Source: Bacteroidota bacterium (GTDB lineage: Bacteria; Bacteroidota; Bacteroidia; CAIKAF01). Taken from it: 64,000 nt of DNA. Positions 1-64,000 of this stretch are shown here, piece after piece. The notes beneath the pieces are model-generated. The model made no database searches, had not been told where the DNA came from, and saw nothing but the letters and a program-made list of their open reading frames with translations. A program made the position numbers and the translations under genes. How positions within the stretch are numbered: position 1 is the first letter of the stretch; every line of letters begins with the position of its first letter. Where the stretch lies: positions 62,001 through 126,000 of the forward strand of contig VGMT01000002.1 in assembly GCA_016866335.1 (NCBI GenBank). Reading direction: 5' to 3'.

Positions 1-1
1 A

Positions 2-1687
2 ATTTCAGAGGGTAGGCAATACCACTTTAGAAACATTCGTTGGTTGGGTAATCAAAAATACACTTCGGGGAGACTAGACAGTTTGTTGGGAATAAAACGC
101 GGAGATGTGTACGACCAAGAGCGCCTTTCCAAGCGCCTTAACATGGACCAAAATGCCCTAGATCTTAGTTCCCTTTATCAAAACGACGGCTACCTGTTTT
201 TTAGGGTTGAACCGGTCGAGGTTTTGGTAGATGGAGACAGCATTGATTTAGAAATCCGAATCTCGGAAGGCAAACAAGCCCGGATTCGTAAGATTATTTT
301 ATCGGGCAACACAAAAACAAACGACCGGGTTTTGCTGCGTGAGGTACGCGCTAAGCCTGGCGACCTGTTTCGCCGCTCCGACGTCATCCGAACTCAACAA
401 GCCCTATCTCAACTGGGAATTATTGACCCTCAGGCATTGGAGATTATTCCTAGGCCTGACCCTGTAAATGGAACGGTTGACCTTGAATTTGTAGTAACCG
501 AATCTCCGTCTGACCAAATTGAATTATCGGGTGGCTGGGGTGCAAATCAGGTCGTTGGAACCCTGGGTTTGTCGTTCCGAAATTTCAGCTTACGTAATAT
601 GTTGAAACCATCAACATGGTCACCCCTGCCCTCGGGCGACGGACAACAACTGTCCATTCGGGCTCAGTCAACCGGACCTCAATTTCAAGCCTATAATTTT
701 AGTTTTAATGAACCCTATTTGGGGGGTAAAAAACCCATCTCGCTCGGCCTTTCTATCAACCATAGTTTGTTTTCTTTTGGCCTTTCTGATTCTTCTTCTA
801 GGCTCATGAACACCTCGGTTGGCCTTAATGTTGGAAGGCAGCTTCGATGGCCCGATGATTATTTTCAAATTTCCGGAGGCATTTCCTACAACCGATACGA
901 TGCCCGCGACTACAGGCTAATTGCGGGAACAGCCCAAAATTTTACCGGGGTTTCAAACAACTTCAACATCAATGTGGGTTTAATACGCAATTCAACCGAT
1001 GATTTTATTTTCCCAACCTCGGGTTCCCTATTCATGTTTAATGTTGAACTTACTCCTCCTTTTAGCGCTTTTAATTCGGTCGATTATGCCTCCCTTCCTC
1101 TTCAAGAACGCTATCAGTGGCTTGAGTACCACAAATGGAAATTTCAAGGGAAATGGTTTATACCTCTTGATAAACGCGCCAACGACAAACCATCTAAGTT
1201 TATTTTAATGCTTAGAACCGAATTCGGATTCCTTGGTCAGTATTCGGAAAGGGTAGGCCCCACTCCCTTCGAGCGCTTTTTCTTGGGCGGCGACGGCTTA
1301 ACCGGCTTTAATATTGATGGACGAGAAATTATTTCCTTACGCGGATATCCAAATCTATCCTTGACACCAGGTTTTGACGGAAATTCCGTGAACTCTGTGG
1401 GGGGAACCATCTACAACAAACATACCATGGAACTAAGGTTTCTCCTGTCCCCAAATCCTCAAGCCAAAATATGGGTGCACGGATTCCTTGAGGCAGGAAA
1501 CGCTTGGGACGGGTTTGAAAACTATACCCCATTCCAACTTCAACGTTCTTGGGGACTTGGAATGCGGTTCTTCTTGCCCATGTTTGGTTTGTTGGGCATC
1601 GATTATGGCTGGGGCATGGATCCCCTTCCTCCCAACAATACACCGCCCGGCGGTCAGTTCCATTTTATGATTGGTCAACAATTTTAA
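2..1687 (+). CDS. bamA: Outer membrane protein assembly factor BamA/Omp85 family (5'-truncated by window start)
   Basis: Frame stays open to base 2 (ISEGRQYHFRNIRWLGNQKY...); POTRA-like repeats, then C-terminal barrel ending ...GIDYGWGMDP...FHFMIGQQF. Confidence 0.88.
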   Translation: MSEGRQYHFRNIRWLGNQKYTSGRLDSLLGIKRGDVYDQERLSKRLNMDQNALDLSSLYQNDGYLFFRVEPVEVLVDGDSIDLEIRISEGKQARIRKIILSGNTKTNDRVLLREVRAKPGDLFRRSDVIRTQQALSQLGIIDPQALEIIPRPDPVNGTVDLEFVVTESPSDQIELSGGWGANQVVGTLGLSFRNFSLRNMLKPSTWSPLPSGDGQQLSIRAQSTGPQFQAYNFSFNEPYLGGKKPISLGLSINHSLFSFGLSDSSSRLMNTSVGLNVGRQLRWPDDYFQISGGISYNRYDARDYRLIAGTAQNFTGVSNNFNINVGLIRNSTDDFIFPTSGSLFMFNVELTPPFSAFNSVDYASLPLQERYQWLEYHKWKFQGKWFIPLDKRANDKPSKFILMLRTEFGFLGQYSERVGPTPFERFFLGGDGLTGFNIDGREIISLRGYPNLSLTPGFDGNSVNSVGGTIYNKHTMELRFLLSPNPQAKIWVHGFLEAGNAWDGFENYTPFQLQRSWGLGMRFFLPMFGLLGIDYGWGMDPLPPNNTPPGGQFHFMIGQQF

Positions 1688-1726
1688 CCCTACCTTTATA
1701 CCCGGTAGCCTAATTCTTTCCTTGGT

Positions 1727-2329
1727 ATGAAATACATCTTTCTTTTTACGGCATTTCTTTTTCTTTCAAGTTCAGGCCTTTCAGCTCAAAAATCCGTTTA
1801 CGTCGATAGCGACTACATTCTGAGCAATGTCCCCGAATACAAGGCCGCTCAAAAACAATTGGAAGACATCGCCACCGAATGGCAAAAAGAAATCGAAACC
1901 CGTTTGGCCGAAATTGACCAACTCTACAAAACATTTCAGATTGAAAAAATCTTGCTCAGCGAAGAAATGCGCATTAAACGAGAAGATGATATCCTTAAAA
2001 AAGAAAAGGCGGTCAAGGAATTGCAGAAAAAACGATTCGGTCCACAAGGCGATTATTTCAAAAAACAAGAAGAACTTATTCGCCCCATTCAAGATAAGGT
2101 TTTCAATGCCATTGCTAGTTTGGCCGAAGAAAAAAACTACAGCATGGTTTTCGATAAAGCCGGTTCAACCACGGTGATGTATGGAAACAAGCGCTTTGAC
2201 ATCAGCAATGAGGTCATTCGTGAAATGGGGCTAGTACCGGGGGCCGGCGAACCAGAAGATTCAGAAGGTACAGAAGACGAAGAAGACGGCAAAAGTGGAG
2301 ACCAGCCCATTAAACTTGATAAACCCTAA
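1727..2329 (+). CDS. OmpH/Skp family periplasmic chaperone
   Basis: Signal peptide, VYVDSDYILSNVPEYKAAQKQLE and coiled-coil region; directly downstream of bamA. Confidence 0.88.
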   Translation: MKYIFLFTAFLFLSSSGLSAQKSVYVDSDYILSNVPEYKAAQKQLEDIATEWQKEIETRLAEIDQLYKTFQIEKILLSEEMRIKREDDILKKEKAVKELQKKRFGPQGDYFKKQEELIRPIQDKVFNAIASLAEEKNYSMVFDKAGSTTVMYGNKRFDISNEVIREMGLVPGAGEPEDSEGTEDEEDGKSGDQPIKLDKP

Positions 2330-2331
2330 AG

Positions 2332-3114
2332 GTGAATTCCCGTATTGGAATGTTTGATTCCGGCGTGGGCGGTTTAACCGTTCTTAAGGCCTTTCGTCAG
2401 GCCTTTCCTACCGCCGATATACATTACGTTGGCGATACGTTGCACATGCCTTATGGCGATAAAAGCCCTGAGAACATTCAGGACTTCAGCCGAAAAATCG
2501 CCCGATATCTCCGCAACTCAGGCGCTGAACTTATCGTTATTGCTTGCAATTCTGCCTCGTCCTGGGCCTTCGAAGCGGTTTGCCAAGAGGCTGACGATAT
2601 TCCCGTTTTAGACGTGGTTCGCCCCGTGGTTCATTACCTTGCCCAGCAATCCGATGTTAATTGGGTGGGCCTGGTCGGGACCCGCGCTACCGTTCAGTCT
2701 GGAATCTATCCCCGATTGCTTAAGGCGATCGCTCCTCATATTCACATTGAAACCTTGGCTACCCCGCTTTTGGCCCCCCTTGTGGAAGAAGGAATTCAGC
2801 TGCATGATCTTAACCGCATCCTGGTCCGTCATTACCTGCAGCAAATGCCCCTAGATCAGGCTCAGGCTTTGGTCCTGGCTTGCACCCATTATCCTGTGCT
2901 GCATGATGTTTTTCAAGAGCTGCTTGGCCCCCAAATTCAGGTGCTCAATCCCGGCCAAGTCCTTGCTAACCAATGCAAAGCTCAGGGAATGGATTTCGCA
3001 GGTACTGGAAATCTATTTTGCGAGGTTACCGAGTACACTCCAGCTTTTGAAAAAACAGCCGAGCGCCTTCTTGGATACCCCATTTCTCTGCAAACCGTCG
3101 ATTTGCGCTCCTAA
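2332..3114 (+). CDS. murI: Glutamate racemase (GTG start)
   Basis: IGMFDSGVGGLTVLKA, VIACNSAS and LACTHYPVL motifs. Confidence 0.95.
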   Translation: MNSRIGMFDSGVGGLTVLKAFRQAFPTADIHYVGDTLHMPYGDKSPENIQDFSRKIARYLRNSGAELIVIACNSASSWAFEAVCQEADDIPVLDVVRPVVHYLAQQSDVNWVGLVGTRATVQSGIYPRLLKAIAPHIHIETLATPLLAPLVEEGIQLHDLNRILVRHYLQQMPLDQAQALVLACTHYPVLHDVFQELLGPQIQVLNPGQVLANQCKAQGMDFAGTGNLFCEVTEYTPAFEKTAERLLGYPISLQTVDLRS

Positions 3115-3149
3115 ATTCAGTTTGATTTGTCTTTTTTATGCGCTTTTTT

Positions 3150-3291
3150 GGGCGGCTGCCGGGCTTTCTCAGGTATGTCCCCGGCTGTTGGGTACTGCCC
3201 CAGCGGGCTTGCGGTGGCTCCTAAAGTCGCCTCCGCGCCACGCGGGCCAGAACCCAACAACCGCGCACCTACCTTGTTCAATCCCTGCCGC
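3150..3291 (+). repeat. GC-rich palindromic element, copy A
   Basis: GGGCGGCTGCCGGGCTTTC...GGCTCCTAAAGTCGCC...TCAATCCCTGCCGC; arm TGTTGGGTaCTG/CAGaACCCAACA. Confidence 0.85.
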
Positions 3292-3400
3292 ATCCCAGCC
3301 CGTTTATGTCGCTTTTCATTGAATTCCTACCCAACAAAGGGGTTTTATTCTTACCTTCGGATTAACAATTGAGTTCAACCATTCCTTAATTCTCAAAATC

Positions 3401-4381
3401 ATGAGCAAAGGCAAAATTTTTATTACCGGTGGCGCTGGTTTTATTGGCAGCAGGGTTGTGAAAATGGCAATCGACCAAGGTTACGAGGTCCGTTGCCTGG
3501 TGCGTAACTCCACCAATCTGCGCCGCCTTGAAGGTTTAAATTACGAATCTTTCTTGGGCGACATTACCAACGCGGAATCGATGCAAGAGGGCATTAAGGG
3601 CTGTTCTGCGGTGATTCACCTGGCCTCTTTGTCAAATTGGAAAGACATCCATAGCCCCAAAATGCCACTGGTGGTTATTGAAGGTAGCCGCAATGTGCTC
3701 AATGCCGCACGAGACAATGGGAATCTCCCCACTGTCTATGTGTCTTCCTCTACCGCCATTGACGGAACCGAAGAAAAAGTTATCTTAAACGAAGACAGTC
3801 CAATTACCTTAAATAAAACCCACTTCGTTTACCCGCATGCTAAAAAGCAGGTCGAATCGTTGTGCAAAGATTACGCTGCCGCAGGCCTTCCTGTTTGCAT
3901 TGTTAATCCCACCGAAGTGTATGGCCCTCAAGACTGGGAAAAAATCACCTGCGGAAACCTAATTGATTTCGCAACCACCAAAACCATTCAACTTGCCGAA
4001 GGGGGAACCTCCATTGTTCACGTTGATGACGTGGCTACCGGAATTCTCGCTGCCCTTGAAAAGGGAAAACCTGGCGAACGCTATATTTTGGGCGGAGAAA
4101 ACATGGAATTTAAAGACCTTGCAGCCTTGGCAATGGAAATTCTAGGTAAGCCAGCCAAAATATCCATGATGTCTCGCAAAATGCTCATGACCTTGGCATG
4201 GATTTCCAAAACCTTTAAAATTCCTATGGGCTTTGAGCCCGCGGTTATTCCCTATGCAGTTAAATATTGGTTCGTCGATAACAGCAAGGCTAAAAAAGAA
4301 TTGGGTATTGATTTCCGCTCGCCCCGAGAAATTTTGACTCCAACCCTTAATTGGGTGCGCGAAGTGGGCTGGCTGAAATAA
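3401..4381 (+). CDS. NAD-dependent epimerase/dehydratase (extended SDR, dihydroflavonol-reductase-like)
   Basis: ITGGAGFIGSRVV, YVSSS and YPHAKKQVE motifs. Confidence 0.85.
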   Translation: MSKGKIFITGGAGFIGSRVVKMAIDQGYEVRCLVRNSTNLRRLEGLNYESFLGDITNAESMQEGIKGCSAVIHLASLSNWKDIHSPKMPLVVIEGSRNVLNAARDNGNLPTVYVSSSTAIDGTEEKVILNEDSPITLNKTHFVYPHAKKQVESLCKDYAAAGLPVCIVNPTEVYGPQDWEKITCGNLIDFATTKTIQLAEGGTSIVHVDDVATGILAALEKGKPGERYILGGENMEFKDLAALAMEILGKPAKISMMSRKMLMTLAWISKTFKIPMGFEPAVIPYAVKYWFVDNSKAKKELGIDFRSPREILTPTLNWVREVGWLK

Positions 4382-4471
4382 ACACCCTAGCCCAATTTCG
4401 ACCTAGCTCGTTTAGCCTCGCCAGACTTGCCACGCTGGTCAAAGCCATTTACATCCTGATTTCTTTATGTT

Positions 4472-5251
4472 ATGAAAGGCCGTGCATTAATTACCGGAGC
4501 CAGTTCTGGCATTGGAGCTGCAACCGCAAAACGCCTAGCTCAAGATGGGTTCGATTTGATTTTGACCGCTAGGCGTACCGATCGCTTAAACCTCTTTTGC
4601 TCGGAATTGAAACGGGATTACCCAACCATTCAAATTCATTCCCGAACCTTAGATGTTCGTTTGGAAGCCGATGTGATTGCTTTTTACGAAGATTTGGACA
4701 GAAATCGCCTTATGCCCTCGGTCTTAATTAACAATGCCGGCCTTGCTGCTGGCTTGGCTCATGTTGACCATGCCGTTTCAGACGACTGGCATAGGATGAT
4801 TGATACGAACATTAAAGGGGCCTTGTTTATGTGCAAATACCTGATCCCCTATTTTAAAAGCCAAAACCTAGGCCACATCGTTCAAATGTCATCGGTGGTT
4901 AGCCGTGAGGTTTATCCTGGCGGCAGCGTCTACTCGGCCACCAAGCATGCCCTTGATGCCATTCATAGAACCCTAAGGCTGGAACTGCTGCCTTGGAACA
5001 TTAAATTGACTTCTATAAATCCAGGTTTGGTCGAAACTGAATTTAGCCTAGTTAGGTTTAATGGTGACCAGGCTAGGGCAGATGCCGTCTACCAAGACCT
5101 GGAACCACTGCGTCCCGAAGATGTTGCCGACGCGGTGGCTTATTGCCTTGCCCTGCCCCCCCATGTTAACATTCCTGAATTGCATATTACTGCGGCTTGT
5201 CAGGCCACGGCAACCCGGGTTCGTAAGCTCGACGGAACCCTGCGAGGCTAA
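4472..5251 (+). CDS. SDR family NAD(P)-dependent oxidoreductase
   Basis: ITGASSGIGAATA, NNAG and YSATKHAL motifs. Confidence 0.9.
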   Translation: MKGRALITGASSGIGAATAKRLAQDGFDLILTARRTDRLNLFCSELKRDYPTIQIHSRTLDVRLEADVIAFYEDLDRNRLMPSVLINNAGLAAGLAHVDHAVSDDWHRMIDTNIKGALFMCKYLIPYFKSQNLGHIVQMSSVVSREVYPGGSVYSATKHALDAIHRTLRLELLPWNIKLTSINPGLVETEFSLVRFNGDQARADAVYQDLEPLRPEDVADAVAYCLALPPHVNIPELHITAACQATATRVRKLDGTLRG

Positions 5252-5313
5252 CGGTGGCCTACCCTTTCCCAACTGCACTTCGTTGGAACTGCTTTTAATA
5301 AATAAGACTCAAT

Positions 5314-6906
5314 TTACCTTCCTTTGAAAATAGGAAGTACGGCCCCCACCGAAGCATTCGGCGAAGGGATGCCCAACAACTGAGAAAGAGTGGGGGCAAT
5401 ATCTTCAACGCCCACTTCTTGATAGTGCCACTGGGGTTTGAATACGCTGCCAAAAAACAAAAGGGGAACTTGGGCGTCGTACGAATACGGAGAGCCATGC
5501 GTGGTTCCTTTTCCCTGACTTAATCCCTCCATAAATCCTGGCATTGGAAGCCCAAGTAGGTCGCCCGATCGGTGGTGATGCATACCCTTTGCGAGCATAC
5601 CAGGACCATGTGGCAGGCTTAGCATAGGGTAGAGTTCATCTGCCAAATACACATCCAATATGCCAGGAATTTTACGCATAGCTTGTTGGATTCGTTTTTG
5701 AAAGTCGGCAGGGCAATCTGAACTTAGGTAAACATTTAGATTTTGAACCGCTTGTATGTACGCGCTTGATCCGGGAACGTTGTGCTCCAATTCTGTTTTG
5801 ATTTGGTCGGTTATGATTCCCCCTGGAATGTTAAACGACTCAGCCAACATAGGGTTTTCTGCGGCTCCATGGTCGGCAGTTAATACCAGAATCCAATGTT
5901 CTGCCCCTACATTTTGGTCAAGGTAACCAAATAATCTAGCCAAATTTTGGTCTAATTTGATGTAGGTGTCGGCAACTTCCAACGAGCGAATGCCAAACTG
6001 ATGCCCTAGGATATCGGGTTGAGAAAAGCTGATATTTAACAAATCGGGTACGTCATCTGATCCAAGTTCCTCCCGTTGAATCATCTCTAAAGCAAAATCC
6101 ACCGTCAGGGTATTGCCCGCAGGTAAAAATTTAAGCCTTTGATAACCATATTTTGCCCCAATTTTGGGATCGTTGTGAGGAAAAACAGGGTTTTGCTCAC
6201 CCGGAAATGGAGCTTCCTCTTTTTGATTGTCGAACTGGGCCAAGGGCAATAGTTTTTTTTCCAATTCCCATGATTGATTAATTTCTTTGTCCTTGGCATT
6301 TCCTTGGTTGAATTTGTTTACCCATTCAGGTAGGCTTGAACCATAAAAAGACGAGCTGATGAAATGCCCGGTTGAGGGGTCTAGCCAATAAACCCCATCT
6401 GCATGGTGGCCTGCCATTAAAATGGCTGAACGGTCTTTTATGGCCACCGCAACATTTTTTGAGCTAGGGTTGGCTAGCTTAAGTTCATCGCCTACCGTGG
6501 TAGCCCATAAATTCCGCGGGCTCATTTGTCCTACATTCGAACTGCTTCCAATCGATTTAGACAATGGGTCTTCCACACAATACAGGGATTTTTGTTGGGT
6601 TCGGTCAAACCAGTCGTTGGCAACAATTCCATGGTACATTGGAAAAGTACCTGTCGAAATACAGGCATGACCAGGCCCAGTATAGGTCGGAACATAATGA
6701 TATCGGGCATTGTTAAATCGAATGCCTTGGCGTTTTATTCGCTCAAACCCTCCTTCTCCAAAATAAGGTGCAAACCGCTCCAGGTAATCGTTCCGCATTT
6801 GGTCCACCGAAACAACCACCACCAATCGGGGCGGAACGAGGCTTTGTCCAATAATTTGCCCTGCGAAAACACAGAAGGTAGAAAAAACAAGGCTAAATGC
6901 TTTCAT
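5314..6906 (-). CDS. Alkaline phosphatase superfamily protein (PafA-like)
   Basis: Signal peptide, VVVSVDQMRNDYL, PTYTGPGHACISTGTFPMYHGIVANDWFD, TADHGAAENP. Confidence 0.85.
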   Translation of the reverse strand: MKAFSLVFSTFCVFAGQIIGQSLVPPRLVVVVSVDQMRNDYLERFAPYFGEGGFERIKRQGIRFNNARYHYVPTYTGPGHACISTGTFPMYHGIVANDWFDRTQQKSLYCVEDPLSKSIGSSSNVGQMSPRNLWATTVGDELKLANPSSKNVAVAIKDRSAILMAGHHADGVYWLDPSTGHFISSSFYGSSLPEWVNKFNQGNAKDKEINQSWELEKKLLPLAQFDNQKEEAPFPGEQNPVFPHNDPKIGAKYGYQRLKFLPAGNTLTVDFALEMIQREELGSDDVPDLLNISFSQPDILGHQFGIRSLEVADTYIKLDQNLARLFGYLDQNVGAEHWILVLTADHGAAENPMLAESFNIPGGIITDQIKTELEHNVPGSSAYIQAVQNLNVYLSSDCPADFQKRIQQAMRKIPGILDVYLADELYPMLSLPHGPGMLAKGMHHHRSGDLLGLPMPGFMEGLSQGKGTTHGSPYSYDAQVPLLFFGSVFKPQWHYQEVGVEDIAPTLSQLLGIPSPNASVGAVLPIFKGR

Positions 6907-6910
6907 ATGC

Positions 6911-7369
6911 TTAGGCTTTAACGGCTACCGATAAAAGGATGAGCAGGCTACGCACCGTCCAAAGTCCAGCCCGAACCATCGATGTATAATACAACTCTTT
7001 AAACTTTTTATCGTTTGGATTGGCCCAAAATGCCGAACGTTGTTTGCGAAGCAATCCTAATGAAATCCCCCAAATTGCGAGCAAAATAAAAAACGAAATA
7101 CCATACATTTGAATAAATCGGGCCGATTGTTCCGACGCCTCCATGGAACGTACCGAAAAAATCAAGGTGGCAAATGAGGTCAATAACTCCAAGGAAACCA
7201 AAGGAAGATGGAGTAGGGTAGAGCGGTTTTTAAAGGAGTCCGAGGCTTCCTTACGCTTTTCCTCTGGTATGAAACGAAACAAGGGTAGGGTGGCTAGGGC
7301 ATTGAACCACGACATGCCCGCTAAAAGCAGGCTGCAAATCAGCGAAACGATAAATGCAGGCGAAACCAT
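6911..7369 (-). CDS. Hypothetical integral membrane protein
   Basis: Several hydrophobic segments; packed between two genes on the same strand. Confidence 0.6.
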   Translation of the reverse strand: MVSPAFIVSLICSLLLAGMSWFNALATLPLFRFIPEEKRKEASDSFKNRSTLLHLPLVSLELLTSFATLIFSVRSMEASEQSARFIQMYGISFFILLAIWGISLGLLRKQRSAFWANPNDKKFKELYYTSMVRAGLWTVRSLLILLSVAVKA

Positions 7370-7372
7370 AAA

Positions 7373-8017
7373 TTAAGGAGCAAGCCTTTCTTTGATCCAA
7401 GAATTTCCTTGACGTTTAAAACGAATGCGGTCGTGCAATCGGCCTGGCCTTCCTTGCCAAAATTCCATACTGTGAGGAAGGAGTCGGAATCCACCCCAAA
7501 AAGGAGGCATAGGAATGGAGTCCGTGTTCGGAAAACGTGCTTCAGATTGTTTGAGCAACTCTTCTAAATGTTCTCGATTTGGAACAATTTCACTCTGGGG
7601 CGAGGCCCACGCAGAGAGCTGATTCAATCGCGGACGACTTTGGAAATAAGCTTCCGACTCAAATTTTGTTATTTTATTCACTTCCCCTTGAATGCGTACC
7701 TGGCGTTCCAAATCAACCCAAAAGAAATTCAACGCCGCTTTATTGTTTTTCTCCAAATGCTTGGCCTTTTCAGAATTGAAATTGGTGTAAAAAACCAGCC
7801 CCCCCTTCGAAATATCCCTTAGTAATACAATTCGGCTGCTTGGAAACCCCTCCGAATCTACCGTGCTTAAAGTCATGGCATTTGGTTCAGATTGACCCCC
7901 ATTCGCGGCATCACCCAACCACTTTTCTAATAAAAAAATGGGGTCTGAACCACAATCCATTTCGGATAATGACATCAATTTATAATCTTTACGGAGTTTT
8001 GAGAGAAATTCTTTCAT
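7373..8017 (-). CDS. pdxH: Pyridoxamine 5'-phosphate oxidase
   Basis: MTLSTVDSEGFPSSRIVLLRDISKGGLVFYTNFNSEKAKHLEKN; C-terminal RPGRLHDRIRF...W..RLAP. Confidence 0.93.
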   Translation of the reverse strand: MKEFLSKLRKDYKLMSLSEMDCGSDPIFLLEKWLGDAANGGQSEPNAMTLSTVDSEGFPSSRIVLLRDISKGGLVFYTNFNSEKAKHLEKNNKAALNFFWVDLERQVRIQGEVNKITKFESEAYFQSRPRLNQLSAWASPQSEIVPNREHLEELLKQSEARFPNTDSIPMPPFWGGFRLLPHSMEFWQGRPGRLHDRIRFKRQGNSWIKERLAP

Positions 8018-8050
8018 AACGCATGTTCTTCAGATATCAAAGGTACCGAA

Positions 8051-10027
8051 ATGGAATCAATCGAAACCAACACAAACGAAAGAAAGGTTGACAGAGTTAA
8101 ATGGCTGGCATACATTATTATTGGGCTTTCCACCCTATTAAGATTGTTTTATGCATCCTCCATTTCTTTTAGTCCAGAAGAGGTTTTCTCTATCTTTCAG
8201 TTCTCAGATCACGGCTTTTCTGGGTTTTTGGACCACCTGACCGAACGAGGTGAAAATCACCCTGTTCTGCCTCAGGTTTTGTTTGGAATATGGTATCAAA
8301 TTATGCCAGCCCATGAGTTTTTTGTTCGCCTTCCCTATGTTCTTTTGGGCTCTATGGGTATGTGGTGGGCCTATTTGCTTTTTTCAGGTTGGTTCGGACG
8401 GAAAATTGCGGTTATGGTTTTGACCTTGATGGGCTTTGCTGCTATGAATATGGTTTTTGGTATTTATGCTCGGCCTTTCGTTCTAGGTATGGCATTGGTT
8501 ATGTTTGCGGCCTGGCGTTGGGACCGTGTTATAAATCGAACAGGCCAAATTCCCCTTAAAAAAGGGTTGTTTTTGGGTTTTGCTTGGTTGATTGCCGCCC
8601 ATTCCCATTATGGAGCCCTTATGGTGGTGGGGATTATGGTGGTAACTTCTTTGCTTTTTATCACACCTAAAAACATGCATGCCCTTGGTGCCGCCGCACT
8701 TATTTTAGCCTTAGGGCTCGCTCCCTTTTATGGAATTGGGCGCCACCATTTTACCATGGCCACCATTGGCCCCCATGGTTTGCCTGTGCCTGACCCCCAA
8801 TTCCGCTGGATTATTGAATGGATTTTGTATCTGGTAAATCACTCTTGGTTTGTCTTTTTAACCCTACTAGGCCTTATGGTGTATGCACGACCTAAAGCGT
8901 ACGAAAAGAAAGCCAATTGGCGGGCTTATCGGTACCATATGGTTCTAGGTAAAACCCAAATAATTTGGCTTTCAGCGGCCTTGGGTTTTTTGCCATTTAT
9001 AGGTTTGCTTTTTTATTCCTTCGTCCAAAAGCCGGTATTTCATACCTCTTTGATTTTGCCCACCTTCCCATTTATGGCAGCCTTCATTTTCCAATGGGCT
9101 TATCCCTTTTTTAGAAAAATGCCCACCTATTTAATGGGGGCTTTTTCGGTGGTGGTTTTATTTACCTCGTTTACTGAAAAAGAGGCGTTTAACATTATGC
9201 CCTTTACCCATTTCAAGCAAGCCATCTCTGATATTGAAGACCAAATTGAAAAAACGCCAAAAACAGCGGTATTGATGGTTAGCCCTAATCCCGAAGTTTT
9301 AAGGTATTTCATCGATGAGGACAGCCCAATAAAACGGTTGGGTCGGATTTTTCACCCCGACAGCCTTGACCACAACCTTTCCGATTGGATGACCAACACC
9401 AAACAACAAGGTCAAATTGGTTTGGTTTATGCCTGGTTTGACGAAGAGCCAGCCGTTCAAGTGCCTTCCCAAATTCGAGCATTCTACCCCAACTATGAAA
9501 CCCGCAAGCGTGGTAGCCAGCAAGCACAGCATTACTTTTCAACCCTTCCTGTCAAATCTACCATTCTGCGCGATTTAGATACCCTCCTTTCCTACCAACG
9601 ACTTTACAAATCCGCCCCCATTGATTCCATGCTTTCTCAACCCTCTATTTACATGGACGCAGGTCCGCTTCGCGACGACTTGAATCCCTGGACAGAGGTT
9701 GTTGGCAAGGTCGTTTTGCAAAATTTAGATAGCATCCCCGCCAACATTCAAATTCATGTGGAGGTTCTCTCTGATTATGGGGCCAATTGGGAAAATATCT
9801 TGACAGCCGAACTTCCTGCCCTAACCACCCAATCTTTTTACGTCGGACGAAAGCTTAGAACCGAGATTTCATATAAAAAGGAACCTATTTTCCGTTTGAA
9901 AACCAATCCTATCGCTTCAAATGGACAAGCAGGGAAAGTTCTGGTATTGGAAAATTACATTTCTGTTGTTGTCGGCGACGAAAAGAATTTCCCTAAAATG
10001 CTGTATCCCGGTCATCAAAAACGATAA
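8051..10027 (+). CDS. GT39/ArnT-like membrane glycosyltransferase family protein
   Basis: Multi-TM; GENHPVLPQVLFGIW...FFVRLPYVLLGSMG resembles PMT-type GT-C proteins. Confidence 0.65.
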   Translation: MESIETNTNERKVDRVKWLAYIIIGLSTLLRLFYASSISFSPEEVFSIFQFSDHGFSGFLDHLTERGENHPVLPQVLFGIWYQIMPAHEFFVRLPYVLLGSMGMWWAYLLFSGWFGRKIAVMVLTLMGFAAMNMVFGIYARPFVLGMALVMFAAWRWDRVINRTGQIPLKKGLFLGFAWLIAAHSHYGALMVVGIMVVTSLLFITPKNMHALGAAALILALGLAPFYGIGRHHFTMATIGPHGLPVPDPQFRWIIEWILYLVNHSWFVFLTLLGLMVYARPKAYEKKANWRAYRYHMVLGKTQIIWLSAALGFLPFIGLLFYSFVQKPVFHTSLILPTFPFMAAFIFQWAYPFFRKMPTYLMGAFSVVVLFTSFTEKEAFNIMPFTHFKQAISDIEDQIEKTPKTAVLMVSPNPEVLRYFIDEDSPIKRLGRIFHPDSLDHNLSDWMTNTKQQGQIGLVYAWFDEEPAVQVPSQIRAFYPNYETRKRGSQQAQHYFSTLPVKSTILRDLDTLLSYQRLYKSAPIDSMLSQPSIYMDAGPLRDDLNPWTEVVGKVVLQNLDSIPANIQIHVEVLSDYGANWENILTAELPALTTQSFYVGRKLRTEISYKKEPIFRLKTNPIASNGQAGKVLVLENYISVVVGDEKNFPKMLYPGHQKR

Positions 10028-10034
10028 TTTAACC

Positions 10035-12302
10035 ATGCTTATACCCCCCCGCCTTGCCCTTCTCTTTTGGGGGCTCCTGCTGCATTGCTCAGCTTTGTTC
10101 GCCCAAGGAAAGCCTGAATCTTGGCGGGTTCATTTGCCCTTCTTTCGTTGCTCCCATATAGATTTTCAACAGGGAAAACTCTTGCTAGCATCCGACCAAG
10201 GCGCTTGGAGTTACGAACTGCAAACCATCGAACGCCTGCCGTTTTCAAAGGCTGAAGGATATAGCGCGGTCGAAAGTTCTGTCGTTCGTGCCCATCCCAC
10301 AAAACCCTGGGCAATTATTACTTACCGAAGTGGGCATGTTGATTTGCAAAAAAATGGCCGAATAGTTCCCCTAAATGCTCTGCTGAATTCAGGAATAAAC
10401 GATTCCAAGTTTATTCGATCGGCAGAATGGTTTGGCGATACGGTCCTTTTGGCTGCCGATTTCGGAGTCGTTATTGTGGATGCCCATCAAGAGGTTTTTC
10501 GGAATTCTGCCATTCTGAAAAATAGCCCCCAATTTACCACCGAAACCTGCCAATACGCTACCATTTTTAACAACCGATTTTGGTTCGCTCTTTCAACTGG
10601 CCTGTATAGCCTGCCTTTGAACGGAAACATTAAAGACCTTACAGCATGGACTTTACACAACGATGCTGGACCTGGTTTCTACTCTAAATTAACCGCTTTC
10701 AACGGAAAAATCTATGCCATTAAAGGCCAATCGGGCGATAGCCTTTTTGCAATTGATCCCGGACAGTCCCTTCAAGTTTTACAGTTTCCTGATTTACCCA
10801 ATTTCAATGGCATTCGAACCCTAGGTAATCGACTCTATATTTTATCCGATACCGTCGCTTTGGCTCTAGATGCCCAGCTTAATCCAGTATGGAACTTCCA
10901 TTCGCCCTATGGTTTCTTTAACGATATTGTGCAAGATAGCGCCGGAAACCATTACCTTGCCACATCTCGAAATGGCTTGTTGTTTGCGGCTACCAACCAA
11001 ACAGCCTTTGGCCCGCCTGGACCTGAAACCCGAAATGCATACGACATCAAAGTTCTGCAAAATGGGGATGTTTGGGTTGCTACAGGAGGACGCACACCCC
11101 TTTGGGGGGCCATCTTTAGAAGAGACCAATTGTTTTACAAAAGCCAAGGGTTTTGGAGGGTTCTTAGGGAGCCAGAGGCCGGATATCCACTCGGTCATGC
11201 TGACCTGCTTGCCATTGCCCCTGATCCCGATGACCCAAAGCATTTGTTTGTCGCTGCTGGAATTACAGGTCTGTATGAAATAAACAATTACTCCTACACT
11301 TCCATTGTCCAAGGCCCTCCCATTCCTATGGGGCTTAACCGGCCAGGCCTAGGAGGAATTGCCTTTGACCGCCAAAAAAATCTCTGGGTTTCTCCCACAT
11401 ATAGTCCATTTGGATTACTTTGTTTAAAAACCGACAACACAACCACCCAGGTGGATTTCCCCAATTTTACATCGACAACCGTTCCTACCGGCGATGTTGT
11501 GGTTGATGATTTTGGCCATGTTTGGCTTGCCGTTTGGAGTAGAGGCCTTGCCGTTTACAATCCAAGTACAAGCCAAAAACAATACCTAACAGCCACCTTC
11601 AACAGTGGCGACCTTCCAAATCTGCACATCCGGACCTTGGCAAAAGACAAGAATGGTGAAATTTGGGTGGGAACAGACGATGGAATCCGGGTGTTTTCCC
11701 CAGGTTTGCTCTTCTCAGGCAATCCCGTAAATGGTCAAAAAATAGTCCTGAAATCCGACGATGGCAACAACGAATTGCTTCTAGCCCAAACCATTGTGAA
11801 CGACATTCAGGTTGATGGCGGAAATCGAAAATGGATTGCTACCCAAGGCGCCGGAGTTCTTTTGGTAAGTCCAGATGGCCGCAACATTGTTCGCGGGTTT
11901 AATGCTTCCAATAGCCCTTTGTTGTCCGATAATGTTCAATGCATCGGAATTGACCCCGTCTCGGGCGAGGTCTATTTTGGAACCGAACTTGGTATTATTT
12001 CTTATCAAGGAAACGCCACAGAAGCCGACGATGGATTCGGGCAGGTTCTCGCTTTTCCTAATCCCATTAAACCCAACTACGATGGGCCAATAACCATCAA
12101 TGGCCTTGCTCGCAATGCCAACCTGAAAATTACCGATGTGGCAGGTAATTTAGTGTACGAACTTCAAGCCGCTGGAGGTACTGCCACTTGGAATGGCAAA
12201 CGTTTTGACGGGCGTCGACCGCAAACTGGGGTTTACTTGGTTTGGGCAACCAACGACCAGGGCTCTGAATCTATGGTTACAAAATTGATTTTTATCAACT
12301 AG
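10035..12302 (+). CDS. porZ: PorZ-like T9SS protein (beta-propeller with C-terminal sorting-type domain)
   Basis: Signal peptide, regulator-propeller repeats (DKNGEIWVGTDDGIRVF), C-terminal LKITDVAGNLVYELQAAGGTATWNGKRFDGRRPQTGVYLV; adjacent to recO. ORF track start at 9921 overlaps the previous gene, so ATG 10035 is preferred. Confidence 0.78.
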   Translation: MLIPPRLALLFWGLLLHCSALFAQGKPESWRVHLPFFRCSHIDFQQGKLLLASDQGAWSYELQTIERLPFSKAEGYSAVESSVVRAHPTKPWAIITYRSGHVDLQKNGRIVPLNALLNSGINDSKFIRSAEWFGDTVLLAADFGVVIVDAHQEVFRNSAILKNSPQFTTETCQYATIFNNRFWFALSTGLYSLPLNGNIKDLTAWTLHNDAGPGFYSKLTAFNGKIYAIKGQSGDSLFAIDPGQSLQVLQFPDLPNFNGIRTLGNRLYILSDTVALALDAQLNPVWNFHSPYGFFNDIVQDSAGNHYLATSRNGLLFAATNQTAFGPPGPETRNAYDIKVLQNGDVWVATGGRTPLWGAIFRRDQLFYKSQGFWRVLREPEAGYPLGHADLLAIAPDPDDPKHLFVAAGITGLYEINNYSYTSIVQGPPIPMGLNRPGLGGIAFDRQKNLWVSPTYSPFGLLCLKTDNTTTQVDFPNFTSTTVPTGDVVVDDFGHVWLAVWSRGLAVYNPSTSQKQYLTATFNSGDLPNLHIRTLAKDKNGEIWVGTDDGIRVFSPGLLFSGNPVNGQKIVLKSDDGNNELLLAQTIVNDIQVDGGNRKWIATQGAGVLLVSPDGRNIVRGFNASNSPLLSDNVQCIGIDPVSGEVYFGTELGIISYQGNATEADDGFGQVLAFPNPIKPNYDGPITINGLARNANLKITDVAGNLVYELQAAGGTATWNGKRFDGRRPQTGVYLVWATNDQGSESMVTKLIFIN

Positions 12303-12305
12303 GGA

Positions 12306-13019
12306 ATGCCTCGGCAACTTGAATGCTTGCTTTTAAAAACCATACGGTTTGGTGAGCAGGGATACATCTTAAAATTGCTTACCGCGGAGGGAGAACAGCT
12401 GGATGCAGTTTTGACAATTTCTTCAAAGTCAAAATCGGCAAAACGCGCCTTTTTGCACCCTCTCTCAGCGCTTAATTTGGTGTTGAGCGATAAGAAATCC
12501 AATGGACTTCCCTATGCTTCCCAGTTTTCTTTTCAAATGGGCAGGTCTTTGATTCAAGCCGGCCCTCCTCAGCTGGCTTTGGCTCTGTTTTTTTCTGAGG
12601 TCTTTTTTAGAATTACCCAATGGCAAAAGGGCGACAGCGCTTTGTATAATCTGGCGATGGAATACTTGGAAAGAATGCTAAAACCCGAAAATTCAGCCTG
12701 TCTTCCATTACAGTTTTTATTGAAAATCATCGATTGGTCCGGGTTTTTACCTGAACCCCCACAAAAATCTACGCCCAATTTGGTCTTCGGGCTTCAATCT
12801 GCCACCTTTTCCCCTGAACCGGGTTCAGGTTTAGAACCCGTTTTTTCTCCTCTACTTACTCAAATTTGGATTAATCTCCTCGTAAATAAAGCCGTCCCCG
12901 AATCAGCCACTCAGCGCCGCGAATTGCTTGATGCCATGGTGCGCTTCTTAGAATGGCATTTCGACCGGCACGGGAGCATCCAAAGCCATCGGATTTTTGC
13001 TGAAATGAATCAATCATAA
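12306..13019 (+). CDS. recO: DNA repair protein RecO
   Basis: N-terminal OB-like LECLLLKTIRFGEQGYILKLLTAEGE; size and family pattern. Confidence 0.85.
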   Translation: MPRQLECLLLKTIRFGEQGYILKLLTAEGEQLDAVLTISSKSKSAKRAFLHPLSALNLVLSDKKSNGLPYASQFSFQMGRSLIQAGPPQLALALFFSEVFFRITQWQKGDSALYNLAMEYLERMLKPENSACLPLQFLLKIIDWSGFLPEPPQKSTPNLVFGLQSATFSPEPGSGLEPVFSPLLTQIWINLLVNKAVPESATQRRELLDAMVRFLEWHFDRHGSIQSHRIFAEMNQS

Positions 13020-13051
13020 AAAAAGAGAGCCGGTTTTCCAGCTCTCTTTTT
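13019..13051. terminator. Bidirectional Rho-independent terminator between convergent recO and T9SS cargo gene
   Basis: AAAAGAGAGC-cggttttcca-GCTCTCTTTT. Confidence 0.8.
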
Positions 13052-13069
13052 CAAATGGGAAGTTTCTTT

Positions 13070-14185
13070 TTACTGAATTACAAACCGGCCACGGGCAACC
13101 GCCTGCCCTTGTTCAAGGACTGTAAATAGGTAAATCCCTGAACCAAGGTTCGATGCGTCAATTTGATCGGTTCCAACTCGTTTAATGGTATGACGACGTC
13201 CACTCAAATCGGTGATGCTAATTTGAGCCGAAGACTTCAACCCTTGAATGCTGATTAGCCCTTTTGAAGCTGGATTAGGAAATACCGACATTTCAGGGGT
13301 AGAAACGGGTGCTACCGACAATTGGCTGGCATCACTCTTAAACCTAACATTGTCGGGATTGCCCTGGGCATCTAAACGCAACGCTACTACTCCAAATTTT
13401 TCTCCATTTGCATACCAAGTGTAAACCGTCGTAGTGGAGGTTATAACATTCCCAGGAAGACCTGCCAATTGAGCCAATGTCTGGGGCATTAAATTCCATC
13501 CCGCTGGCATATTAATGCCCAACAACAAACAATTTATTGGATTGGGATTGTATAGAAAAATGGAATCGGTGGTGGTTTCATCAGACTTTGCACGCAAGGT
13601 TTGAACCGTGTCCGTAGGCAGGTAAGTAGTCCCTGAGGCATCGAATACGGTGTTTAAGGTCGATCGACGATTGATTCGGGTTGAATCAAAGGTCAATTGG
13701 CAACCAAGTACGTTGGTGTCAAGCCCCAAAAATATGGCAGTTTTAAATGAAGAACTGCTGCTAACCTGATCATTCAATTGAGAGGGGAACGGCAACAAAA
13801 TTTGTTCAGGTTGGTACACGGCTAGGGTGGGAACCCCATTAATGTCTGTACCCAAGGCAACCGTATTCAAAGATGCTGAACCTTTATTCAAGAAAAAGTA
13901 CCCATCGTTTGATTCTGTTACCAAATTGCAATTTGTTAACCCTTGAGCTGCTGGAACCGTCGAGGGGTCTAAAAAGAACAATGTATCTAAACTAACCGTG
14001 TTTAAACCTGTGAAATTCCAGGTTTGTCCAGCTCCAGCTGGGCCAGGTATAATCCCTGGGCTGGTATCTACTCCTAAAATAAATTGATCCCCAACACCGC
14101 CAAAATCAGCCGATGTTATGGTTACTTGAGAACTGAGGCTTAGTGCACTTAGGCAGAACAAAAAACCGGCATAAAAATTTTTCAT
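13070..14185 (-). CDS. T9SS type A sorting domain-containing secreted protein
   Basis: Signal peptide; C-terminal MSVFPNPASKGLISIQGLKSSAQISITDLSGR...LGSGIYLF. Confidence 0.85.
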   Translation of the reverse strand: MKNFYAGFLFCLSALSLSSQVTITSADFGGVGDQFILGVDTSPGIIPGPAGAGQTWNFTGLNTVSLDTLFFLDPSTVPAAQGLTNCNLVTESNDGYFFLNKGSASLNTVALGTDINGVPTLAVYQPEQILLPFPSQLNDQVSSSSSFKTAIFLGLDTNVLGCQLTFDSTRINRRSTLNTVFDASGTTYLPTDTVQTLRAKSDETTTDSIFLYNPNPINCLLLGINMPAGWNLMPQTLAQLAGLPGNVITSTTTVYTWYANGEKFGVVALRLDAQGNPDNVRFKSDASQLSVAPVSTPEMSVFPNPASKGLISIQGLKSSAQISITDLSGRRHTIKRVGTDQIDASNLGSGIYLFTVLEQGQAVARGRFVIQ

Positions 14186-14312
14186 ATAGGGTGTTTTTTT
14201 AAAATAAAAACAAATTTAATGCCAAAAACCGAATTTTTACCAAAGAGTGGATTTTTTCACAATGTATCTTTGTTTTCATTGGGATGTTTACCTTTGTTCA
14301 AATCTTTGAATT

Positions 14313-14498
14313 ATGGATTGGTTGTTTATTCCTCTAGGAAATGGTATCAAATGGTCTTTTCAGTTTTTGGAAATGGCTAGCATGAAGTACAATTTGGTCA
14401 TGATTGCCGCCGGAACAGGCCTTACTGTTTATTGGGTCATGCAAATGTTGAAGAACAAACAATCTGAAGACAAGGGCGTTTTTCGCCCCAAGAAGTAA
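14313..14498 (+). CDS. Short single-TM conserved-type hypothetical protein (61 aa)
   Basis: Hydrophobic segment and KNKQSEDKGVFRPKK tail; preceded by TACCTTTG (fits Bacteroidota TAnnTTTG -7 box). Confidence 0.65.
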   Translation: MDWLFIPLGNGIKWSFQFLEMASMKYNLVMIAAGTGLTVYWVMQMLKNKQSEDKGVFRPKK

Positions 14499-14509
14499 GC
14501 TTACGAACG

Positions 14510-16300
14510 TTAATCGTTCAACTTCAACACGGCCAAAAACGCCTGTTGGGGAATCTCCACACTGCCTACTTGACGCATCTTCTTCTTACCCTCTTTCTGT
14601 TTTTCAAGCAGTTTTCTCTTCCTGCTTATGTCGCCTCCGTAGCACTTCGCCGTAACATCTTTTCTCAGGGCTTTCACCGTTTCTCTAGCAATAACCTTGG
14701 CTCCAATTGCCGCTTGAATGGCTATTTCAAACTGCTGCCTTGGCAACAATTCCTTTAACTTTAAACACAGTTTCTTACCCAAATCAAACGCATTGTCTCG
14801 GTGGATTAGGCTAGATAAGGCATCAACCTGTTCTCCGTTCAACATAATGTCCATTTTTACCAGTACCGAGGTACGGTAGTCGCTTGGATGGTAGTCAAAA
14901 CTGGCATATCCCTTTGAAATGGTTTTGAGCCGATCATAAAAATCGAATACAATTTCCCCCAAAGGCAATTCAAAACTCAGCTCCACCCTGTCTTGGGTTA
15001 AGTACACCTGATTTTTTAAAATGCCCCGTTTCTCCATGCACAAGGTCATAACAGGACCTGTAAATTCCGATTTGGTAATAATTTGAGCCTTGATATAAGG
15101 CTCTTCCACATATTCCAAATGGTTGGGTTCAGGTAAATCCGAAGGATTATTAACAATCAGTTTTTCGCCCTTCTTGGTAAAAGCATTGTACGACACGTTG
15201 GGAACAGTGGTAATTACATTCATGTCGAATTCCCTTTCAAGACGTTCTTGAATGATTTCCATATGCAGCATGCCCAAAAATCCACACCGAAATCCAAAAC
15301 CCAAAGCGGCCGATGACTCAGGCTCAAAAGTTAAACTGCTGTCGTTCAATTGAAGCTTGGCCATCGCTTCCCGTAATTCCTCATAATCTTCCGTATCTAC
15401 AGGATAAATGCCTGCAAATACCATGGGTTTAACGTTTTCAAATCCATGAATCATATCCAAGCAGGGATTGGCTACATGCGTAATGGTGTCTCCTACCTTT
15501 ACCTCTTTCGCCGTCTTTATGCCCGAAACAATATAACCTACATCGCCAGCCAAAACTTGATTTCTGGGCGACAAATCCAATTTCAAAACACCAACCTCAT
15601 CGGCAATGTATTCTTTTTCAGTGGCCATAAATTTCACCCGATCCCCCTTCCTTAAACTTCCATTCATTACCCGGAAATAGGCAATAATTCCCCGAAATGG
15701 ATTAAAAACCGAATCAAATATCAAAGCCTGAAGCGGTGCCTCAGTATCCCCTTTGGGCGCCGGAATTCGTTCAATCACCGCCTCCAACACCTTGTCAACC
15801 CCCAACCCTGTTTTTCCCGATGCCGGAATAATGTCTTCCAATGAACATCCAATCAATTCCACAATTTGGTCCTTAACCTCCTCAGGCATTGCCGAGGGTA
15901 AATCCATTTTGTTCAGGATTGGAATAATTTCTAAATCGTGCTCAATGGCTAAATATAGGTTCGAAATGGTTTGAGCCTGAATTCCTTGTGTAGCATCAAC
16001 AATCAACAATGCCCCTTCACAAGCAGCAATGCTTCGGCTAACCTCGTACGAAAAATCAACGTGCCCAGGGGTGTCAATTAAATTCAGAATGTACGACTGC
16101 CCATTTAGACTGTATTCCATTTGAATAGCCTTGCTTTTAATGGTAATACCGCGCTCCCTTTCCAAGTCCATATCATCTAAGGTCTGCGCCTTCAAATCTT
16201 TACCACTTATGGTATTGGTGATTTGCAATAGGCGGTCCGCCAAAGTTGACTTTCCATGATCAATATGGGCAATAATGCAAAAATTCCTGATGTGCTTCAT
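14510..16300 (-). CDS. lepA: Elongation factor 4
   Basis: [46 protein letters not shown]; start refined from 16336 to the MKHIRN methionine. Confidence 0.96.
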
Positions 16301-16393
16301 AGCTGAAGGGCAAAGGTAAAAAAAGGGCGCAAGCACAGGCCATTCTTACGGTTTTTAGTAGAAGGATGTTTGAAATAGGTTAGAGGTTTTTTG

Positions 16394-16537
16394 GGGCGGG
16401 AAATCGGGCTTTCACCGGTGGTCCGCGGTTGCAGGCCTTGGCCCCAGCGGGGTTGCGGGGGCTCCTAAAGTCGCCTCCGCCCCACGCGGGGCCAAGGCCC
16501 GACACCCTTGCGGGCCACCTGGTTCAATCCCGCCCGC
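16394..16537 (+). repeat. GC-rich palindromic element, copy B
   Basis: GGGCGGGAAATCGGGCTTTC...GGCTCCTAAAGTCGCC...TCAATCCCGCCCGC; arm GGCCTTGGCCCC/GGGGCCAAGGCC. Confidence 0.88.
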
Positions 16538-16650
16538 GGCCTTTCAAAAAAATGAACCCTGCAAAAAAGATATTATCCTCCTAAACCCCTTCCCGATTTT
16601 GACCAAAAATCAAAAACCTAAAGAAAAAGTTAAAAAGAACAGATTTGCCC

Positions 16651-16681
16651 TTGACAAAATGCTTCGTGGTCCGTAATTTTG
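16651..16681 (+). promoter_or_regulatory. Predicted Bacteroidota-type promoter of ncRNA copy 1
   Basis: TTG-N20-TAATTTTG (TAnnTTTG -7 box); same spacing upstream of ncRNA copy 2. Confidence 0.72.
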
Positions 16682-16683
16682 TA

Positions 16684-16697
16684 TTTCACTAGTGAAA
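16684..16697. promoter_or_regulatory. 14-bp perfect palindrome at or near the predicted +1 (possible operator)
   Basis: TTTCACTAGTGAAA; core CACTAGTG conserved at the same position in copy 2. Confidence 0.6.
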
Positions 16698-16926
16698 CAA
16701 AAAATAGCATTTGCTTCGCCACGTTTTTTGGGGTGGCGAAGAACACTTAGGGATTATTTTTTAGGCGTGAAGTGTGTTTTGTGGGTCAAAGGAAAGCTGA
16801 AAAGCAATTCAATGGTTCACAGGGGGTCTCAGAAAAGCCTTCTAATTTGGCAAAGGCAACTTTGCTGAAAAGGAAGGCGGGAGTTTCGGGAATGAGACGG
16901 GATGAAGTGGTAGATCATCCTTTTTT
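16687..16926 (+). ncRNA. Candidate structured ncRNA, copy 1 (~240 nt)
   Basis: Promoter; CTTCGCCAC/GTGGCGAAG; ACACTT/AAGTGT; nested GTCTCA[GCCTTC[GCAAAG-GCAA-CTTTGC]GAAGGC]TGAGAC; terminator. Paralogous to 37210-37452(-). Confidence 0.72.
16900..16926 (+). terminator. Rho-independent terminator of ncRNA copy 1
   Basis: GGATGA-agtggtaga-TCATCC-TTTTTT. Confidence 0.75.
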
Positions 16927-17223
16927 GGTGAGGGTTGATAAGAGGAATGGGAGTAGCGGGTAAGAGGTTGAAAGGGGTTAGGCGAATGCCAGCACTCGTT
17001 TCTCGAATCGGTATTAGGTTGGAAGAGGCAGCGTTGCCCAAGGGAGACCATCCTGTCATTTTGACTTGGATGCGCCTCCTAAAAGTGCTTGTATTGACTT
17101 TCTATGCCCGAAGGTAGAGTTCCCTACCCTTGATATAACGCCTCAAAATTTCCCTCTTAAACCAATAAATGGGTTCAACATTACAATATTATTCCCAAGC
17201 GTAAATTTTTGCAATTTTAGGCT

Positions 17224-17898
17224 ATGAAAGCATCGGTTATTTTATCTGGCTGCGGGGTTTACGACGGCAGCGAAATTCAGGAGTCGGTTTTGGCTCTTTT
17301 GGCCCTACAACAGCAGGGTTTTGATTGCCGTTTTTGGGCACCTGATATCCTTCAGTTCCATGTAGTTAATCACTTAAATGGTCAAGAAATGTCAGAGTCG
17401 CGCAGGGTTCTTGTTGAATCGGCTAGGATTGCGCGTGGTCAGGTGGACGATTTGGCCCAGTTTTCACCAGAAATGGCCGATTTATTGTTGATTCCCGGCG
17501 GTTTTGGTGCTGCTAAAAATTTATCAGATTGGGCGGTTCAGGGGCCTTCAGGTTATATTAATCCTGAGGTTTCAAAGGCTATTCGTTCGATGTATACAGC
17601 AGGAAAACCCATCGTTGCTCTTTGCATGGCTCCCGTACTTTTAGCTCATGCTTTGGGGCAGTATCGGCCTAAATTAAGTTTGGGCCAAGCTGGCGGGGGA
17701 TCGCCTTTCGACATTACTGGAATACATGCCGGTGTGGAATCATTAGGGGCGATTTCTTCTGAAGTACCTTTGGGTGGTATTTGGGTTGATGAAACCAACA
17801 AATTGGTTTGTGCACCCTGCTATATGATGCATGCCAGTTTGGTCGAGGTTCATGATGCTATACAAAAGGCGGTGGCCAAAGCCAGAACATGGATTTAG
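17224..17898 (+). CDS. elbB: Isoprenoid biosynthesis glyoxalase ElbB (DJ-1/PfpI superfamily)
   Basis: VILSGCGVYDGSEIQESV, LLIPGGFGAAKNLSDWA, ALCMAPVLLA. Confidence 0.9.
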   Translation: MKASVILSGCGVYDGSEIQESVLALLALQQQGFDCRFWAPDILQFHVVNHLNGQEMSESRRVLVESARIARGQVDDLAQFSPEMADLLLIPGGFGAAKNLSDWAVQGPSGYINPEVSKAIRSMYTAGKPIVALCMAPVLLAHALGQYRPKLSLGQAGGGSPFDITGIHAGVESLGAISSEVPLGGIWVDETNKLVCAPCYMMHASLVEVHDAIQKAVAKARTWI

Positions 17899-17929
17899 TT
17901 ATTTTAGCAGGCTTTTAGCGATTTGGCCC

Positions 17930-18074
17930 GCGGGCCGGATGGAGCAGGGTTGCCCGCAAGGGGCTTAAGGCGCTAGGGCGCGAGCTGCGCAGGCGACTTT
18001 AGGAGCCCGCGTAAAGCCGCAGCCCTAGGCCTTTAGCACCGCGGACTACCCAGCGACAGCCGGGTTACCCGCCC
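17930..18074 (-). repeat. GC-rich palindromic element, copy C
   Basis: Reverse strand GGGCGGGTAACCCGGCTGTC...GGCTCCTAAAGTCGCC...TCCATCCGGCCCGC; terminal motifs slightly diverged. Confidence 0.82.
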
Positions 18075-18115
18075 CATTCCTAAAACACTGATTTAAACCC
18101 TATCTTTGACTCCGT

Positions 18116-18742
18116 ATGGTTCAGCCGATTGCTTCATCTAAGGTTTTTGACGCCGCGGTAGATGCCCTGTCGGGCTTGCCAGGAATTGGTCGAAAATCGG
18201 CTATGCGCCTGGCGCTGTTTCTGTTAAAGCAAGATAAGGAGCGGGTTAGCGGTCTTGGAAATGCGCTGATTGAATTGGCATCAAACGCCCGCTTTTGCGA
18301 CTTATGTCATAATTTAAGCGATACGGAGCGTTGCGGAATATGTTCGAATCCCGTGCGGAAAGGCAAGGGCCTTTGCGTTGTAGAGGATTTGAGGGATGTG
18401 CTTGCCATCGAAGCCACCGCCCAATTTCATGGCCTTTACCACGTACTTGGGGGAAGAATTTCGCCCATGGATGGCATTTCCCCCGCCGATTTAAATATCG
18501 AATCCTTGATGGAACGCTTGAGAATAGTCGAGTTTGAAGAGGTAATACTTGCGCTGAGTCCCACCATGGAAGGAGATACAACGGCCTTTTTTCTGTACCG
18601 TAAGTTGGCGGAATTTCAACTTAAAATAACCACCCTGGCTCGGGGGGTTGGCTTCGGCGACGAACTGGAATATGCCGATGAAATTACTCTTGGCCGTAGT
18701 ATTTTGCAGCGTCAGCCTTTTGAACAAACCTTAAGATCCTAA
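18116..18742 (+). CDS. recR: Recombination protein RecR
   Basis: LPGIGRKSAMRLALFLL, CDLCHNLSDTERCGICSN, CVVEDLRDVLAIEATAQFHGLYHVLGG. Confidence 0.96.
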   Translation: MVQPIASSKVFDAAVDALSGLPGIGRKSAMRLALFLLKQDKERVSGLGNALIELASNARFCDLCHNLSDTERCGICSNPVRKGKGLCVVEDLRDVLAIEATAQFHGLYHVLGGRISPMDGISPADLNIESLMERLRIVEFEEVILALSPTMEGDTTAFFLYRKLAEFQLKITTLARGVGFGDELEYADEITLGRSILQRQPFEQTLRS

Positions 18743-18747
18743 TTTCT

Positions 18748-20700
18748 GTGCAGGTTAAGCTTTCGGTTGTAATTGTAAACTACAATGTGCGCTACTTTTT
18801 AGAGCAATGCTTGAAATCTGTAGAGCAGGCTGGGCAATCTTTAAGGGAATTGTATGGCAGCGATGCGTTGGAGGTGTTTGTGGTGGACAACCACTCCGTT
18901 GACGACTCCATGTTGATGTGCAGGGAACTCTTTCCTTGGGTACTGCGAAAGGAGTTGACCGAGAATCTGGGCTTTTCAAAGGGCAACAACCTGGCCATAG
19001 AAGAGGCTAGGGGAGAGTATGTTCTGTTGTTGAACCCAGACACGGTAGTGGAACGGGAAACGTTTACCTCAACCATTGCCTTTATGGATGCCAATTCCGA
19101 TTGTGGCGGGTTAGGGGTGCGCATGGTAGATGGGGCGGGGCGGTTCTTGCCCGAAAGCAAACGGGGGCTTCCAACTCCCGAAGTTGCTTTTTATAAAATG
19201 GTAGGCTTAGCTAAACTTTTTCCTGCTTCCCGTCGATTTGGTAAATACCATTTGGGTTATTTATCTGCCCACGAGACCCATGAAGTTGATGTGCTTTCGG
19301 GTGCATTTATGCTCTTAAGAAAAAAGACCCTAGACCAGGTTGGTTTGCTTGACGAAACGTTCTTTATGTATGGTGAAGATATTGACCTGAGTTATCGGAT
19401 TCAGTTGGGGGGCTGGAAAAATTACTACTTCCCAGGCACTACCATTATTCATTACAAGGGCGAAAGCACAAAAAAGCGGTCTGTAAATTATGTGGTGGTA
19501 TTTTACAAGGCCATGGTGATTTTTGCGGAAAAACATTTTTCAGAGGGAAATGCTGGAGTTTTTCGCTTTTTGATCAACACAGCCATTGTATTTAGAGCGT
19601 TTTTGGCCCTATTAAGAAGGGGCGCCGATCGAGTTTGGTTGCCTATATTGGACATGATGGTATTCGCGGGTGGATTTATAGGTTTTACTCAAATTTGGGC
19701 AGGTTGGGTTCGGTACGCAGACGGAGGAAATTATCCGGATTTGGTGATAGAGGTAGTTGCGCCCGGCGTTTCTTTGGTATTTGGGGCTATGTTAGGTCTG
19801 AGTGGTGCGTATAAAAAACCATTTAGGTGGACTAGATGGCTGCATGGTGGCGGATACGGCATGCTTTTGGTTTTACTGCTTTATGGTTTGTTGCCAGAAG
19901 ATTTGCGGTTTGGAAGGGCTTTGGTGTTGTTGGGCGGGGGGCTGGCTTTCGGATTCCTAACCTTGCTGAGAGGTGTTTTGGGAGGGGTGTTTCCCAGTAG
20001 TCCCTTTGGCTTGGTGGGAAAAAAGATAAAACAGGTTTTGTTGTTTGGCTCTCAAGCCGAAGAACAAAGGATATTGCCTCTATTAACAGCTTCGGGCCAG
20101 AAGATTGCCTATGTTGGTCGATTGGATGCTTCAGGCGAAGCGACAAATTTGGGCCGTTTAGAAGATGCGGAGGAGTTGCTTGAAATTAAAAAAATTGACG
20201 AGGTTATTTTTTGCGCAGCCGATATGGAAGCCGCATACATCATCAGCAAAATGACCGCCTGGGAATCCAAGCAGTTGGAGTTTAAAATTGCTCCCCCCAA
20301 TTCGGCATTTATTATTGGAAGTCAAAGCATTAATAGTCCAGGGGAATGGTATTTGGAGCAAATCAGCACCTTAGCTAATGTTTCGGTGCGTCGAAGAAAA
20401 AGGGTCTTTGATATTGCAATTTGTTTGCTTTTGCCTGCAATGTGGTTGCTTATTCCTGGGCGGGGAGCCAAACGAAAATTGTTTGGATATTGGGGAAAGG
20501 TGCTTACTGGGAAAATGACCTGGGTTGGGTATGCCCCCTCGTATTCGGTAGATGGCCTGCCTACCTTGGCTCCAGCTGTTATTTGGCCCGGAATCCTTGG
20601 GGCTTATCCCACCGATGAATATGCAAAAGATTTGAATGTAATCTATGCGCGAAACCATTCATTGTCGTACGATTGGAAGGTGCTTATGGATTCATGGTGA
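18748..20700 (+). CDS. GT2 family glycosyltransferase with C-terminal degenerate sugar-transferase-like region
   Basis: N-terminal LSVVIVNYNVRYFLEQCL...LLNPDTVV...GEDIDLSYRI; C-terminal RRKRVFDIAICLLL...GKMTWVGYAP...PGILGAYP. Confidence 0.85.
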   Translation: MQVKLSVVIVNYNVRYFLEQCLKSVEQAGQSLRELYGSDALEVFVVDNHSVDDSMLMCRELFPWVLRKELTENLGFSKGNNLAIEEARGEYVLLLNPDTVVERETFTSTIAFMDANSDCGGLGVRMVDGAGRFLPESKRGLPTPEVAFYKMVGLAKLFPASRRFGKYHLGYLSAHETHEVDVLSGAFMLLRKKTLDQVGLLDETFFMYGEDIDLSYRIQLGGWKNYYFPGTTIIHYKGESTKKRSVNYVVVFYKAMVIFAEKHFSEGNAGVFRFLINTAIVFRAFLALLRRGADRVWLPILDMMVFAGGFIGFTQIWAGWVRYADGGNYPDLVIEVVAPGVSLVFGAMLGLSGAYKKPFRWTRWLHGGGYGMLLVLLLYGLLPEDLRFGRALVLLGGGLAFGFLTLLRGVLGGVFPSSPFGLVGKKIKQVLLFGSQAEEQRILPLLTASGQKIAYVGRLDASGEATNLGRLEDAEELLEIKKIDEVIFCAADMEAAYIISKMTAWESKQLEFKIAPPNSAFIIGSQSINSPGEWYLEQISTLANVSVRRRKRVFDIAICLLLPAMWLLIPGRGAKRKLFGYWGKVLTGKMTWVGYAPSYSVDGLPTLAPAVIWPGILGAYPTDEYAKDLNVIYARNHSLSYDWKVLMDSW

Positions 20701-20855
20701 CTCCAACAATGCCTACAAAATTCGATGTAAGATTCGCTGTGGTTGGTTTAATTCTATGGTTTTTTAGTGCCAAGGTGCAACTTAGGAATGAGAGTTGTTA
20801 AAACTTTTGCTATTGTCTTGGATTGCCGTACCTTTAATACAAAATACATGTTTCG

Positions 20856-23414
20856 ATGCGCCAGTTTAACCGCATTTTAATTGTTATTGGATTGCTTTGG
20901 TTTGGATTTTCAGTTCAGGCTCAGCAATCCTGCTATCAAAACCCTTCTTTAGAGGGGCCATCTCAGCCTCATGTCGTGCCGGCACCTTGGCAGGCCTGTT
21001 ATGGTTCGCCCGATACCCAGCCAGGGCAATGGGGATTTACCCAGCCCCCTTCAAACGGGACCAGTTATGTTAGTGCCTTGCACGACGGCTACAGTCCGAA
21101 CGGGTATGCTGAAGGAATGACTCAGTTGCTAACCCCTTGTTTGGTTGCTGGCCAAACTTACACCATTTCCGTTGATTTAGCGCATTCTCCCATTTACAAT
21201 ACGGCTTCACCGGGTGATTGCCCCAGTTCTTTGGCCATTTACGGTGGAAATTCAGCATGTGGAATTAATGAAACGCTGTATACTTCTGGGCCAATTACCC
21301 ATACCAACTGGCAAACCTACAGCATCACCTTTACTCCCAGTCAAAGCTTTTGCTACATAAGTTTCGCGCCGTATCATGTGCAGTATTGTTCAGGCTACAT
21401 CAACATAATGATTGATAATTTTTCTTGTGTAGAAAACGTGGCCATTCAAACGACCTCGACACCTGTTTCTTGCCCAGGCAACTGCGATGGAACCGTTAGT
21501 GCTACACCCAATTCTGGTGTGCCACCGTTCACGTATTTGTGGACACCCGGAAACTACATCACGCAGTCTGTATCAAATTTGTGCGCTGGAACATATCAAG
21601 TTGCCGTTACCGATGCAAATGGAAGTACAGCAACCTCATCGGTTGATGTGCTTAGCCCACAGCCCATCACTGCGAGTTTTCAAACCGTGAATCCCCTCTG
21701 CTCTGGTTTGCCCAGTGGAAGCGCCCAAGTTACAGGCAGCGGAGGAAATGGCATTTTTACCTACAGCTGGAGTCCTGGGGGCCTTTCGGGTCCTTACATT
21801 TCTGGACTAACAGCTGGAACCTATGTGGTTACGGTTACCGATACAAACGGCTGCACGGGCACAGACAGCATTGTAATAAATGCTCCAGCTCCTATAAATA
21901 TCGCCCCACCCCAGATAACCCCCATTTCTTGTTTTGGTAACACCAATGGTGGAATTAACTTTACTGTTTCTGGAGGAACTGGAAATCTTCAAACCACCTG
22001 GAACCCGAATCTAGGCAGCGGAACCCAGTTGCAAAATCTGGGTTCTGGGACCTATATTTTATCTGTTATTGACGACAATGGCTGCACAGCAGCCGATACT
22101 GTTGTACTTGTTGAGCCCGCTGTTTTGCAGCATACCATGGCTAGCACCCAGGTCCTTTGCCACAATGCGGCCGATGGAACTGCACAAGTTAGTCCACAAG
22201 GAGGGACAGCCCCCTACCAATATGTATGGTCAAGTGGACAAAATACAGGAAACATAAATGGTCTTGATACCGGAGTCTATGTTGTATTGATAACGGATGC
22301 CAATGGCTGTACCGACACGGGATTGGTTTTAATTAATCAGCCACCACCATTGTCCATTAGCCTTCAGTTTGCCGATTCTATTTGCCAAGGTACTACCATG
22401 GGCTTAAGTACCCAGATGTTGTCGCCAGGAGCTGGCGGAGCCGGATATTCTTGGCATACAGGCCAAACTACAGCCTCCATTCAGCCAATGGCCAATTCCT
22501 CGGGACCAACACCCATTTGGGTTATGGTAACCGATGCCAATGGGTGTACTTACCGGATTGATTCTACCATTCAGGTGGGCAGTGTTCCTCAGGTTCAGCT
22601 AACGGTACCGGATATTTGTGCTGGAGAAAACCAAGCTTTTGCCTACCAGATTGTAAATCCTCATGGCCAGGTTTTGCAGCATATGTTTGAACTCGACCGC
22701 AATGGAATGCCCTATGTTGGTCCGGTTGACACCCTAAATCCAGCGTTTGATTTAAGCCAGCCTGGTCAATATACCTACAGCCTACAGGTGGCCACCGATT
22801 TTGGTTGTCAAGCTTCGGTTCAGGGTTCTTTCGAGGTATTCCCGCTTCCGATAGCCTCGTTTAGCCCAGATCCCTTCTGTTTCTATGAGGTTACTTTAAT
22901 CAATACATCAACCGGAGGCACTGGCCCCTTGATTCCGACCTGGACGGTTCCGGGTTGGAATGGCGATACCATTATAGTGGGTCAAAATGAAGCCCTGCAT
23001 GTTTTTCCAAATATTCTTACGGCCCCCGTTACACTTTGGGTGACCGACGCCAACGGATGCCGCGACGATAGTACTCAAATCATTGATATAATCGGAGTTC
23101 CAGATCCACCTGCTATGCCCAATGTGTTGACCTTAAATCCAGAAATGAATGGAAACGATCGGCTGGATTTCATGGTTTTTGCGCCCTTCTTTAACCTATG
23201 CTATGATTACACCCTTCGTGTTTTCAACCGTTGGGGCGTTGAGGTGTTTTCCACCAGTAATACCACGAATCAACCTGATTTGACATGCCAATCTTGTTTT
23301 AAAAGCTTAAACCAAGCTGGTCAAGAGTTAAGCAATGGCACTTATTTTTGGGTTATTAATGGTTCCGAGGGCTTAGAAATGAATGGGCGTTTTTCTATTT
23401 TTAGAAGGGATTAA
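20856..23414 (+). CDS. SprB-repeat-containing, gliding-motility-associated C-terminal domain (T9SS type B) protein
   Basis: Tandem C.G..DG...V.P..G..PY.Y.WS.G......L..G.Y.V.VTD.NGC repeats; C-terminal YDYTLRVFNRWGVEVFST...LSNGTYFWVI. Confidence 0.85.
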   Translation: MRQFNRILIVIGLLWFGFSVQAQQSCYQNPSLEGPSQPHVVPAPWQACYGSPDTQPGQWGFTQPPSNGTSYVSALHDGYSPNGYAEGMTQLLTPCLVAGQTYTISVDLAHSPIYNTASPGDCPSSLAIYGGNSACGINETLYTSGPITHTNWQTYSITFTPSQSFCYISFAPYHVQYCSGYINIMIDNFSCVENVAIQTTSTPVSCPGNCDGTVSATPNSGVPPFTYLWTPGNYITQSVSNLCAGTYQVAVTDANGSTATSSVDVLSPQPITASFQTVNPLCSGLPSGSAQVTGSGGNGIFTYSWSPGGLSGPYISGLTAGTYVVTVTDTNGCTGTDSIVINAPAPINIAPPQITPISCFGNTNGGINFTVSGGTGNLQTTWNPNLGSGTQLQNLGSGTYILSVIDDNGCTAADTVVLVEPAVLQHTMASTQVLCHNAADGTAQVSPQGGTAPYQYVWSSGQNTGNINGLDTGVYVVLITDANGCTDTGLVLINQPPPLSISLQFADSICQGTTMGLSTQMLSPGAGGAGYSWHTGQTTASIQPMANSSGPTPIWVMVTDANGCTYRIDSTIQVGSVPQVQLTVPDICAGENQAFAYQIVNPHGQVLQHMFELDRNGMPYVGPVDTLNPAFDLSQPGQYTYSLQVATDFGCQASVQGSFEVFPLPIASFSPDPFCFYEVTLINTSTGGTGPLIPTWTVPGWNGDTIIVGQNEALHVFPNILTAPVTLWVTDANGCRDDSTQIIDIIGVPDPPAMPNVLTLNPEMNGNDRLDFMVFAPFFNLCYDYTLRVFNRWGVEVFSTSNTTNQPDLTCQSCFKSLNQAGQELSNGTYFWVINGSEGLEMNGRFSIFRRD

Positions 23415-23502
23415 TATTCCTAGGCCTCTTTATTTTAGCGTTGTTAGGCATTTGTGCAAGTCTGTATTTTTATAGTACAGGCAATCATTCTACCTTAGTG
23501 CA

Positions 23503-24564
23503 ATGTTAGAGGTTAAACCTAGAAAGGTACCCAATAGGATAGGAATAATTCGGTTAAGTTCTTTGGGCGACATTGTATTAATCAGCCCAATAATCAGGTG
23601 CTTGTACCAACAACTTGAACAACCCGAAATCCTATTGCTGACCCATAAAGATATGGTTCCCCTGTTCGAGCACAATCCTTATTTGCATAAGGTAATTGCA
23701 TACGACCCTGCTGCACCAGGGAAAAGCGCTGCTGATTTTTTAGGGAGTATGCTTGATTTGATTGTTGATCTTCAAAAAAACCTGCGCAGTTCTTTTTTGA
23801 AGTTGGGGTCGGGACTTCCGGTGCTAAGTTTTTCAAAACAGAATGTTCTGAAATGGGAAATGGTAAATTTAAAGAATGGGGGTCGGTGCCGACATGTTGT
23901 TTTGCGGATGCTTGATGGATTAAATGCCCTTGGGATATCAGACGATGGATTGGGGGTTGAATTGCACTTGCCCTTTGAGGAAATCTCAGAAGAATCTTGG
24001 CGAAAGCAGCATCAAGGAGAATACATTGCCATTGGCATTGGCTCTGCCCATGCGACAAAGGCTTTGTCTGTGGAATTTTTGTCCAAATTTTTGGCAATGC
24101 AATCCCTTCCTTGTGTCCTGTTAGGTGGGGCAAACGACCGTGAAAAAGGAGAAATATTGTGTGCTCAGTTTCCTGGTCGCGTTGTTTCGCTTTGTGGTCA
24201 AACAGACCTTTTGACCACCGCAAATTGGGTTCGGGATTCAAAGCATGTGGTCAGTGGTGATTCCTTAATTATGCACTTAGCCGCCTGTTTTTCGAAGTCG
24301 CTTGATGTGGTTTGGACCAACACAAAGCCCGAATTTGGTATGGAGCCTTTTTATGGGACCGCTCAGCCTTTTAAAGCCAGGTACCACCAAGTCAGCGGTT
24401 TGGGTTGCCGCCCCTGCACGAAAACGGGATTTTCCACATGCCCAAAGGGGCATTTTAATTGCATGAATCGAATTTCGGCATGGATTGTGCAACCTGAAAC
24501 CTTGTCTACCTTCAATGAACCCGTAACATTTAGTAAACTTGTACCATCAAAACCCAGCCTATGA
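23503..24564 (+). CDS. Glycosyltransferase family 9 (heptosyltransferase-like)
   Basis: IGIIRLSSLGDIVLISPIIR; VSGDSLIMHLAACFSK. Confidence 0.85.
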   Translation: MLEVKPRKVPNRIGIIRLSSLGDIVLISPIIRCLYQQLEQPEILLLTHKDMVPLFEHNPYLHKVIAYDPAAPGKSAADFLGSMLDLIVDLQKNLRSSFLKLGSGLPVLSFSKQNVLKWEMVNLKNGGRCRHVVLRMLDGLNALGISDDGLGVELHLPFEEISEESWRKQHQGEYIAIGIGSAHATKALSVEFLSKFLAMQSLPCVLLGGANDREKGEILCAQFPGRVVSLCGQTDLLTTANWVRDSKHVVSGDSLIMHLAACFSKSLDVVWTNTKPEFGMEPFYGTAQPFKARYHQVSGLGCRPCTKTGFSTCPKGHFNCMNRISAWIVQPETLSTFNEPVTFSKLVPSKPSL

Positions 24565-25085
24565 GAATCATGTATTTGTCTTTTTTGTTTTTGCTTAGTA
24601 CTCTGTTTACCAGCCTTTTGGTTGCTCAAAAGCAATATGCCTTGCCTACGGCAGATGTTCAAGATTTGAAAGGCCAAACCGTCTCTACCAGTACATTTAC
24701 AAACGGAGGGAAACCCATGGTTGTTAGTTTTTGGGCAACCTGGTGCAAACCCTGCATTGCAGAATTAAGTGCCATCCACGAAGAATATGAAACCTGGGCA
24801 GAAGAAACCGGCGTTAAATTGGTAGCAATTTCTATAGACGATCAGCGCAATGTGGCTAAAGTGGCCCCATTTGTAAATGGCCGCGGTTGGAACTATGAGG
24901 TTTATTGTGATCCAAACGGCAATTTTAAAAGAGCTATGTCGGTGAATACCGTTCCTCATACTTTTTTGGTTGATGGTCAAGGCAACATTGTTTGGCAACA
25001 CAATGCCTACAATCCAGGAGATGAAGCCCACCTTTTTGAGTTGATAGAAAAGTTGTCAAAAGGTAAATCGTTGGAATCCAAATGA
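24561..25085 (+). CDS. TlpA-like thiol-disulfide oxidoreductase
   Basis: Signal peptide; VVSFWATWCKPCIAEL; VNTVPHTFLVDGQGNIVW. Confidence 0.9.
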   Translation: MRIMYLSFLFLLSTLFTSLLVAQKQYALPTADVQDLKGQTVSTSTFTNGGKPMVVSFWATWCKPCIAELSAIHEEYETWAEETGVKLVAISIDDQRNVAKVAPFVNGRGWNYEVYCDPNGNFKRAMSVNTVPHTFLVDGQGNIVWQHNAYNPGDEAHLFELIEKLSKGKSLESK

Positions 25086-26767
25086 GTTCATTCAGGAAAA
25101 ATGCACTATTAAGCTTAGGATTGCTTGGCTTTGCTTCTTTTTTGTGCGCTCAAACCAGTCCCGATTATGGTGAAATACACGGGAATGTTGGCATTGATGC
25201 TCAATATTATTTGGACGACCCCGCCATAAACACTCAGCCTGTTCCCGACATATTTCGGGCAAATTCTTTTTTAAACCTGGTGTACACCCGAGGAAATTTT
25301 AGGGCGGGTTTACGGTATGAAGCTTATATGCCTAAGCCTCTACTTGGTTTCCCTGTAGCATTTGAAGGTCATGGAATACCCTTTCGGTATGCTGGATATA
25401 CCTTGGGGCGTTTGGACATCACTGCTGGGAATTTCTATGAACAATTTGGCAATGGGTTGATTTTGCGTTCCTATGAGGAGCGGGCTTTGGGTTTTGACAA
25501 TGCCCTAGACGGAGTTCGCCTTAAATACCAGCCTGTTGATGGCCTTCGTTTGATTGGTTTTATAGCCCGTCAACGGTTTTATTGGCAATTTAGCCCTGGC
25601 AACATTAAAGGGTTTGACGCGGAATTAACCCTTAGGGAATTCTTGCCGAAAGTAGATTGGAAAAAATGGAATTTAATTGTGGGCGGCAGTTTTGTAAGTC
25701 GATACCAATCTGGTCAAGAAATTCCAAACCCTGACAATCCCGCCAACCTTCTTGAAATACCTCTAAACGTTGGTGGTTTTTCAGGTAGGATGAACCTGGG
25801 TTATGGGGGCTTTCAGTTAAACGCTGAATATGCCTACAAAATCAACGATCCAAATGCGCTGAATAAGTTTATTTATAAGCCTGGAACAGCAGCGTATGTG
25901 AGTGCGGCCTATTCCACCAAAGGCTTAGGTATAAGCTTGCAGGCAAAACGCGTTGAGAATTTTGACTTTCGCAGCGACCGTAATGCCCAAGGAAACGATT
26001 TGTTGCTGAACTTTATTCCCATGCTAAACAAGCAGCATACCTACGCCTTGCCTGCCAGCATTTATCCCTATGCCGTTCAAGCCAACAGCGAATTGGGGTG
26101 GCAGGCCGATGTGAATTTTACCACCCCCAAATGGTTGAATAAGAAATACGCCACAACCGTTAATTTAAACTTCAGCATGGTGTCGGCTTTAGATACTACT
26201 CCAACGGGAGACCGCTATGGGTACACCAGTTCGGCATTTGATTTTGGGAAAAGGTATTACATGGACGCCAACATTGAAGTGCAACAACCCTTAGGCAAGA
26301 AAACCAAATTGTCGCTGATGTACATGTACCTATGGCAAAATCAACGCCTGGTTCAAGGTCAAGGAACCACCGAAGACAATTTAATTGCGGCTCATATAGC
26401 GGTGGTAGATGCTACATGGAAGGTGGCAAAAAAACACACGCTTCGCTTTGAAGTGCAACACCTGGCAACCCCAGCCCTTCAAAATCCTTTAAATTCACTG
26501 GTAAATGGCAGTTGGGCAATGGGATTGGTGGAATACAATTTTAATCCTTTGTTTTTTGCCAGCGTCATGAATCAATGGAGTTATGGCAATCCCGACGAGA
26601 AAAAACAAATCCACTATCCAACGGCCATGGTTGGCGTAACCCTAAAAACAACTAGGATTGCGATTGGATATGGTAGGCAACGGGAGGGCATTATTTGCAT
26701 TGGGGGTGTATGCCGTCAGGTTCCAGCCAGCAATGGGTTGACTTTTTCTTTGATGAGCAGTTTTTAA
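25082..26767 (+). CDS. DUF6029-like putative outer-membrane protein
   Basis: Signal peptide; beta-barrel-like sequence; between TlpA-like and Omp28-like genes. Confidence 0.65.
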   Translation: MSSFRKNALLSLGLLGFASFLCAQTSPDYGEIHGNVGIDAQYYLDDPAINTQPVPDIFRANSFLNLVYTRGNFRAGLRYEAYMPKPLLGFPVAFEGHGIPFRYAGYTLGRLDITAGNFYEQFGNGLILRSYEERALGFDNALDGVRLKYQPVDGLRLIGFIARQRFYWQFSPGNIKGFDAELTLREFLPKVDWKKWNLIVGGSFVSRYQSGQEIPNPDNPANLLEIPLNVGGFSGRMNLGYGGFQLNAEYAYKINDPNALNKFIYKPGTAAYVSAAYSTKGLGISLQAKRVENFDFRSDRNAQGNDLLLNFIPMLNKQHTYALPASIYPYAVQANSELGWQADVNFTTPKWLNKKYATTVNLNFSMVSALDTTPTGDRYGYTSSAFDFGKRYYMDANIEVQQPLGKKTKLSLMYMYLWQNQRLVQGQGTTEDNLIAAHIAVVDATWKVAKKHTLRFEVQHLATPALQNPLNSLVNGSWAMGLVEYNFNPLFFASVMNQWSYGNPDEKKQIHYPTAMVGVTLKTTRIAIGYGRQREGIICIGGVCRQVPASNGLTFSLMSSF

Positions 26768-26786
26768 TTAAAAAAAAATAAACCGT

Positions 26787-27659
26787 ATGAAATATGCTGC
26801 ATTTTTGGTCTTGGGGGGCTTATTTTTAATTCTGCCTAGTTGCGATATCATTGAAGACCCAGATGGCCCGCCGGCTCCTAACGTTCCCTTCTGCACCGAT
26901 ACCCCCTCATTTCAGCCGCGTGTAAATCCTGAAATAAAATTGCTGTTAGAGGATTACACAGGCCACCGCTGCGGAAATTGTCCCTTAGCCGCCTCAAAAT
27001 TGCATGAATTGCAGGTAGCGCACCCAGGACAGGTGGTGGGATTGGCAGTGCATGCCCAAGCTGCGGGTTATTTTACTGCTCCGAAAACAGGCACAGCGTT
27101 TACCCATGATTTCAGGAACGAGGTTAGCAATACGCTCGATGCCTTTTTTCAGGTTGCAGCCACGGGTTTGCCCAAAGGAGTTGTAAATCGCAAGCGCGTG
27201 AACGGGGCTTACGATCTACCCATTTCAACTTGGGGGCAAATTGTTCAACAAGAATTGAATGCCAGCCAAATGGCGGATTTGCAAGTTAAAACCCTGTGGG
27301 ACAGCAGCACATCGTCCCTTTGTGCGTTTGTTTTTATCGAACACCTTTCAGGCACCCTGCCCGATAGCCTTATGCTTAGTGTTTATTTGGCCGAAAACAG
27401 TTTTGTAAATTGGCAAGCTGATTATTCGGTACCCGGAGAGGAAATAGAGTTTTACGAACACAACCATGTATTGCGCGCAAGCTTAGGTCCAATATGGGGT
27501 AAGGCAGTTCAATTAAATGGTACTTCGGCTGTTCTTTCTTTTAGCAAAAGCTTTTCTGGTGCCACTTGGGTAATGAGCAACTGTTCGGTGGTGGCTGTTT
27601 TGCAAAATGGCCTTAGTCGAGAGGTCATTCAGGCCGAAGAGGTGGCAGCCATACCATAA
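26787..27659 (+). CDS. Omp28-related outer membrane lipoprotein
   Basis: Lipobox-like LPSCD; LLEDYTGHRCGNCPLAASKLHEL. Confidence 0.8.
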   Translation: MKYAAFLVLGGLFLILPSCDIIEDPDGPPAPNVPFCTDTPSFQPRVNPEIKLLLEDYTGHRCGNCPLAASKLHELQVAHPGQVVGLAVHAQAAGYFTAPKTGTAFTHDFRNEVSNTLDAFFQVAATGLPKGVVNRKRVNGAYDLPISTWGQIVQQELNASQMADLQVKTLWDSSTSSLCAFVFIEHLSGTLPDSLMLSVYLAENSFVNWQADYSVPGEEIEFYEHNHVLRASLGPIWGKAVQLNGTSAVLSFSKSFSGATWVMSNCSVVAVLQNGLSREVIQAEEVAAIP

Positions 27660-27716
27660 ACAGAATGCTGGCATTTTGATGGATACCCTATTTAAATACA
27701 ATGCAACATTAAGAAC

Positions 27717-29483
27717 ATGAATATTGGATTTTGGGATTGGGTTATCATTGCAGGTTATTTTGTTTTCACTCTGGTGGTTGGCCTATGGGCATCGCGAGGA
27801 GCCGGGAAGAGCGCTCAATCCTATTTTTTGGCTGGAGGAAATATGCCTTGGTGGCTTTTGGGGGTCAGCATGGTGGCCACCACATTTTCGACCGACACAC
27901 CAAATTTGGTAGCGGGATTGGTTCGTGAAAAGGGCGTAGCAGGAAATTGGGTGTGGTGGTCCTTCTTACTCACAGGAATGTTAACGGTCTTTTTGTATGC
28001 CCGACTATGGAAGCGCTCGGAGGTAATGACCGATATTTCATTTTACGAATTAAGGTATGGGGGGGCTGCAGCTGCATTTCTGCGAGCATTTCGAGCTGTT
28101 TATTTGGGTCTTGTTTTTAATGTACTGGTAATGGGTGCCGTTTCGCTTGCGGCGGTTAAACTAGGCTCAATTTTGTTGGGTTGGCCAGGGTGGTTAACCC
28201 TACTTACAGCTGGAGGTATAACCTTGATTTATTCTGGTTTGGGAGGATTAAAGGCGGTTATTTGGACCGATTTTGTGCAGTTTGTTCTTGCCATGGTTGG
28301 TTCGATTTCGGCCTGCATTTACCTTATGAACCTAGATTCGGTTGGGGGAATGCAGACTTTGCTTAACAATCCCTTGGTATCATCGAAAATGGATTTTTTT
28401 CCCGATTTCAATGAACCAGGCAGTTGGATTCCTTTGTTGTTCGTACCCTTGGCCGTTCAATGGTGGAGCAGTTATTATCCGGGTGCCGAACCTGGTGGCG
28501 GAGGCTACATTGTACAAAGAATGCTAAGTGCAAAAAACGAAAAACATGCATTGGGTGCGACGCTTTTATTCAATGTTGCTCATTATGCCCTGCGCCCTTG
28601 GCCATGGATTTTGGTTGCTTTTGCTTCTTTGGTAGTTTTCCCGGACCTAGGTTCTCTTCAAAGAGCATTTCCAAATCTGCCCACGCATCAAATTCAACAT
28701 GATATGGCCTATCCTGCCATGCTTAGCCTTTTGCCTTCGGGATTGCTGGGATTGGTAGCGGCATCTTTGCTGGCAGCATACATGAGTACCATGTCAACCC
28801 AATTGAATTTGGGTGCAAGTTATTTGGTGAATGATGTTTGGGTTCGTTTTATCAAACCGAATTCCAGTGAAAAACAGCAATTATCTGTTGGCCGTTGGGT
28901 TACTTTTTTGTCTTTGGTTTTAGGTTCCATGCTGGGCCTGGTACTGCAGGATGCTAGCCAGGCTTTTGATTTATTGCTTCTGCTGGGTTCAGGAACGGGG
29001 GGGCTCTTTCTTTTGCGCTGGTTTTGGTGGCGCATTAGTGCTAAAACGGAGTTGATTGCCATGGCGGCCTCTTTGGTTGTGGCCATATACTTTACTTTTA
29101 TTCACGATTCCATTTGCCCTTGGCTTTTAGAATCCCATCAAAAACTAATTTTCGGCACCTTAATTACTACCCTTATTTGGTTAGGTAGTTGCTTTGTTCT
29201 GGCTCCCGAAGACGAAATGGTTCTAAATAACTTTGTGCAAAAAGTAAAACCCGGTGGGCCTGGTTGGAAAACGGAGTGGATGGGTGCCGAACCGCAGGGT
29301 AATCCTTTTCTGTTTCAATTTTTGGCGGCCCTTTTTGCCATTTTATCGGTATATGGAATGCTCCTTTCTACAGGAACTATGTTGTATGGACATAGGTTGG
29401 AAGCCATTCTACTGGCTGCTTTTGCTATTGTTTCGGGCGGGCTCTGTTTTCGAATGGCTAAAAGGGGTAAATTATGGCAATAG
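27717..29483 (+). CDS. Sodium:solute symporter family protein
   Basis: Multi-TM; FVFTLVVGLWASRGAGKSAQSYFLAGGNMPWWLLGVSMVATTFSTDTP. Confidence 0.9.
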   Translation: MNIGFWDWVIIAGYFVFTLVVGLWASRGAGKSAQSYFLAGGNMPWWLLGVSMVATTFSTDTPNLVAGLVREKGVAGNWVWWSFLLTGMLTVFLYARLWKRSEVMTDISFYELRYGGAAAAFLRAFRAVYLGLVFNVLVMGAVSLAAVKLGSILLGWPGWLTLLTAGGITLIYSGLGGLKAVIWTDFVQFVLAMVGSISACIYLMNLDSVGGMQTLLNNPLVSSKMDFFPDFNEPGSWIPLLFVPLAVQWWSSYYPGAEPGGGGYIVQRMLSAKNEKHALGATLLFNVAHYALRPWPWILVAFASLVVFPDLGSLQRAFPNLPTHQIQHDMAYPAMLSLLPSGLLGLVAASLLAAYMSTMSTQLNLGASYLVNDVWVRFIKPNSSEKQQLSVGRWVTFLSLVLGSMLGLVLQDASQAFDLLLLLGSGTGGLFLLRWFWWRISAKTELIAMAASLVVAIYFTFIHDSICPWLLESHQKLIFGTLITTLIWLGSCFVLAPEDEMVLNNFVQKVKPGGPGWKTEWMGAEPQGNPFLFQFLAALFAILSVYGMLLSTGTMLYGHRLEAILLAAFAIVSGGLCFRMAKRGKLWQ

Positions 29484-29521
29484 GCAAGGCAATTTGCCTA
29501 CCTTTGCACTGATTTCAACGT

Positions 29522-30286
29522 ATGGATTTTTCCGTTTTTTCTGATTCGGCCGCTTGGGTGTCTTTGCTAACCCTGACCTTTTTGGAGGTCGTTTTAGGTA
29601 TAGATAACATCATTTTTATTTCTATTATCAGCAACCGTTTGCCTGAAAGCCAGCAAAAAAGGGTTCGAAACTACGGATTGCTGTTGGCTATGGCTTTCCG
29701 ATTGCTGTTGTTGCTTTCTATTACTTGGATTCTTGGATTTACCGAACCGTTGGTTCAGATTCCACCAATTCAAGGATTCGACCTTTTAAAATTAGGGCTT
29801 TCGATTTCCATTAAAGATTTGATTTTAATGGTAGGTGGGTTGTTTTTGATTGCCAAAAGCACAACCGAAATTTTTCATAAAATGGAGGGCCAAGAAGAGG
29901 CAAGGAAGGCGATCAATGCCGGGAAAGGAATGGCAATGATTTTGGCCCAAATTGTTATGATTGACCTAGTATTTTCTTTCGATAGCATTCTAACTGCTGT
30001 TGGTTTAACTCCCTGGGTTGAAGTAATGATGGTGGCTGTTGTTATTTCTATTTTTGTAATGATGGTATTTGCGGGAGCCATTAGCCGTTTTATCAATAAA
30101 AACCCATCACTGCAAATGTTGGCGCTCAGCTTCTTGATTTTAATCGGTTTTTTGCTCATTCTTGAAGGTTTTCATGTAGATGTCCCAAAGGGTTATCTTT
30201 ATTTTGGGGTTCTATATGCTTTGTCAATAGAACTTCTAAACATGCGCCGCCGCCGTCGAGCAAAGGGGGACGAGGCCGAGAAGTAA
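29522..30286 (+). CDS. TerC family integral membrane protein
   Basis: LTLTFLEVVLGIDNIIFISI and IVMIDLVFSFDSILTAVGL motifs. Confidence 0.9.
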   Translation: MDFSVFSDSAAWVSLLTLTFLEVVLGIDNIIFISIISNRLPESQQKRVRNYGLLLAMAFRLLLLLSITWILGFTEPLVQIPPIQGFDLLKLGLSISIKDLILMVGGLFLIAKSTTEIFHKMEGQEEARKAINAGKGMAMILAQIVMIDLVFSFDSILTAVGLTPWVEVMMVAVVISIFVMMVFAGAISRFINKNPSLQMLALSFLILIGFLLILEGFHVDVPKGYLYFGVLYALSIELLNMRRRRRAKGDEAEK

Positions 30287-30448
30287 TTGCAAAACAGCTG
30301 CTTTTTTCCTTCCAATCTTGTTTGAATTGCTTCATCATGAATGCGTTAATAGGCCAAGTTGGTTGGCATTGGCATTTTGCAAATTATATAGGAACCAACA
30401 TTTTGACGTTCTAAAGTTTCTCTCGGAATTGCTTTGTATTTTTGCCCC

Positions 30449-31294
30449 ATGAATGTATGGATAGCCGATGCCGGTGGCACCAAAACAAGTTGGTTGAACC
30501 AAAGCGGAGAATTGCTTGAGGGGCCTGGAATAAATCCCAACACATTGACCGAAGATGCTATTGCGCAACGGTTGCCCGAATCGGTTCGGTGTTCAGCATC
30601 AACCCTGTATTTTTATGGGGCAGGCTGCAGTTCCAATTCAGGGAAAATTCGTGTAGAAAATGCGCTTAGAAAGTCCATTTCTAGCCTACAACACCTTGAA
30701 ATTAACCACGATATATTAGGAGCATGCAGGGCATTGTGCGGAACCAATTCCGGCATTGCCGCCATTTTAGGAACAGGATCAAACAGTGCCCTTTACAACG
30801 GAAAGCACATCATTCAAACCGTTGCCAGCCCAGGACATCTTTTTGCCGACGAAGGTGGCGGTACCTGGCTAGGCAAGCGCCTACTGTTGGCCTATTTTCG
30901 GGGTGATTTCTCGGCTGATTTGCTGCAGCATTGGAATGCAAACTATCCAGAATGGAATTGCGATTCACTTATTCAATTTGCTTACAGCAAAGAAGCCAGC
31001 CCCGCATGGTTTGCTTCTTTTGTTCCTTTTTTACGTACCTACGCTTTTGATTTTCCGGAAGTCAAAAAATTGATTTTACAAGGTTTTCAAGCCTTTGTTG
31101 AGCAGCATCTTAAACGGTATAATTTTGAAAACCCATTGCCTGTTCATGCAACCGGTTCGGTGGGATTTTATTTTCAAGATTTTCTACAGGAGGTCTTACA
31201 CCAACATGGATTTGAATTGGGACTTGTAGTTCGAAGGCCAATCGAGGGTTTAGCGTTTTTCCATGGTATTCAACTTTCCCAACCTCATGGCTGA
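30449..31294 (+). CDS. BadF/BadG-type ATPase / N-acetylglucosamine-kinase-like protein
   Basis: VWIADAGGTKTSW; AAILGTGSNSALYNG; DEGGGTWLGKRLL; start refined from 30434. Confidence 0.85.
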   Translation: MNVWIADAGGTKTSWLNQSGELLEGPGINPNTLTEDAIAQRLPESVRCSASTLYFYGAGCSSNSGKIRVENALRKSISSLQHLEINHDILGACRALCGTNSGIAAILGTGSNSALYNGKHIIQTVASPGHLFADEGGGTWLGKRLLLAYFRGDFSADLLQHWNANYPEWNCDSLIQFAYSKEASPAWFASFVPFLRTYAFDFPEVKKLILQGFQAFVEQHLKRYNFENPLPVHATGSVGFYFQDFLQEVLHQHGFELGLVVRRPIEGLAFFHGIQLSQPHG

Positions 31295-32216
31295 GTTTCC
31301 ACTTACCTTTGCCGCCATCGATATTGGCTCAAACGCCGTACGCCTGCTTTTTAGCCACGTTTATCTTAATCCGCAAAATCAGCCTGTTTTTAAAAAAGTT
31401 GCACTCACTAGGGTCCCCGTTCGTCTTGGAGCAGATGTGTTCGGCCAAGGTTTTGTAAGTCCGCGAAACGAGGAACGCCTTCTTCAAACCTTGCATGCCT
31501 TTAAAAGCCTGATGCTGGTTCACGGGGTAAACGATTGGATGGGGGCGGCTACTTCTGCCATGCGCGAAGCCAAAAATGGCTCTGAAATCTTGCAGCGTAT
31601 TTTCAAAGAAACAGGCCTTTGCGTCGATTTGATTGATGGTGGTACCGAGGCCGATTTGATTTTTAAAAACGATGTGGCTGAGCAGTTGATTCCCGGAAAA
31701 CCCTATTTGTATATTGATATTGGAGGAGGAAGTACCGAAATTACCTTGTTTTTTGAAGGCGAAAAACACCTTGCGCATTCTTTTCCCATTGGAACCGTTC
31801 GAGCCTTAACTGGAAAGGTGAAGCCAGAAACCTGGACCGAACTTAAAGAAACCTGCCAAAGATTAAATGATTCGTTTCCTGATTTAAGCGGAATCGGTTC
31901 AGGCGGAAACGTGGTTAAATTGTTTGCACTGGCCGAGGTTCCCAGCGGAAGGCCATTGACCACCGATAAAACCAAGGGGATTTTAAAGCGTCTTCAATCC
32001 CTCTCGTTCGAAGACCGCATCCGGCATTTAAACCTAAATCCAGATAGGGCCGACGTAATTATTCCTGCCACCGAAATTTTACTCTTTATTTGCCGCCACG
32101 CCGGAATCAGGCGGCTATGGGTTCCACAGGTTGGGTTGTCGGATGGAATCGTTCACCATTTGTACGAACGTTGGCTGCAGTCCAAACCCCACCATGGGCC
32201 AATGCACATCCTTTGA
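31287..32216 (+). CDS. Ppx/GppA phosphatase family protein
   Basis: AAIDIGSNAVRLL; YLYIDIGGGSTEIT; GIGSGGNVVKL. Confidence 0.9.
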   Translation: MAEFPLTFAAIDIGSNAVRLLFSHVYLNPQNQPVFKKVALTRVPVRLGADVFGQGFVSPRNEERLLQTLHAFKSLMLVHGVNDWMGAATSAMREAKNGSEILQRIFKETGLCVDLIDGGTEADLIFKNDVAEQLIPGKPYLYIDIGGGSTEITLFFEGEKHLAHSFPIGTVRALTGKVKPETWTELKETCQRLNDSFPDLSGIGSGGNVVKLFALAEVPSGRPLTTDKTKGILKRLQSLSFEDRIRHLNLNPDRADVIIPATEILLFICRHAGIRRLWVPQVGLSDGIVHHLYERWLQSKPHHGPMHIL

Positions 32217-32230
32217 ATTTAATCAACCTA

Positions 32231-32992
32231 ATGAGCAAATTGCCCATTCTTATTGTTATTCCTGCCCGCCTACATTCCAGTAGGTTGCCTAAAAAAATGC
32301 TGGCCGACATTCAAGGAAAGCCAATGCTTCAATGGGTGTATGAAGCTTGCCAAAAGGCTGGTCAGGGTTTTCAAGTGCAGATTGCAGTCGATTGCCCTGA
32401 TTTGATGGACGCTTGTGCTGCTTTTGGAGCATGCGCCATGCTAACCTCAGATGCGCATGAATCAGGCAGCTCTCGGTGCCTTGAAGTTTGGCAACAACTC
32501 CAAAGCCAAGGTCTTCGCTTTCAAGGCCTAATAAATGTGCAAGGCGATGAGCCTTTTATCGAGCCCGCCTTGTTGCAAAAAATGGGGGCATTTTTGCAAA
32601 CTGAAGCGCAAGACATTGTTACGGCCGCAATTCCAATTTCAAACTCGGAAGAAATTGAAGACCCCAATTGTGTGAAGGTTGGCATCTCTAAATTAGACAA
32701 TAAAGCAACCTGTTTTAGTAGGCAGAATCCCGAATCCTTTAAATCAAACCAGGTTCAAACCGATGTTTTTTTTAAACACCTGGGTATTTATGGTTTCCCA
32801 GCTAATTTGCCACTTGAGAAGGTTTTAGGTGCGTCAACACCCAACTCGCGCCGAGAACGGCTCGAACAATTGGCTTGGATGGACTTAGGTTTTCCAATTC
32901 GTGTTCTTACTGTAGCACCCACTTTTGGCGGAGTTGACTCGGCAGATGACCTAGAACGTGCAAGGGCTTATGCAGCGAGAGGGCGTTTTTAA
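32231..32992 (+). CDS. kdsB: 3-deoxy-manno-octulosonate cytidylyltransferase
   Basis: IVIPARLHSSRLPKKMLADIQGKPMLQWVYE; NVQGDEPFIEP; start refined from 32090. Confidence 0.93.
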   Translation: MSKLPILIVIPARLHSSRLPKKMLADIQGKPMLQWVYEACQKAGQGFQVQIAVDCPDLMDACAAFGACAMLTSDAHESGSSRCLEVWQQLQSQGLRFQGLINVQGDEPFIEPALLQKMGAFLQTEAQDIVTAAIPISNSEEIEDPNCVKVGISKLDNKATCFSRQNPESFKSNQVQTDVFFKHLGIYGFPANLPLEKVLGASTPNSRRERLEQLAWMDLGFPIRVLTVAPTFGGVDSADDLERARAYAARGRF

Positions 32993-33208
32993 TCCTTGTG
33001 CCTGATTTATGCAGATTGTTTTTTGGTCCATATTATTCTACTTAATGCACACGGGACCGCACCCTGTGGTTAGGTAGGTGTACCCTTCGGGGCCAGGCCT
33101 CTCGAAGCATAATTCGGATATCCTAGCCAGGAATGCACGCTTGGAGGCTTTTTATACATGAATGCTATTTGGCCAATTTTGATTATGGTTGACAAACGGC
33201 AGAGAGTC

Positions 33209-33351
33209 GCGGCAGGGATTGACGCAACTACCCCGCAAAGGCGCCGAAGTCTGGCCCGCTAGGTGCGGAGGCGAGGTTAGGAGCCCCCGCAAACCAGCTG
33301 GGCCAGCCTTTCGGTGCCTGCGGAGTAGTGCGGAAAGCCCGGCTGCCGCCC
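33209..33351 (-). repeat. GC-rich palindromic element, copy D
   Basis: Reverse strand GGGCGGCAGCCGGGCTTTC...GGCTCCTAACCTCGCC (loop variant)...TCAATCCCTGCCGC; ends 9 bp after the stop of the minus-strand gene at 33361. Confidence 0.83.
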
Positions 33352-33360
33352 ACAATTAAA

Positions 33361-35187
33361 TTAAGGTCTTGTCCAATCTACTTTTTTAAATGGGGCATCC
33401 ATGATTTTATTTCCTGGCCAGCATTCCAGCGAAATTTCTAGGCTTTTTACATCTGCGGAATCGGGAGCCCACCCATAGCTCTGCCATGCTCCAAACTTCC
33501 CTGTTTTGTCGATGTCTTGCATCAGCACTGCGCTGGCATACCATACCGTGTCTCCGTTCTGCCTTATCGGCAATACGCTTCTCCACATGACCCGTTCTTC
33601 CCCCCTTCGAATTTCGGTGACCCAGCGCGGAGGGACGCCCATTGGGCAAATCAGTTTGACCTGCTGGTATATCCAGTCGGACTCATGCCTTATAAGGCTG
33701 TCTAAATTTATTTTTAGGCCATTAAAGAACACCCTTTTTTTGCCTTCATCAAAACGCCAATTGCCTTTAAAATAGGGCTTTAGGGAGGAGGGTCTGTTGC
33801 TTTTTTCTTTGCTGAATTCCCAAATCATGCCTCCCGTATAATCCACCCGTTGTTGAATTGCGGGAAAATGGAATTTAAGGGCAGCCCATACATCGGGATT
33901 TGTTTCGCGAACCTGCCCAAGGACTGCCCTCTGAATGGTTGGCCAAGATTCAAATTCCGGCAAACTGTCGGTAAGATTCAGGCTGGGAGCCAATTGCAAC
34001 GGCCCTTTAAGTGGGGCATGAACATACCACTGCCAGCGTTCAGGAGCAACATCGCAAAAATACCAGGTATTTGGCGTATTGTGTTCGGCCATCCACAAGG
34101 GAATGCCCCTGAAGGGTTCTTTGCTTTGCATGTAAGGGTGGCGGCGAATTCCCAACAAACTGCCTGTAACCAAAATCAACATAAAACATAGGGTTGCAGA
34201 ACTCCACAGCTTGGGCAATCTGTCAATGCCTGAACTTAAAAACAAGAGGAAAAAGGGCAAAGAAAAATGCAGGGTCGAAAACTGCAAAACAGGATTGCGT
34301 AGCAGGGAATAGGCGTAGGCAATTAGGGCCGGCACGACAAACCATAGCAATCCTGTAAACCAGGCCTGTTTGCGTAGTGCCAAGACAAAAAGTAACCCTG
34401 CCGACAGGTAAAGTGGAATATAATAATGAAACAGGTATGCTAAAAAGGCGAGGAAGAAATCAGGTTCGGGTTTTCCTAGCCAGCCCTGTTCTCCGCCCAC
34501 TCCGCCCAACCTTACCTGTTCCAACCACAGTGGCATGGCAGGCAAAAAAAGCAGAAGGCCCAAGGATGCGGCGCCCAACCATTCCAAACGCAAAGGCCGC
34601 CGAAAGCTCAAAAACCCAGAAAGCCAGACAAGAAGGGCGCTCAGCGCGGCAAGGTGGTGTATGTATGCTGCCAAAGCCAACAAAATCCCCTGTAAAACCA
34701 ATCGTTTCCACGAAAACCCTGCTTTGTTTTTGCCTTGCAAATAAACCAAACTTAGGCCCAATATTACGGTGGTTCCTGGGGCGTACATGCGCGCCAGTTG
34801 TCCATAAAATACCGGAAATTGAAGGGCCGCCATAAATAGGGCGGCCAAGTTGGCCGATTGCTGCATTCCCAAGCGTCGGCCCAGCAACCAAGTTAAAAAT
34901 ACATTCAACAAGCTAAGACCAATAAAGGGCAGTTTGATCCACCAGGCTTGGTCGGTAAAAATCCGGTTCCAGAAAAACAAAAACACCTGAATTCCAGGTG
35001 GGTGCACATCGGTTTTCAAGCCCTTTTCCACCAACTCGTTCCAACTGTCGTAATGGGTGCGCAGCAGAGAGCTTAGGTCGTCGCCCACCAGAACCATTCC
35101 ACCGGGAACATACATTCTTAATGCCAAACCCAGCCCCAGCAAGGCAAGTAAGGTACCGTACACAGTAAACCATCGGCGCATGGTCAA
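33361..35187 (-). CDS. Multi-TM GT39/ArnT-like glycosyltransferase family protein
   Basis: GLKTDVHPPGIQVFLFFWNRIF...WIKLPFIGLSLLNVFLTWLLGRRLG. Confidence 0.75.
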   Translation of the reverse strand: MTMRRWFTVYGTLLALLGLGLALRMYVPGGMVLVGDDLSSLLRTHYDSWNELVEKGLKTDVHPPGIQVFLFFWNRIFTDQAWWIKLPFIGLSLLNVFLTWLLGRRLGMQQSANLAALFMAALQFPVFYGQLARMYAPGTTVILGLSLVYLQGKNKAGFSWKRLVLQGILLALAAYIHHLAALSALLVWLSGFLSFRRPLRLEWLGAASLGLLLFLPAMPLWLEQVRLGGVGGEQGWLGKPEPDFFLAFLAYLFHYYIPLYLSAGLLFVLALRKQAWFTGLLWFVVPALIAYAYSLLRNPVLQFSTLHFSLPFFLLFLSSGIDRLPKLWSSATLCFMLILVTGSLLGIRRHPYMQSKEPFRGIPLWMAEHNTPNTWYFCDVAPERWQWYVHAPLKGPLQLAPSLNLTDSLPEFESWPTIQRAVLGQVRETNPDVWAALKFHFPAIQQRVDYTGGMIWEFSKEKSNRPSSLKPYFKGNWRFDEGKKRVFFNGLKINLDSLIRHESDWIYQQVKLICPMGVPPRWVTEIRRGEERVMWRSVLPIRQNGDTVWYASAVLMQDIDKTGKFGAWQSYGWAPDSADVKSLEISLECWPGNKIMDAPFKKVDWTRP

Positions 35188-35325
35188 AGCTACTGCATTT
35201 GGTTAAACCTAAGCCTGAGCTCGGCCCATTGCTTTGCAAAAAAAGCTTCTTTTTTAGCTTCAATTGGGCTCAATTTCGACCACACCGCCGAGCAAATTCG
35301 TACCTTTGGGGTTAAAATCAAACTC

Positions 35326-36219
35326 ATGCTAAAAAACGTTTCAGTTGTTGGCGCAGGTACCATGGGCAATGGAATTGCCCACGTTTTTGCCATGCACGGC
35401 CACCAGGTAACCCTGGTTGATGTTTCAGAACAAGCTTTGGAAAAAGCGTTGTCAACCATAGAAAAAAACCTAGACCGCATGCTTTCAAAAGGCAGCATCA
35501 CCGAGGCCGACAAGGCTGCAACCTTGTCAAGCATTCAAACCAGTACCTCGCTTGCAGCGGGAGTAGGGTCGGCCGATTTGGTGGTTGAAGCCGCCACCGA
35601 GCGGGTGGAATTAAAACTGAAAATTTTTAAAACCCTAGACCAGCATGCTCCTGGGCATGCCATTTTGGCTTCAAATACCTCGTCCATTTCAATTACCAAA
35701 ATTGCTTCCGTAACCAATCGGCCCAACCGGGTCATTGGAATGCATTTCATGAATCCGGTGCCGGTTATGAAGTTGGTTGAAATCATCAACGGCTACAGCA
35801 CGGACCCCAGGGTAACGGAGCAAATAGTTCAGTTGAGCCGAGATTTAAGCAAAGTGCCTGTGGTTGTTAACGATTACCCCGGTTTCGTAGCAAACCGCAT
35901 ATTAATGCCCATGATCAACGAGGCCATTGAGACCTACTTTGAAGGCGAAGCGGGGGTTGAAGAAATAGATACGGTGATGAAGTTGGGCATGGCGCATCCC
36001 ATGGGTCCGTTGCAACTTGCTGATTTTATTGGACTTGACGTTTGTTTGAGCATATTGCAGGTGCTGCACGATGGGTACGGCAGGCCCAAGTACGCGCCCT
36101 GTCCGCTGCTGGTCAACATGGTGCAAGCAGGCAAGCTCGGCGTCAAATCCGGCGAAGGGTTTTATGTGTATACACCCGGCAGCAAGGACTTGGTAGTGTC
36201 GCCTAGATTGATGCGCTAA
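35326..36219 (+). CDS. 3-hydroxybutyryl-CoA dehydrogenase family protein
   Basis: VSVVGAGTMGNGIAHVFAMHGHQVTLVD; IGMHFMNPVPVMKLVEII; GFVANRILMP. Confidence 0.94.
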   Translation: MLKNVSVVGAGTMGNGIAHVFAMHGHQVTLVDVSEQALEKALSTIEKNLDRMLSKGSITEADKAATLSSIQTSTSLAAGVGSADLVVEAATERVELKLKIFKTLDQHAPGHAILASNTSSISITKIASVTNRPNRVIGMHFMNPVPVMKLVEIINGYSTDPRVTEQIVQLSRDLSKVPVVVNDYPGFVANRILMPMINEAIETYFEGEAGVEEIDTVMKLGMAHPMGPLQLADFIGLDVCLSILQVLHDGYGRPKYAPCPLLVNMVQAGKLGVKSGEGFYVYTPGSKDLVVSPRLMR

Positions 36220-36226
36220 TTTTTTT

Positions 36227-36369
36227 GGGCGGCTGCCGGGCTTTCCGGGCAAGTACGCGGTTCGGTACGGGGGGCTGTGGGCAGGGCAGTAGCTCCTAAA
36301 GTCGCTCTGCCACGCCTGCAGCCCCAGCCGTACCGAACCTTGCGCGCTTGCCTCGTCAATCCCTGCCGC
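36227..36369 (+). repeat. GC-rich palindromic element, copy E
   Basis: GGGCGGCTGCCGGGCTTTC...TAGCTCCTAAAGTCGCT...TCAATCCCTGCCGC; arm GGTTCGGTACGG/CCGTACCGAACC. Confidence 0.88.
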
Positions 36370-36498
36370 TTGAGCCTAAATCTGCACAATTAAACCGTAA
36401 TGCACACAATAAAAAGGCATTCGGATTGTTGCCTAGTTATGGGCGAAATGTGTTTTCGGAAAATGAAATACTTCAATAAGTAGAAGGCAAAATTATTA

Positions 36499-36954
36499 TT
36501 ATCCTCCTTTTCTTACTCTGTCTAAATCTCGTTGTACGTCTTTTTCTTTCAGGCTATTTCGTTTGTCGTACATTTTTTTGCCTTTGGCCAGACCGATTTG
36601 AAGTTTGGCCAGTCCTTTTTCGTTTAGGTACAATTTAAGAGGCACAATGGTTAGGCCTTTTTCTTTGACCTTATGCTCCCATTTGTTGATTTCTTTTCGG
36701 TTTAACAGCAATTTACGCTGCCGCCTGGGGCTGTGGTTGGCATAGGTTCCAAGGCTGTATTCTGGAATAAAGAGGTTTCGCACAAAGGCCTCTCCTTCGG
36801 CAATAGCGCAAAAGGCTTCGTTCAAGCTTCCTTTGCCTTCGCGCAAGGATTTTATTTCGGTTCCGGTTAACACCATTCCAGCTGTCAACTCCTCTAAAAT
36901 TTCGTATTCAAAATATGCTCGCTTGTTGCGAATGTTCACTGGATTAAAGCCCAT
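36499..36954 (-). CDS. smpB: SsrA-binding protein
   Basis: [46 protein letters not shown]; start refined from 36969. Confidence 0.95.
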
Positions 36955-37209
36955 GGTACAAAAATACAACTAATTCAAGGATGCCGCTATCAGGGGCTGC
37001 CCTGGCGGGGTTGGGTTGGTTTGGGCGGTTGGGAAGGAGGAAATCTACGACGATTAGAGACGCAATCTGTCTGTTGAACAGAAAGGACTCCCATGGGCTG
37101 GTCAAATTTATTCTTAATTGTTGCTGCGACAAAAAATTTGAAGTACGTTATAATTTCCATCCTCCAACGTATTCAACCTTCTTTGTTTTCCGCCTCAACA
37201 ACCTATTTC

Positions 37210-37235
37210 AAAAAGGGTATATCGCCACTACACCC
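37210..37235 (-). terminator. Rho-independent terminator of ncRNA copy 2
   Basis: Minus strand GGGTGTA-gtggcga-TATACCC-TTTTT. Confidence 0.72.
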
Positions 37236-37441
37236 TGTCTCAATCCCTGTATTCCCGCCTCCAGACTTCAGCAAAGTTACCTTTGTTGTTGCCAAGAAGC
37301 ACCTTTGAGACCCCCGAGTAAACCTTGGATTTCCTTGCGGAAATCTTTTGACTTACCCATCACACTTCACTCCAAATGAACCCTAAGTATTCTTCGCCAC
37401 CCCAAATACGTGACGAAGCAAATTCATTCAAAAAATTGTTT

Positions 37442-37449
37442 CACTAGTG
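37442..37449. promoter_or_regulatory. CACTAGTG dyad at or near the predicted +1 of ncRNA copy 2
   Basis: Conserved core of the copy-1 palindrome TTTCACTAGTGAAA. Confidence 0.55.
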
Positions 37450-37454
37450 AGCTT

Positions 37455-37485
37455 CAAAATTACGAAGGGCGTATAGACTTGTCAA
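37455..37485 (-). promoter_or_regulatory. Predicted promoter of ncRNA copy 2
   Basis: Minus strand TTG-N20-TAATTTTG; identical -7 box and spacing to copy 1. Confidence 0.72.
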
Positions 37486-37558
37486 GTGAAATTTTCATTT
37501 TTTTTGATTTTTTTAGAAATGGGCTGTATGGTTTTGGGGCGGCATATTTGTGAGGATT

Positions 37559-37702
37559 GCGGGCGGGATTGAACAAGGTTGCCCGCAAGGCCGAAAGGGT
37601 ATGGGCCCGCGCGCGGCGCAGGCGACTTTAGGAGCCCGCGCAACGCCGCTGGGACCAACCCTTTTGGACGCGGACTACCTGTGAAAGCCCGAATACCCGC
37701 CC
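37559..37702 (-). repeat. GC-rich palindromic element, copy F
   Basis: Reverse strand GGGCGGGTATTCGGGCTTTC...GGCTCCTAAAGTCGCC...TCAATCCCGCCCGC; starts 1 nt after the stop codon of the gene at 37704. Confidence 0.88.
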
Positions 37703-37703
37703 C

Positions 37704-39137
37704 CTATTTTCCCTCGCCCCGAACCACGATTAAAAAGGTGTGCAGCATGATTTTTAGGTCGAGCAGCAGGCTGGCGTTGTGGATGTAAAGCAAATCAAAT
37801 TTGAGTCTTTCTACCATTTCGTCGATGTTTTCAGCGTACCCAAATTTTACCTGCCCCCAGGATGTAATGCCAGGTTTTACCCGGTGCAAAAGCCGGTAAT
37901 GTGGAGCCACCTGAGTGATTTGTTCGATGAAGTATGCCCGTTCGGGCCGAGGTCCAACCAAGGACATATTGCCGCGTAAAACGTTGTAAAATTGGGGCAA
38001 TTCGTCCAATCTGTATTTGCGCATGGTGCGCCCCCAGGGAGTGATTCGGCGATCGCTGTCGCTGCTTAGCCTTGGTGTATGCGATTCGGCGTTTACCACC
38101 ATACTTCGAAATTTGAAGATCGTAAAACTTTTGCCATTCAGTCCGATGCGTTCGTGATTGTAAAATACAGGCCCGCGGCTATCAAGCTTTACTCTAAGCG
38201 CGATGAAGAGGTAGAGAGGAGAGAGTATAACCAGCATGATTCCCGAAACTACAATGTCCATGGCCCGCTTTAAAAACTGTTGCCAGGGTGGCATTTTTAA
38301 GGCGTGGACTTCCATGAGTGGAGTTTCGAAGATGTTTGAAAAGCGAACGGTTCCCGAGGTAATGTCGTACAAGTCTGGACGAATTCGAATTCGAACGCCC
38401 AACAGGTGCAGTCGGCTAATCAACTGCTGCAGGGTAACGTGGTCGGTTTGTCGAAAACAAATGACCACATCGTCAACCGATTGTTGGTTAAGAAGGTCTT
38501 CAAGTTGGTCAATCTTGCCTAACCAGGGTAATTCGTTCCAAGTTGGGTCTTGCTCGGCACTTAGGTAGCCCAGCATTTCGGTGCCTGAAAGGAAGCGCTG
38601 GGGATTTAACTTTGCTTGGACCTCTTTGATTCCATCAATATCGCCCAGCAGTAGGGTGGGGAATGTCAGGCGGCCTGAACGGATTTGAGCATGGTAGCGA
38701 ATGGTTTGAACGACTCTGGGAATCCATGTAAAACCGAACTGAAGACCGATTAGCACGGCCAAAGAGCGGTAGTAATCGGTGTAAAGAAAAACGGTGTCGT
38801 CAAGAATGATAAAGAAAAATAGGATCAAGCCCCCTGCCACCGAAGCCAAGATGGTGCGGAACAACTCCATGAGTCTGCTTTTGCGGTCAACTTCTTTATA
38901 GTATCCACTAAGGGCATGGATAGACAACCAAAATAAGGGAAGCACTAGGAGCCCCCACAGGTAATTGCTGTCGTTAAATAGGTGCGAATGCCAGGGGAGT
39001 TGGTTGTAAATCCAAGGGGTTTCTGATTTTCGGTACAGAAAGAAAAGGGTCCAGGCGGGCATGCATGCAAGGGCATCGCCCAGCATGTAGAGTGCGCGTT
39101 TTCTTTGAATGCGTTGCATGGCCTGGCCTGAATGCAT
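37704..39137 (-). CDS. Exopolysaccharide biosynthesis polyprenyl glycosylphosphotransferase (WcaJ-like)
   Basis: KRAMDIVVSGIMLVILSPLYL...FKFRSMVVNAE...YRLDELPQFYNVLRGNMSLVGPRPE. Confidence 0.93.
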   Translation of the reverse strand: MHSGQAMQRIQRKRALYMLGDALACMPAWTLFFLYRKSETPWIYNQLPWHSHLFNDSNYLWGLLVLPLFWLSIHALSGYYKEVDRKSRLMELFRTILASVAGGLILFFFIILDDTVFLYTDYYRSLAVLIGLQFGFTWIPRVVQTIRYHAQIRSGRLTFPTLLLGDIDGIKEVQAKLNPQRFLSGTEMLGYLSAEQDPTWNELPWLGKIDQLEDLLNQQSVDDVVICFRQTDHVTLQQLISRLHLLGVRIRIRPDLYDITSGTVRFSNIFETPLMEVHALKMPPWQQFLKRAMDIVVSGIMLVILSPLYLFIALRVKLDSRGPVFYNHERIGLNGKSFTIFKFRSMVVNAESHTPRLSSDSDRRITPWGRTMRKYRLDELPQFYNVLRGNMSLVGPRPERAYFIEQITQVAPHYRLLHRVKPGITSWGQVKFGYAENIDEMVERLKFDLLYIHNASLLLDLKIMLHTFLIVVRGEGK

Positions 39138-40021
39138 TAATAAACGAGTTTAAGGTTGTCGATGTAGACCCGCTGATCGGCGATGGAGGTATCTTGTGGC
39201 ACGCGAATGAAAAGGTGAACGGCTTCGGAAACACCACTAAGTTGGTCAACCAGATTGGTAATGTTTACATACAATTTGTTGTATTCAGCGCGGGGGCGCA
39301 CTCCAATTAAGGAGGCTGCTTGGTTGGAGCCGGCGGCACGAAGCCCCAGCAGAAAATCGCAATTGTTGCGGTAGTCCATTTCAATGAAATAGCCAGCTTT
39401 GCCAGTGGGTACCGGCAAGCTGCTGGTCTCTAAAATCATATCTTGGTCGCCTTGGGGAAGGTAAAGTTGCAGGCAACCCTGGCCCTCGTAGGCTTCGCTG
39501 GCATTAAGTAAGATGGAATAAAAGCCGCCTCCTTGTACGATGGCCAGAGACATTCCGTTCAATTGCGATTGGTCAAAGGTTTGGTTAATAGGGGCGATAA
39601 AGCCTTTTGGGTAGCGCACCCGAGGAAAAACGAGGCTGGTGTCCATGGTGTTTAAATTCACCTTTGCCTGCCAGGGAGCATAAAAAGGGTATCGGCCTGC
39701 CTGGGTAGCTATGCCATTTTCTGAAATGCCGCCAAAAACGGTAATGTCAACATCTCCGGTATCCAAAACGGGTACAACGGTTGGCAACCAAAAAACACCT
39801 AAGAGGTTGTCGTTGGCATATACCCAAGCATAGCGGATGGCATGGGAAACGGAACCAGTAGAATCGAAGGAGGTGCTGTCAACGGCGATGGTATCTATAC
39901 GCAAAAAACTGGGAGCTGGTGCCGGTGCGGTGTCGCAACCGGTTGGCAGGCTGAGCAAAGCCAGCAGCGCAGCGATTGCGGACGCGTTCAGAATGCTTTT
40001 AACAAACAAAGGGGTTGGCAT
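39137..40021 (-). CDS. Hypothetical lipoprotein
   Basis: Lipobox-like LLSLPTGCD; overlaps neighbouring genes on the same strand. Confidence 0.7.
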   Translation of the reverse strand: MPTPLFVKSILNASAIAALLALLSLPTGCDTAPAPAPSFLRIDTIAVDSTSFDSTGSVSHAIRYAWVYANDNLLGVFWLPTVVPVLDTGDVDITVFGGISENGIATQAGRYPFYAPWQAKVNLNTMDTSLVFPRVRYPKGFIAPINQTFDQSQLNGMSLAIVQGGGFYSILLNASEAYEGQGCLQLYLPQGDQDMILETSSLPVPTGKAGYFIEMDYRNNCDFLLGLRAAGSNQAASLIGVRPRAEYNKLYVNITNLVDQLSGVSEAVHLFIRVPQDTSIADQRVYIDNLKLVY

Positions 40022-40916
40022 AGCTCATGGATTGAATAATTTTTTCGGCCAAATCTACGTTTTTAAGTCCTGCAAGGGCATCAACACGAGGGCTTTTCCC
40101 TGTTAAAATAGCTTGGCCCCAGTCTTCTAATTCATCTAGAATAGCGTTGTTGGGTTTAATTTCGGGATATAGAGTAGTTTGGTTTTGTTCTTTCCAAGGT
40201 TGTACAGCAAGGCTGTGGTTTAGCAGGTCTAGGTCAAGGGTTTGATGGTCTTCGTACACGGTGAGGCTTCGGTACCGGCGAACATGTGCGCGGCTAGCCA
40301 GCATAAGGGCCTGACTTCCATCTTCAAATTCCAAACTAACCTGAGCCGTATCGCAGGAATGGGTAAAGGAGCGGTGGCCTTTGGCTTGAATGGACGAAAT
40401 AGGGGACTGAATTAGGGCCAGAACCAGATCGATGTCGTGGATCATCATATCGAGCACCACTGAAACATCTAAGCCGCGGCTGCCTTGCGTTGCATAACGT
40501 ACAGTTTCGATGCGTCGTGGATTTACTATCAGGGGTAATGCTGCGGTAAATGCGGGGTTAAACCGTTCTACATGGCCAACGGCCACGACGGGTTTGCCGG
40601 GACCGCAGAAATTCAACAGCTGCTGGGCTTGGGCCGCAGTTTGGGTGATGGGTTTTTCAATAAAAACATGTTTGCCTTGGCGCAGAGCGGCTTCAGCTAG
40701 TTCTGCATGGGCCACAGTGCTGGAACAAATGCTAAGGCATTGGCTGGCATCAAGCAAAGATTGCAGGGAATCAAAATAGGCGGAGGGGGAGTCGCTTGTT
40801 GCAGCGGCCGAATCATAAAAGCCCTGAAAATCAAACATCGGAGAACCGTGCAGCAATTTTCCATGAATTTTACCCATGTGGCCCGCACCGACCACTCCCA
40901 CTTTCAAGACACCCAT
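39999..40916 (-). CDS. Gfo/Idh/MocA family oxidoreductase
   Basis: VGVVGAGHMGKIHGKLL; HVFIEKPITQTAAQAQQL. Confidence 0.9.
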   Translation of the reverse strand: MGVLKVGVVGAGHMGKIHGKLLHGSPMFDFQGFYDSAAATSDSPSAYFDSLQSLLDASQCLSICSSTVAHAELAEAALRQGKHVFIEKPITQTAAQAQQLLNFCGPGKPVVAVGHVERFNPAFTAALPLIVNPRRIETVRYATQGSRGLDVSVVLDMMIHDIDLVLALIQSPISSIQAKGHRSFTHSCDTAQVSLEFEDGSQALMLASRAHVRRYRSLTVYEDHQTLDLDLLNHSLAVQPWKEQNQTTLYPEIKPNNAILDELEDWGQAILTGKSPRVDALAGLKNVDLAEKIIQSMSYANPFVC

Positions 40917-40975
40917 TGTTAGTATGTTTTCACAAAATTACACAATTTAGCCCCCCGACCGATTAAATTTGCTTC

Positions 40976-41623
40976 ATGGATTCGTATCGGTACATGGGCC
41001 TTCGAAAGCAGTTGGCAGAGTTGTTGGCAACAAAGGGAATAAAAGATGCAGGTGTAATGGCTGCGATTCAAAAGGTACCTAGGCATGCCTTTATTGATAC
41101 CCAGTTTGACCAATATGCGTATCAGGATATGGCTTTTAAAATTGGGGCTGGACAAACCATAAGTCAACCTTTTACGGTTGCCTTTCAAACGGAATTGCTG
41201 CAAGCAACCAAGGGTATGAAAGTGTTGGAAATTGGAACTGGTTCAGGGTATCAAACTTCGGTTTTGATGGAATTGGGCTTAAAGGTGTTTTCGGTGGAGC
41301 GGCAGCGGATGTTGTACGACAGGGTAAAAGTGTTGCTGCCTAAGCTGGGTTATGCTCCCAAATTGTTTTTTGGGGACGGATTTGCGGGTAAGCCAGCTTT
41401 TGCCCCATTTGACCGTATTTTGGTAACCTGTGGAGCCCCTTTTGTGCCAGAGGCCTTGTTGGAGCAACTTCGTCCGGGTGGCATGTTGGTCATTCCCGTT
41501 GGGGAAGGCGATGTTCAGGAAATGCTTCGAATTACTCGACGAGAGGATGGCAGCACACAGACCGAGAGTTTTGGAGAGTTTCGTTTTGTGCCTATGCTGC
41601 CTGAGCGTTCCAACGATATATAA
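40976..41623 (+). CDS. pcm: Protein-L-isoaspartate O-methyltransferase
   Basis: VPRHAFID; IGAGQTISQPFTVAFQTELL; VLEIGTGSGYQTSVL. Confidence 0.94.
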   Translation: MDSYRYMGLRKQLAELLATKGIKDAGVMAAIQKVPRHAFIDTQFDQYAYQDMAFKIGAGQTISQPFTVAFQTELLQATKGMKVLEIGTGSGYQTSVLMELGLKVFSVERQRMLYDRVKVLLPKLGYAPKLFFGDGFAGKPAFAPFDRILVTCGAPFVPEALLEQLRPGGMLVIPVGEGDVQEMLRITRREDGSTQTESFGEFRFVPMLPERSNDI

Positions 41624-41689
41624 TTGGCTATTTTCTAAACCTTGGGCTGTTTGCCTTGTTTTTAGTTCAATCTGCTTTAGTTGGGTAAC

Positions 41690-41839
41690 ATGCATAAAAA
41701 ACAGCATCTTCCAGAAAAGACCTGTGTGGTTTGTCAGCGTCCCTTTTCTTGGCGAAAAAAATGGGAGAAAAATTGGGAAGAGGTTAAGTATTGCAGCCAG
41801 GCCTGCCGAGATGGTAAAATGAAAAAGGCCGGTAATTAG
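41690..41839 (+). CDS. DUF2256-like small Cys-rich protein (49 aa, not in supplied ORF track)
   Basis: Translated by hand: MHKKQHLPEKTCVVCQRPFSWRKKWEKNWEEVKYCSQACRDGKMKKAGN*; CxxC..CxxxC pattern. Confidence 0.8.
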   Translation: MHKKQHLPEKTCVVCQRPFSWRKKWEKNWEEVKYCSQACRDGKMKKAGN

Positions 41840-41850
41840 CCGGCCTTTTC
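41823..41850. terminator. Bidirectional terminator between DUF2256 gene and rplS
   Basis: AAAAGGCCGG-taattag-CCGGCCTTTT; loop contains the DUF2256 stop codon. Confidence 0.8.
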
Positions 41851-41867
41851 AGTAAATATTGAAAATG

Positions 41868-42224
41868 TTAAGCTGTAACAATACGCTCCTTAATACGGGC
41901 AGATTTTCCAGACAAACCGCGCAGGTAGAACAATCTGGCACGGCGAACTTTGCCTTTGCGAAGAACGGTTAGGGAATCAATGAAGGGCGTATTTTCAGGG
42001 AAAATCCGCTCAACGCCAACACCACCAGAAATCTTACGAACGGTAAAGGTGGAGGTTGAGCCGCTACCGCGACGTTGAATTACCACGCCTTGGAACTGCT
42101 GAATGCGCTCCTTATTGCCCTCACGAATTTTATAGGCCACGTTGACGGTGTCGCCGGCTTTAAACGTAGGCAGTTCATTCTTCTTGGTAAACTGCTCTTC
42201 TACAAACTGAATGAGTGATGACAT
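41868..42224 (-). CDS. rplS: 50S ribosomal protein L19
   Basis: [56 protein letters not shown]. Confidence 0.96.
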
Positions 42225-42439
42225 AACGGTAATCTTTAAACAAGCATTCCCAAACGGGTTGGCAAAATTAACAGGAAAAATTTAAAATCCCAACCTTAAC
42301 AGCAAATATAGCGGCAAAGCAGTTTGAAACCGAGGTTGGGATAGGTCGAAAACCTATGTAAACCTATGAAAAGTAGTACCTTTAGGGCCAGTTAAAGGCG
42401 GCATGAACGGATTTGAATTCATATACAACAGAAAAGGCC

Positions 42440-43480
42440 ATGCAGATTAAACCAATGGATTTGGTAAAAGAAATCCGAACGGGTACAGCCGCTCCATTAA
42501 TGTTGGCGGGAGGAGCCGAAGGGTTTTTTTTAGATGAAATTGAGAATGCTCTTTTGGAGTCGGTATTGAGCGAAGAAGAAAAGGCGTTTAACCTTGACAT
42601 AGTGTATGGCTCAGAAGTCAATGCCGAGCAGTTGATATCCATTGCAAAAAGTTATCCAATGATGGCCGAGAAAAGGCTGTTATTGGTTCGCGAGGCTCAG
42701 AGTTTGCATGCAAGGGAATGGGAAAAATTAATGCCTTATTTAAAAGCGCCCTCCAGCAGCACAATTTTAGCCTTTATACACCGGAATAAGGATCCGGACA
42801 AACGGAAAACAGCAACCAAGGCCTTTATAGAATCAAAGCAGGCTCGGTTTTCGGAGGCAAAGCCAATGTCGGAAGAAGGTTTGGTTGACTTTATTGTAGC
42901 TAAAGCTGGGCAAAACCAACTTAAGTTTGATGCTAAGGCAGCTTTTGCCTTGAAGGAATTGCTTGGGTCTAATTTAGCTCGTATAGTTTCTGAAATTGAA
43001 AAGATTCGGCTTTCGGTACCTGCAGGGGCCGAGATTAAACTGGAAAAGGTAATTGACCAGGTTGGGCTAAGTAGGGAGTTTAATATGTTTGATGTGCCGG
43101 CCTACCTAGCCCAGAAAAATGAAGTACGGTTGCTGCGCACCACCATGTATATGGCGCGCAATACGAACAAGTACCCATTGCCCGTTTTGGTTGGAGTTTT
43201 GTACAATTTTTATTCCAAGCTGCTGGCCATTCAAAGCATCTACTTTGAGAATCAGCGGCTTCAGAAACAAGGTAAATCTGGCCGAGATCCTTTTAGAGTG
43301 ATTCGGGTGTACGATCCCGGTATTTACCAAGCGGCTTTAAAAACAATTCCAATGGATAAAACGGCGCGTTCACTTCAAATTCTAAGGGAATACGACCGCA
43401 AATCAAAGGGGATCGACCGTTCGGGGGCCTCTGAAGATGCTTTAATGAAAGAATTAATGCTAAAACTGCTTCATCCATGA
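42440..43480 (+). CDS. holA: DNA polymerase III subunit delta
   Basis: LMLAGGAEGFFLDEIENALLES; KRLLLVREAQSL; start refined from 42413. Confidence 0.88.
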   Translation: MQIKPMDLVKEIRTGTAAPLMLAGGAEGFFLDEIENALLESVLSEEEKAFNLDIVYGSEVNAEQLISIAKSYPMMAEKRLLLVREAQSLHAREWEKLMPYLKAPSSSTILAFIHRNKDPDKRKTATKAFIESKQARFSEAKPMSEEGLVDFIVAKAGQNQLKFDAKAAFALKELLGSNLARIVSEIEKIRLSVPAGAEIKLEKVIDQVGLSREFNMFDVPAYLAQKNEVRLLRTTMYMARNTNKYPLPVLVGVLYNFYSKLLAIQSIYFENQRLQKQGKSGRDPFRVIRVYDPGIYQAALKTIPMDKTARSLQILREYDRKSKGIDRSGASEDALMKELMLKLLHP

Positions 43481-43902
43481 ATGCACGGGTTTGGTTGATA
43501 AAGTCTGAGCCGGTTAAGTACCCTTGGTCTAAAATGCTTGAAGAGGGAAGGACCTTTTGGGACGGAGTGAGAAACCACCAGGCCAAGAACAATCTCCTGG
43601 CAATGAGAAGTGGCGATTTCGCTTTTTTCTATCACAGCAATGAGGGTATGGAAATCGTAGGGCTGGTTCAAGTGGTTCAAGAAGCCTATCCTGACCCTAC
43701 TGCCCAAGAAGGACCTTGGGTGGTGGTAGATGTGGTTCCTGTGGCAAGCCTACCCAAGCCTGTAGGTTTGGCTCAACTGAAATCCGATCCGATTTGCAGC
43801 CAAATGGCATTGGTTCGCCAAAGTCGATTGTCTGTATGCCCGGTTACTGAGGCCGAGTTCCAGCGGATATGTGAAATGGCCGATTGGAATCCGCCGGTTT
43901 AA
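43477..43902 (+). CDS. EVE domain-containing protein
   Basis: WLIKSEPVKYPW; FWDGVRNHQAKNNLLAMRSGDFAFFYHSNEGMEIVGLVQVV. Confidence 0.92.
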   Translation: MNARVWLIKSEPVKYPWSKMLEEGRTFWDGVRNHQAKNNLLAMRSGDFAFFYHSNEGMEIVGLVQVVQEAYPDPTAQEGPWVVVDVVPVASLPKPVGLAQLKSDPICSQMALVRQSRLSVCPVTEAEFQRICEMADWNPPV

Positions 43903-43995
43903 TAATGAGGTGCAGAATAGGATTTCTCAAAAATTCATCGCACCTTTGCCCCCTCATAATCTAAATTTTTACAGTAACACTTAATCTTAAGGACC

Positions 43996-44661
43996 ATGGC
44001 TGTACGCATTCGACTTAAAAGACAAGGCAGAAAACAACGCCCGTATTACCACATCGTTGTTGCCGACGCCCGCTCGCCCCGCGACGGTCGTTTTATTGAA
44101 CGTATTGGAAATTACGACCCCAACACCCAACCCGCTACCATTGAAATCAATGTGGATAAGGCGGTAAATTGGTTGCAAAATGGAGCTGAGGCCTCCGATA
44201 CTGTACGAGCTATTCTAAGCTACAAAGGGGTATTGTACAAAAACCACCTTCTAAATGGAGTTCGCAAAGGCGCTTTAACTGAAGAGCAGGCAAACGCTAA
44301 GTTCGAAGTTTGGATGAAGGAGAAAGAAGATAAAATTGCAGGCCACGCTAAATCCATCGGCGATTCTAAGGCCTCTGATAAAGCAGCGCGTTTGGCGGCT
44401 GAACGGAAAGTGAACGAGGCCCGCGAGGCTGCGTTGGCTGACGCAGAAGCTGCAGCTCAGGCAACCGAAGCTCTAGCCGAGGAAATGCCAGAAGATGCTC
44501 CCCAAGCTGAAATGGCCACCGAAGATGTTGCCAACACTGAGTCAGCAGTAGAAGAAGCTCCTGTCGCTGAAGTGGCAGCCGAAGAGGCTCCAGTCGCTGA
44601 AGTGGCAGCCGAAGAGGCTCCTGCTGCTGAAGCTCCAGCCGAAGAGGCTCCTGAAGCTTAA
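43996..44661 (+). CDS. rpsP: 30S ribosomal protein S16 with long Ala/Glu-rich C-terminal extension
   Basis: MAVRIRLKRQGRKQRPYYHIVVADARSPRDGRFIERIGNYDP; tail EEAPVAEVAAEEAPVAEVAAEEAPAAEAPAEEAPEA. Confidence 0.95.
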   Translation: MAVRIRLKRQGRKQRPYYHIVVADARSPRDGRFIERIGNYDPNTQPATIEINVDKAVNWLQNGAEASDTVRAILSYKGVLYKNHLLNGVRKGALTEEQANAKFEVWMKEKEDKIAGHAKSIGDSKASDKAARLAAERKVNEAREAALADAEAAAQATEALAEEMPEDAPQAEMATEDVANTESAVEEAPVAEVAAEEAPVAEVAAEEAPAAEAPAEEAPEA

Positions 44662-44672
44662 TTTTTACCGGT

Positions 44673-45215
44673 TTGGATAAATCGAACTGCTTTTTCTTGG
44701 GCAAGATTAAAAAGCCCAACGGTTTAGGTGGTGCTCTCGAGTTGTTTCTGGATGTAGATGATCCTAGTCCGTACCTGAATTTGGAATTTGTATTTGCAGA
44801 ACGGCATCATCAATTGGTGCCGTTGTTTTTTTCAAAGCCCATTCAGGTGGCAGGGCAGAAGTTTATTGCTCGTTTTAAAACCATTGAGCATATTGACCAA
44901 GCTTCTGAATGGGCGGGTTCTGATTTATATTTACCTATTGAACAGTTGCCGGTTTTAAGTTCAGACCAGCAGTATTATTACCATGAATTACCCGGGTTTT
45001 TGGCCTGCAGCCCAGAAGGCCGAGAATTGGGTTCGATTTTGGAGGTGATGGAGCATGGACCCATGCAATGGCTGGTGGTGCAACGCCATGGCCAAGAGGC
45101 CTTATTGCCTTTGAGTGATGAGGTTTTTGTGCGTGTAGATCGAGAAACAAAGAGATTTTACCTGCATTTGAAACCGGGTATGGATGAACTGTATCCTTTT
45201 TTGTTTGAAAAATGA
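44673..45215 (+). CDS. rimM: Ribosome maturation factor RimM (TTG start)
   Basis: FFLGKIKKPNGLGGALELFLD; downstream of rpsP. Confidence 0.88.
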   Translation: MDKSNCFFLGKIKKPNGLGGALELFLDVDDPSPYLNLEFVFAERHHQLVPLFFSKPIQVAGQKFIARFKTIEHIDQASEWAGSDLYLPIEQLPVLSSDQQYYYHELPGFLACSPEGRELGSILEVMEHGPMQWLVVQRHGQEALLPLSDEVFVRVDRETKRFYLHLKPGMDELYPFLFEK

Positions 45216-46807
45216 AATTTTCTAGGATCAGGCTCTGGACTTTTCGGATTAGCCTAGGTCTTTTGGCTGCTTGTTCCTTACCAAGTTCAACAAAACAAGC
45301 GGTTCTTCTGTACAACGAGCATTCTGGCATCACCTCATTGGACCCCTTGTATGCAAGAAATTTGGCGAATATTTGGGCGGTTCAGTGGACGTATGAAGGG
45401 CTAACCAAACTAAATTCAGACAACAAAATTGTGCCTTGCCTTGCCGATGCCTGGGTTTGCGACTCAACAGGTAAAGTGTGGACCATTTCTCTTCGAAAAG
45501 GGGTGTTTTTTCATCCAAATCCCGATTTAATTGTGGGCTATCAACTCAACAGCCGCGATGTGGTTTTAAGTTTAGATAGGGCTCAGAATCATCCTTTTAG
45601 TGCCTGGATTTTAGAAGGTCTTGATACACTGATTTCAAACGGGGATTTTGAAATTGAACTGCATTTTTCTAGGTCTGTCCCAGACCTTCCTGCCTTATTG
45701 TCCATTCCTGCTCTAAGCATACTCCCTGCCCCTTTGCTTGAATCAAAGCCGGTTGAATATTGGCGTACCATAGCTTGTGGAACTGGGATGTTTAGGTTGC
45801 AAACCTGGGTTGAAGGAGAAAAAATGATTTTGCCTAGATTTGAATCTTACTGGAATAATACAGGTATAACTTCGAAGGGAATCCCTATTCAGGGTATTGC
45901 AATTCAATTTGTAAAGGAGATTCAAAGTGCAAAGCTTGATTTTTTAAGGGGCAGTTTGGCTTTTTTGCAAGGTGCTGATCCTCAAGTAAACGATGAGTTG
46001 CGTATGCTTGCACAACAACCTTCCGCCTCTTTTCGGGTGGTTCAGGGTGATTTTTTAAATACAGAATACCTGGGATTTAATCTTCAGGGTAAACATCCTG
46101 CTTGTGGTTCGGCCGCTTTAAGAAAATCGTTGGCTGCCTTTTTAGATGTTTCCAAAATATTGAAAGAGGTTAGAAGCGGAATGGGACAAGATGCAGAAGG
46201 GCGGTTTTGTCCGCTTTCTTTGGTGGAAGTAGGGGCTAAACCCAACGAACTTCAGGGCCAAGATCAGAGGGCCACTGCCTTGGCTTGGTTAAAGAGAGCG
46301 GGGTACAATCATCCAAGGGAGGTGCCGCCCTTGGTCTTGCATACCGATCCAGCCTACGCTTATTTTTGTTCCGCCCTCATTTATCCTTGGGCTTCAGAGG
46401 GGTTTAGGGTAAGGTTAGAAGTTCTAGAACGTTCCACCTTAAAATCTATGGTAGCCAAAGGTCAGCTTGATTTTTTTAGGGCCTCTTGGATTGCCGATTA
46501 TCCCTCGGCCAGCAATGTTTTGGGTATTTTCCATTCGAATCGTATTCCTCCCAATGGACCTAATTACAGTTTTTTCAAGAACGATACCTTAGACCAAGCC
46601 TGTGAGGTGCTGTCAAAAAGTACCGAAACAGAGAAACAAAGAGAAGCGATTGAGCAAATTGAATCTTTGTTAAGCCATCATGCCCCCGTGATTCCACTGT
46701 ATTTTGACGCATACCTACGGTTCGAACGAAAGGAATTTCAGGGTTTAACATCCAATGTGCTGAATCAACTGGATGCGCGAAATGCCGTGGTTGTGCAGGG
46801 TGAATAA
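45212..46807 (+). CDS. ABC transporter substrate-binding protein (family 5, peptide type)
   Basis: Lipobox-like LLAACS; GITSLDPLYARNLANIWAVQWTYEGLTKL. Confidence 0.88.
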   Translation: MKFSRIRLWTFRISLGLLAACSLPSSTKQAVLLYNEHSGITSLDPLYARNLANIWAVQWTYEGLTKLNSDNKIVPCLADAWVCDSTGKVWTISLRKGVFFHPNPDLIVGYQLNSRDVVLSLDRAQNHPFSAWILEGLDTLISNGDFEIELHFSRSVPDLPALLSIPALSILPAPLLESKPVEYWRTIACGTGMFRLQTWVEGEKMILPRFESYWNNTGITSKGIPIQGIAIQFVKEIQSAKLDFLRGSLAFLQGADPQVNDELRMLAQQPSASFRVVQGDFLNTEYLGFNLQGKHPACGSAALRKSLAAFLDVSKILKEVRSGMGQDAEGRFCPLSLVEVGAKPNELQGQDQRATALAWLKRAGYNHPREVPPLVLHTDPAYAYFCSALIYPWASEGFRVRLEVLERSTLKSMVAKGQLDFFRASWIADYPSASNVLGIFHSNRIPPNGPNYSFFKNDTLDQACEVLSKSTETEKQREAIEQIESLLSHHAPVIPLYFDAYLRFERKEFQGLTSNVLNQLDARNAVVVQGE

Positions 46808-47006
46808 TGGGGCCCGAATTCAAAGGGAAACCCAATAGAATTGGTGTATCGGCCAAGAATGCCAGTCCGGCAACTATTTTAGTTTTTATCTTTTAAATCG
46901 GATAAACATGTCCAATTGTAAATCAAAACAATCCATTCGTAAACTTTTGTAGGTTTGCAGCGCGCCCCTTACTTTAAATAGGAAGGTGGTACTTTATATT
47001 TGATTC

Positions 47007-48032
47007 GTGAATGGGAAAAAGCAGATTTTTTGGTTGTTTCTTACGGTTGTATTTTGCGGCCCTTGGCTATTGAGTGCTTCGAATTTGCCATCCTATCAGG
47101 AGGCACTCATCAAGTTAAATCGCCTTGATTCGCTCTGCAAAATTCATTTAAAAGATAGGAAGTTGGACTCTTTGTGGTTTTAGTGCTTGTAATTTAAAGG
47201 ATTTGGCTTCAGGCTGGAATGCAATTCATCCGGATGACCGGCAAGTAACATTTACCTAATGGCAGGGTACTTGCATCAAAGCAATGTGTTTAACATACTT
47301 GGGGTTTTATTGGCCTTGGCGGTAACCGTCATTTCTGCTCTGTTAATTTACATCCGGAAAAGAGAACAAGAGGGAATTCGTATCAAACTAGAATCAGATT
47401 TGGTTGGTTTGAAAGGTATGCTCAATCAGCATTTTATGGCCAATACCATGAATGCAATTAAGGCTTTAATAAATCAAGGCAAAACCGATTCGGCCGATGT
47501 GTATATTAATAAATTTTCTGCCTTGCTAATGGGAGCCTTAAGCCAGACAAAAAACACAATGATACCCCTTGAGGAGGAATTGCGTTTTATTCGATTGTAC
47601 ATTGAATTGGAGCAACTTCGTTTTCCAGGGCAAATTCAATTTGAACTTGCGGTTGACCCACAATTAGAAACAAATTTTATTTTGGTTCCGGCTATGTTAT
47701 TGCAGCCAATTTTAGAAAATTCAGTGCAGCATGGGCGCCGGCGGCCAGATTGTCCCTTGAATATTTCGTTAACCCTATTTCCACAGGCTGAACGCTTGGT
47801 TATTTTACTTCAAGATGACGGAATTGGAATAATGGTTGGGAAAAAAAACAAGCAAACGAACCGTCAAGACTCTTTTGGAATTGACCTAACCGAGCAACGC
47901 ATAAAATTACTGGGAAACCAGTACAAGGTAAAAGTTGATTTTAACGTTGATGAAGTTATAGATTCTAAGGGTATGGTATCGGGTACCCGTGTAATAATAG
48001 AAGTTCCACTCACCACTGCCTCTTATTCATGA
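47007..48032 (+). pseudogene. LytS-like sensor histidine kinase, internally truncated/decayed
   Basis: Signal-peptide-like VNGKKQIFWLFLTVVFCGPWLLSA at 47007 runs to a stop (~47183); kinase part resumes as ORF 47259-48032 with LNQHFMANTMNAIKALI, LQPILENSVQHG, DDGIGI. Confidence 0.6.
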
Positions 48033-48753
48033 AAGCAATTATTATAGAAGACGAACAGCATTCTATCGATTTGTTGGTTCAATACCTAAGTCAAGATTTT
48101 CCTGAACTCGACGTTGTAGGTGCAGCGTCCTCTGTAATTAACGGGAAGGCTTTGATTGAAAAAACAAATCCAGACCTTGTTTTTTGGCTGTGCAGTTGGG
48201 CAGGGAAATAGGGTTTGAGCTGCTTGAGGGAATGGGAAATAGCCAATTCCAGGTTGTTTTTGTAACTGCCTTCAGCGAATATGCCGTGCGCGCATTTCGG
48301 TTTAGGGTTGCCGATTACTTGCTAAAGCCAATTGACCGAAACGAATTGAAGGAGGCCATTCACAGGGTTAGGGCGGCGGCGGTTCAACCCCATCTTGAGG
48401 GTATTCGTACCTTTCGGATTCCCAGCAGCCGGGGAGCTGTATTTGTTCCAACCCGCGAAGTGGTTCGATTGGCTGCAAAGGGTTCATATTCAGAAATTAC
48501 CCTGACGAAGGGTAGAACTCATTTGTGCTCAGGCAACCTGAGTTATTTTGAGGAACATTTAAGTGAGCTCTTTTTTTTGCGTGTGGGTCGTTCTCACATT
48601 ATCAACCTTATGTATCTCTCAAAAATGGAGGCACAATTACGGGCCGTCATTTTAATGGAAGATGGATTCAGTATATCAATTCCAAGGCGGCAAAAGCGGC
48701 AGATAGTTGAGCGTCTAAATCGATTGTCTAAAGACCCCTTACACGGAGTTTAA
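48029..48753 (+). pseudogene. LytTR-family response regulator, frameshifted
   Basis: REC N-half (IIIEDEQHSIDLLVQYL, 48029-48211) and REC C-half + LytTR (48184-48753) in different frames; one missing T in the run at 48180-48185 would restore LVFLAVQLGREIGFELL. Confidence 0.75.
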
Positions 48754-49169
48754 TCTCCAAAGTATTCCACAGAATTGCGTTCTGTTTCAGCAATTCGAAT
48801 GCTATGCAAGGTGCAGCCCAACTCAGAAATGGGCATTTGCAATTGCTGCCAAACTTGAATGGCTAGGTTTTCGGTTGATGAGAATATTCCCTCCATAAAA
48901 GGCACATCCATATTCAGGTTTTTATGGTCTAATTTGTCGATTACTGTGCTGCGAATTAGAGTGGAAAGTTGTTTTAAATCAACCACAAAGCCAGTATCCG
49001 GATTCGGGTGGCCTTTAACGGTTACCCAAAGACCGTAGTTGTGTCCATGCCAATTTTTATTGGCGCAAGGACCAAAAACCCGCTCATTTTCTTGGTCGCT
49101 CCAATTTGGATTGACTAATTTATGGGCGGCGTTAAATTGTTCTTTTCGGGTTAGATAAACCAGGGGCAT
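48750..49169 (-). CDS. queD: 6-carboxytetrahydropterin synthase / PTPS family (QueD-like)
   Basis: FNAAHKL; CANKNWHGHNYGLWVTVKG; MDVPFMEGIFSSTENLA; start refined from 49256. Confidence 0.88.
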   Translation of the reverse strand: MPLVYLTRKEQFNAAHKLVNPNWSDQENERVFGPCANKNWHGHNYGLWVTVKGHPNPDTGFVVDLKQLSTLIRSTVIDKLDHKNLNMDVPFMEGIFSSTENLAIQVWQQLQMPISELGCTLHSIRIAETERNSVEYFGD

Positions 49170-49341
49170 CTTTTTTTGTGCAAAGGTAAATATCCATGGT
49201 AATTGTGCATGTTGCTTTACTGCCGTTTTTTTAAAAAATGGGACAATGGCCACCAAATTGGGGTATTAATTCCCAGGGATCTTACAAGGCCATTGGTTGG
49301 CTTTTCTTTTTAGGTCCGCTTTTCTTTCCTCTCTTTGTTAG

Positions 49342-50664
<1,323 letters not shown>

Positions 50665-50671
50665 ATTGGTT

Positions 50672-51007
50672 TTAAACATTGTCTTCGCCTAAAACCCTTA
50701 ATCGAAGTTTTGAGGGGCAATGTTCTGGGCGCAGTTGACAGCTTAAACGAGAGGTGGCTGTTAACACAGGAAGGCTTTCTAGCATATCCAGCTCTTCGTT
50801 TCCGGCCTCGGGCAAATCCGTATAGCCTTCAAGAACCTCAACGTGGCAGGTTGCGCACAATGCCATACCTCCACAGGTCGCCAAGATAGGGAATCCTTCG
50901 CCTTTCAATACTTCCATCAACGATAATCCCATATCGGTGGGGACTTCCACCTTCATGGATTTTCCATGTAGGTCTTCCGCTTGCAGTTCAATAAACGAAT
51001 CGGCCAT
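50672..51007 (-). CDS. 2Fe-2S ferredoxin
   Basis: LATCGGMALCATCHVEVLEG...C cluster-binding pattern. Confidence 0.88.
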   Translation of the reverse strand: MADSFIELQAEDLHGKSMKVEVPTDMGLSLMEVLKGEGFPILATCGGMALCATCHVEVLEGYTDLPEAGNEELDMLESLPVLTATSRLSCQLRPEHCPSKLRLRVLGEDNV

Positions 51008-51010
51008 AGG

Positions 51011-52027
51011 TTAAAAGGCGTTTACCCCGTTTACCGTGGTGTATTTAAAACTTAATTTTTGTTCTGGAAATACGCGGGCAAAGGCCGATTGAGCCATGAG
51101 TGCCGCTTCGTGAAACCCACATAAAATCAACTTCAATTTTCCAGGATAGGTATTGATATCGCCAATGGCGTAAATGCCAGGAACATTGGTACTGTAATCT
51201 TCGGTGTTCACCAGAATGGCATTTTTATCAATGTTCAACCCCCAATCTGCGATAGGTCCGAGTTTGGGCGTTAACCCGAAGAGCGGGATAAAATAATCCG
51301 TTTGAATGTGGTGGTCTGATTCTTGGTCCGCCTCGCTCACAGTTAAGCCTTCCAAGTGGTTTGAGCCTTGCACGGATTTCACCTCGGCATTCAAAACCAG
51401 CCTCAATTTTCCCTCTTTGGCAAGTTCAAAGACTTTTTCTGCGCTTTCTGGCGCACCTCTAAAGGTTCCACTGCGGTGAATTAGGGTTAATTCAGAACAT
51501 ACATCGGCTAAAAAAATGGCCCAATCGAGTGCCGAATCGCCACCACCAGCCAGTACAACCTTTTTGTTTCGAAACTTTTCTGGATCCAAAACCATGTAGG
51601 CCACTCCTTTACCTTCGAAAGCTTCTAGATTTGCTATGCTGGGTTTTCTAGGTTCAAAGCAGCCCAATCCGCCAGCAATAACAACGGCCTTGCACTGAAT
51701 TTCAGTGCCTGCTGATGTGATTACCTGATAGCCAGTTTCCGTTTTATTCAACTGTTCAACCCTTTCGCCAAGGGTAAACCCAGGTTTAAATGGAGCAATT
51801 TGTTCCATTAGGTTGGTAACCAATTCTCCGGCCAAAATAGAGGGATAGCCAGGAATATCGTAAATCGGTTTCTTGGGATAAATTTCTGACAATTGCCCAC
51901 CTACTTGAGGAAGAGCATCAACCAAATGGCAGCGCATTTTGAGTAAGCCGGCCTCAAAGACGGCAAACAAACCAACAGGTCCTGCGCCAACAATGCATAA
52001 ATCGGTTTGGATAACTTCAGAAATCAT
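51011..52027 (-). CDS. Ferredoxin-NAD(P) reductase, thioredoxin-reductase-like flavoprotein
   Basis: TDLCIVGAGPVGLFAVFEAGLLKM; VVLAGGGDSALDWAIFLADV; GIYAIGDINTYPGKLKLIL; start refined from 52171. Confidence 0.9.
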   Translation of the reverse strand: MISEVIQTDLCIVGAGPVGLFAVFEAGLLKMRCHLVDALPQVGGQLSEIYPKKPIYDIPGYPSILAGELVTNLMEQIAPFKPGFTLGERVEQLNKTETGYQVITSAGTEIQCKAVVIAGGLGCFEPRKPSIANLEAFEGKGVAYMVLDPEKFRNKKVVLAGGGDSALDWAIFLADVCSELTLIHRSGTFRGAPESAEKVFELAKEGKLRLVLNAEVKSVQGSNHLEGLTVSEADQESDHHIQTDYFIPLFGLTPKLGPIADWGLNIDKNAILVNTEDYSTNVPGIYAIGDINTYPGKLKLILCGFHEAALMAQSAFARVFPEQKLSFKYTTVNGVNAF

Positions 52028-52079
52028 ACGGCCACAAAGGTAAAAACCTAAAAGGATTTGATTGAAGTGCTGTGTCTTT

Positions 52080-53042
52080 TTAGCCTTTTTCTGGCGCCTT
52101 TTTACCATCAAGCCGCTTAGAACCATACTTAACCTCGACGGGAACGGGACGTATGTTCCAAACAATTCCAAATAGGGCCAAGGTCCTCAACACATAATAA
52201 CTTGGGTCAAACTCCCACCAAAAAAATCCTTGGCGGCAAGAACCTTGATAGTAGTGGTGGTTGTTGTGCCAGCCTTCGCCCATGGTAATCAAGGCCAACA
52301 CTGCGTTGTTGCGAGAGTGGTCTTTGGTACGGTAGCGGCGGCGGCCAATTTTATGCATCAACGAGTTGATGGAAAATGTGCCGTGGTATAAAATAACCGT
52401 ACTGGTTAAATAACCAACAACAACGGTAGACCAACCTGCATTCCAATCGGTTAGGCCATTTCCGTTTAGCATGTTGCCAATAAAATAAATGATAACGGCC
52501 ATAATGATGGGCGGAACCATAAAATACCGGTTCAAAAAGCGCAGTTCTGGATACTTGGCAAAATCTTGAATCAAATCGTACCTTGTTTTTTGATAATCAG
52601 GGCCCATTATCCAACCAATGTGGGCGTAGAAGAATCCGTAAATATTAGCGGAATGAGGGTCGTGAGCGGTATCGCTATGGCGGTGGTGAATGCGGTGCTG
52701 CGATGCCCACCACAAAGCTCCTTTTTGAATGCTGGTCTGCGCAAAAAAGGCAATTAAAAACTGAAAAAATCGGCTTGTTTCATAGGTCTTATGCGAAAAA
52801 TACCGATGGTACCCAGCACTGATAAAAAACATGCGGAAATAATACATAAACAAACACACCAACCAATCTTTCCACGTAAAACCCGACCATATCATTAAAA
52901 GTGGGGTAAGATGAATCAGTCCAAAACCGTATTGGTCAATCAGTCTAGGCTGGTTTCTGTTTTCTTTTTTAACGGCTTCTGGAGGTGGACCTTCTGGTGA
53001 GGTATACAATGATTCAACAAGGGGAGTACTTACTTCGCTCAT
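52080..53042 (-). CDS. Acyl-CoA (delta-9-type) fatty acid desaturase
   Basis: His boxes: GYHRYFSHK, QHRIHHRHSD, GEGWHNNHH. Confidence 0.94.
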   Translation of the reverse strand: MSEVSTPLVESLYTSPEGPPPEAVKKENRNQPRLIDQYGFGLIHLTPLLMIWSGFTWKDWLVCLFMYYFRMFFISAGYHRYFSHKTYETSRFFQFLIAFFAQTSIQKGALWWASQHRIHHRHSDTAHDPHSANIYGFFYAHIGWIMGPDYQKTRYDLIQDFAKYPELRFLNRYFMVPPIIMAVIIYFIGNMLNGNGLTDWNAGWSTVVVGYLTSTVILYHGTFSINSLMHKIGRRRYRTKDHSRNNAVLALITMGEGWHNNHHYYQGSCRQGFFWWEFDPSYYVLRTLALFGIVWNIRPVPVEVKYGSKRLDGKKAPEKG

Positions 53043-53222
53043 ACGTAAAATTAAAACAACCGAAACACATCGGTGGTCAAAGGTAGAGATTTAAGTTCCT
53101 ATTTGGGTGCTTGCCGTGTACAAAAGATTCTTTTTTCTTTCCCAGCCATTCTTGCTGATATAAAAAAACAGGTTGAAAATAAGCCTATTCCCAACCCTTA
53201 CATAAAAAAGAGGAATTTTACT

Positions 53223-53777
53223 TTATTGACTAAAAACCAAGTTCCAAACCACCCATATTTCATCGCTCAATAGGGCCGAATCTCCCAGATTGAAGGAGCT
53301 ACGCTTGACCTGAAATTTTGATTTTACTAGATACCCCTTGCTGGTTTTAACCATTTCAGCTGCAAGTTGAATGGGTTGGCTTTTTCCTTTTATACTTATC
53401 CAACCTTTAATGGTATAGCCTTTCCCCTGTGGAACTATGGATTCTGACCTGAATTTGAGTTGAGGGAAACGCTCGGCATCAAAATAATCTGCTTTTAAAA
53501 GGTGTCGGTCGCGCATTGCAATTCCCGTTTCAATGCTGTTTACCTTTATTTCACCATACATAAATTCAGGTTGTCCGTTGTTTGAATTTACCTTTAGTTC
53601 TCCGGCAAGCTTTTTAAATTGACCGTCTACGGCAATACCCAAATTCTTTATGCTGAAATCAACCTTGCTTTCGGAAGCCAGAAGCGCATAGGATTGCGAA
53701 ATGCAGGGATTAATCCAAACCGAAGACGTGAAAAATAATGCCCAGCCAAGAGCCTGAAATTGCAGCCCTTTATTCAT
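53223..53777 (-). CDS. YceI family periplasmic protein
   Basis: Signal peptide; SKVDFSIKNLGIAVDGQFKKLAGEL; IETGIAMRDRHLLKADYFDAERFPQLKF. Confidence 0.88.
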   Translation of the reverse strand: MNKGLQFQALGWALFFTSSVWINPCISQSYALLASESKVDFSIKNLGIAVDGQFKKLAGELKVNSNNGQPEFMYGEIKVNSIETGIAMRDRHLLKADYFDAERFPQLKFRSESIVPQGKGYTIKGWISIKGKSQPIQLAAEMVKTSKGYLVKSKFQVKRSSFNLGDSALLSDEIWVVWNLVFSQ

Positions 53778-53795
53778 AGTTCGTTACTTCAGAAC

Positions 53796-54329
53796 TCAAT
53801 TTCCGGATTCTGCATCAGACGTTTTTGAAGCGGTTTCTGCGGCCGCCAGTCGCCCAATTTCTTTGTCGATTAAATAAAGACCATTTGCCTCAAGGCCAAT
53901 CAGGTTGATTTTATCCTTGATATTCCGAGCTGTGGTTTCTTCTTCGTGTTGTTCGGCCACATACCATTGTAAGAAATTCAGCGTGGTGTAGTCTTTCTCT
54001 TGGGTGGCAATGTAAACCAGTTTGTTGATGCCGTCTGACACCTTTACCTCGCCCTGCAAAAAGTTTTCAACCACCTCTAGAATGTCTTTGAATTCTGTGC
54101 GAGGAGCGCTCAGGCCCGGGGTAATGGCCTGCCCACCTGAATCGTTCATATACCGAAACAAGCGCAGCATGTGGGCACGCTCTTCGTCCGATTGCAAATA
54201 GAAGAATTTGGCTGCCCCCTCCATTCCTTTGGCATCGCACCAAGAGGCTAAGGCTAGGTAGGTGTTTGAGCTGTGGCTTTCAATGGCGATTTGCTCGTTT
54301 AGAGCTGATTCTACTATAGGTGTTAACAT
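53796..54329 (-). CDS. Ferritin
   Basis: LNEQIAIESHSSNTYLALASWCDAKGMEGAAKFFYLQSDEERAHMLRLFRYMND; start refined from 54377. Confidence 0.93.
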   Translation of the reverse strand: MLTPIVESALNEQIAIESHSSNTYLALASWCDAKGMEGAAKFFYLQSDEERAHMLRLFRYMNDSGGQAITPGLSAPRTEFKDILEVVENFLQGEVKVSDGINKLVYIATQEKDYTTLNFLQWYVAEQHEEETTARNIKDKINLIGLEANGLYLIDKEIGRLAAAETASKTSDAESGN

Positions 54330-54366
54330 GGTTTTTTTTTCAAAGATACCCGATTGTTCGCCAAGT

Positions 54367-55278
54367 TCAAAGTTCAATCCTTAGCCCATTGTAGGCGATT
54401 TGGGTATTTTTGAAGAGGCTTTGGGCCTCTAAAAGCAATTCTTCTAGGTTTGGGTATCGAACAGAAAAGTGCCCCAATATAAGGCTTGAAACTCCCCATT
54501 TTTCAGCAATTTCGGCTGCTTCGCTCGCCGTAGAATGCTGGGTTTTTTTTGCCCTTTCTTTGTGTTTTTCTGTAAATGTGGCTTCATGGTACAGCACATT
54601 CGGAGCAGGTATTTTTAACAAAGTTTGCAATACCGGCCTCGTGTCGGTAAGGTAGGCATAGCTTCGGCCTGCCGGGCCGATTGAACCCACCTGATTGGCA
54701 TCAAGCAGCGTTCCATTGCTTAGTTGAACGGAATTGCCTTGCTTTAGTTCTTTAAGTTGAGTATTGCTTAGTTCGTACTGCTTGATTTTTTCTTTATCAA
54801 GTACAAAGGCGTCGCGTTGTTCTCTGAAAATAAATCCACGGCAGGGTAGGGCATGTTTTAGGGAAATGGCTTCTACCTGAACCGAATCTTCTTCAAGAAT
54901 CAGGCCGCCTTCCTTCCATGCTTCGACATCGATTTCAATAGGGTAGCCAGGCTGATAATCTACGGTGTTCCAATAATGCACTAAGAATTCTTTTACCGAT
55001 TCGGGACAAACAATGCGTAGGCTTTTTTTTCGCCCCAACAAATCCATGGTTGAAAGCAAACCAGGTAGCCCCAAAAAATGGTCGGCATGGGCATGCGAAA
55101 TAAAAATTACCGATAGGCGCTGCATGGGCAAACCCTCTTGACGAATTCGTATTTGGGTGCCTTCCCCGCAATCCAGCAAATAATGCTTGTGATGAATTTC
55201 AAGCCATTGAGCGCTTAGCCCCCGTTCGGCGGTTGGAACCGCTGAACTGCAACCCAAGATGCACAACTGAAAATTCAT
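54367..55278 (-). CDS. rnz: Ribonuclease Z
   Basis: LLDCGEGTQIRIRQEG; FISHAHADHFLGLPGLLSTM; YLTDTRP; ILGHFSVRY. Confidence 0.93.
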   Translation of the reverse strand: MNFQLCILGCSSAVPTAERGLSAQWLEIHHKHYLLDCGEGTQIRIRQEGLPMQRLSVIFISHAHADHFLGLPGLLSTMDLLGRKKSLRIVCPESVKEFLVHYWNTVDYQPGYPIEIDVEAWKEGGLILEEDSVQVEAISLKHALPCRGFIFREQRDAFVLDKEKIKQYELSNTQLKELKQGNSVQLSNGTLLDANQVGSIGPAGRSYAYLTDTRPVLQTLLKIPAPNVLYHEATFTEKHKERAKKTQHSTASEAAEIAEKWGVSSLILGHFSVRYPNLEELLLEAQSLFKNTQIAYNGLRIEL

Positions 55279-55303
55279 GGAGCTTGTATTTTCCGGTTTT
55301 TCT

Positions 55304-55340
55304 AAAAAAATCCACCCCTAAGCAAAAAGCAAAGGGGTGG
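55304..55340 (-). terminator. Rho-independent terminator downstream of T9SS cargo gene
   Basis: Minus strand CCACCCCT...AGGGGTGG-ATTTTTTT. Confidence 0.72.
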
Positions 55341-55384
55341 AAATGAATAAGGCAGAAGGCAAAATGCCTTACTTGGTCAACACC

Positions 55385-56236
55385 TTAATCGTGTTGAACC
55401 ATAATTTTTCCGGTGGCTTGAACTCCATTCACCTCAAGCGAATACAAATACAATCCGGCAGCTAAATTGGCTGTTCTTACTTGAATGGATTGCTCACCCA
55501 ATTGGCAATTTCCTTGCTGTTGGTTTACAACCCGTCCAGACGCATCTTTCATTTGAAAGGCAAAGGTTCCGGTTTTTGTGGCTGTAAAGTTCAGGCTAGC
55601 TGTTGCATTGGCCGGATTTGGGAACATAGGCTGTACTTGAATTCCAGGTAGGTTTTCAAAGCTGGTGTTGGCACAAACAGGGAATGCAATGAAAAAAGAC
55701 AAATCTCCATCGGGGGGAGGAACGTCGTTGCAACCAAAGCCCAAATTAATGCGTCCGCGAACATCTACTTTAAAATAGACCGTATCGCAGGGAGAATTGA
55801 TGGGGTTGGGAACGTTGGTTGAATTTAAACGCAAACATACCCGTTGCAATGAAGTTCCGGCAGGAATGGTGATGGGTGTATTGCTGCTGTTGGAAGCGTT
55901 TATTTCGGTGCTGCCTTGGTAGGCAGCCCAGTTGAAATTAAAGTTGGCAGGAATAGATTGGTTGTACGAAGCCAGCGTGTCAAGGCTAACCGATAAAATT
56001 TTAACCCCGCATAAGTCGATGGAATCGCCCGGAGTAGGGGTTAGGGTATTGTCAACTTTGCCAGGAAGCACCACCGTGTTTTGGTGGGTGTAGTTGTTCC
56101 CAGCTGCCGCTCCAGGAAGTGGGTTGGGGTTGAACCCTAGCTGAGTGGCCGTTGGGTCGGGCGGGTTGGGACTGCAAATTTGGGCTTGAGCCAGCACCCC
56201 GGTAAATAGGGCAGCAAAAAGTAAAACGTGTTTCAT
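55385..56236 (-). CDS. T9SS type A sorting domain-containing protein
   Basis: Signal peptide; C-terminal VQPMFPNPANATASLNFTATKTGTFAFQMKDASGRVV...AAGLYLYSL. Confidence 0.85.
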   Translation of the reverse strand: MKHVLLFAALFTGVLAQAQICSPNPPDPTATQLGFNPNPLPGAAAGNNYTHQNTVVLPGKVDNTLTPTPGDSIDLCGVKILSVSLDTLASYNQSIPANFNFNWAAYQGSTEINASNSSNTPITIPAGTSLQRVCLRLNSTNVPNPINSPCDTVYFKVDVRGRINLGFGCNDVPPPDGDLSFFIAFPVCANTSFENLPGIQVQPMFPNPANATASLNFTATKTGTFAFQMKDASGRVVNQQQGNCQLGEQSIQVRTANLAAGLYLYSLEVNGVQATGKIMVQHD

Positions 56237-56263
56237 ATAGGTGGTTTTAGGGTGAAATTACAC

Positions 56264-56641
56264 TTATTCTTCTTCATCCAATAAATCTTGAGCGATGTTG
56301 CTCATGATAATGAAGTCTTCAATTTCATTTTCGTTGTGGATTATATTCAAGACGGAATCCAACTGGCAAATTTGCAGGATTTTCATAACCCCCGCGTTTA
56401 CTCCAGTAATGGCAAATACGCCGTTGGATTTTTGAGTCAACCTGTTTCCAACAAGCAAGGCTGACAGGCCGCTGGAATCCACAAACTCTACATTTTGCAA
56501 ATCAACTACCACATTTTTATGTCCCGAGGAACTCAACCGAACAAGTTCTGATTTCAAATCGGGAGCCGTTTGAGCCGTTAAATGGGTATCCTCTATCGCC
56601 AAGGCCAAGAAATGTGGCTTTTCTATGCTGTGAAAGTTCAT
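56264..56641 (-). CDS. STAS domain (anti-anti-sigma factor-like) protein
   Basis: VVVDLQNVEFVDSSGLSALLVGNRL; start refined from 56656. Confidence 0.88.
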   Translation of the reverse strand: MNFHSIEKPHFLALAIEDTHLTAQTAPDLKSELVRLSSSGHKNVVVDLQNVEFVDSSGLSALLVGNRLTQKSNGVFAITGVNAGVMKILQICQLDSVLNIIHNENEIEDFIIMSNIAQDLLDEEE

Positions 56642-56737
56642 GTTCTTGTTATTCAATTCCTCAAAGTTAAAAAAATATGCGGTTCCCTTAAATGTGTTCT
56701 TTCCACTAAAAAACTTTTTTGCTGAATGCCACCCTTT

Positions 56738-56749
56738 GGGGGGGGGGGG
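56738..56749. repeat. Homopolymeric G tract (12 G)
   Basis: ccctttGGGGGGGGGGGGcgcg. Confidence 0.9.
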
Positions 56750-56865
56750 CGCGAAGCAAATGTCAAAGGGTTTGCCGAGCTTATTATATACAATGTTCCG
56801 TGCCGATGCGTTTTGTTCAGACTAGCCTTGGTCTCCATTTACAGTGAAAACGGTTTGAGCGGCCT

Positions 56866-57008
56866 GCGGCAGGGATTGACGAGGCTAGGCCGGCAGGGGC
56901 AAGGTGTACGGCATTGCCGGGGAAAAGAGCGACCTTGGGAGCTACTTTTGCCCCTGCAATGCCACAGCTTGCGCTGCGGACTATGCCCGGAAAGCCCGTC
57001 TGCCGCCC
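56866..57008 (-). repeat. GC-rich palindromic element, copy G
   Basis: Reverse strand GGGCGGCAGACGGGCTTTC...TAGCTCCCAAGGTCGCT...TCAATCCCTGCCGC; arms GGCATTGC/GCAATGCC and GGGGcAAAAG/CTTTTCCCC. Confidence 0.85.
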
Positions 57009-57100
57009 CCTAAAAAATTAAAAACACGTAAAAACGCCCTTGAATTGCATCTTTGGGAAGCCAACCGATGCGCCTAAAATTGAGCTAAATTCTGCCTAAA

Positions 57101-58057
57101 TTAATGCTCTTTGTTGGCCGTTTGCCCCAGCAAATACAATACAGCCATGCGCACCGCCACCCCGTGCTGAACCTGGTCTAAAATAATGGAATCGGGACCA
57201 TCGGCCAATTTTCCATCAATTTCCACGCCTCGATTAACGGGTCCAGGATGAAGAATTAGGGGCTTATTTTTGGCTTTCTCCCAACGGTCCAGATTTAAGC
57301 CGAACACCCTATGGTACTCGTAATTTCCGGGAAAGTGCTGAACCTTAAGCCTTTCTTCTTGAATGCGAAGCATGTTAAGGGCATCGGCCTGCTCCATTGT
57401 GCTGTCCAGCGAATGGCTTACCTCGACGCCCAGGTTTTGAATGTGCCGGGGCAGCAAACTGGGCGGAGCGCAGACCTGGACCGTTGCGCCCATTTTTTTG
57501 AGCAACAAAATGTTTGATAAGGCCACGCGGGAGTGCAAAATATCGCCAACCAGAGCAATTCGTTTTCCGACCAGGTTTCCAAGAGCCTGCTGCAAGGAAA
57601 AGGCGTCAAGCAGAGCTTGGGTAGGGTGTTCATGGGTGCCGTCGCCGGCATTGACGATGCGTGCATGCGCCGAATGCTTAAAACGGGTTAGGTGCTTGGC
57701 TAGAAAAATGCCAGCCCCAGGACTTGAATGCCGTAAAACGATCATATCTACCTTCATGGCCAGAATGTTGTTGACGGTATCGAGCAGGGTTTCCCCTTTG
57801 CTTAAGCTGGAACCGGAGGCCGAAAAGTTTAGAACGTCGGCCGACAGGCGCTTTTCTGCCAATTCAAACGACAATCGAGTGCGGGTAGAGTTTTCAAAAA
57901 ACAAATTGGCGATGGTTTTATCGCGCAGGGAAGGGACTTTTTTTATGGGCCTTTGCAGCACTTGCATGAATTCGGCCGTGGTCAACATAATTAAATCGAT
58001 GTCGGAATGGCTTAGGTCTTTAATTCCTAAAAGGTGTTGGCTGCTTAGCTGTGGCAT
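57101..58057 (-). CDS. pyrB: Aspartate carbamoyltransferase catalytic subunit
   Basis: NLFFENSTRTRLSFELAEKRL; HPTQALLDAFSL; HPGPVNRGVEID. Confidence 0.97.
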   Translation of the reverse strand: MPQLSSQHLLGIKDLSHSDIDLIMLTTAEFMQVLQRPIKKVPSLRDKTIANLFFENSTRTRLSFELAEKRLSADVLNFSASGSSLSKGETLLDTVNNILAMKVDMIVLRHSSPGAGIFLAKHLTRFKHSAHARIVNAGDGTHEHPTQALLDAFSLQQALGNLVGKRIALVGDILHSRVALSNILLLKKMGATVQVCAPPSLLPRHIQNLGVEVSHSLDSTMEQADALNMLRIQEERLKVQHFPGNYEYHRVFGLNLDRWEKAKNKPLILHPGPVNRGVEIDGKLADGPDSIILDQVQHGVAVRMAVLYLLGQTANKEH

Positions 58058-58060
58058 AGG

Positions 58061-58612
58061 TTAAGCGTTGTTTTCAATCAAAATGGAGTCTTCGCCATGG
58101 TGTTCGGTCCACCTTACTTTCACCTTTTGGCCTTCAAAGGCATCGACCGTCCAACCAAAAAAATCAGGTTGAATGGGGAGTTGGCGGGCAAAGCGGCGTT
58201 CAACCAAAACCAGCAACTTTATCCATTCTGGCCTGCCGAAGGTATTCACGGCATCTAGGGCGGCCCGAATTGTTCTTCCGGTGAACAGTACATCGTCTAC
58301 CAAAACGACCCTTCTGTTTTCAAGCGAAAAATGCAATTGGGTGGCTTCGGGTACCAGCACCTTTGCCTGATTGAAATCGTCGCGAAAAAAAGTGGGGTCC
58401 AGCATTCCATAATCCAATCTTGCCGATGGCATTTGTTTTTTCCACGCTGCCCTTAACCGTTCGGCCAAATACACCCCTCGGGGTTGAATCCCCAGTAAAA
58501 CCATTGGAGAATCCTCTCGATGCAATTCCGCCAGCATCAAAGACAAGCGGTGAATTCGTACCCTCATGGCGTCTGCGTCGGCAAAGGGGTTATGGGGCGT
58601 GGTATTGATCAT
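58061..58612 (-). CDS. pyrR: PyrR-type uracil phosphoribosyltransferase/regulator
   Basis: VLLGIQPRGVYLAERL; VVLVDDVLFTGRTIRAALDA; immediately upstream of pyrB. Confidence 0.9.
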   Translation of the reverse strand: MINTTPHNPFADADAMRVRIHRLSLMLAELHREDSPMVLLGIQPRGVYLAERLRAAWKKQMPSARLDYGMLDPTFFRDDFNQAKVLVPEATQLHFSLENRRVVLVDDVLFTGRTIRAALDAVNTFGRPEWIKLLVLVERRFARQLPIQPDFFGWTVDAFEGQKVKVRWTEHHGEDSILIENNA

Positions 58613-58623
58613 GGTATAAAAAT

Positions 58624-58655
58624 AAAAAAGCCCTTCACAAGGAAGGGCTTTTTTT
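58624..58655 (-). terminator. Rho-independent terminator between rpsA and pyrR
   Basis: AAAAAAGCCCTTC-acaag-GAAGGGCTTTTTTT. Confidence 0.82.
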
Positions 58656-58658
58656 GAT

Positions 58659-60524
58659 TTAATCTTCAGATTCGTCTGACGGCGCTTCGACTTTTTTCGA
58701 TTTTGCCTTGGATTTGGGTTTGCCGCCTCCTTTTTCAGTGGCTTCCATTTCCTTTTTCAAATTAGACAAAGCGCTGATGTCTCCTAAGGTGGTTACATCG
58801 GCTTTTTGAACCTTAGCTGCAGCAGGGGCGGCTTTTGATTTGCCAATAACCTTGGTACGGGGTTCGGCCGATGCCTCTGGCTTTGACACATCCCACGTGC
58901 GGGTGTGCGAAATAAGAATTTTCTTGTCGTCTTTGGAGAACTCCAAAATGGTGAAATCCAATTGCTCGTCAACCGATGCCTTGCTTCCGTCTTCCTTTTT
59001 AAGGTGCTTCATTGGAGCAAAGCCTTCAATTCCGTAAGGCAGAGCAATAATTCCACCTTTGTCGTTCAATTCCAAGATGGTACCCTTGTGCATTTCGTCG
59101 GTATTGAATACCGTAGCAAAAACTTCCCAAGGATCTTCTTCCAATTGCTTGTGGCCCAACGATAATTTACGATTGGTGGTGTCTATTTCTAGCACAGAAA
59201 CCTCGATTTTCTCGCCAATTTTAGTGAAGTCAGAAGGATGTTTGATTTTTTTGGTCCAGCTTAGGTCCGAAATGTGAATTAATCCATCGATTCCTTCTTC
59301 AAGCTCTACAAAAATTCCGTAGTTGGTGAAATTGCGCACTACAGCACTGTGGCGGCTTCCCTGAGGATAACGTCCTTCGATGTTTTCCCATGGGTCGGTG
59401 GTCAGTTGCTTCATGCCCAAAGACATTTTACGCTCTTCCCTGTCTATGGAAAGCACAACGGCTTCAATTTCGTCGCCTATTTTTAGGAAGTCATGGGCCG
59501 TACGTAGGTGTTGAGACCAGCTCATTTCTGAAACGTGGATCAATCCCTCTACGCCAGGAGCAATTTCTACGAACGCTCCGTAGTCAGCAAGAACAACCAC
59601 TTTGCCTTTCACTTTATCGCCTTCCTTGATTTCAGCACTCAAAGCTTCCCATGGGTGGGTGCTCAATTGCTTTAAGCCAAGGGCAATACGGCGTTTCTCG
59701 TCGTCGTAATCCAACACCACTACGTTGATTTTTGAATCCAAAGTAACCACCTCTTCGGGGTGGTTGATTCGGCCCCAGCTGATGTCGGTGATGTGAATCA
59801 ATCCATCTACGCCGCCCAAATCCACAAACACTCCATAAGAAGTGATGTTCTTGACGATGCCTTCCAAAACCTGACCTTTTTCCAGTTTGGAGATGATGTG
59901 TTTTTTCTGCTCTTCCAATTCTTCTTCAAGCAGGATTTTATGAGAAACAACCACGTTTTTGAATTCTTGATTAATTTTCACCACTTTGAATTCCAATGTT
60001 TTGCCTACATACACATCGTAATCGCGGATGGGTTTTACATCAATCTGAGAACCTGGTAAGAAGGCCTCGATACCAAAAACATCGGCAATCAAACCACCTT
60101 TGGTGCGGCATTTAATTACACCCGTAACCACTTCGTCTTTTAAATGAACTTCGTTCACCCGATCCCATGACCGGATAGCACGCGCCTTGCGGTGGCTCAA
60201 CAGCAATTGGCCATCGCGGTCTTCCAACTGATCAATGTAAACCTCAACTTTATCGCCTACAGCCAATCCGGCATTGTACCGAAATTCAGTACGAGGTACA
60301 ACCCCTTCTGATTTGTAGCCAATGTTGATAACTACATCTTTCGGAGTCAATTGCACCACTTTTCCGTCAAGAATTTCATGCTCGGCAACGCTGCTTAGCG
60401 TTTGCTCATACATGTCTGACAAATTGGCCCGCTCTTCTTTAGAATAGTTTTGTCCTTTTTTGCTTACGGTTGACCAGTCAAATGTGGTCTGGGTCGTAGC
60501 CCCCTGTGTTGTTTCTTCTGACAT
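58659..60524 (-). CDS. rpsA: 30S ribosomal protein S1
   Basis: Repeated S1 domains (VKGKVVVLADYGAFVEIAPGVEGLIHVSEMSW; GIFVELEEGIDGLIHISDLSW); start refined from 60575. Confidence 0.95.
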   Translation of the reverse strand: MSEETTQGATTQTTFDWSTVSKKGQNYSKEERANLSDMYEQTLSSVAEHEILDGKVVQLTPKDVVINIGYKSEGVVPRTEFRYNAGLAVGDKVEVYIDQLEDRDGQLLLSHRKARAIRSWDRVNEVHLKDEVVTGVIKCRTKGGLIADVFGIEAFLPGSQIDVKPIRDYDVYVGKTLEFKVVKINQEFKNVVVSHKILLEEELEEQKKHIISKLEKGQVLEGIVKNITSYGVFVDLGGVDGLIHITDISWGRINHPEEVVTLDSKINVVVLDYDDEKRRIALGLKQLSTHPWEALSAEIKEGDKVKGKVVVLADYGAFVEIAPGVEGLIHVSEMSWSQHLRTAHDFLKIGDEIEAVVLSIDREERKMSLGMKQLTTDPWENIEGRYPQGSRHSAVVRNFTNYGIFVELEEGIDGLIHISDLSWTKKIKHPSDFTKIGEKIEVSVLEIDTTNRKLSLGHKQLEEDPWEVFATVFNTDEMHKGTILELNDKGGIIALPYGIEGFAPMKHLKKEDGSKASVDEQLDFTILEFSKDDKKILISHTRTWDVSKPEASAEPRTKVIGKSKAAPAAAKVQKADVTTLGDISALSNLKKEMEATEKGGGKPKSKAKSKKVEAPSDESED

Positions 60525-60775
60525 TTTGTTCAGAACTGTCGAAGCTTGTTCCTGTTTGCCGAGGTGCCGTGGCAAACATGTTCATGCTTCGGGATTAAAC
60601 TTCATTTAAACGATTGGCACCCCTAAAGTGGGCGCAAAGCTAGGTAAATCTTCGTCAATACCAAAGATTTTCAGGGATTTGTACCCCTTTTTAACTCAAA
60701 CTATTTTATTTTTTTTAACAAAATGAGGTTGCTCCCAAAATATTGTACTAAGTTTGACGGCTTAAAAAACCGACT

Positions 60776-61975
60776 ATGAGCAAATCTCCATTAGATTTTA
60801 TTGTTACTAAAACGCCTTCGGCGGGCCGCAAATACGTTGCTGGCAAAAAGATTCCTTTCTCTGAGTTTATTCACGATTACGCCAATGGCGACGTTGATAT
60901 TGAGGGAGATTTCATTGAATTTATGAAGTGCCGAAACGAGGTGTTCGATTATCGATTGACCTGGAAGCATATCAAATTCTTCTTTACCCGTATGATTCCT
61001 GAGGTGGCCATCCACTCCAAAAGCCAAGATGAGCGTATTGTACGCGATCACTACGACCGGGGTAACGATTTCTTCTCGTCCTTTCTAGGACCGCGTATGA
61101 TTTATACCTCTGGTTTTTGGAACGACGTGGCCAACGAAACCTTAGAACAGGCGCAAGACCGTAAAATGACCATGGTTTGCGATAAATTGCTGATGAAACC
61201 AGGCAACAGGCACCTGGATATTGGATGTGGTTGGGGAACCTTGGTGGCCTACGCCGCTAAATACTACGGAACCGATTCGACAGGCATTACCCTGGCCCAA
61301 GACGGTACCGACCACGGAAACAAGCAAATTGCCGCACACGGAGTGGCCGATCGCGCGCGTATCCTTCGCATGGATTACCGCGACATGATTACTCCAGGCA
61401 AAAACAACCAAATGTTCAACCACGTTACTTGTCTGGAAATGGGCGAGCACGTGGGCCTCCGCAAATTTGGTCGCTTTATTAAGAATATCTACGACAAACT
61501 TGACGACGACGGAACCTTCTACCTTCAGCAAGCCGGTCTTCGTGCCAATCCAGGACTTATGGCCCGCGGCGAACATTGGGAAGACCTCGTTTGGGGCTTG
61601 TTCATGAACGAGTTTATTTTCAGCGGCGCCGATGCTTCTACTCCGTTGGCCTTCTTGGTGCAAACTTTGCAAGACGCCAATTTCGAGGTGCAAAGCGTTG
61701 AAAACATCGGAATTCACTACTCGCACACCATGACCTGCTGGTACCACAACTGGGAGGCCAATAAAGAGTACATTCTTCAACACTACGGAGAGTGGTGGTA
61801 CCGCACTTGGAGGGTTTTCCTTTACTGGTCGGTCATCATCGCCAGCCAAGGTTCATCTACCTGCTGGAGCATTATTGCGCATAAAAATTACAACAGAGTG
61901 GACCGCAACCGCTACATCGGTCGGGCCAACTTGGGTGAGCGCATGGAAATGGGCAATGTTCGAATTTTCGAATAA
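60776..61975 (+). CDS. Cyclopropane-fatty-acyl-phospholipid synthase family SAM methyltransferase
   Basis: VRDHYDRGNDFFSSFLGPRMIYTSGFW; HLDIGCGWGTLVAYAAKYYG; CLEMGEHVG. Confidence 0.92.
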   Translation: MSKSPLDFIVTKTPSAGRKYVAGKKIPFSEFIHDYANGDVDIEGDFIEFMKCRNEVFDYRLTWKHIKFFFTRMIPEVAIHSKSQDERIVRDHYDRGNDFFSSFLGPRMIYTSGFWNDVANETLEQAQDRKMTMVCDKLLMKPGNRHLDIGCGWGTLVAYAAKYYGTDSTGITLAQDGTDHGNKQIAAHGVADRARILRMDYRDMITPGKNNQMFNHVTCLEMGEHVGLRKFGRFIKNIYDKLDDDGTFYLQQAGLRANPGLMARGEHWEDLVWGLFMNEFIFSGADASTPLAFLVQTLQDANFEVQSVENIGIHYSHTMTCWYHNWEANKEYILQHYGEWWYRTWRVFLYWSVIIASQGSSTCWSIIAHKNYNRVDRNRYIGRANLGERMEMGNVRIFE

Positions 61976-61993
61976 GCGAAGCTTTTAATGTTG

Positions 61994-62024
61994 AAAACCC
62001 TCGGCTTAGGTCGGGGGTTTTTTG
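61994..62024 (+). terminator. Rho-independent terminator of the cfa-like gene
   Basis: AACCCtCG-gcttaggt-CGgGGGTT-TTTTG. Confidence 0.7.
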
Positions 62025-62030
62025 TTTTTA

Positions 62031-62172
62031 GGGCGGGTACCGGGCTTTCGGCGGTAGTCCGCGGTTGCCGGCCTGGGGCCCAGCGGCTTTGCGCGGACTC
62101 CTAAAGTCGCCTGCGCAGCTCGCGGGCCCCTGGCCGGCAACCTTGCGGGCAACCTGCCTCAATCCCGCCCGC
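62031..62172 (+). repeat. GC-rich palindromic element, copy H
   Basis: GGGCGGGTACCGGGCTTTC...GACTCCTAAAGTCGCC...TCAATCCCGCCCGC; perfect arm GGTTGCCGGCC/GGCCGGCAACC. Confidence 0.9.
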
Positions 62173-62221
62173 GGGCCCCCAGTTAAGACCTGCCCCAAAA
62201 TTCGCCTGCAGGACGGCTTGC

Positions 62222-63082
62222 TTAACCTATGGTTAGCCCCTCAATTTGGTTCTTGAATTTGCTAAACCAGGTGGTTTGACGTCGGGCATATTGCCGGGTA
62301 TGCGCGTTGATCTGAGCCTCTATCTCCCTGTCGCTTTCCTCCGATTGCGCATACCATTCCTGGTACCCAACGGTATTCATTACCGGCAAGGTTCGGTATT
62401 CAATTAGGCTAAGTGCTTCTGCTTTTAACCCCCTTTCTATCATCTGCCGAGTTCGTTTGGCAATGCACTGATGCAGTTCTTTTCGGTCGGGGTTCAGAAT
62501 GGTCAGCTGCAATTCCGCATTCCATTCCCAGTTTTTTTTGTCCAATCCTGATTTTCGAAAGGCCGACCAAGGTTTTTTGCTCGTCAACCAAACTTCGAGC
62601 GCTCGTCTAAGCCTAGCCGGATTTTGAATGTCGGTTTCTTTGAAATAAATAGGGTCAACCGCTGCAACTTGGGCCTGCAATTCAGGCAAACTAAGCTGGC
62701 TTACCTGAGTCCGAATGGCTGTTGGAGTCGGGGGCATTTCGTCCAAATCAAAAAGCAAAGCGTTCAAATAGAAACCCGAACCCCCAACCAAAACAACGCT
62801 TCCTTTCATGTCTAAAATGGAATTCAAAACTGGGCGAGCTTTCTGGGCAAACGAAACAGCATCTAAGGGTGCAAGTAGGCTTTCTGTTCCCAAAAAATGA
62901 TGGGGTATTTCCTCGAGTTCATTCGGCAAAGGACGTGCCGTTCCAATGTGCATCTCGCGATAAAATTGCCTTGAATCAAACGAAATGATTTCGGTGTTTA
63001 ACGCTTTAGCCAATTCTAGACTATGGGCTGTTTTTCCCGAGGCCGTTGGGCCTGCAACCACATGGATTTTGGGTCTAATCAT
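62222..63082 (-). CDS. miaA: tRNA dimethylallyltransferase
   Basis: VVAGPTASGKTAHSLELAKAL; SFDSRQFYREMHIGTARP. Confidence 0.95.
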   Translation of the reverse strand: MIRPKIHVVAGPTASGKTAHSLELAKALNTEIISFDSRQFYREMHIGTARPLPNELEEIPHHFLGTESLLAPLDAVSFAQKARPVLNSILDMKGSVVLVGGSGFYLNALLFDLDEMPPTPTAIRTQVSQLSLPELQAQVAAVDPIYFKETDIQNPARLRRALEVWLTSKKPWSAFRKSGLDKKNWEWNAELQLTILNPDRKELHQCIAKRTRQMIERGLKAEALSLIEYRTLPVMNTVGYQEWYAQSEESDREIEAQINAHTRQYARRQTTWFSKFKNQIEGLTIG

Positions 63083-64000
63083 ACCTTTGGAGATTCCAAT
63101 CCCAGCTCGGTTCCAAGTTCAATCATTAGGGCCAATGCCGCTTCTCGTTCATTGGGAATGCGCCCCTCTAAAATAGACTCTTTTATGCACCGTTTTATTT
63201 GCCCTACAACAGGTCCCGGCCCAATTCCAAAATGCCGAATGATTTCTTCGCCCGAAACAGGCGGCTGAAAGTTCCTGATGTGGTCTTTTTCTTCTACTTC
63301 CTGAAGTTTTTGTTTAACCACCTCGTAGTTGCGCAGGTAACGCGAAACCCGACTTGGGTTTTTTGAGGTTATGTCGGCCTGGCACAACAACAAAAGGTTT
63401 TCAAGGTCTTCCCCAGCGTCCATCAACAACCGCCTTAAGGCCGAATCGGTGATTTCTTGCTTTGCCAAAACAATGGGCCGTAAATGCAGTTTCACCATTT
63501 TTTCAACGAATTTCATTTTTTCGTTGCCGGGTAAACCCAATTTTTTGAACAATTTAGGTACCATTCTAGCCCCCAGATCTTCGTGGCCATGGAAGGTCCA
63601 ACCATGGCCGGGTTCAAATCGTTTGGTTTGGGGTTTTGCTATGTCGTGCATAACGGCCGACCACCGCAGCCATAGGTTGGTCGAGAGCTGAGCAAGGTTG
63701 TTTAAAACCTCGATGGTGTGGTAAAAGTTGTCTTTATGGCCAAGGCCATTTACTTTCTCTATGCCCTTAAGTAAGCAGAATTCCGGGAAAATAACCTCAA
63801 GTAAACCTCCTTTGTCCAACATTAAAAACAGTCGGCCGGGTTCATCGCAGGCCATCATTTTGTTTATTTCATCAGCAATCCGCTCTTTGGCAACAATATT
63901 CATTCGACCAGCCAACCTGGGCATGCTTCCCCACAAATCTGGATGAATGTCAAAATTCAATTGCATAGCAAACCGAATGGCCCTAAGCATGCGTAATGGG
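63079..64000 (-). CDS. cca: CCA tRNA nucleotidyltransferase / HD domain protein (N-terminus beyond window end)
   Basis: Frame open to the window edge (PITRMLRAIRFAMQLNFDI...); HD region LRWSAVMHDIAKPQTK...FHGHEDLGARM. Confidence 0.88.
   Translation of the reverse strand, partial: PLRMLRAIRFAMQLNFDIHPDLWGSMPRLAGRMNIVAKERIADEINKMMACDEPGRLFLMLDKGGLLEVIFPEFCLLKGIEKVNGLGHKDNFYHTIEVLNNLAQLSTNLWLRWSAVMHDIAKPQTKRFEPGHGWTFHGHEDLGARMVPKLFKKLGLPGNEKMKFVEKMVKLHLRPIVLAKQEITDSALRRLLMDAGEDLENLLLLCQADITSKNPSRVSRYLRNYEVVKQKLQEVEEKDHIRNFQPPVSGEEIIRHFGIGPGPVVGQIKRCIKESILEGRIPNEREAALALMIELGTELGLESPKV

Follow-up and report, generated by a model that had tools for sequence, protein, structure and literature searches.

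A candidate genus-restricted, multi-copy structured non-coding RNA gene family in a freshwater Bacteroidota bacterium

Organization of the unit

The window, i.e., the whole stretch of 64,000 nt analysed here, was found to contain two copies of a unit that is predicted to be a non-coding RNA gene, copy 1 on the plus strand and copy 2 on the minus strand (Table 1). Comparison of the copies showed that the unit has a putative promoter of the sigma-A type, its spacing fixed, and a palindrome where the RNA is expected to start. A 5′ domain made up of five hairpins or arms follows, and beyond it are a linker rich in purines and a 3′ hairpin. All elements listed for copy 1 in a preliminary description, made from the sequence before any search, were found in their places. 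The arm P4 has three tiers and a GNRA cap as described there, but the bracket notation used had hidden the unpaired stretches between the tiers.

Table 1. Features of the two copies of the RNA unit in the window.
Feature	Position	Strand	Details
Copy 1 promoter	16651–16681	+	TTGACA 16651–16656; TAATTTTG 16674–16681; 20 nt separate TTG and TA; A-rich tract upstream
Copy 1 palindrome	16684–16697	+	TTTCACTAGTGAAA; spans the expected start (~16686)
Copy 1 P1, hairpin	16714–16722/16733–16741	+	CTTCGCCAC/GTGGCGAAG; 97.7% of cells paired
Copy 1 P2, stem	16743–16748/16770–16775	+	ACACTT/AAGTGT; C-G to G-C double change at one pair in 19 copies
Copy 1 P3, variable hairpin	16781–16820	+	Helices 3 and 4: 10 of 11 pairs changed on both sides
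Copy 1 P4, three-tier arm	16826–16898	+	GTCTCA 16826; GCCTTC 16837; GCAAAG-GCAA-CTTTGC 16850–16865 (GNRA tetraloop); GAAGGC 16873; TGAGAC 16893–16898; 13 of 20 pairs changed on both sides
Copy 1 P5, hairpin and T-run (terminator of the preliminary description)	16900–16926	+	GGATGA/TCATCC 16900–16905/16915–16920, then T6; covariation; GUGGCA-like loop; T-run in most copies
Copy 1 linker	16927–16990 (end approximate)	+	Variable, purine-rich, C-poor
Copy 1 3′ domain	17027–17080	+	Hairpin P6 at 17042–17079; covariation
Copy 2 promoter	37455–37485	−	TTGACA 37485–37480; TTTTG ends at 37455
Copy 2 5′ domain, P1–P5	37209–37455	−	Covariance model R1: 200.6 bits, E ~2e-59
Copy 2 3′ hairpin P6	37057–37092	−	Aligns and pairs like other copies

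Of 56 distinct copies, 54 retained the promoter in the form TTGA..TAnnTTYG, 52 of them with a spacing of 20, and an A-tract was present upstream of it across the family. The promoter of copy 1 agrees with the flavobacterial sigma-A box, TAnnTTTG, which in Flavobacterium psychrophilum is located at −12 to −5 (PMC9723704). Since the box has this position in F. psychrophilum, the RNA of copy 1 is expected to start near 16686, within the palindrome, and each copy would be transcribed from about the corresponding position. A generic promoter and terminator scan gave no calls, which was to be expected because the promoter is not of the sigma-70 type and the hairpin has a 9-nt loop.

The palindrome at the start (CA-YYRR-TG) was kept in nearly all copies, and its centre was TCGA in 28, CTGG in 13, CTAG in 9, TCGG in 2 and CCGG in 1. 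The TTCAYYRRTGAA pattern was detected at 20 genomic sites, 15 of which belong to these RNAs; because the remaining sites were at background level, the palindrome was regarded as private to the family. An operator of a wider regulon was rejected, since the few sites outside the family did not exceed background and had different centres. The palindrome may be either a dedicated operator or an RNA end able to pair with other copies. The CTGG centre, which is no DNA palindrome yet is self-complementary via G-U pairs, leans weakly towards pairing of RNA ends.

Conserved fold and 3′ extent

The 244-nt strand of copy 1 folded at z = −4.8, and none of 200 shuffles folded as well. Among 58 distinct copies, 92.1% of the cells in stems P1–P4 were paired, compared to 42–48% when partners were slid by 1–3 columns, which is the control that preserves the relatedness among copies. 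In the same stems, 26 of 46 pairs were changed on both sides, and 236 double-change cells were observed compared to 77 in shuffles. The tetraloop of the innermost arm was GNRA in 43 of 54 copies and UUCG in one, and G-U pairs were frequent on the strand of the promoter. Comparison of the copies thus showed that the predicted fold is under selection as RNA.

No reading frame was conserved: of 55 copies, no more than 7 had any given frame open. A protein-coding function was ruled out for this reason, and the 63-aa ORF overlapping copy 1, which had already been described as not conserved in the paralogue, was considered accidental to this copy. No matches to Rfam 15 were found in the whole window at the gathering cut-off (HEARO, GOLLD, 6S and tmRNA included), searches of the copy 1 region at E values up to 10 gave only chance matches, none of them on the RNA, and in six other copies no Rfam family matched the RNA. 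Literature searches did not find the family described. The earlier claim that copy 1 reads as a complete RNA gene, promoter included, for which folding with alignment of homologs and comparison to Rfam had been proposed as checks, was supported by the covarying stems, the conserved promoter, the lack of a conserved frame and the lack of an Rfam match.

P5 had been regarded as the terminator that ends the RNA. It is a covarying hairpin (GGAUGA/UCAUCC, GGGUGA/UCACCC, GGGUUGGU/AUCAGCCC, GGGUGUA/UAUACCC, AAGUGUGU/ACACACUU and others) whose loop is of the GUGGCA type, and a T-run comes after it in most copies. It may act as a terminator, but conservation runs ~150 nt or more past it, and the conserved unit extends to about 17080. 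The first 20 nt of the linker consisted of 79% A+G and 4% C (41 copies). Pairing of P6 was 85%, compared to 33–46% with slid partners, and 7 of its 13 pairs were doubly changed (17 copies). Similarity ended ~240–300 nt after TTGACA for most pairs of copies and ~380–480 nt after it for closer pairs. Two long-range pairings, linker with 3′ tail and 5′ end with 3′ end, were rejected, since sequences from the same copy paired no better than those from different copies, except for a slight signal in one of the segments compared. GGAGG/AGGAG was enriched in the linker (z ~4–5), a value from shuffles that ignore relatedness and hence set aside as evidence. In one subfamily (L150, L155, L158 and L133), an extra conserved element, CCC-A5/6-GGG..TCCCTT, was found ~160–200 nt after P5, following the TATTGG that closes the 3′ domain; this element is possibly the true 3′ end.

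Copy number, genomic sites and turnover

A first search of the genome that contains the window (2.45 Mb, 62 contigs) detected more than 20 additional copies. With the covariance model R1, built from 34 copies, 27 copies were found in this genome, from a freshwater bacterium (G000). Three congeners gave 34 matches (G003; 22 full-length, the others being fragments that almost without exception lie at the ends of contigs), 16 matches (G004; 7 full-length) and 8 matches (G001), several of the last decayed; these counts are rough because many copies are at contig ends. The preliminary description had counted two paralogous copies, which has to be replaced by ~27 in the genome and dozens that are dispersed, gained and lost. 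R1 had no match in two other species of the genus (G002 and G005) nor in ten further genomes of the family, and outside the genus nothing credible was found when 396 genomes sampled from the class and 399 sampled from the phylum were searched, one 22-bit match being obtained (G223). Of 85,488 species scanned with a pattern, only three uncultured Flavobacteriales/Bacteroidetes bins (LaPlata, ErkenSummer and casp15) gave a hit. A phage or plasmid origin was rejected, since neither viral contigs in the pattern scan nor the phages and plasmids searched gave a match. The best reading is that the copies make up a putative genus-restricted, multi-copy gene family of structured non-coding RNAs, which is amplifying and whose members have promoters of their own.

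Neighbouring genes were unrelated among copies (LepA/DJ-1 family, sugar transferase/SmpB, PriA, DnaK, MsrA and others), and in 28 of 41 cases the downstream gene was on the opposite strand. At the site of copy 2, only 17–18 nt were present between the alignable flanks in G001, G003 and G004 compared to ~570 nt in G000, i.e., the site is empty in these relatives, while the site of copy 1 was without RNA in G003 and G004 and contained a decayed remnant in G001 (35.7 bits). Pairs of copies within G000 were mostly 88–100% identical per 40-nt window from the promoter through the 3′ domain, with unrelated flanks. Sequence comparison thus showed gain and loss of the predicted units from one species to another, at intergenic sites that are unrelated to each other. 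The tree of copies contained old subfamilies common to several species as well as expansions inside lineages. In the pair L028 (G004) and L150 (G003), orthologous on both sides, the 5′ domain was 99% identical compared to 93–94% for the flanks; this was the only ortholog pair in which the RNA was clearly better conserved than its flanks, the others being equivocal.

As in MITE-like elements, orthologous sites differed between relatives in whether the unit was present, and near-identical copies were dispersed; the RNA unit appears to spread like a non-autonomous element. At the junctions of copy 2 neither terminal inverted repeats nor a target-site duplication was clearly visible, and the shared segment often included a neighbouring GC-rich repeat. 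Homologous recombination would be the plainest route, since similarity often spans this adjacent repeat and two copies in G004 seem to join flanks that are distant in G003; this picture could also come from assembly error in metagenome bins, and misassembly in such bins could also account for part of the copy turnover. In G004, L026/L113 and L101, compared to L154, L151, L156 and L161 of G003, combined the upstream flank of one G003 copy with the RNA and downstream flank taken from a different G003 copy. Such chimeric flanks are due either to rearrangement at the RNA repeats or to misassembly.

Possible function and relation to known systems

With moderate confidence, we interpret copy 1 as belonging to a multi-copy family of structured non-coding RNA genes that is restricted to the genus and the members of which would be trans-acting RNAs that spread by DNA-level duplication. 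The transcript would end at P5 (~240 nt), continue to the 3′ domain (~400 nt), or do both. A common partner is proposed to bind the conserved fold, and the variable linker and P3 would be the parts in which copies differ in target. The family would most likely work as a large set of such paralogous RNAs, and it would spread in the way that a non-autonomous element does when it relies on recombination by the host.

A serious rival, though in our judgement less probable, is a purely selfish non-autonomous DNA element, a bacterial counterpart of MITEs or SINEs, with a transcript that serves only its own spread without gain to the cell. The high copy number, the empty sites and remnants, the near-identical dispersed copies and the restriction to one genus all agree with it, but most copies, including diverged ones, retain both promoter and fold; terminal inverted repeats and a target duplication were not clearly seen, and the searches for RT, Y1 and TnpB-like domains gave no candidate enzyme. 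Less likely still is a protein-free RNA gene acting as a successful mobile element, in which the transcribed folded RNA itself would be selected and drive its own spread; if true, such an RNA would be comparable to a SINE, but in a bacterium, with a promoter that it carries itself and a division into many subfamilies.

A structured, repeated and dispersed RNA with a variable part would also be expected if a protein-dependent system (group II intron, retron, DGR or omegaRNA/HEARO) had its guide or template RNA scattered without the protein gene. This is very improbable, since RVT_1 (PF00078) was absent in all four RNA-bearing genomes (G000, G001, G003 and G004) yet present in the two RNA-less ones, the only genomes of the genus with RVT domains (G002:C13:131546-132133 and G005:C1:879291-879689), Y1 transposase (PF01797) was absent in G000 and G001, a TnpB-like gene (PF07282) was absent in all six genomes of the genus, and Rfam gave no match; dependence on RT, Y1 or TnpB was rejected from the searches for these three domains. 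The complex fold followed by a terminator-like hairpin resembles a cis-acting leader, i.e., a riboswitch or attenuator with P5 as a switchable terminator. This was rejected as the least probable reading, because the strand and function of the neighbouring genes vary as given above and a second domain is conserved past P5.

In bacteria, families of paralogous sRNAs mostly consist of few, short members, and FopS with 14 is a large case. The FopS of Bacteroides thetaiotaomicron are paralogous sRNAs of ~65–70 nt that share a 5′ seed, bind RbpB and repress SusC mRNAs, have sigma-A-type promoters and are conserved across Bacteroidaceae with 12–15 copies per genome (PMC11697453). The present RNA shares with them the phylum, many dispersed paralogues, sigma-A-type promoters and a common 5′ part with downstream diversity, and several homologous intergenic candidate RNA genes were found, each with a promoter and no ORF. 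However, it is ~240–400 nt long, outside the ~65–70 nt of the published FopS description (PMC11697453) with which it was compared, has a multi-arm fold and 27 copies, and is patchy within one genus. By analogy, FopS would be the nearest described kind, with length, architecture and copy number setting the present RNA apart from membership.

HEARO/omegaRNAs of IS605-like elements are likewise structured RNAs with many dispersed copies, but the present RNA had no match in Rfam, which includes HEARO, the genus lacks a TnpB-like protein, and the RNA has a sigma-A promoter of its own. MITE/REP-type repeats are similar in being intergenic, dispersed, folding and present or absent between relatives, whereas the present RNA has a conserved promoter at a fixed spacing, loops of the RNA type and covarying stems, and terminal repeats or target duplication were not clearly seen. 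GOLLD, ROOL and OLE are usually single-copy or phage-associated; the present RNA is similar to them in size class and elaborate fold, but had no Rfam sequence match, is high-copy and was not found in phage records. A much larger RNA, with ~27 copies in one genome and absent from two congeneric species, makes it possible to follow, one site after another, how a bacterial RNA gene arises, spreads and decays, and it raises the question of what use a cell has for dozens of versions of one large RNA.

Other elements were observed near some RNA copies. An IS1634-family transposase gene (L129:3173-4699, G000:C4) was located upstream of one copy and was no general neighbour, and a cobalamin riboswitch (L154:3503-3687, G003:C24) was located a few hundred bases from another, on the opposite strand. 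The GC-rich repeats mentioned above form a second dispersed family of ~150 bp (TTTTTTGGGCGG...GGTTCAATCCCGCCCGCGG), with sites in the window at 3144, 16389–16541, 17930, 33240, 36221, 37559–37700, 56866 and 62025. Those beside RNA copies always point inward, an orientation that was set aside because the repeats in the window mostly follow gene stops. The repeat mostly begins just past a stop codon, on the strand of the gene, and it was also found at RNA-free sites in relatives.

Follow-up and report, generated by a model that had tools for sequence, protein, structure and literature searches.

A previously unnamed family of genes for a folded RNA, probably of about 400 nt, was found in four uncultured bacteria from lakes and brackish water that are related to each other, with 8 to 30 copies in each. 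Judged by sequence only, without expression data, it is a family of paralogous structured non-coding RNA genes, as its copies combine compensatory changes in the helices with a promoter of their own.

The window is the whole 64,000-nt stretch of DNA that was analysed (positions 62001-126000 of contig C2) and comes from a Flavobacteriales-like MAG of 2.45 Mb in 62 contigs (G000). Copy 2 occupies window positions 37485-37210 on the minus strand. When the window was searched with it by blastn, copy 1 was found on the plus strand from 16651 (72 % identity over 252 nt, E = 2e-28), and the similarity is far above chance. The original prediction, that copy 2 is a diverged minus-strand paralogue of copy 1, was confirmed by this match, and all parts that it had listed for copy 2 were located in the sequence at its coordinates on that strand. 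It was right about paralogy and wrong about number, as the genome has 27 copies and not two, and the length of about 230 nt that it implied was probably too short (about 400 nt instead; see below). In addition, it had overlooked hairpin H3, the most variable of the hairpins in sequence. The parts of the two copies are as follows.

Copy 2, 37455-37485, minus strand: promoter TTG-N20-TAATTTTG, read from the sequence (-33 box TTGACA at 37480-37485, N17, -7 box TAATTTTG at 37455-37462)
Copy 2, 37441-37450, minus strand: palindrome TCACTAGTGA, near the predicted 5' end of the RNA (consensus TTCA-N4-TGAA, N4 self-complementary)
Copy 2, 37392-37418, minus strand: helix H1, CTTCGTCAC/GTGGCGAAG, with 98.6 % of cells paired
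Copy 2, 37361-37391, minus strand: helix H2, AATACTT...AAGTGTG, arms ATACTT/AAGTGT confirmed
Copy 2, 37316-37358, minus strand: hairpin H3, variable in sequence
Copy 2, 37235-37312, minus strand: helix H4, with GTCTCA/TGAGAC outer, GCTTC/GAGGC inner and apical CAAAG-GUAA-CUUUG
Copy 2, 37215-37235, minus strand: hairpin H5, GGGTGTA-GTGGCGA-TATACCC, then TTTTT ending at 37210
Copy 2, 37096-37209, minus strand: linker, C-poor and GGA-rich by composition
Copy 2, 37046-37092, minus strand: 3' hairpin H7 (37057-37092) and conserved tail TAATCGTCGTA
Copy 1, 16651-16681, plus strand: promoter TTGACA-N17-TAATTTTG, read from the sequence
Copy 1, 16685-16920, plus strand: palindrome TTCACTAGTGAA (16685-16696) and H1-H5 (16714-16920), 211 bits in cmsearch with the covariance model R1
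Copy 1, 17043-17091, plus strand: 3' hairpin H7 and tail

R1 has 205 positions and was built from 25 copies, copy 1 among them. The end of the copy 2 unit is common to copy 2 and its 98 % identical copy at C2:20604.

After the promoter, the order of parts is palindrome, H1, H2, H3, an H4 with nested arms flanked by GGGG, H5 and linker. To test pairing, 39 copies drawn from the four species were aligned with MAFFT and 35 pairs in five helices were scored. Standard pairs filled 94.5 % of the cells, compared with 42-48 % when the 3' partners were slid by 1-3 columns, 16 of the 35 pairs carried changes on both sides, and none of 500 shuffles reached any of the five measures. Sliding makes a lenient control, since the helices had been inferred from family members, and more weight belongs to the counts of two-sided changes. 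The original prediction passed the tests that it had set for itself, and its preference for RNA over protein on the grounds of compensatory changes is supported by these figures and by the shortness of the open reading frames. Within one subfamily, H2 shows the compensations C-G to G-C and C-G to U-A. The outer and inner cells of H4 are paired at 97-98 % and all seven apical pairs have changed on both sides, while the arms of H5 compensate among copies (GGATGAA/TTCATCC, AAGTGAG/CTCACTT and GGGTTGGT/ATCAGCCC). H3 aligns poorly and was folded copy by copy; the same two-part hairpin was obtained in 69/69 copies tested, with a mean z of -4.05 against mononucleotide shuffles. Against dinucleotide shuffles, the fold gave a z of -2.2 for copy 2 and -4.9 for copy 1. 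At the level of sequence, the predicted hairpins H1-H5 are demonstrably under compensatory selection. We also calculated column-pair covariation without tree correction, which was dominated by subfamily signal and was not used as proof.

The longest open reading frame per copy is variable (median 56 aa, range 26-118), no conserved open reading frame was seen in the copies, and indels that are not multiples of three are abundant across them, in line with the single frame-breaking indel pointed out for the two copies at the outset. Neither copy matches any Rfam family at the gathering score, and only noise, with nothing credible at E <= 10, was returned.

All aligned copies start at TTGA(CA)-N-TAnnTTTG, a promoter of the Bacteroidota type, and similarity upstream ends there, with the exception of A-rich sequence. 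The pattern TTGA-N-TAnnTTnS is kept in 26/27 copies of G000, in 24/24 of G003 and in 10/10 of G004. Retention of this pattern establishes, as far as a motif can, a predicted Bacteroidota-type housekeeping promoter for each gene.

The GGGTGTA/TATACCC-T5 element had been proposed as the terminator. Hairpin and T5 are indeed present at the 37210 end, and it is their role as the 3' end that probably does not hold. A run of four T's follows H5 in only about 60 % of copies and is missing in about 40 %, recent duplicates stay similar to about +400, and a covarying 3' hairpin, H7, comes about 120 nt after H5. Because the T-run is often missing, the duplicates are alike to about +400 and H7 is compensated, the full RNA is probably about 400 nt long and H5 with its T-run is probably internal, although the predicted 3' end was not shown and a shorter form ending after H5 is possible. 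The 3' third of the RNA differs between subfamilies, and H7 with its conserved tail was found in one large subfamily. In 17 copies, both inner and outer pairs of H7 are retained with changes, including the compensated variants CATTTTTATC/GATAAAGATG and TATCCTACTT/AAAGTAGGATG. RNAalifold under-calls this helix because the loop lengths differ, and single-sequence folds show it clearly. GGA-type motifs in the linker exceed purine/pyrimidine-preserving shuffles (45 dereplicated copies). An excess of Shine-Dalgarno-like motifs in the linker turned out to be a general GGA excess; thus, no anti-Shine-Dalgarno function is claimed.

R1 matches 27 places in G000, all with E <= 6.4e-33, and most of these copies went into the model itself; blastn with copy 2 finds 29 places. 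Extension of a covariance model to other Bacteroidota, as had been suggested, gave strong copies in three congeneric species (30 in G003, 14 in G004 and 8 in G001, the last count including weak, decayed copies) and none that could be accepted beyond this clade. Nothing was found by R1 in the congeners G002 and G005 or elsewhere in the family or order, nor, apart from one rejected match, among 396 genomes drawn from the class, where the stricter filters of large-draw searches can lose weak matches. The rejected match (31 bits, in G223, which belongs to a different family of the class) consists of one isolated terminator-like hairpin at the end of rpoB, between rpoB and rpoC, and was taken as chance. 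A DNA pattern run over the GTDB collection retrieved LaPlata_bin-1703, casp15-mb.160 and ErkenSummer_bin-6618, which are the same three relatives and are labelled uncultured Flavobacteriales or Bacteroidetes. Single matches in one contig each of Verrucomicrobia, Acidimicrobiia and Gemmatimonadetes (3/39) were attributed to chance, the pattern being short and degenerate. Collections of phages, plasmids and viral contigs gave no match (one of these searches used one pattern only). SmpB is 91-96 % identical to that of G000 where the RNA occurs and 61-64 % identical in the two congeners that lack it, and the family is therefore a marker of a single clade. As the RNA was not found outside four species, it appears dispensable in relatives. 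Contigs often stop within a copy (L114 and L117-L123 in G003; L138 and L142-L145 in G004), and the copy numbers of G003 and G004 are therefore probably underestimates.

The surroundings of the copies bear on whether the RNA acts on its neighbours. If it were a cis-acting leader or attenuator of the adjoining gene, the co-orientation of the downstream gene at 10/25 copies (for example smpB after copy 2) could be accommodated, but the first clear downstream gene lies on the other strand at 15/25, by which such a role is largely refuted, and we give it almost no credence. The genes adjoining the copies are unrelated to each other and occur in both orientations, from which we infer that the RNA acts in trans. 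Alternatively, the 5' palindrome could be an operator in the DNA, bound by a dimeric repressor at the start site, and not a site of RNA dimerisation. Among 66 matches to TTCA-N4-TGAA, the centres are TCGA (37), CTGG (15), CTAG (9), TCGG (2) and CCGG (1), and thus 64/66 are self-complementary when wobble is included; the remaining two are TCGC in a decayed G001 copy and GGGG, probably a false match. Since adjacent bases cannot pair within a chain, the joint switching of centre bases points to pairing between two molecules or to a DNA dyad. The dyad lies near +1 and most centres are perfect DNA palindromes, which would suit an operator, but the asymmetric centres (CTGG and TCGG) give U.G on the RNA strand in 17 cases and C.A in none, and in the two RNA-less congeners the motif stays close to background. 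The U.G-only asymmetry favours RNA over a DNA dyad, with the reservation that the 17 centres stem from few independent changes, and we doubt the operator explanation without dismissing it. The RNA probably forms a homodimer through the 5' palindrome, an inference from the covariation of a single short motif in which independent switches are few. In a cryo-EM study of OLE, GOLLD and ROOL, switching palindromic centres at the intermolecular bridges of OLE and GOLLD were likewise taken as evidence of RNA-RNA contact (PMC12286853).

The sites themselves turn over. At the copy 2 site, R1 finds nothing in the five other genus genomes, and about half a kilobase is absent from G001 in a nucleotide alignment; at the copy 1 site, G001 has a decayed copy whose -33 box is broken, and the four others give no R1 match. 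This variation in presence and absence at orthologous sites is what is expected of a mobile element. Copy 2 is probably a recent duplicate of the copy at C2:20604, because the two are 98 % identical and the latter site has a decayed counterpart in G001. In the tree, several subfamilies are common to multiple species and there are recent bursts within single species, with many G003 copies mutually 93-96 % identical. Three intergenic regions carry different subfamilies in G000 and G003, in opposite orientation in two (L016/L115 and L023/L101). Empty sites, bursts and such replacements would all suit a non-autonomous mobile element of the selfish kind, with an RNA that works for its own spread and brings no gain to the host. 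We regard this as unlikely, though it remains a serious possibility, for old copies diverged to about 67-75 % still retain promoter and fold, and orthologous copies are conserved above their flanks. Loci with orthologues include L033/L127/L107, L025/L094, L028/L116 and L012/L128. Between G000 and G003 the orthologous cores are 66-88 % identical, compared with 33-49 % for upstream and 8-40 % for downstream flanks, which means that individual old copies are under selection or constraint. Neither a target-site duplication nor inverted termini were recognised, the flanks of occupied and empty sites being too diverged to place the insertion junction. No transposase-like neighbour was seen beside the copies, RVT_1 was not found in the four bearers (G000, G001, G003 and G004), and Y1_Tnp was not found in G000 and G001, other transposase families being outside the survey. 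The Y1 transposases occur in G002, G005, G003 and G004, and the RNA-less G002 and G005 are the congeners with reverse transcriptase. Two copies in G001 (L130 and L131, contig C56) are decayed where the G000 copies are intact, and the RNA family seems to be degenerating in that genome.

The nearest system in kind is FopS of Bacteroides, a set of 14 paralogous sRNAs (12-15 per genome) that have their own canonical promoters, are bound by the RRM protein RbpB and are deposited in Rfam (PMC11697453). Both are multicopy paralogous non-coding RNAs of Bacteroidota with a promoter for each copy. If the present RNAs worked as FopS does, their conserved loops would be mRNA-repressing seeds and the copies would diversify the targets. 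The alternation of variable and constant parts along the RNA fits this, and RRM_1 proteins are present in all six genus genomes, but they do not discriminate, as genomes without the RNA have them just the same. FopS is described as a single-stranded 5' seed region, which pairs with susC mRNAs, and a terminator (PMC11697453), whereas the RNA studied here has at least five hairpins over about 400 nt, reaches 27-30 copies in the genomes richest in it and has a switching palindrome. No FopS homology was found for copies 1 or 2 by Rfam search (the presence of FopS in the Rfam copy searched was unverified), and we consider base pairing of the FopS type improbable.

We favour, with slightly better than even confidence, a dispersed multicopy structured RNA that acts in trans, probably as a homodimer, and spreads like an element; its function is inferred and not shown. 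Fold, promoter, presence of the family and turnover of sites can be read from the genomes, while trans action, dimerisation and binding by the linker remain inferences for which there are no target or partner, expression or phenotype data. Under this trans-acting reading, the RNA would homodimerise via its 5' palindrome, the GGA-rich linker may be where a protein or a different RNA binds, and the many loci may serve dose or specificity, much as with the FopS sRNAs. New copies would arise by dispersed DNA duplication through unidentified machinery, carrying the promoter along, and copies that lose the structure would decay. A bolder version, that this is a self-spreading RNA element of a new type (promoter-bearing, homodimerising, protein-free, and proliferating yet kept functional copy by copy), seems rather unlikely to us; if true, it would resemble, in bacteria, the situation of multicopy small-RNA genes or SINEs in eukaryotes.

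Other known systems resemble the family in part only. The HEARO or omega RNAs of IscB and TnpB elements are multicopy structured RNAs linked to mobility. Unlike these, the present family has no Rfam match and no open reading frame beside any copy, and no TnpB zinc-ribbon family (PF07282) was found in the six genus genomes (IscB itself was outside the search). The lack of RVT_1 in the four bearers likewise gives no support for a retroelement RNA (retron, group II intron or DGR). REPINs are short palindromic repeats without a promoter of their own or a covarying 400-nt RNA, and the family differs from them in having both. The likeness lies in a population of intergenic repeats that replicates and persists within one bacterial lineage, as reported for REPIN-type populations (PMC8049555). 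OLE, GOLLD and ROOL are similar as large ornate RNAs, and the OLE and GOLLD bridges are nearest for the palindrome, with their self-complementary contact and switching centres, which is an argument from working alike only. The differences are that there is no sequence match, that dimerisation is merely an inference here and that no hairpin loop has been proven to hold the palindrome; the Rfam search gave no sequence or structure membership in OLE, GOLLD or ROOL. Membership in FopS or OLE/GOLLD is not claimed.

About 11 kb of the 2.45-Mb genome is devoted to the 27 copies, and no copy was found in the congeners outside the clade or in the other Bacteroidia sampled. The family can serve as a test case for the birth, spread and upkeep of multicopy non-coding RNA families in bacteria, and the four species, with their living, decayed and empty sites, form a natural experiment. 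The palindrome gives a direct prediction, an RNA homodimer, which is checkable in vitro without culture.

Two further observations concern the flanks of the copies. In the G004 loci L135 and L137, the upstream flank is that of one G003 locus and the downstream flank that of a different one, either through recombination among RNA copies or through an assembly chimera at the repeat. A repeat of a second kind, GC-rich, intergenic and about 150 nt long, with the 23-nt core GGGCTCCTAAAGTCGCCTCCGCC, has six matches in the window (3215, 16459, 17986, 33264, 37615 and 62095; none expected). Copies 1 and 2 each have one of these matches immediately upstream, and similar sequence is found beside several other copies.
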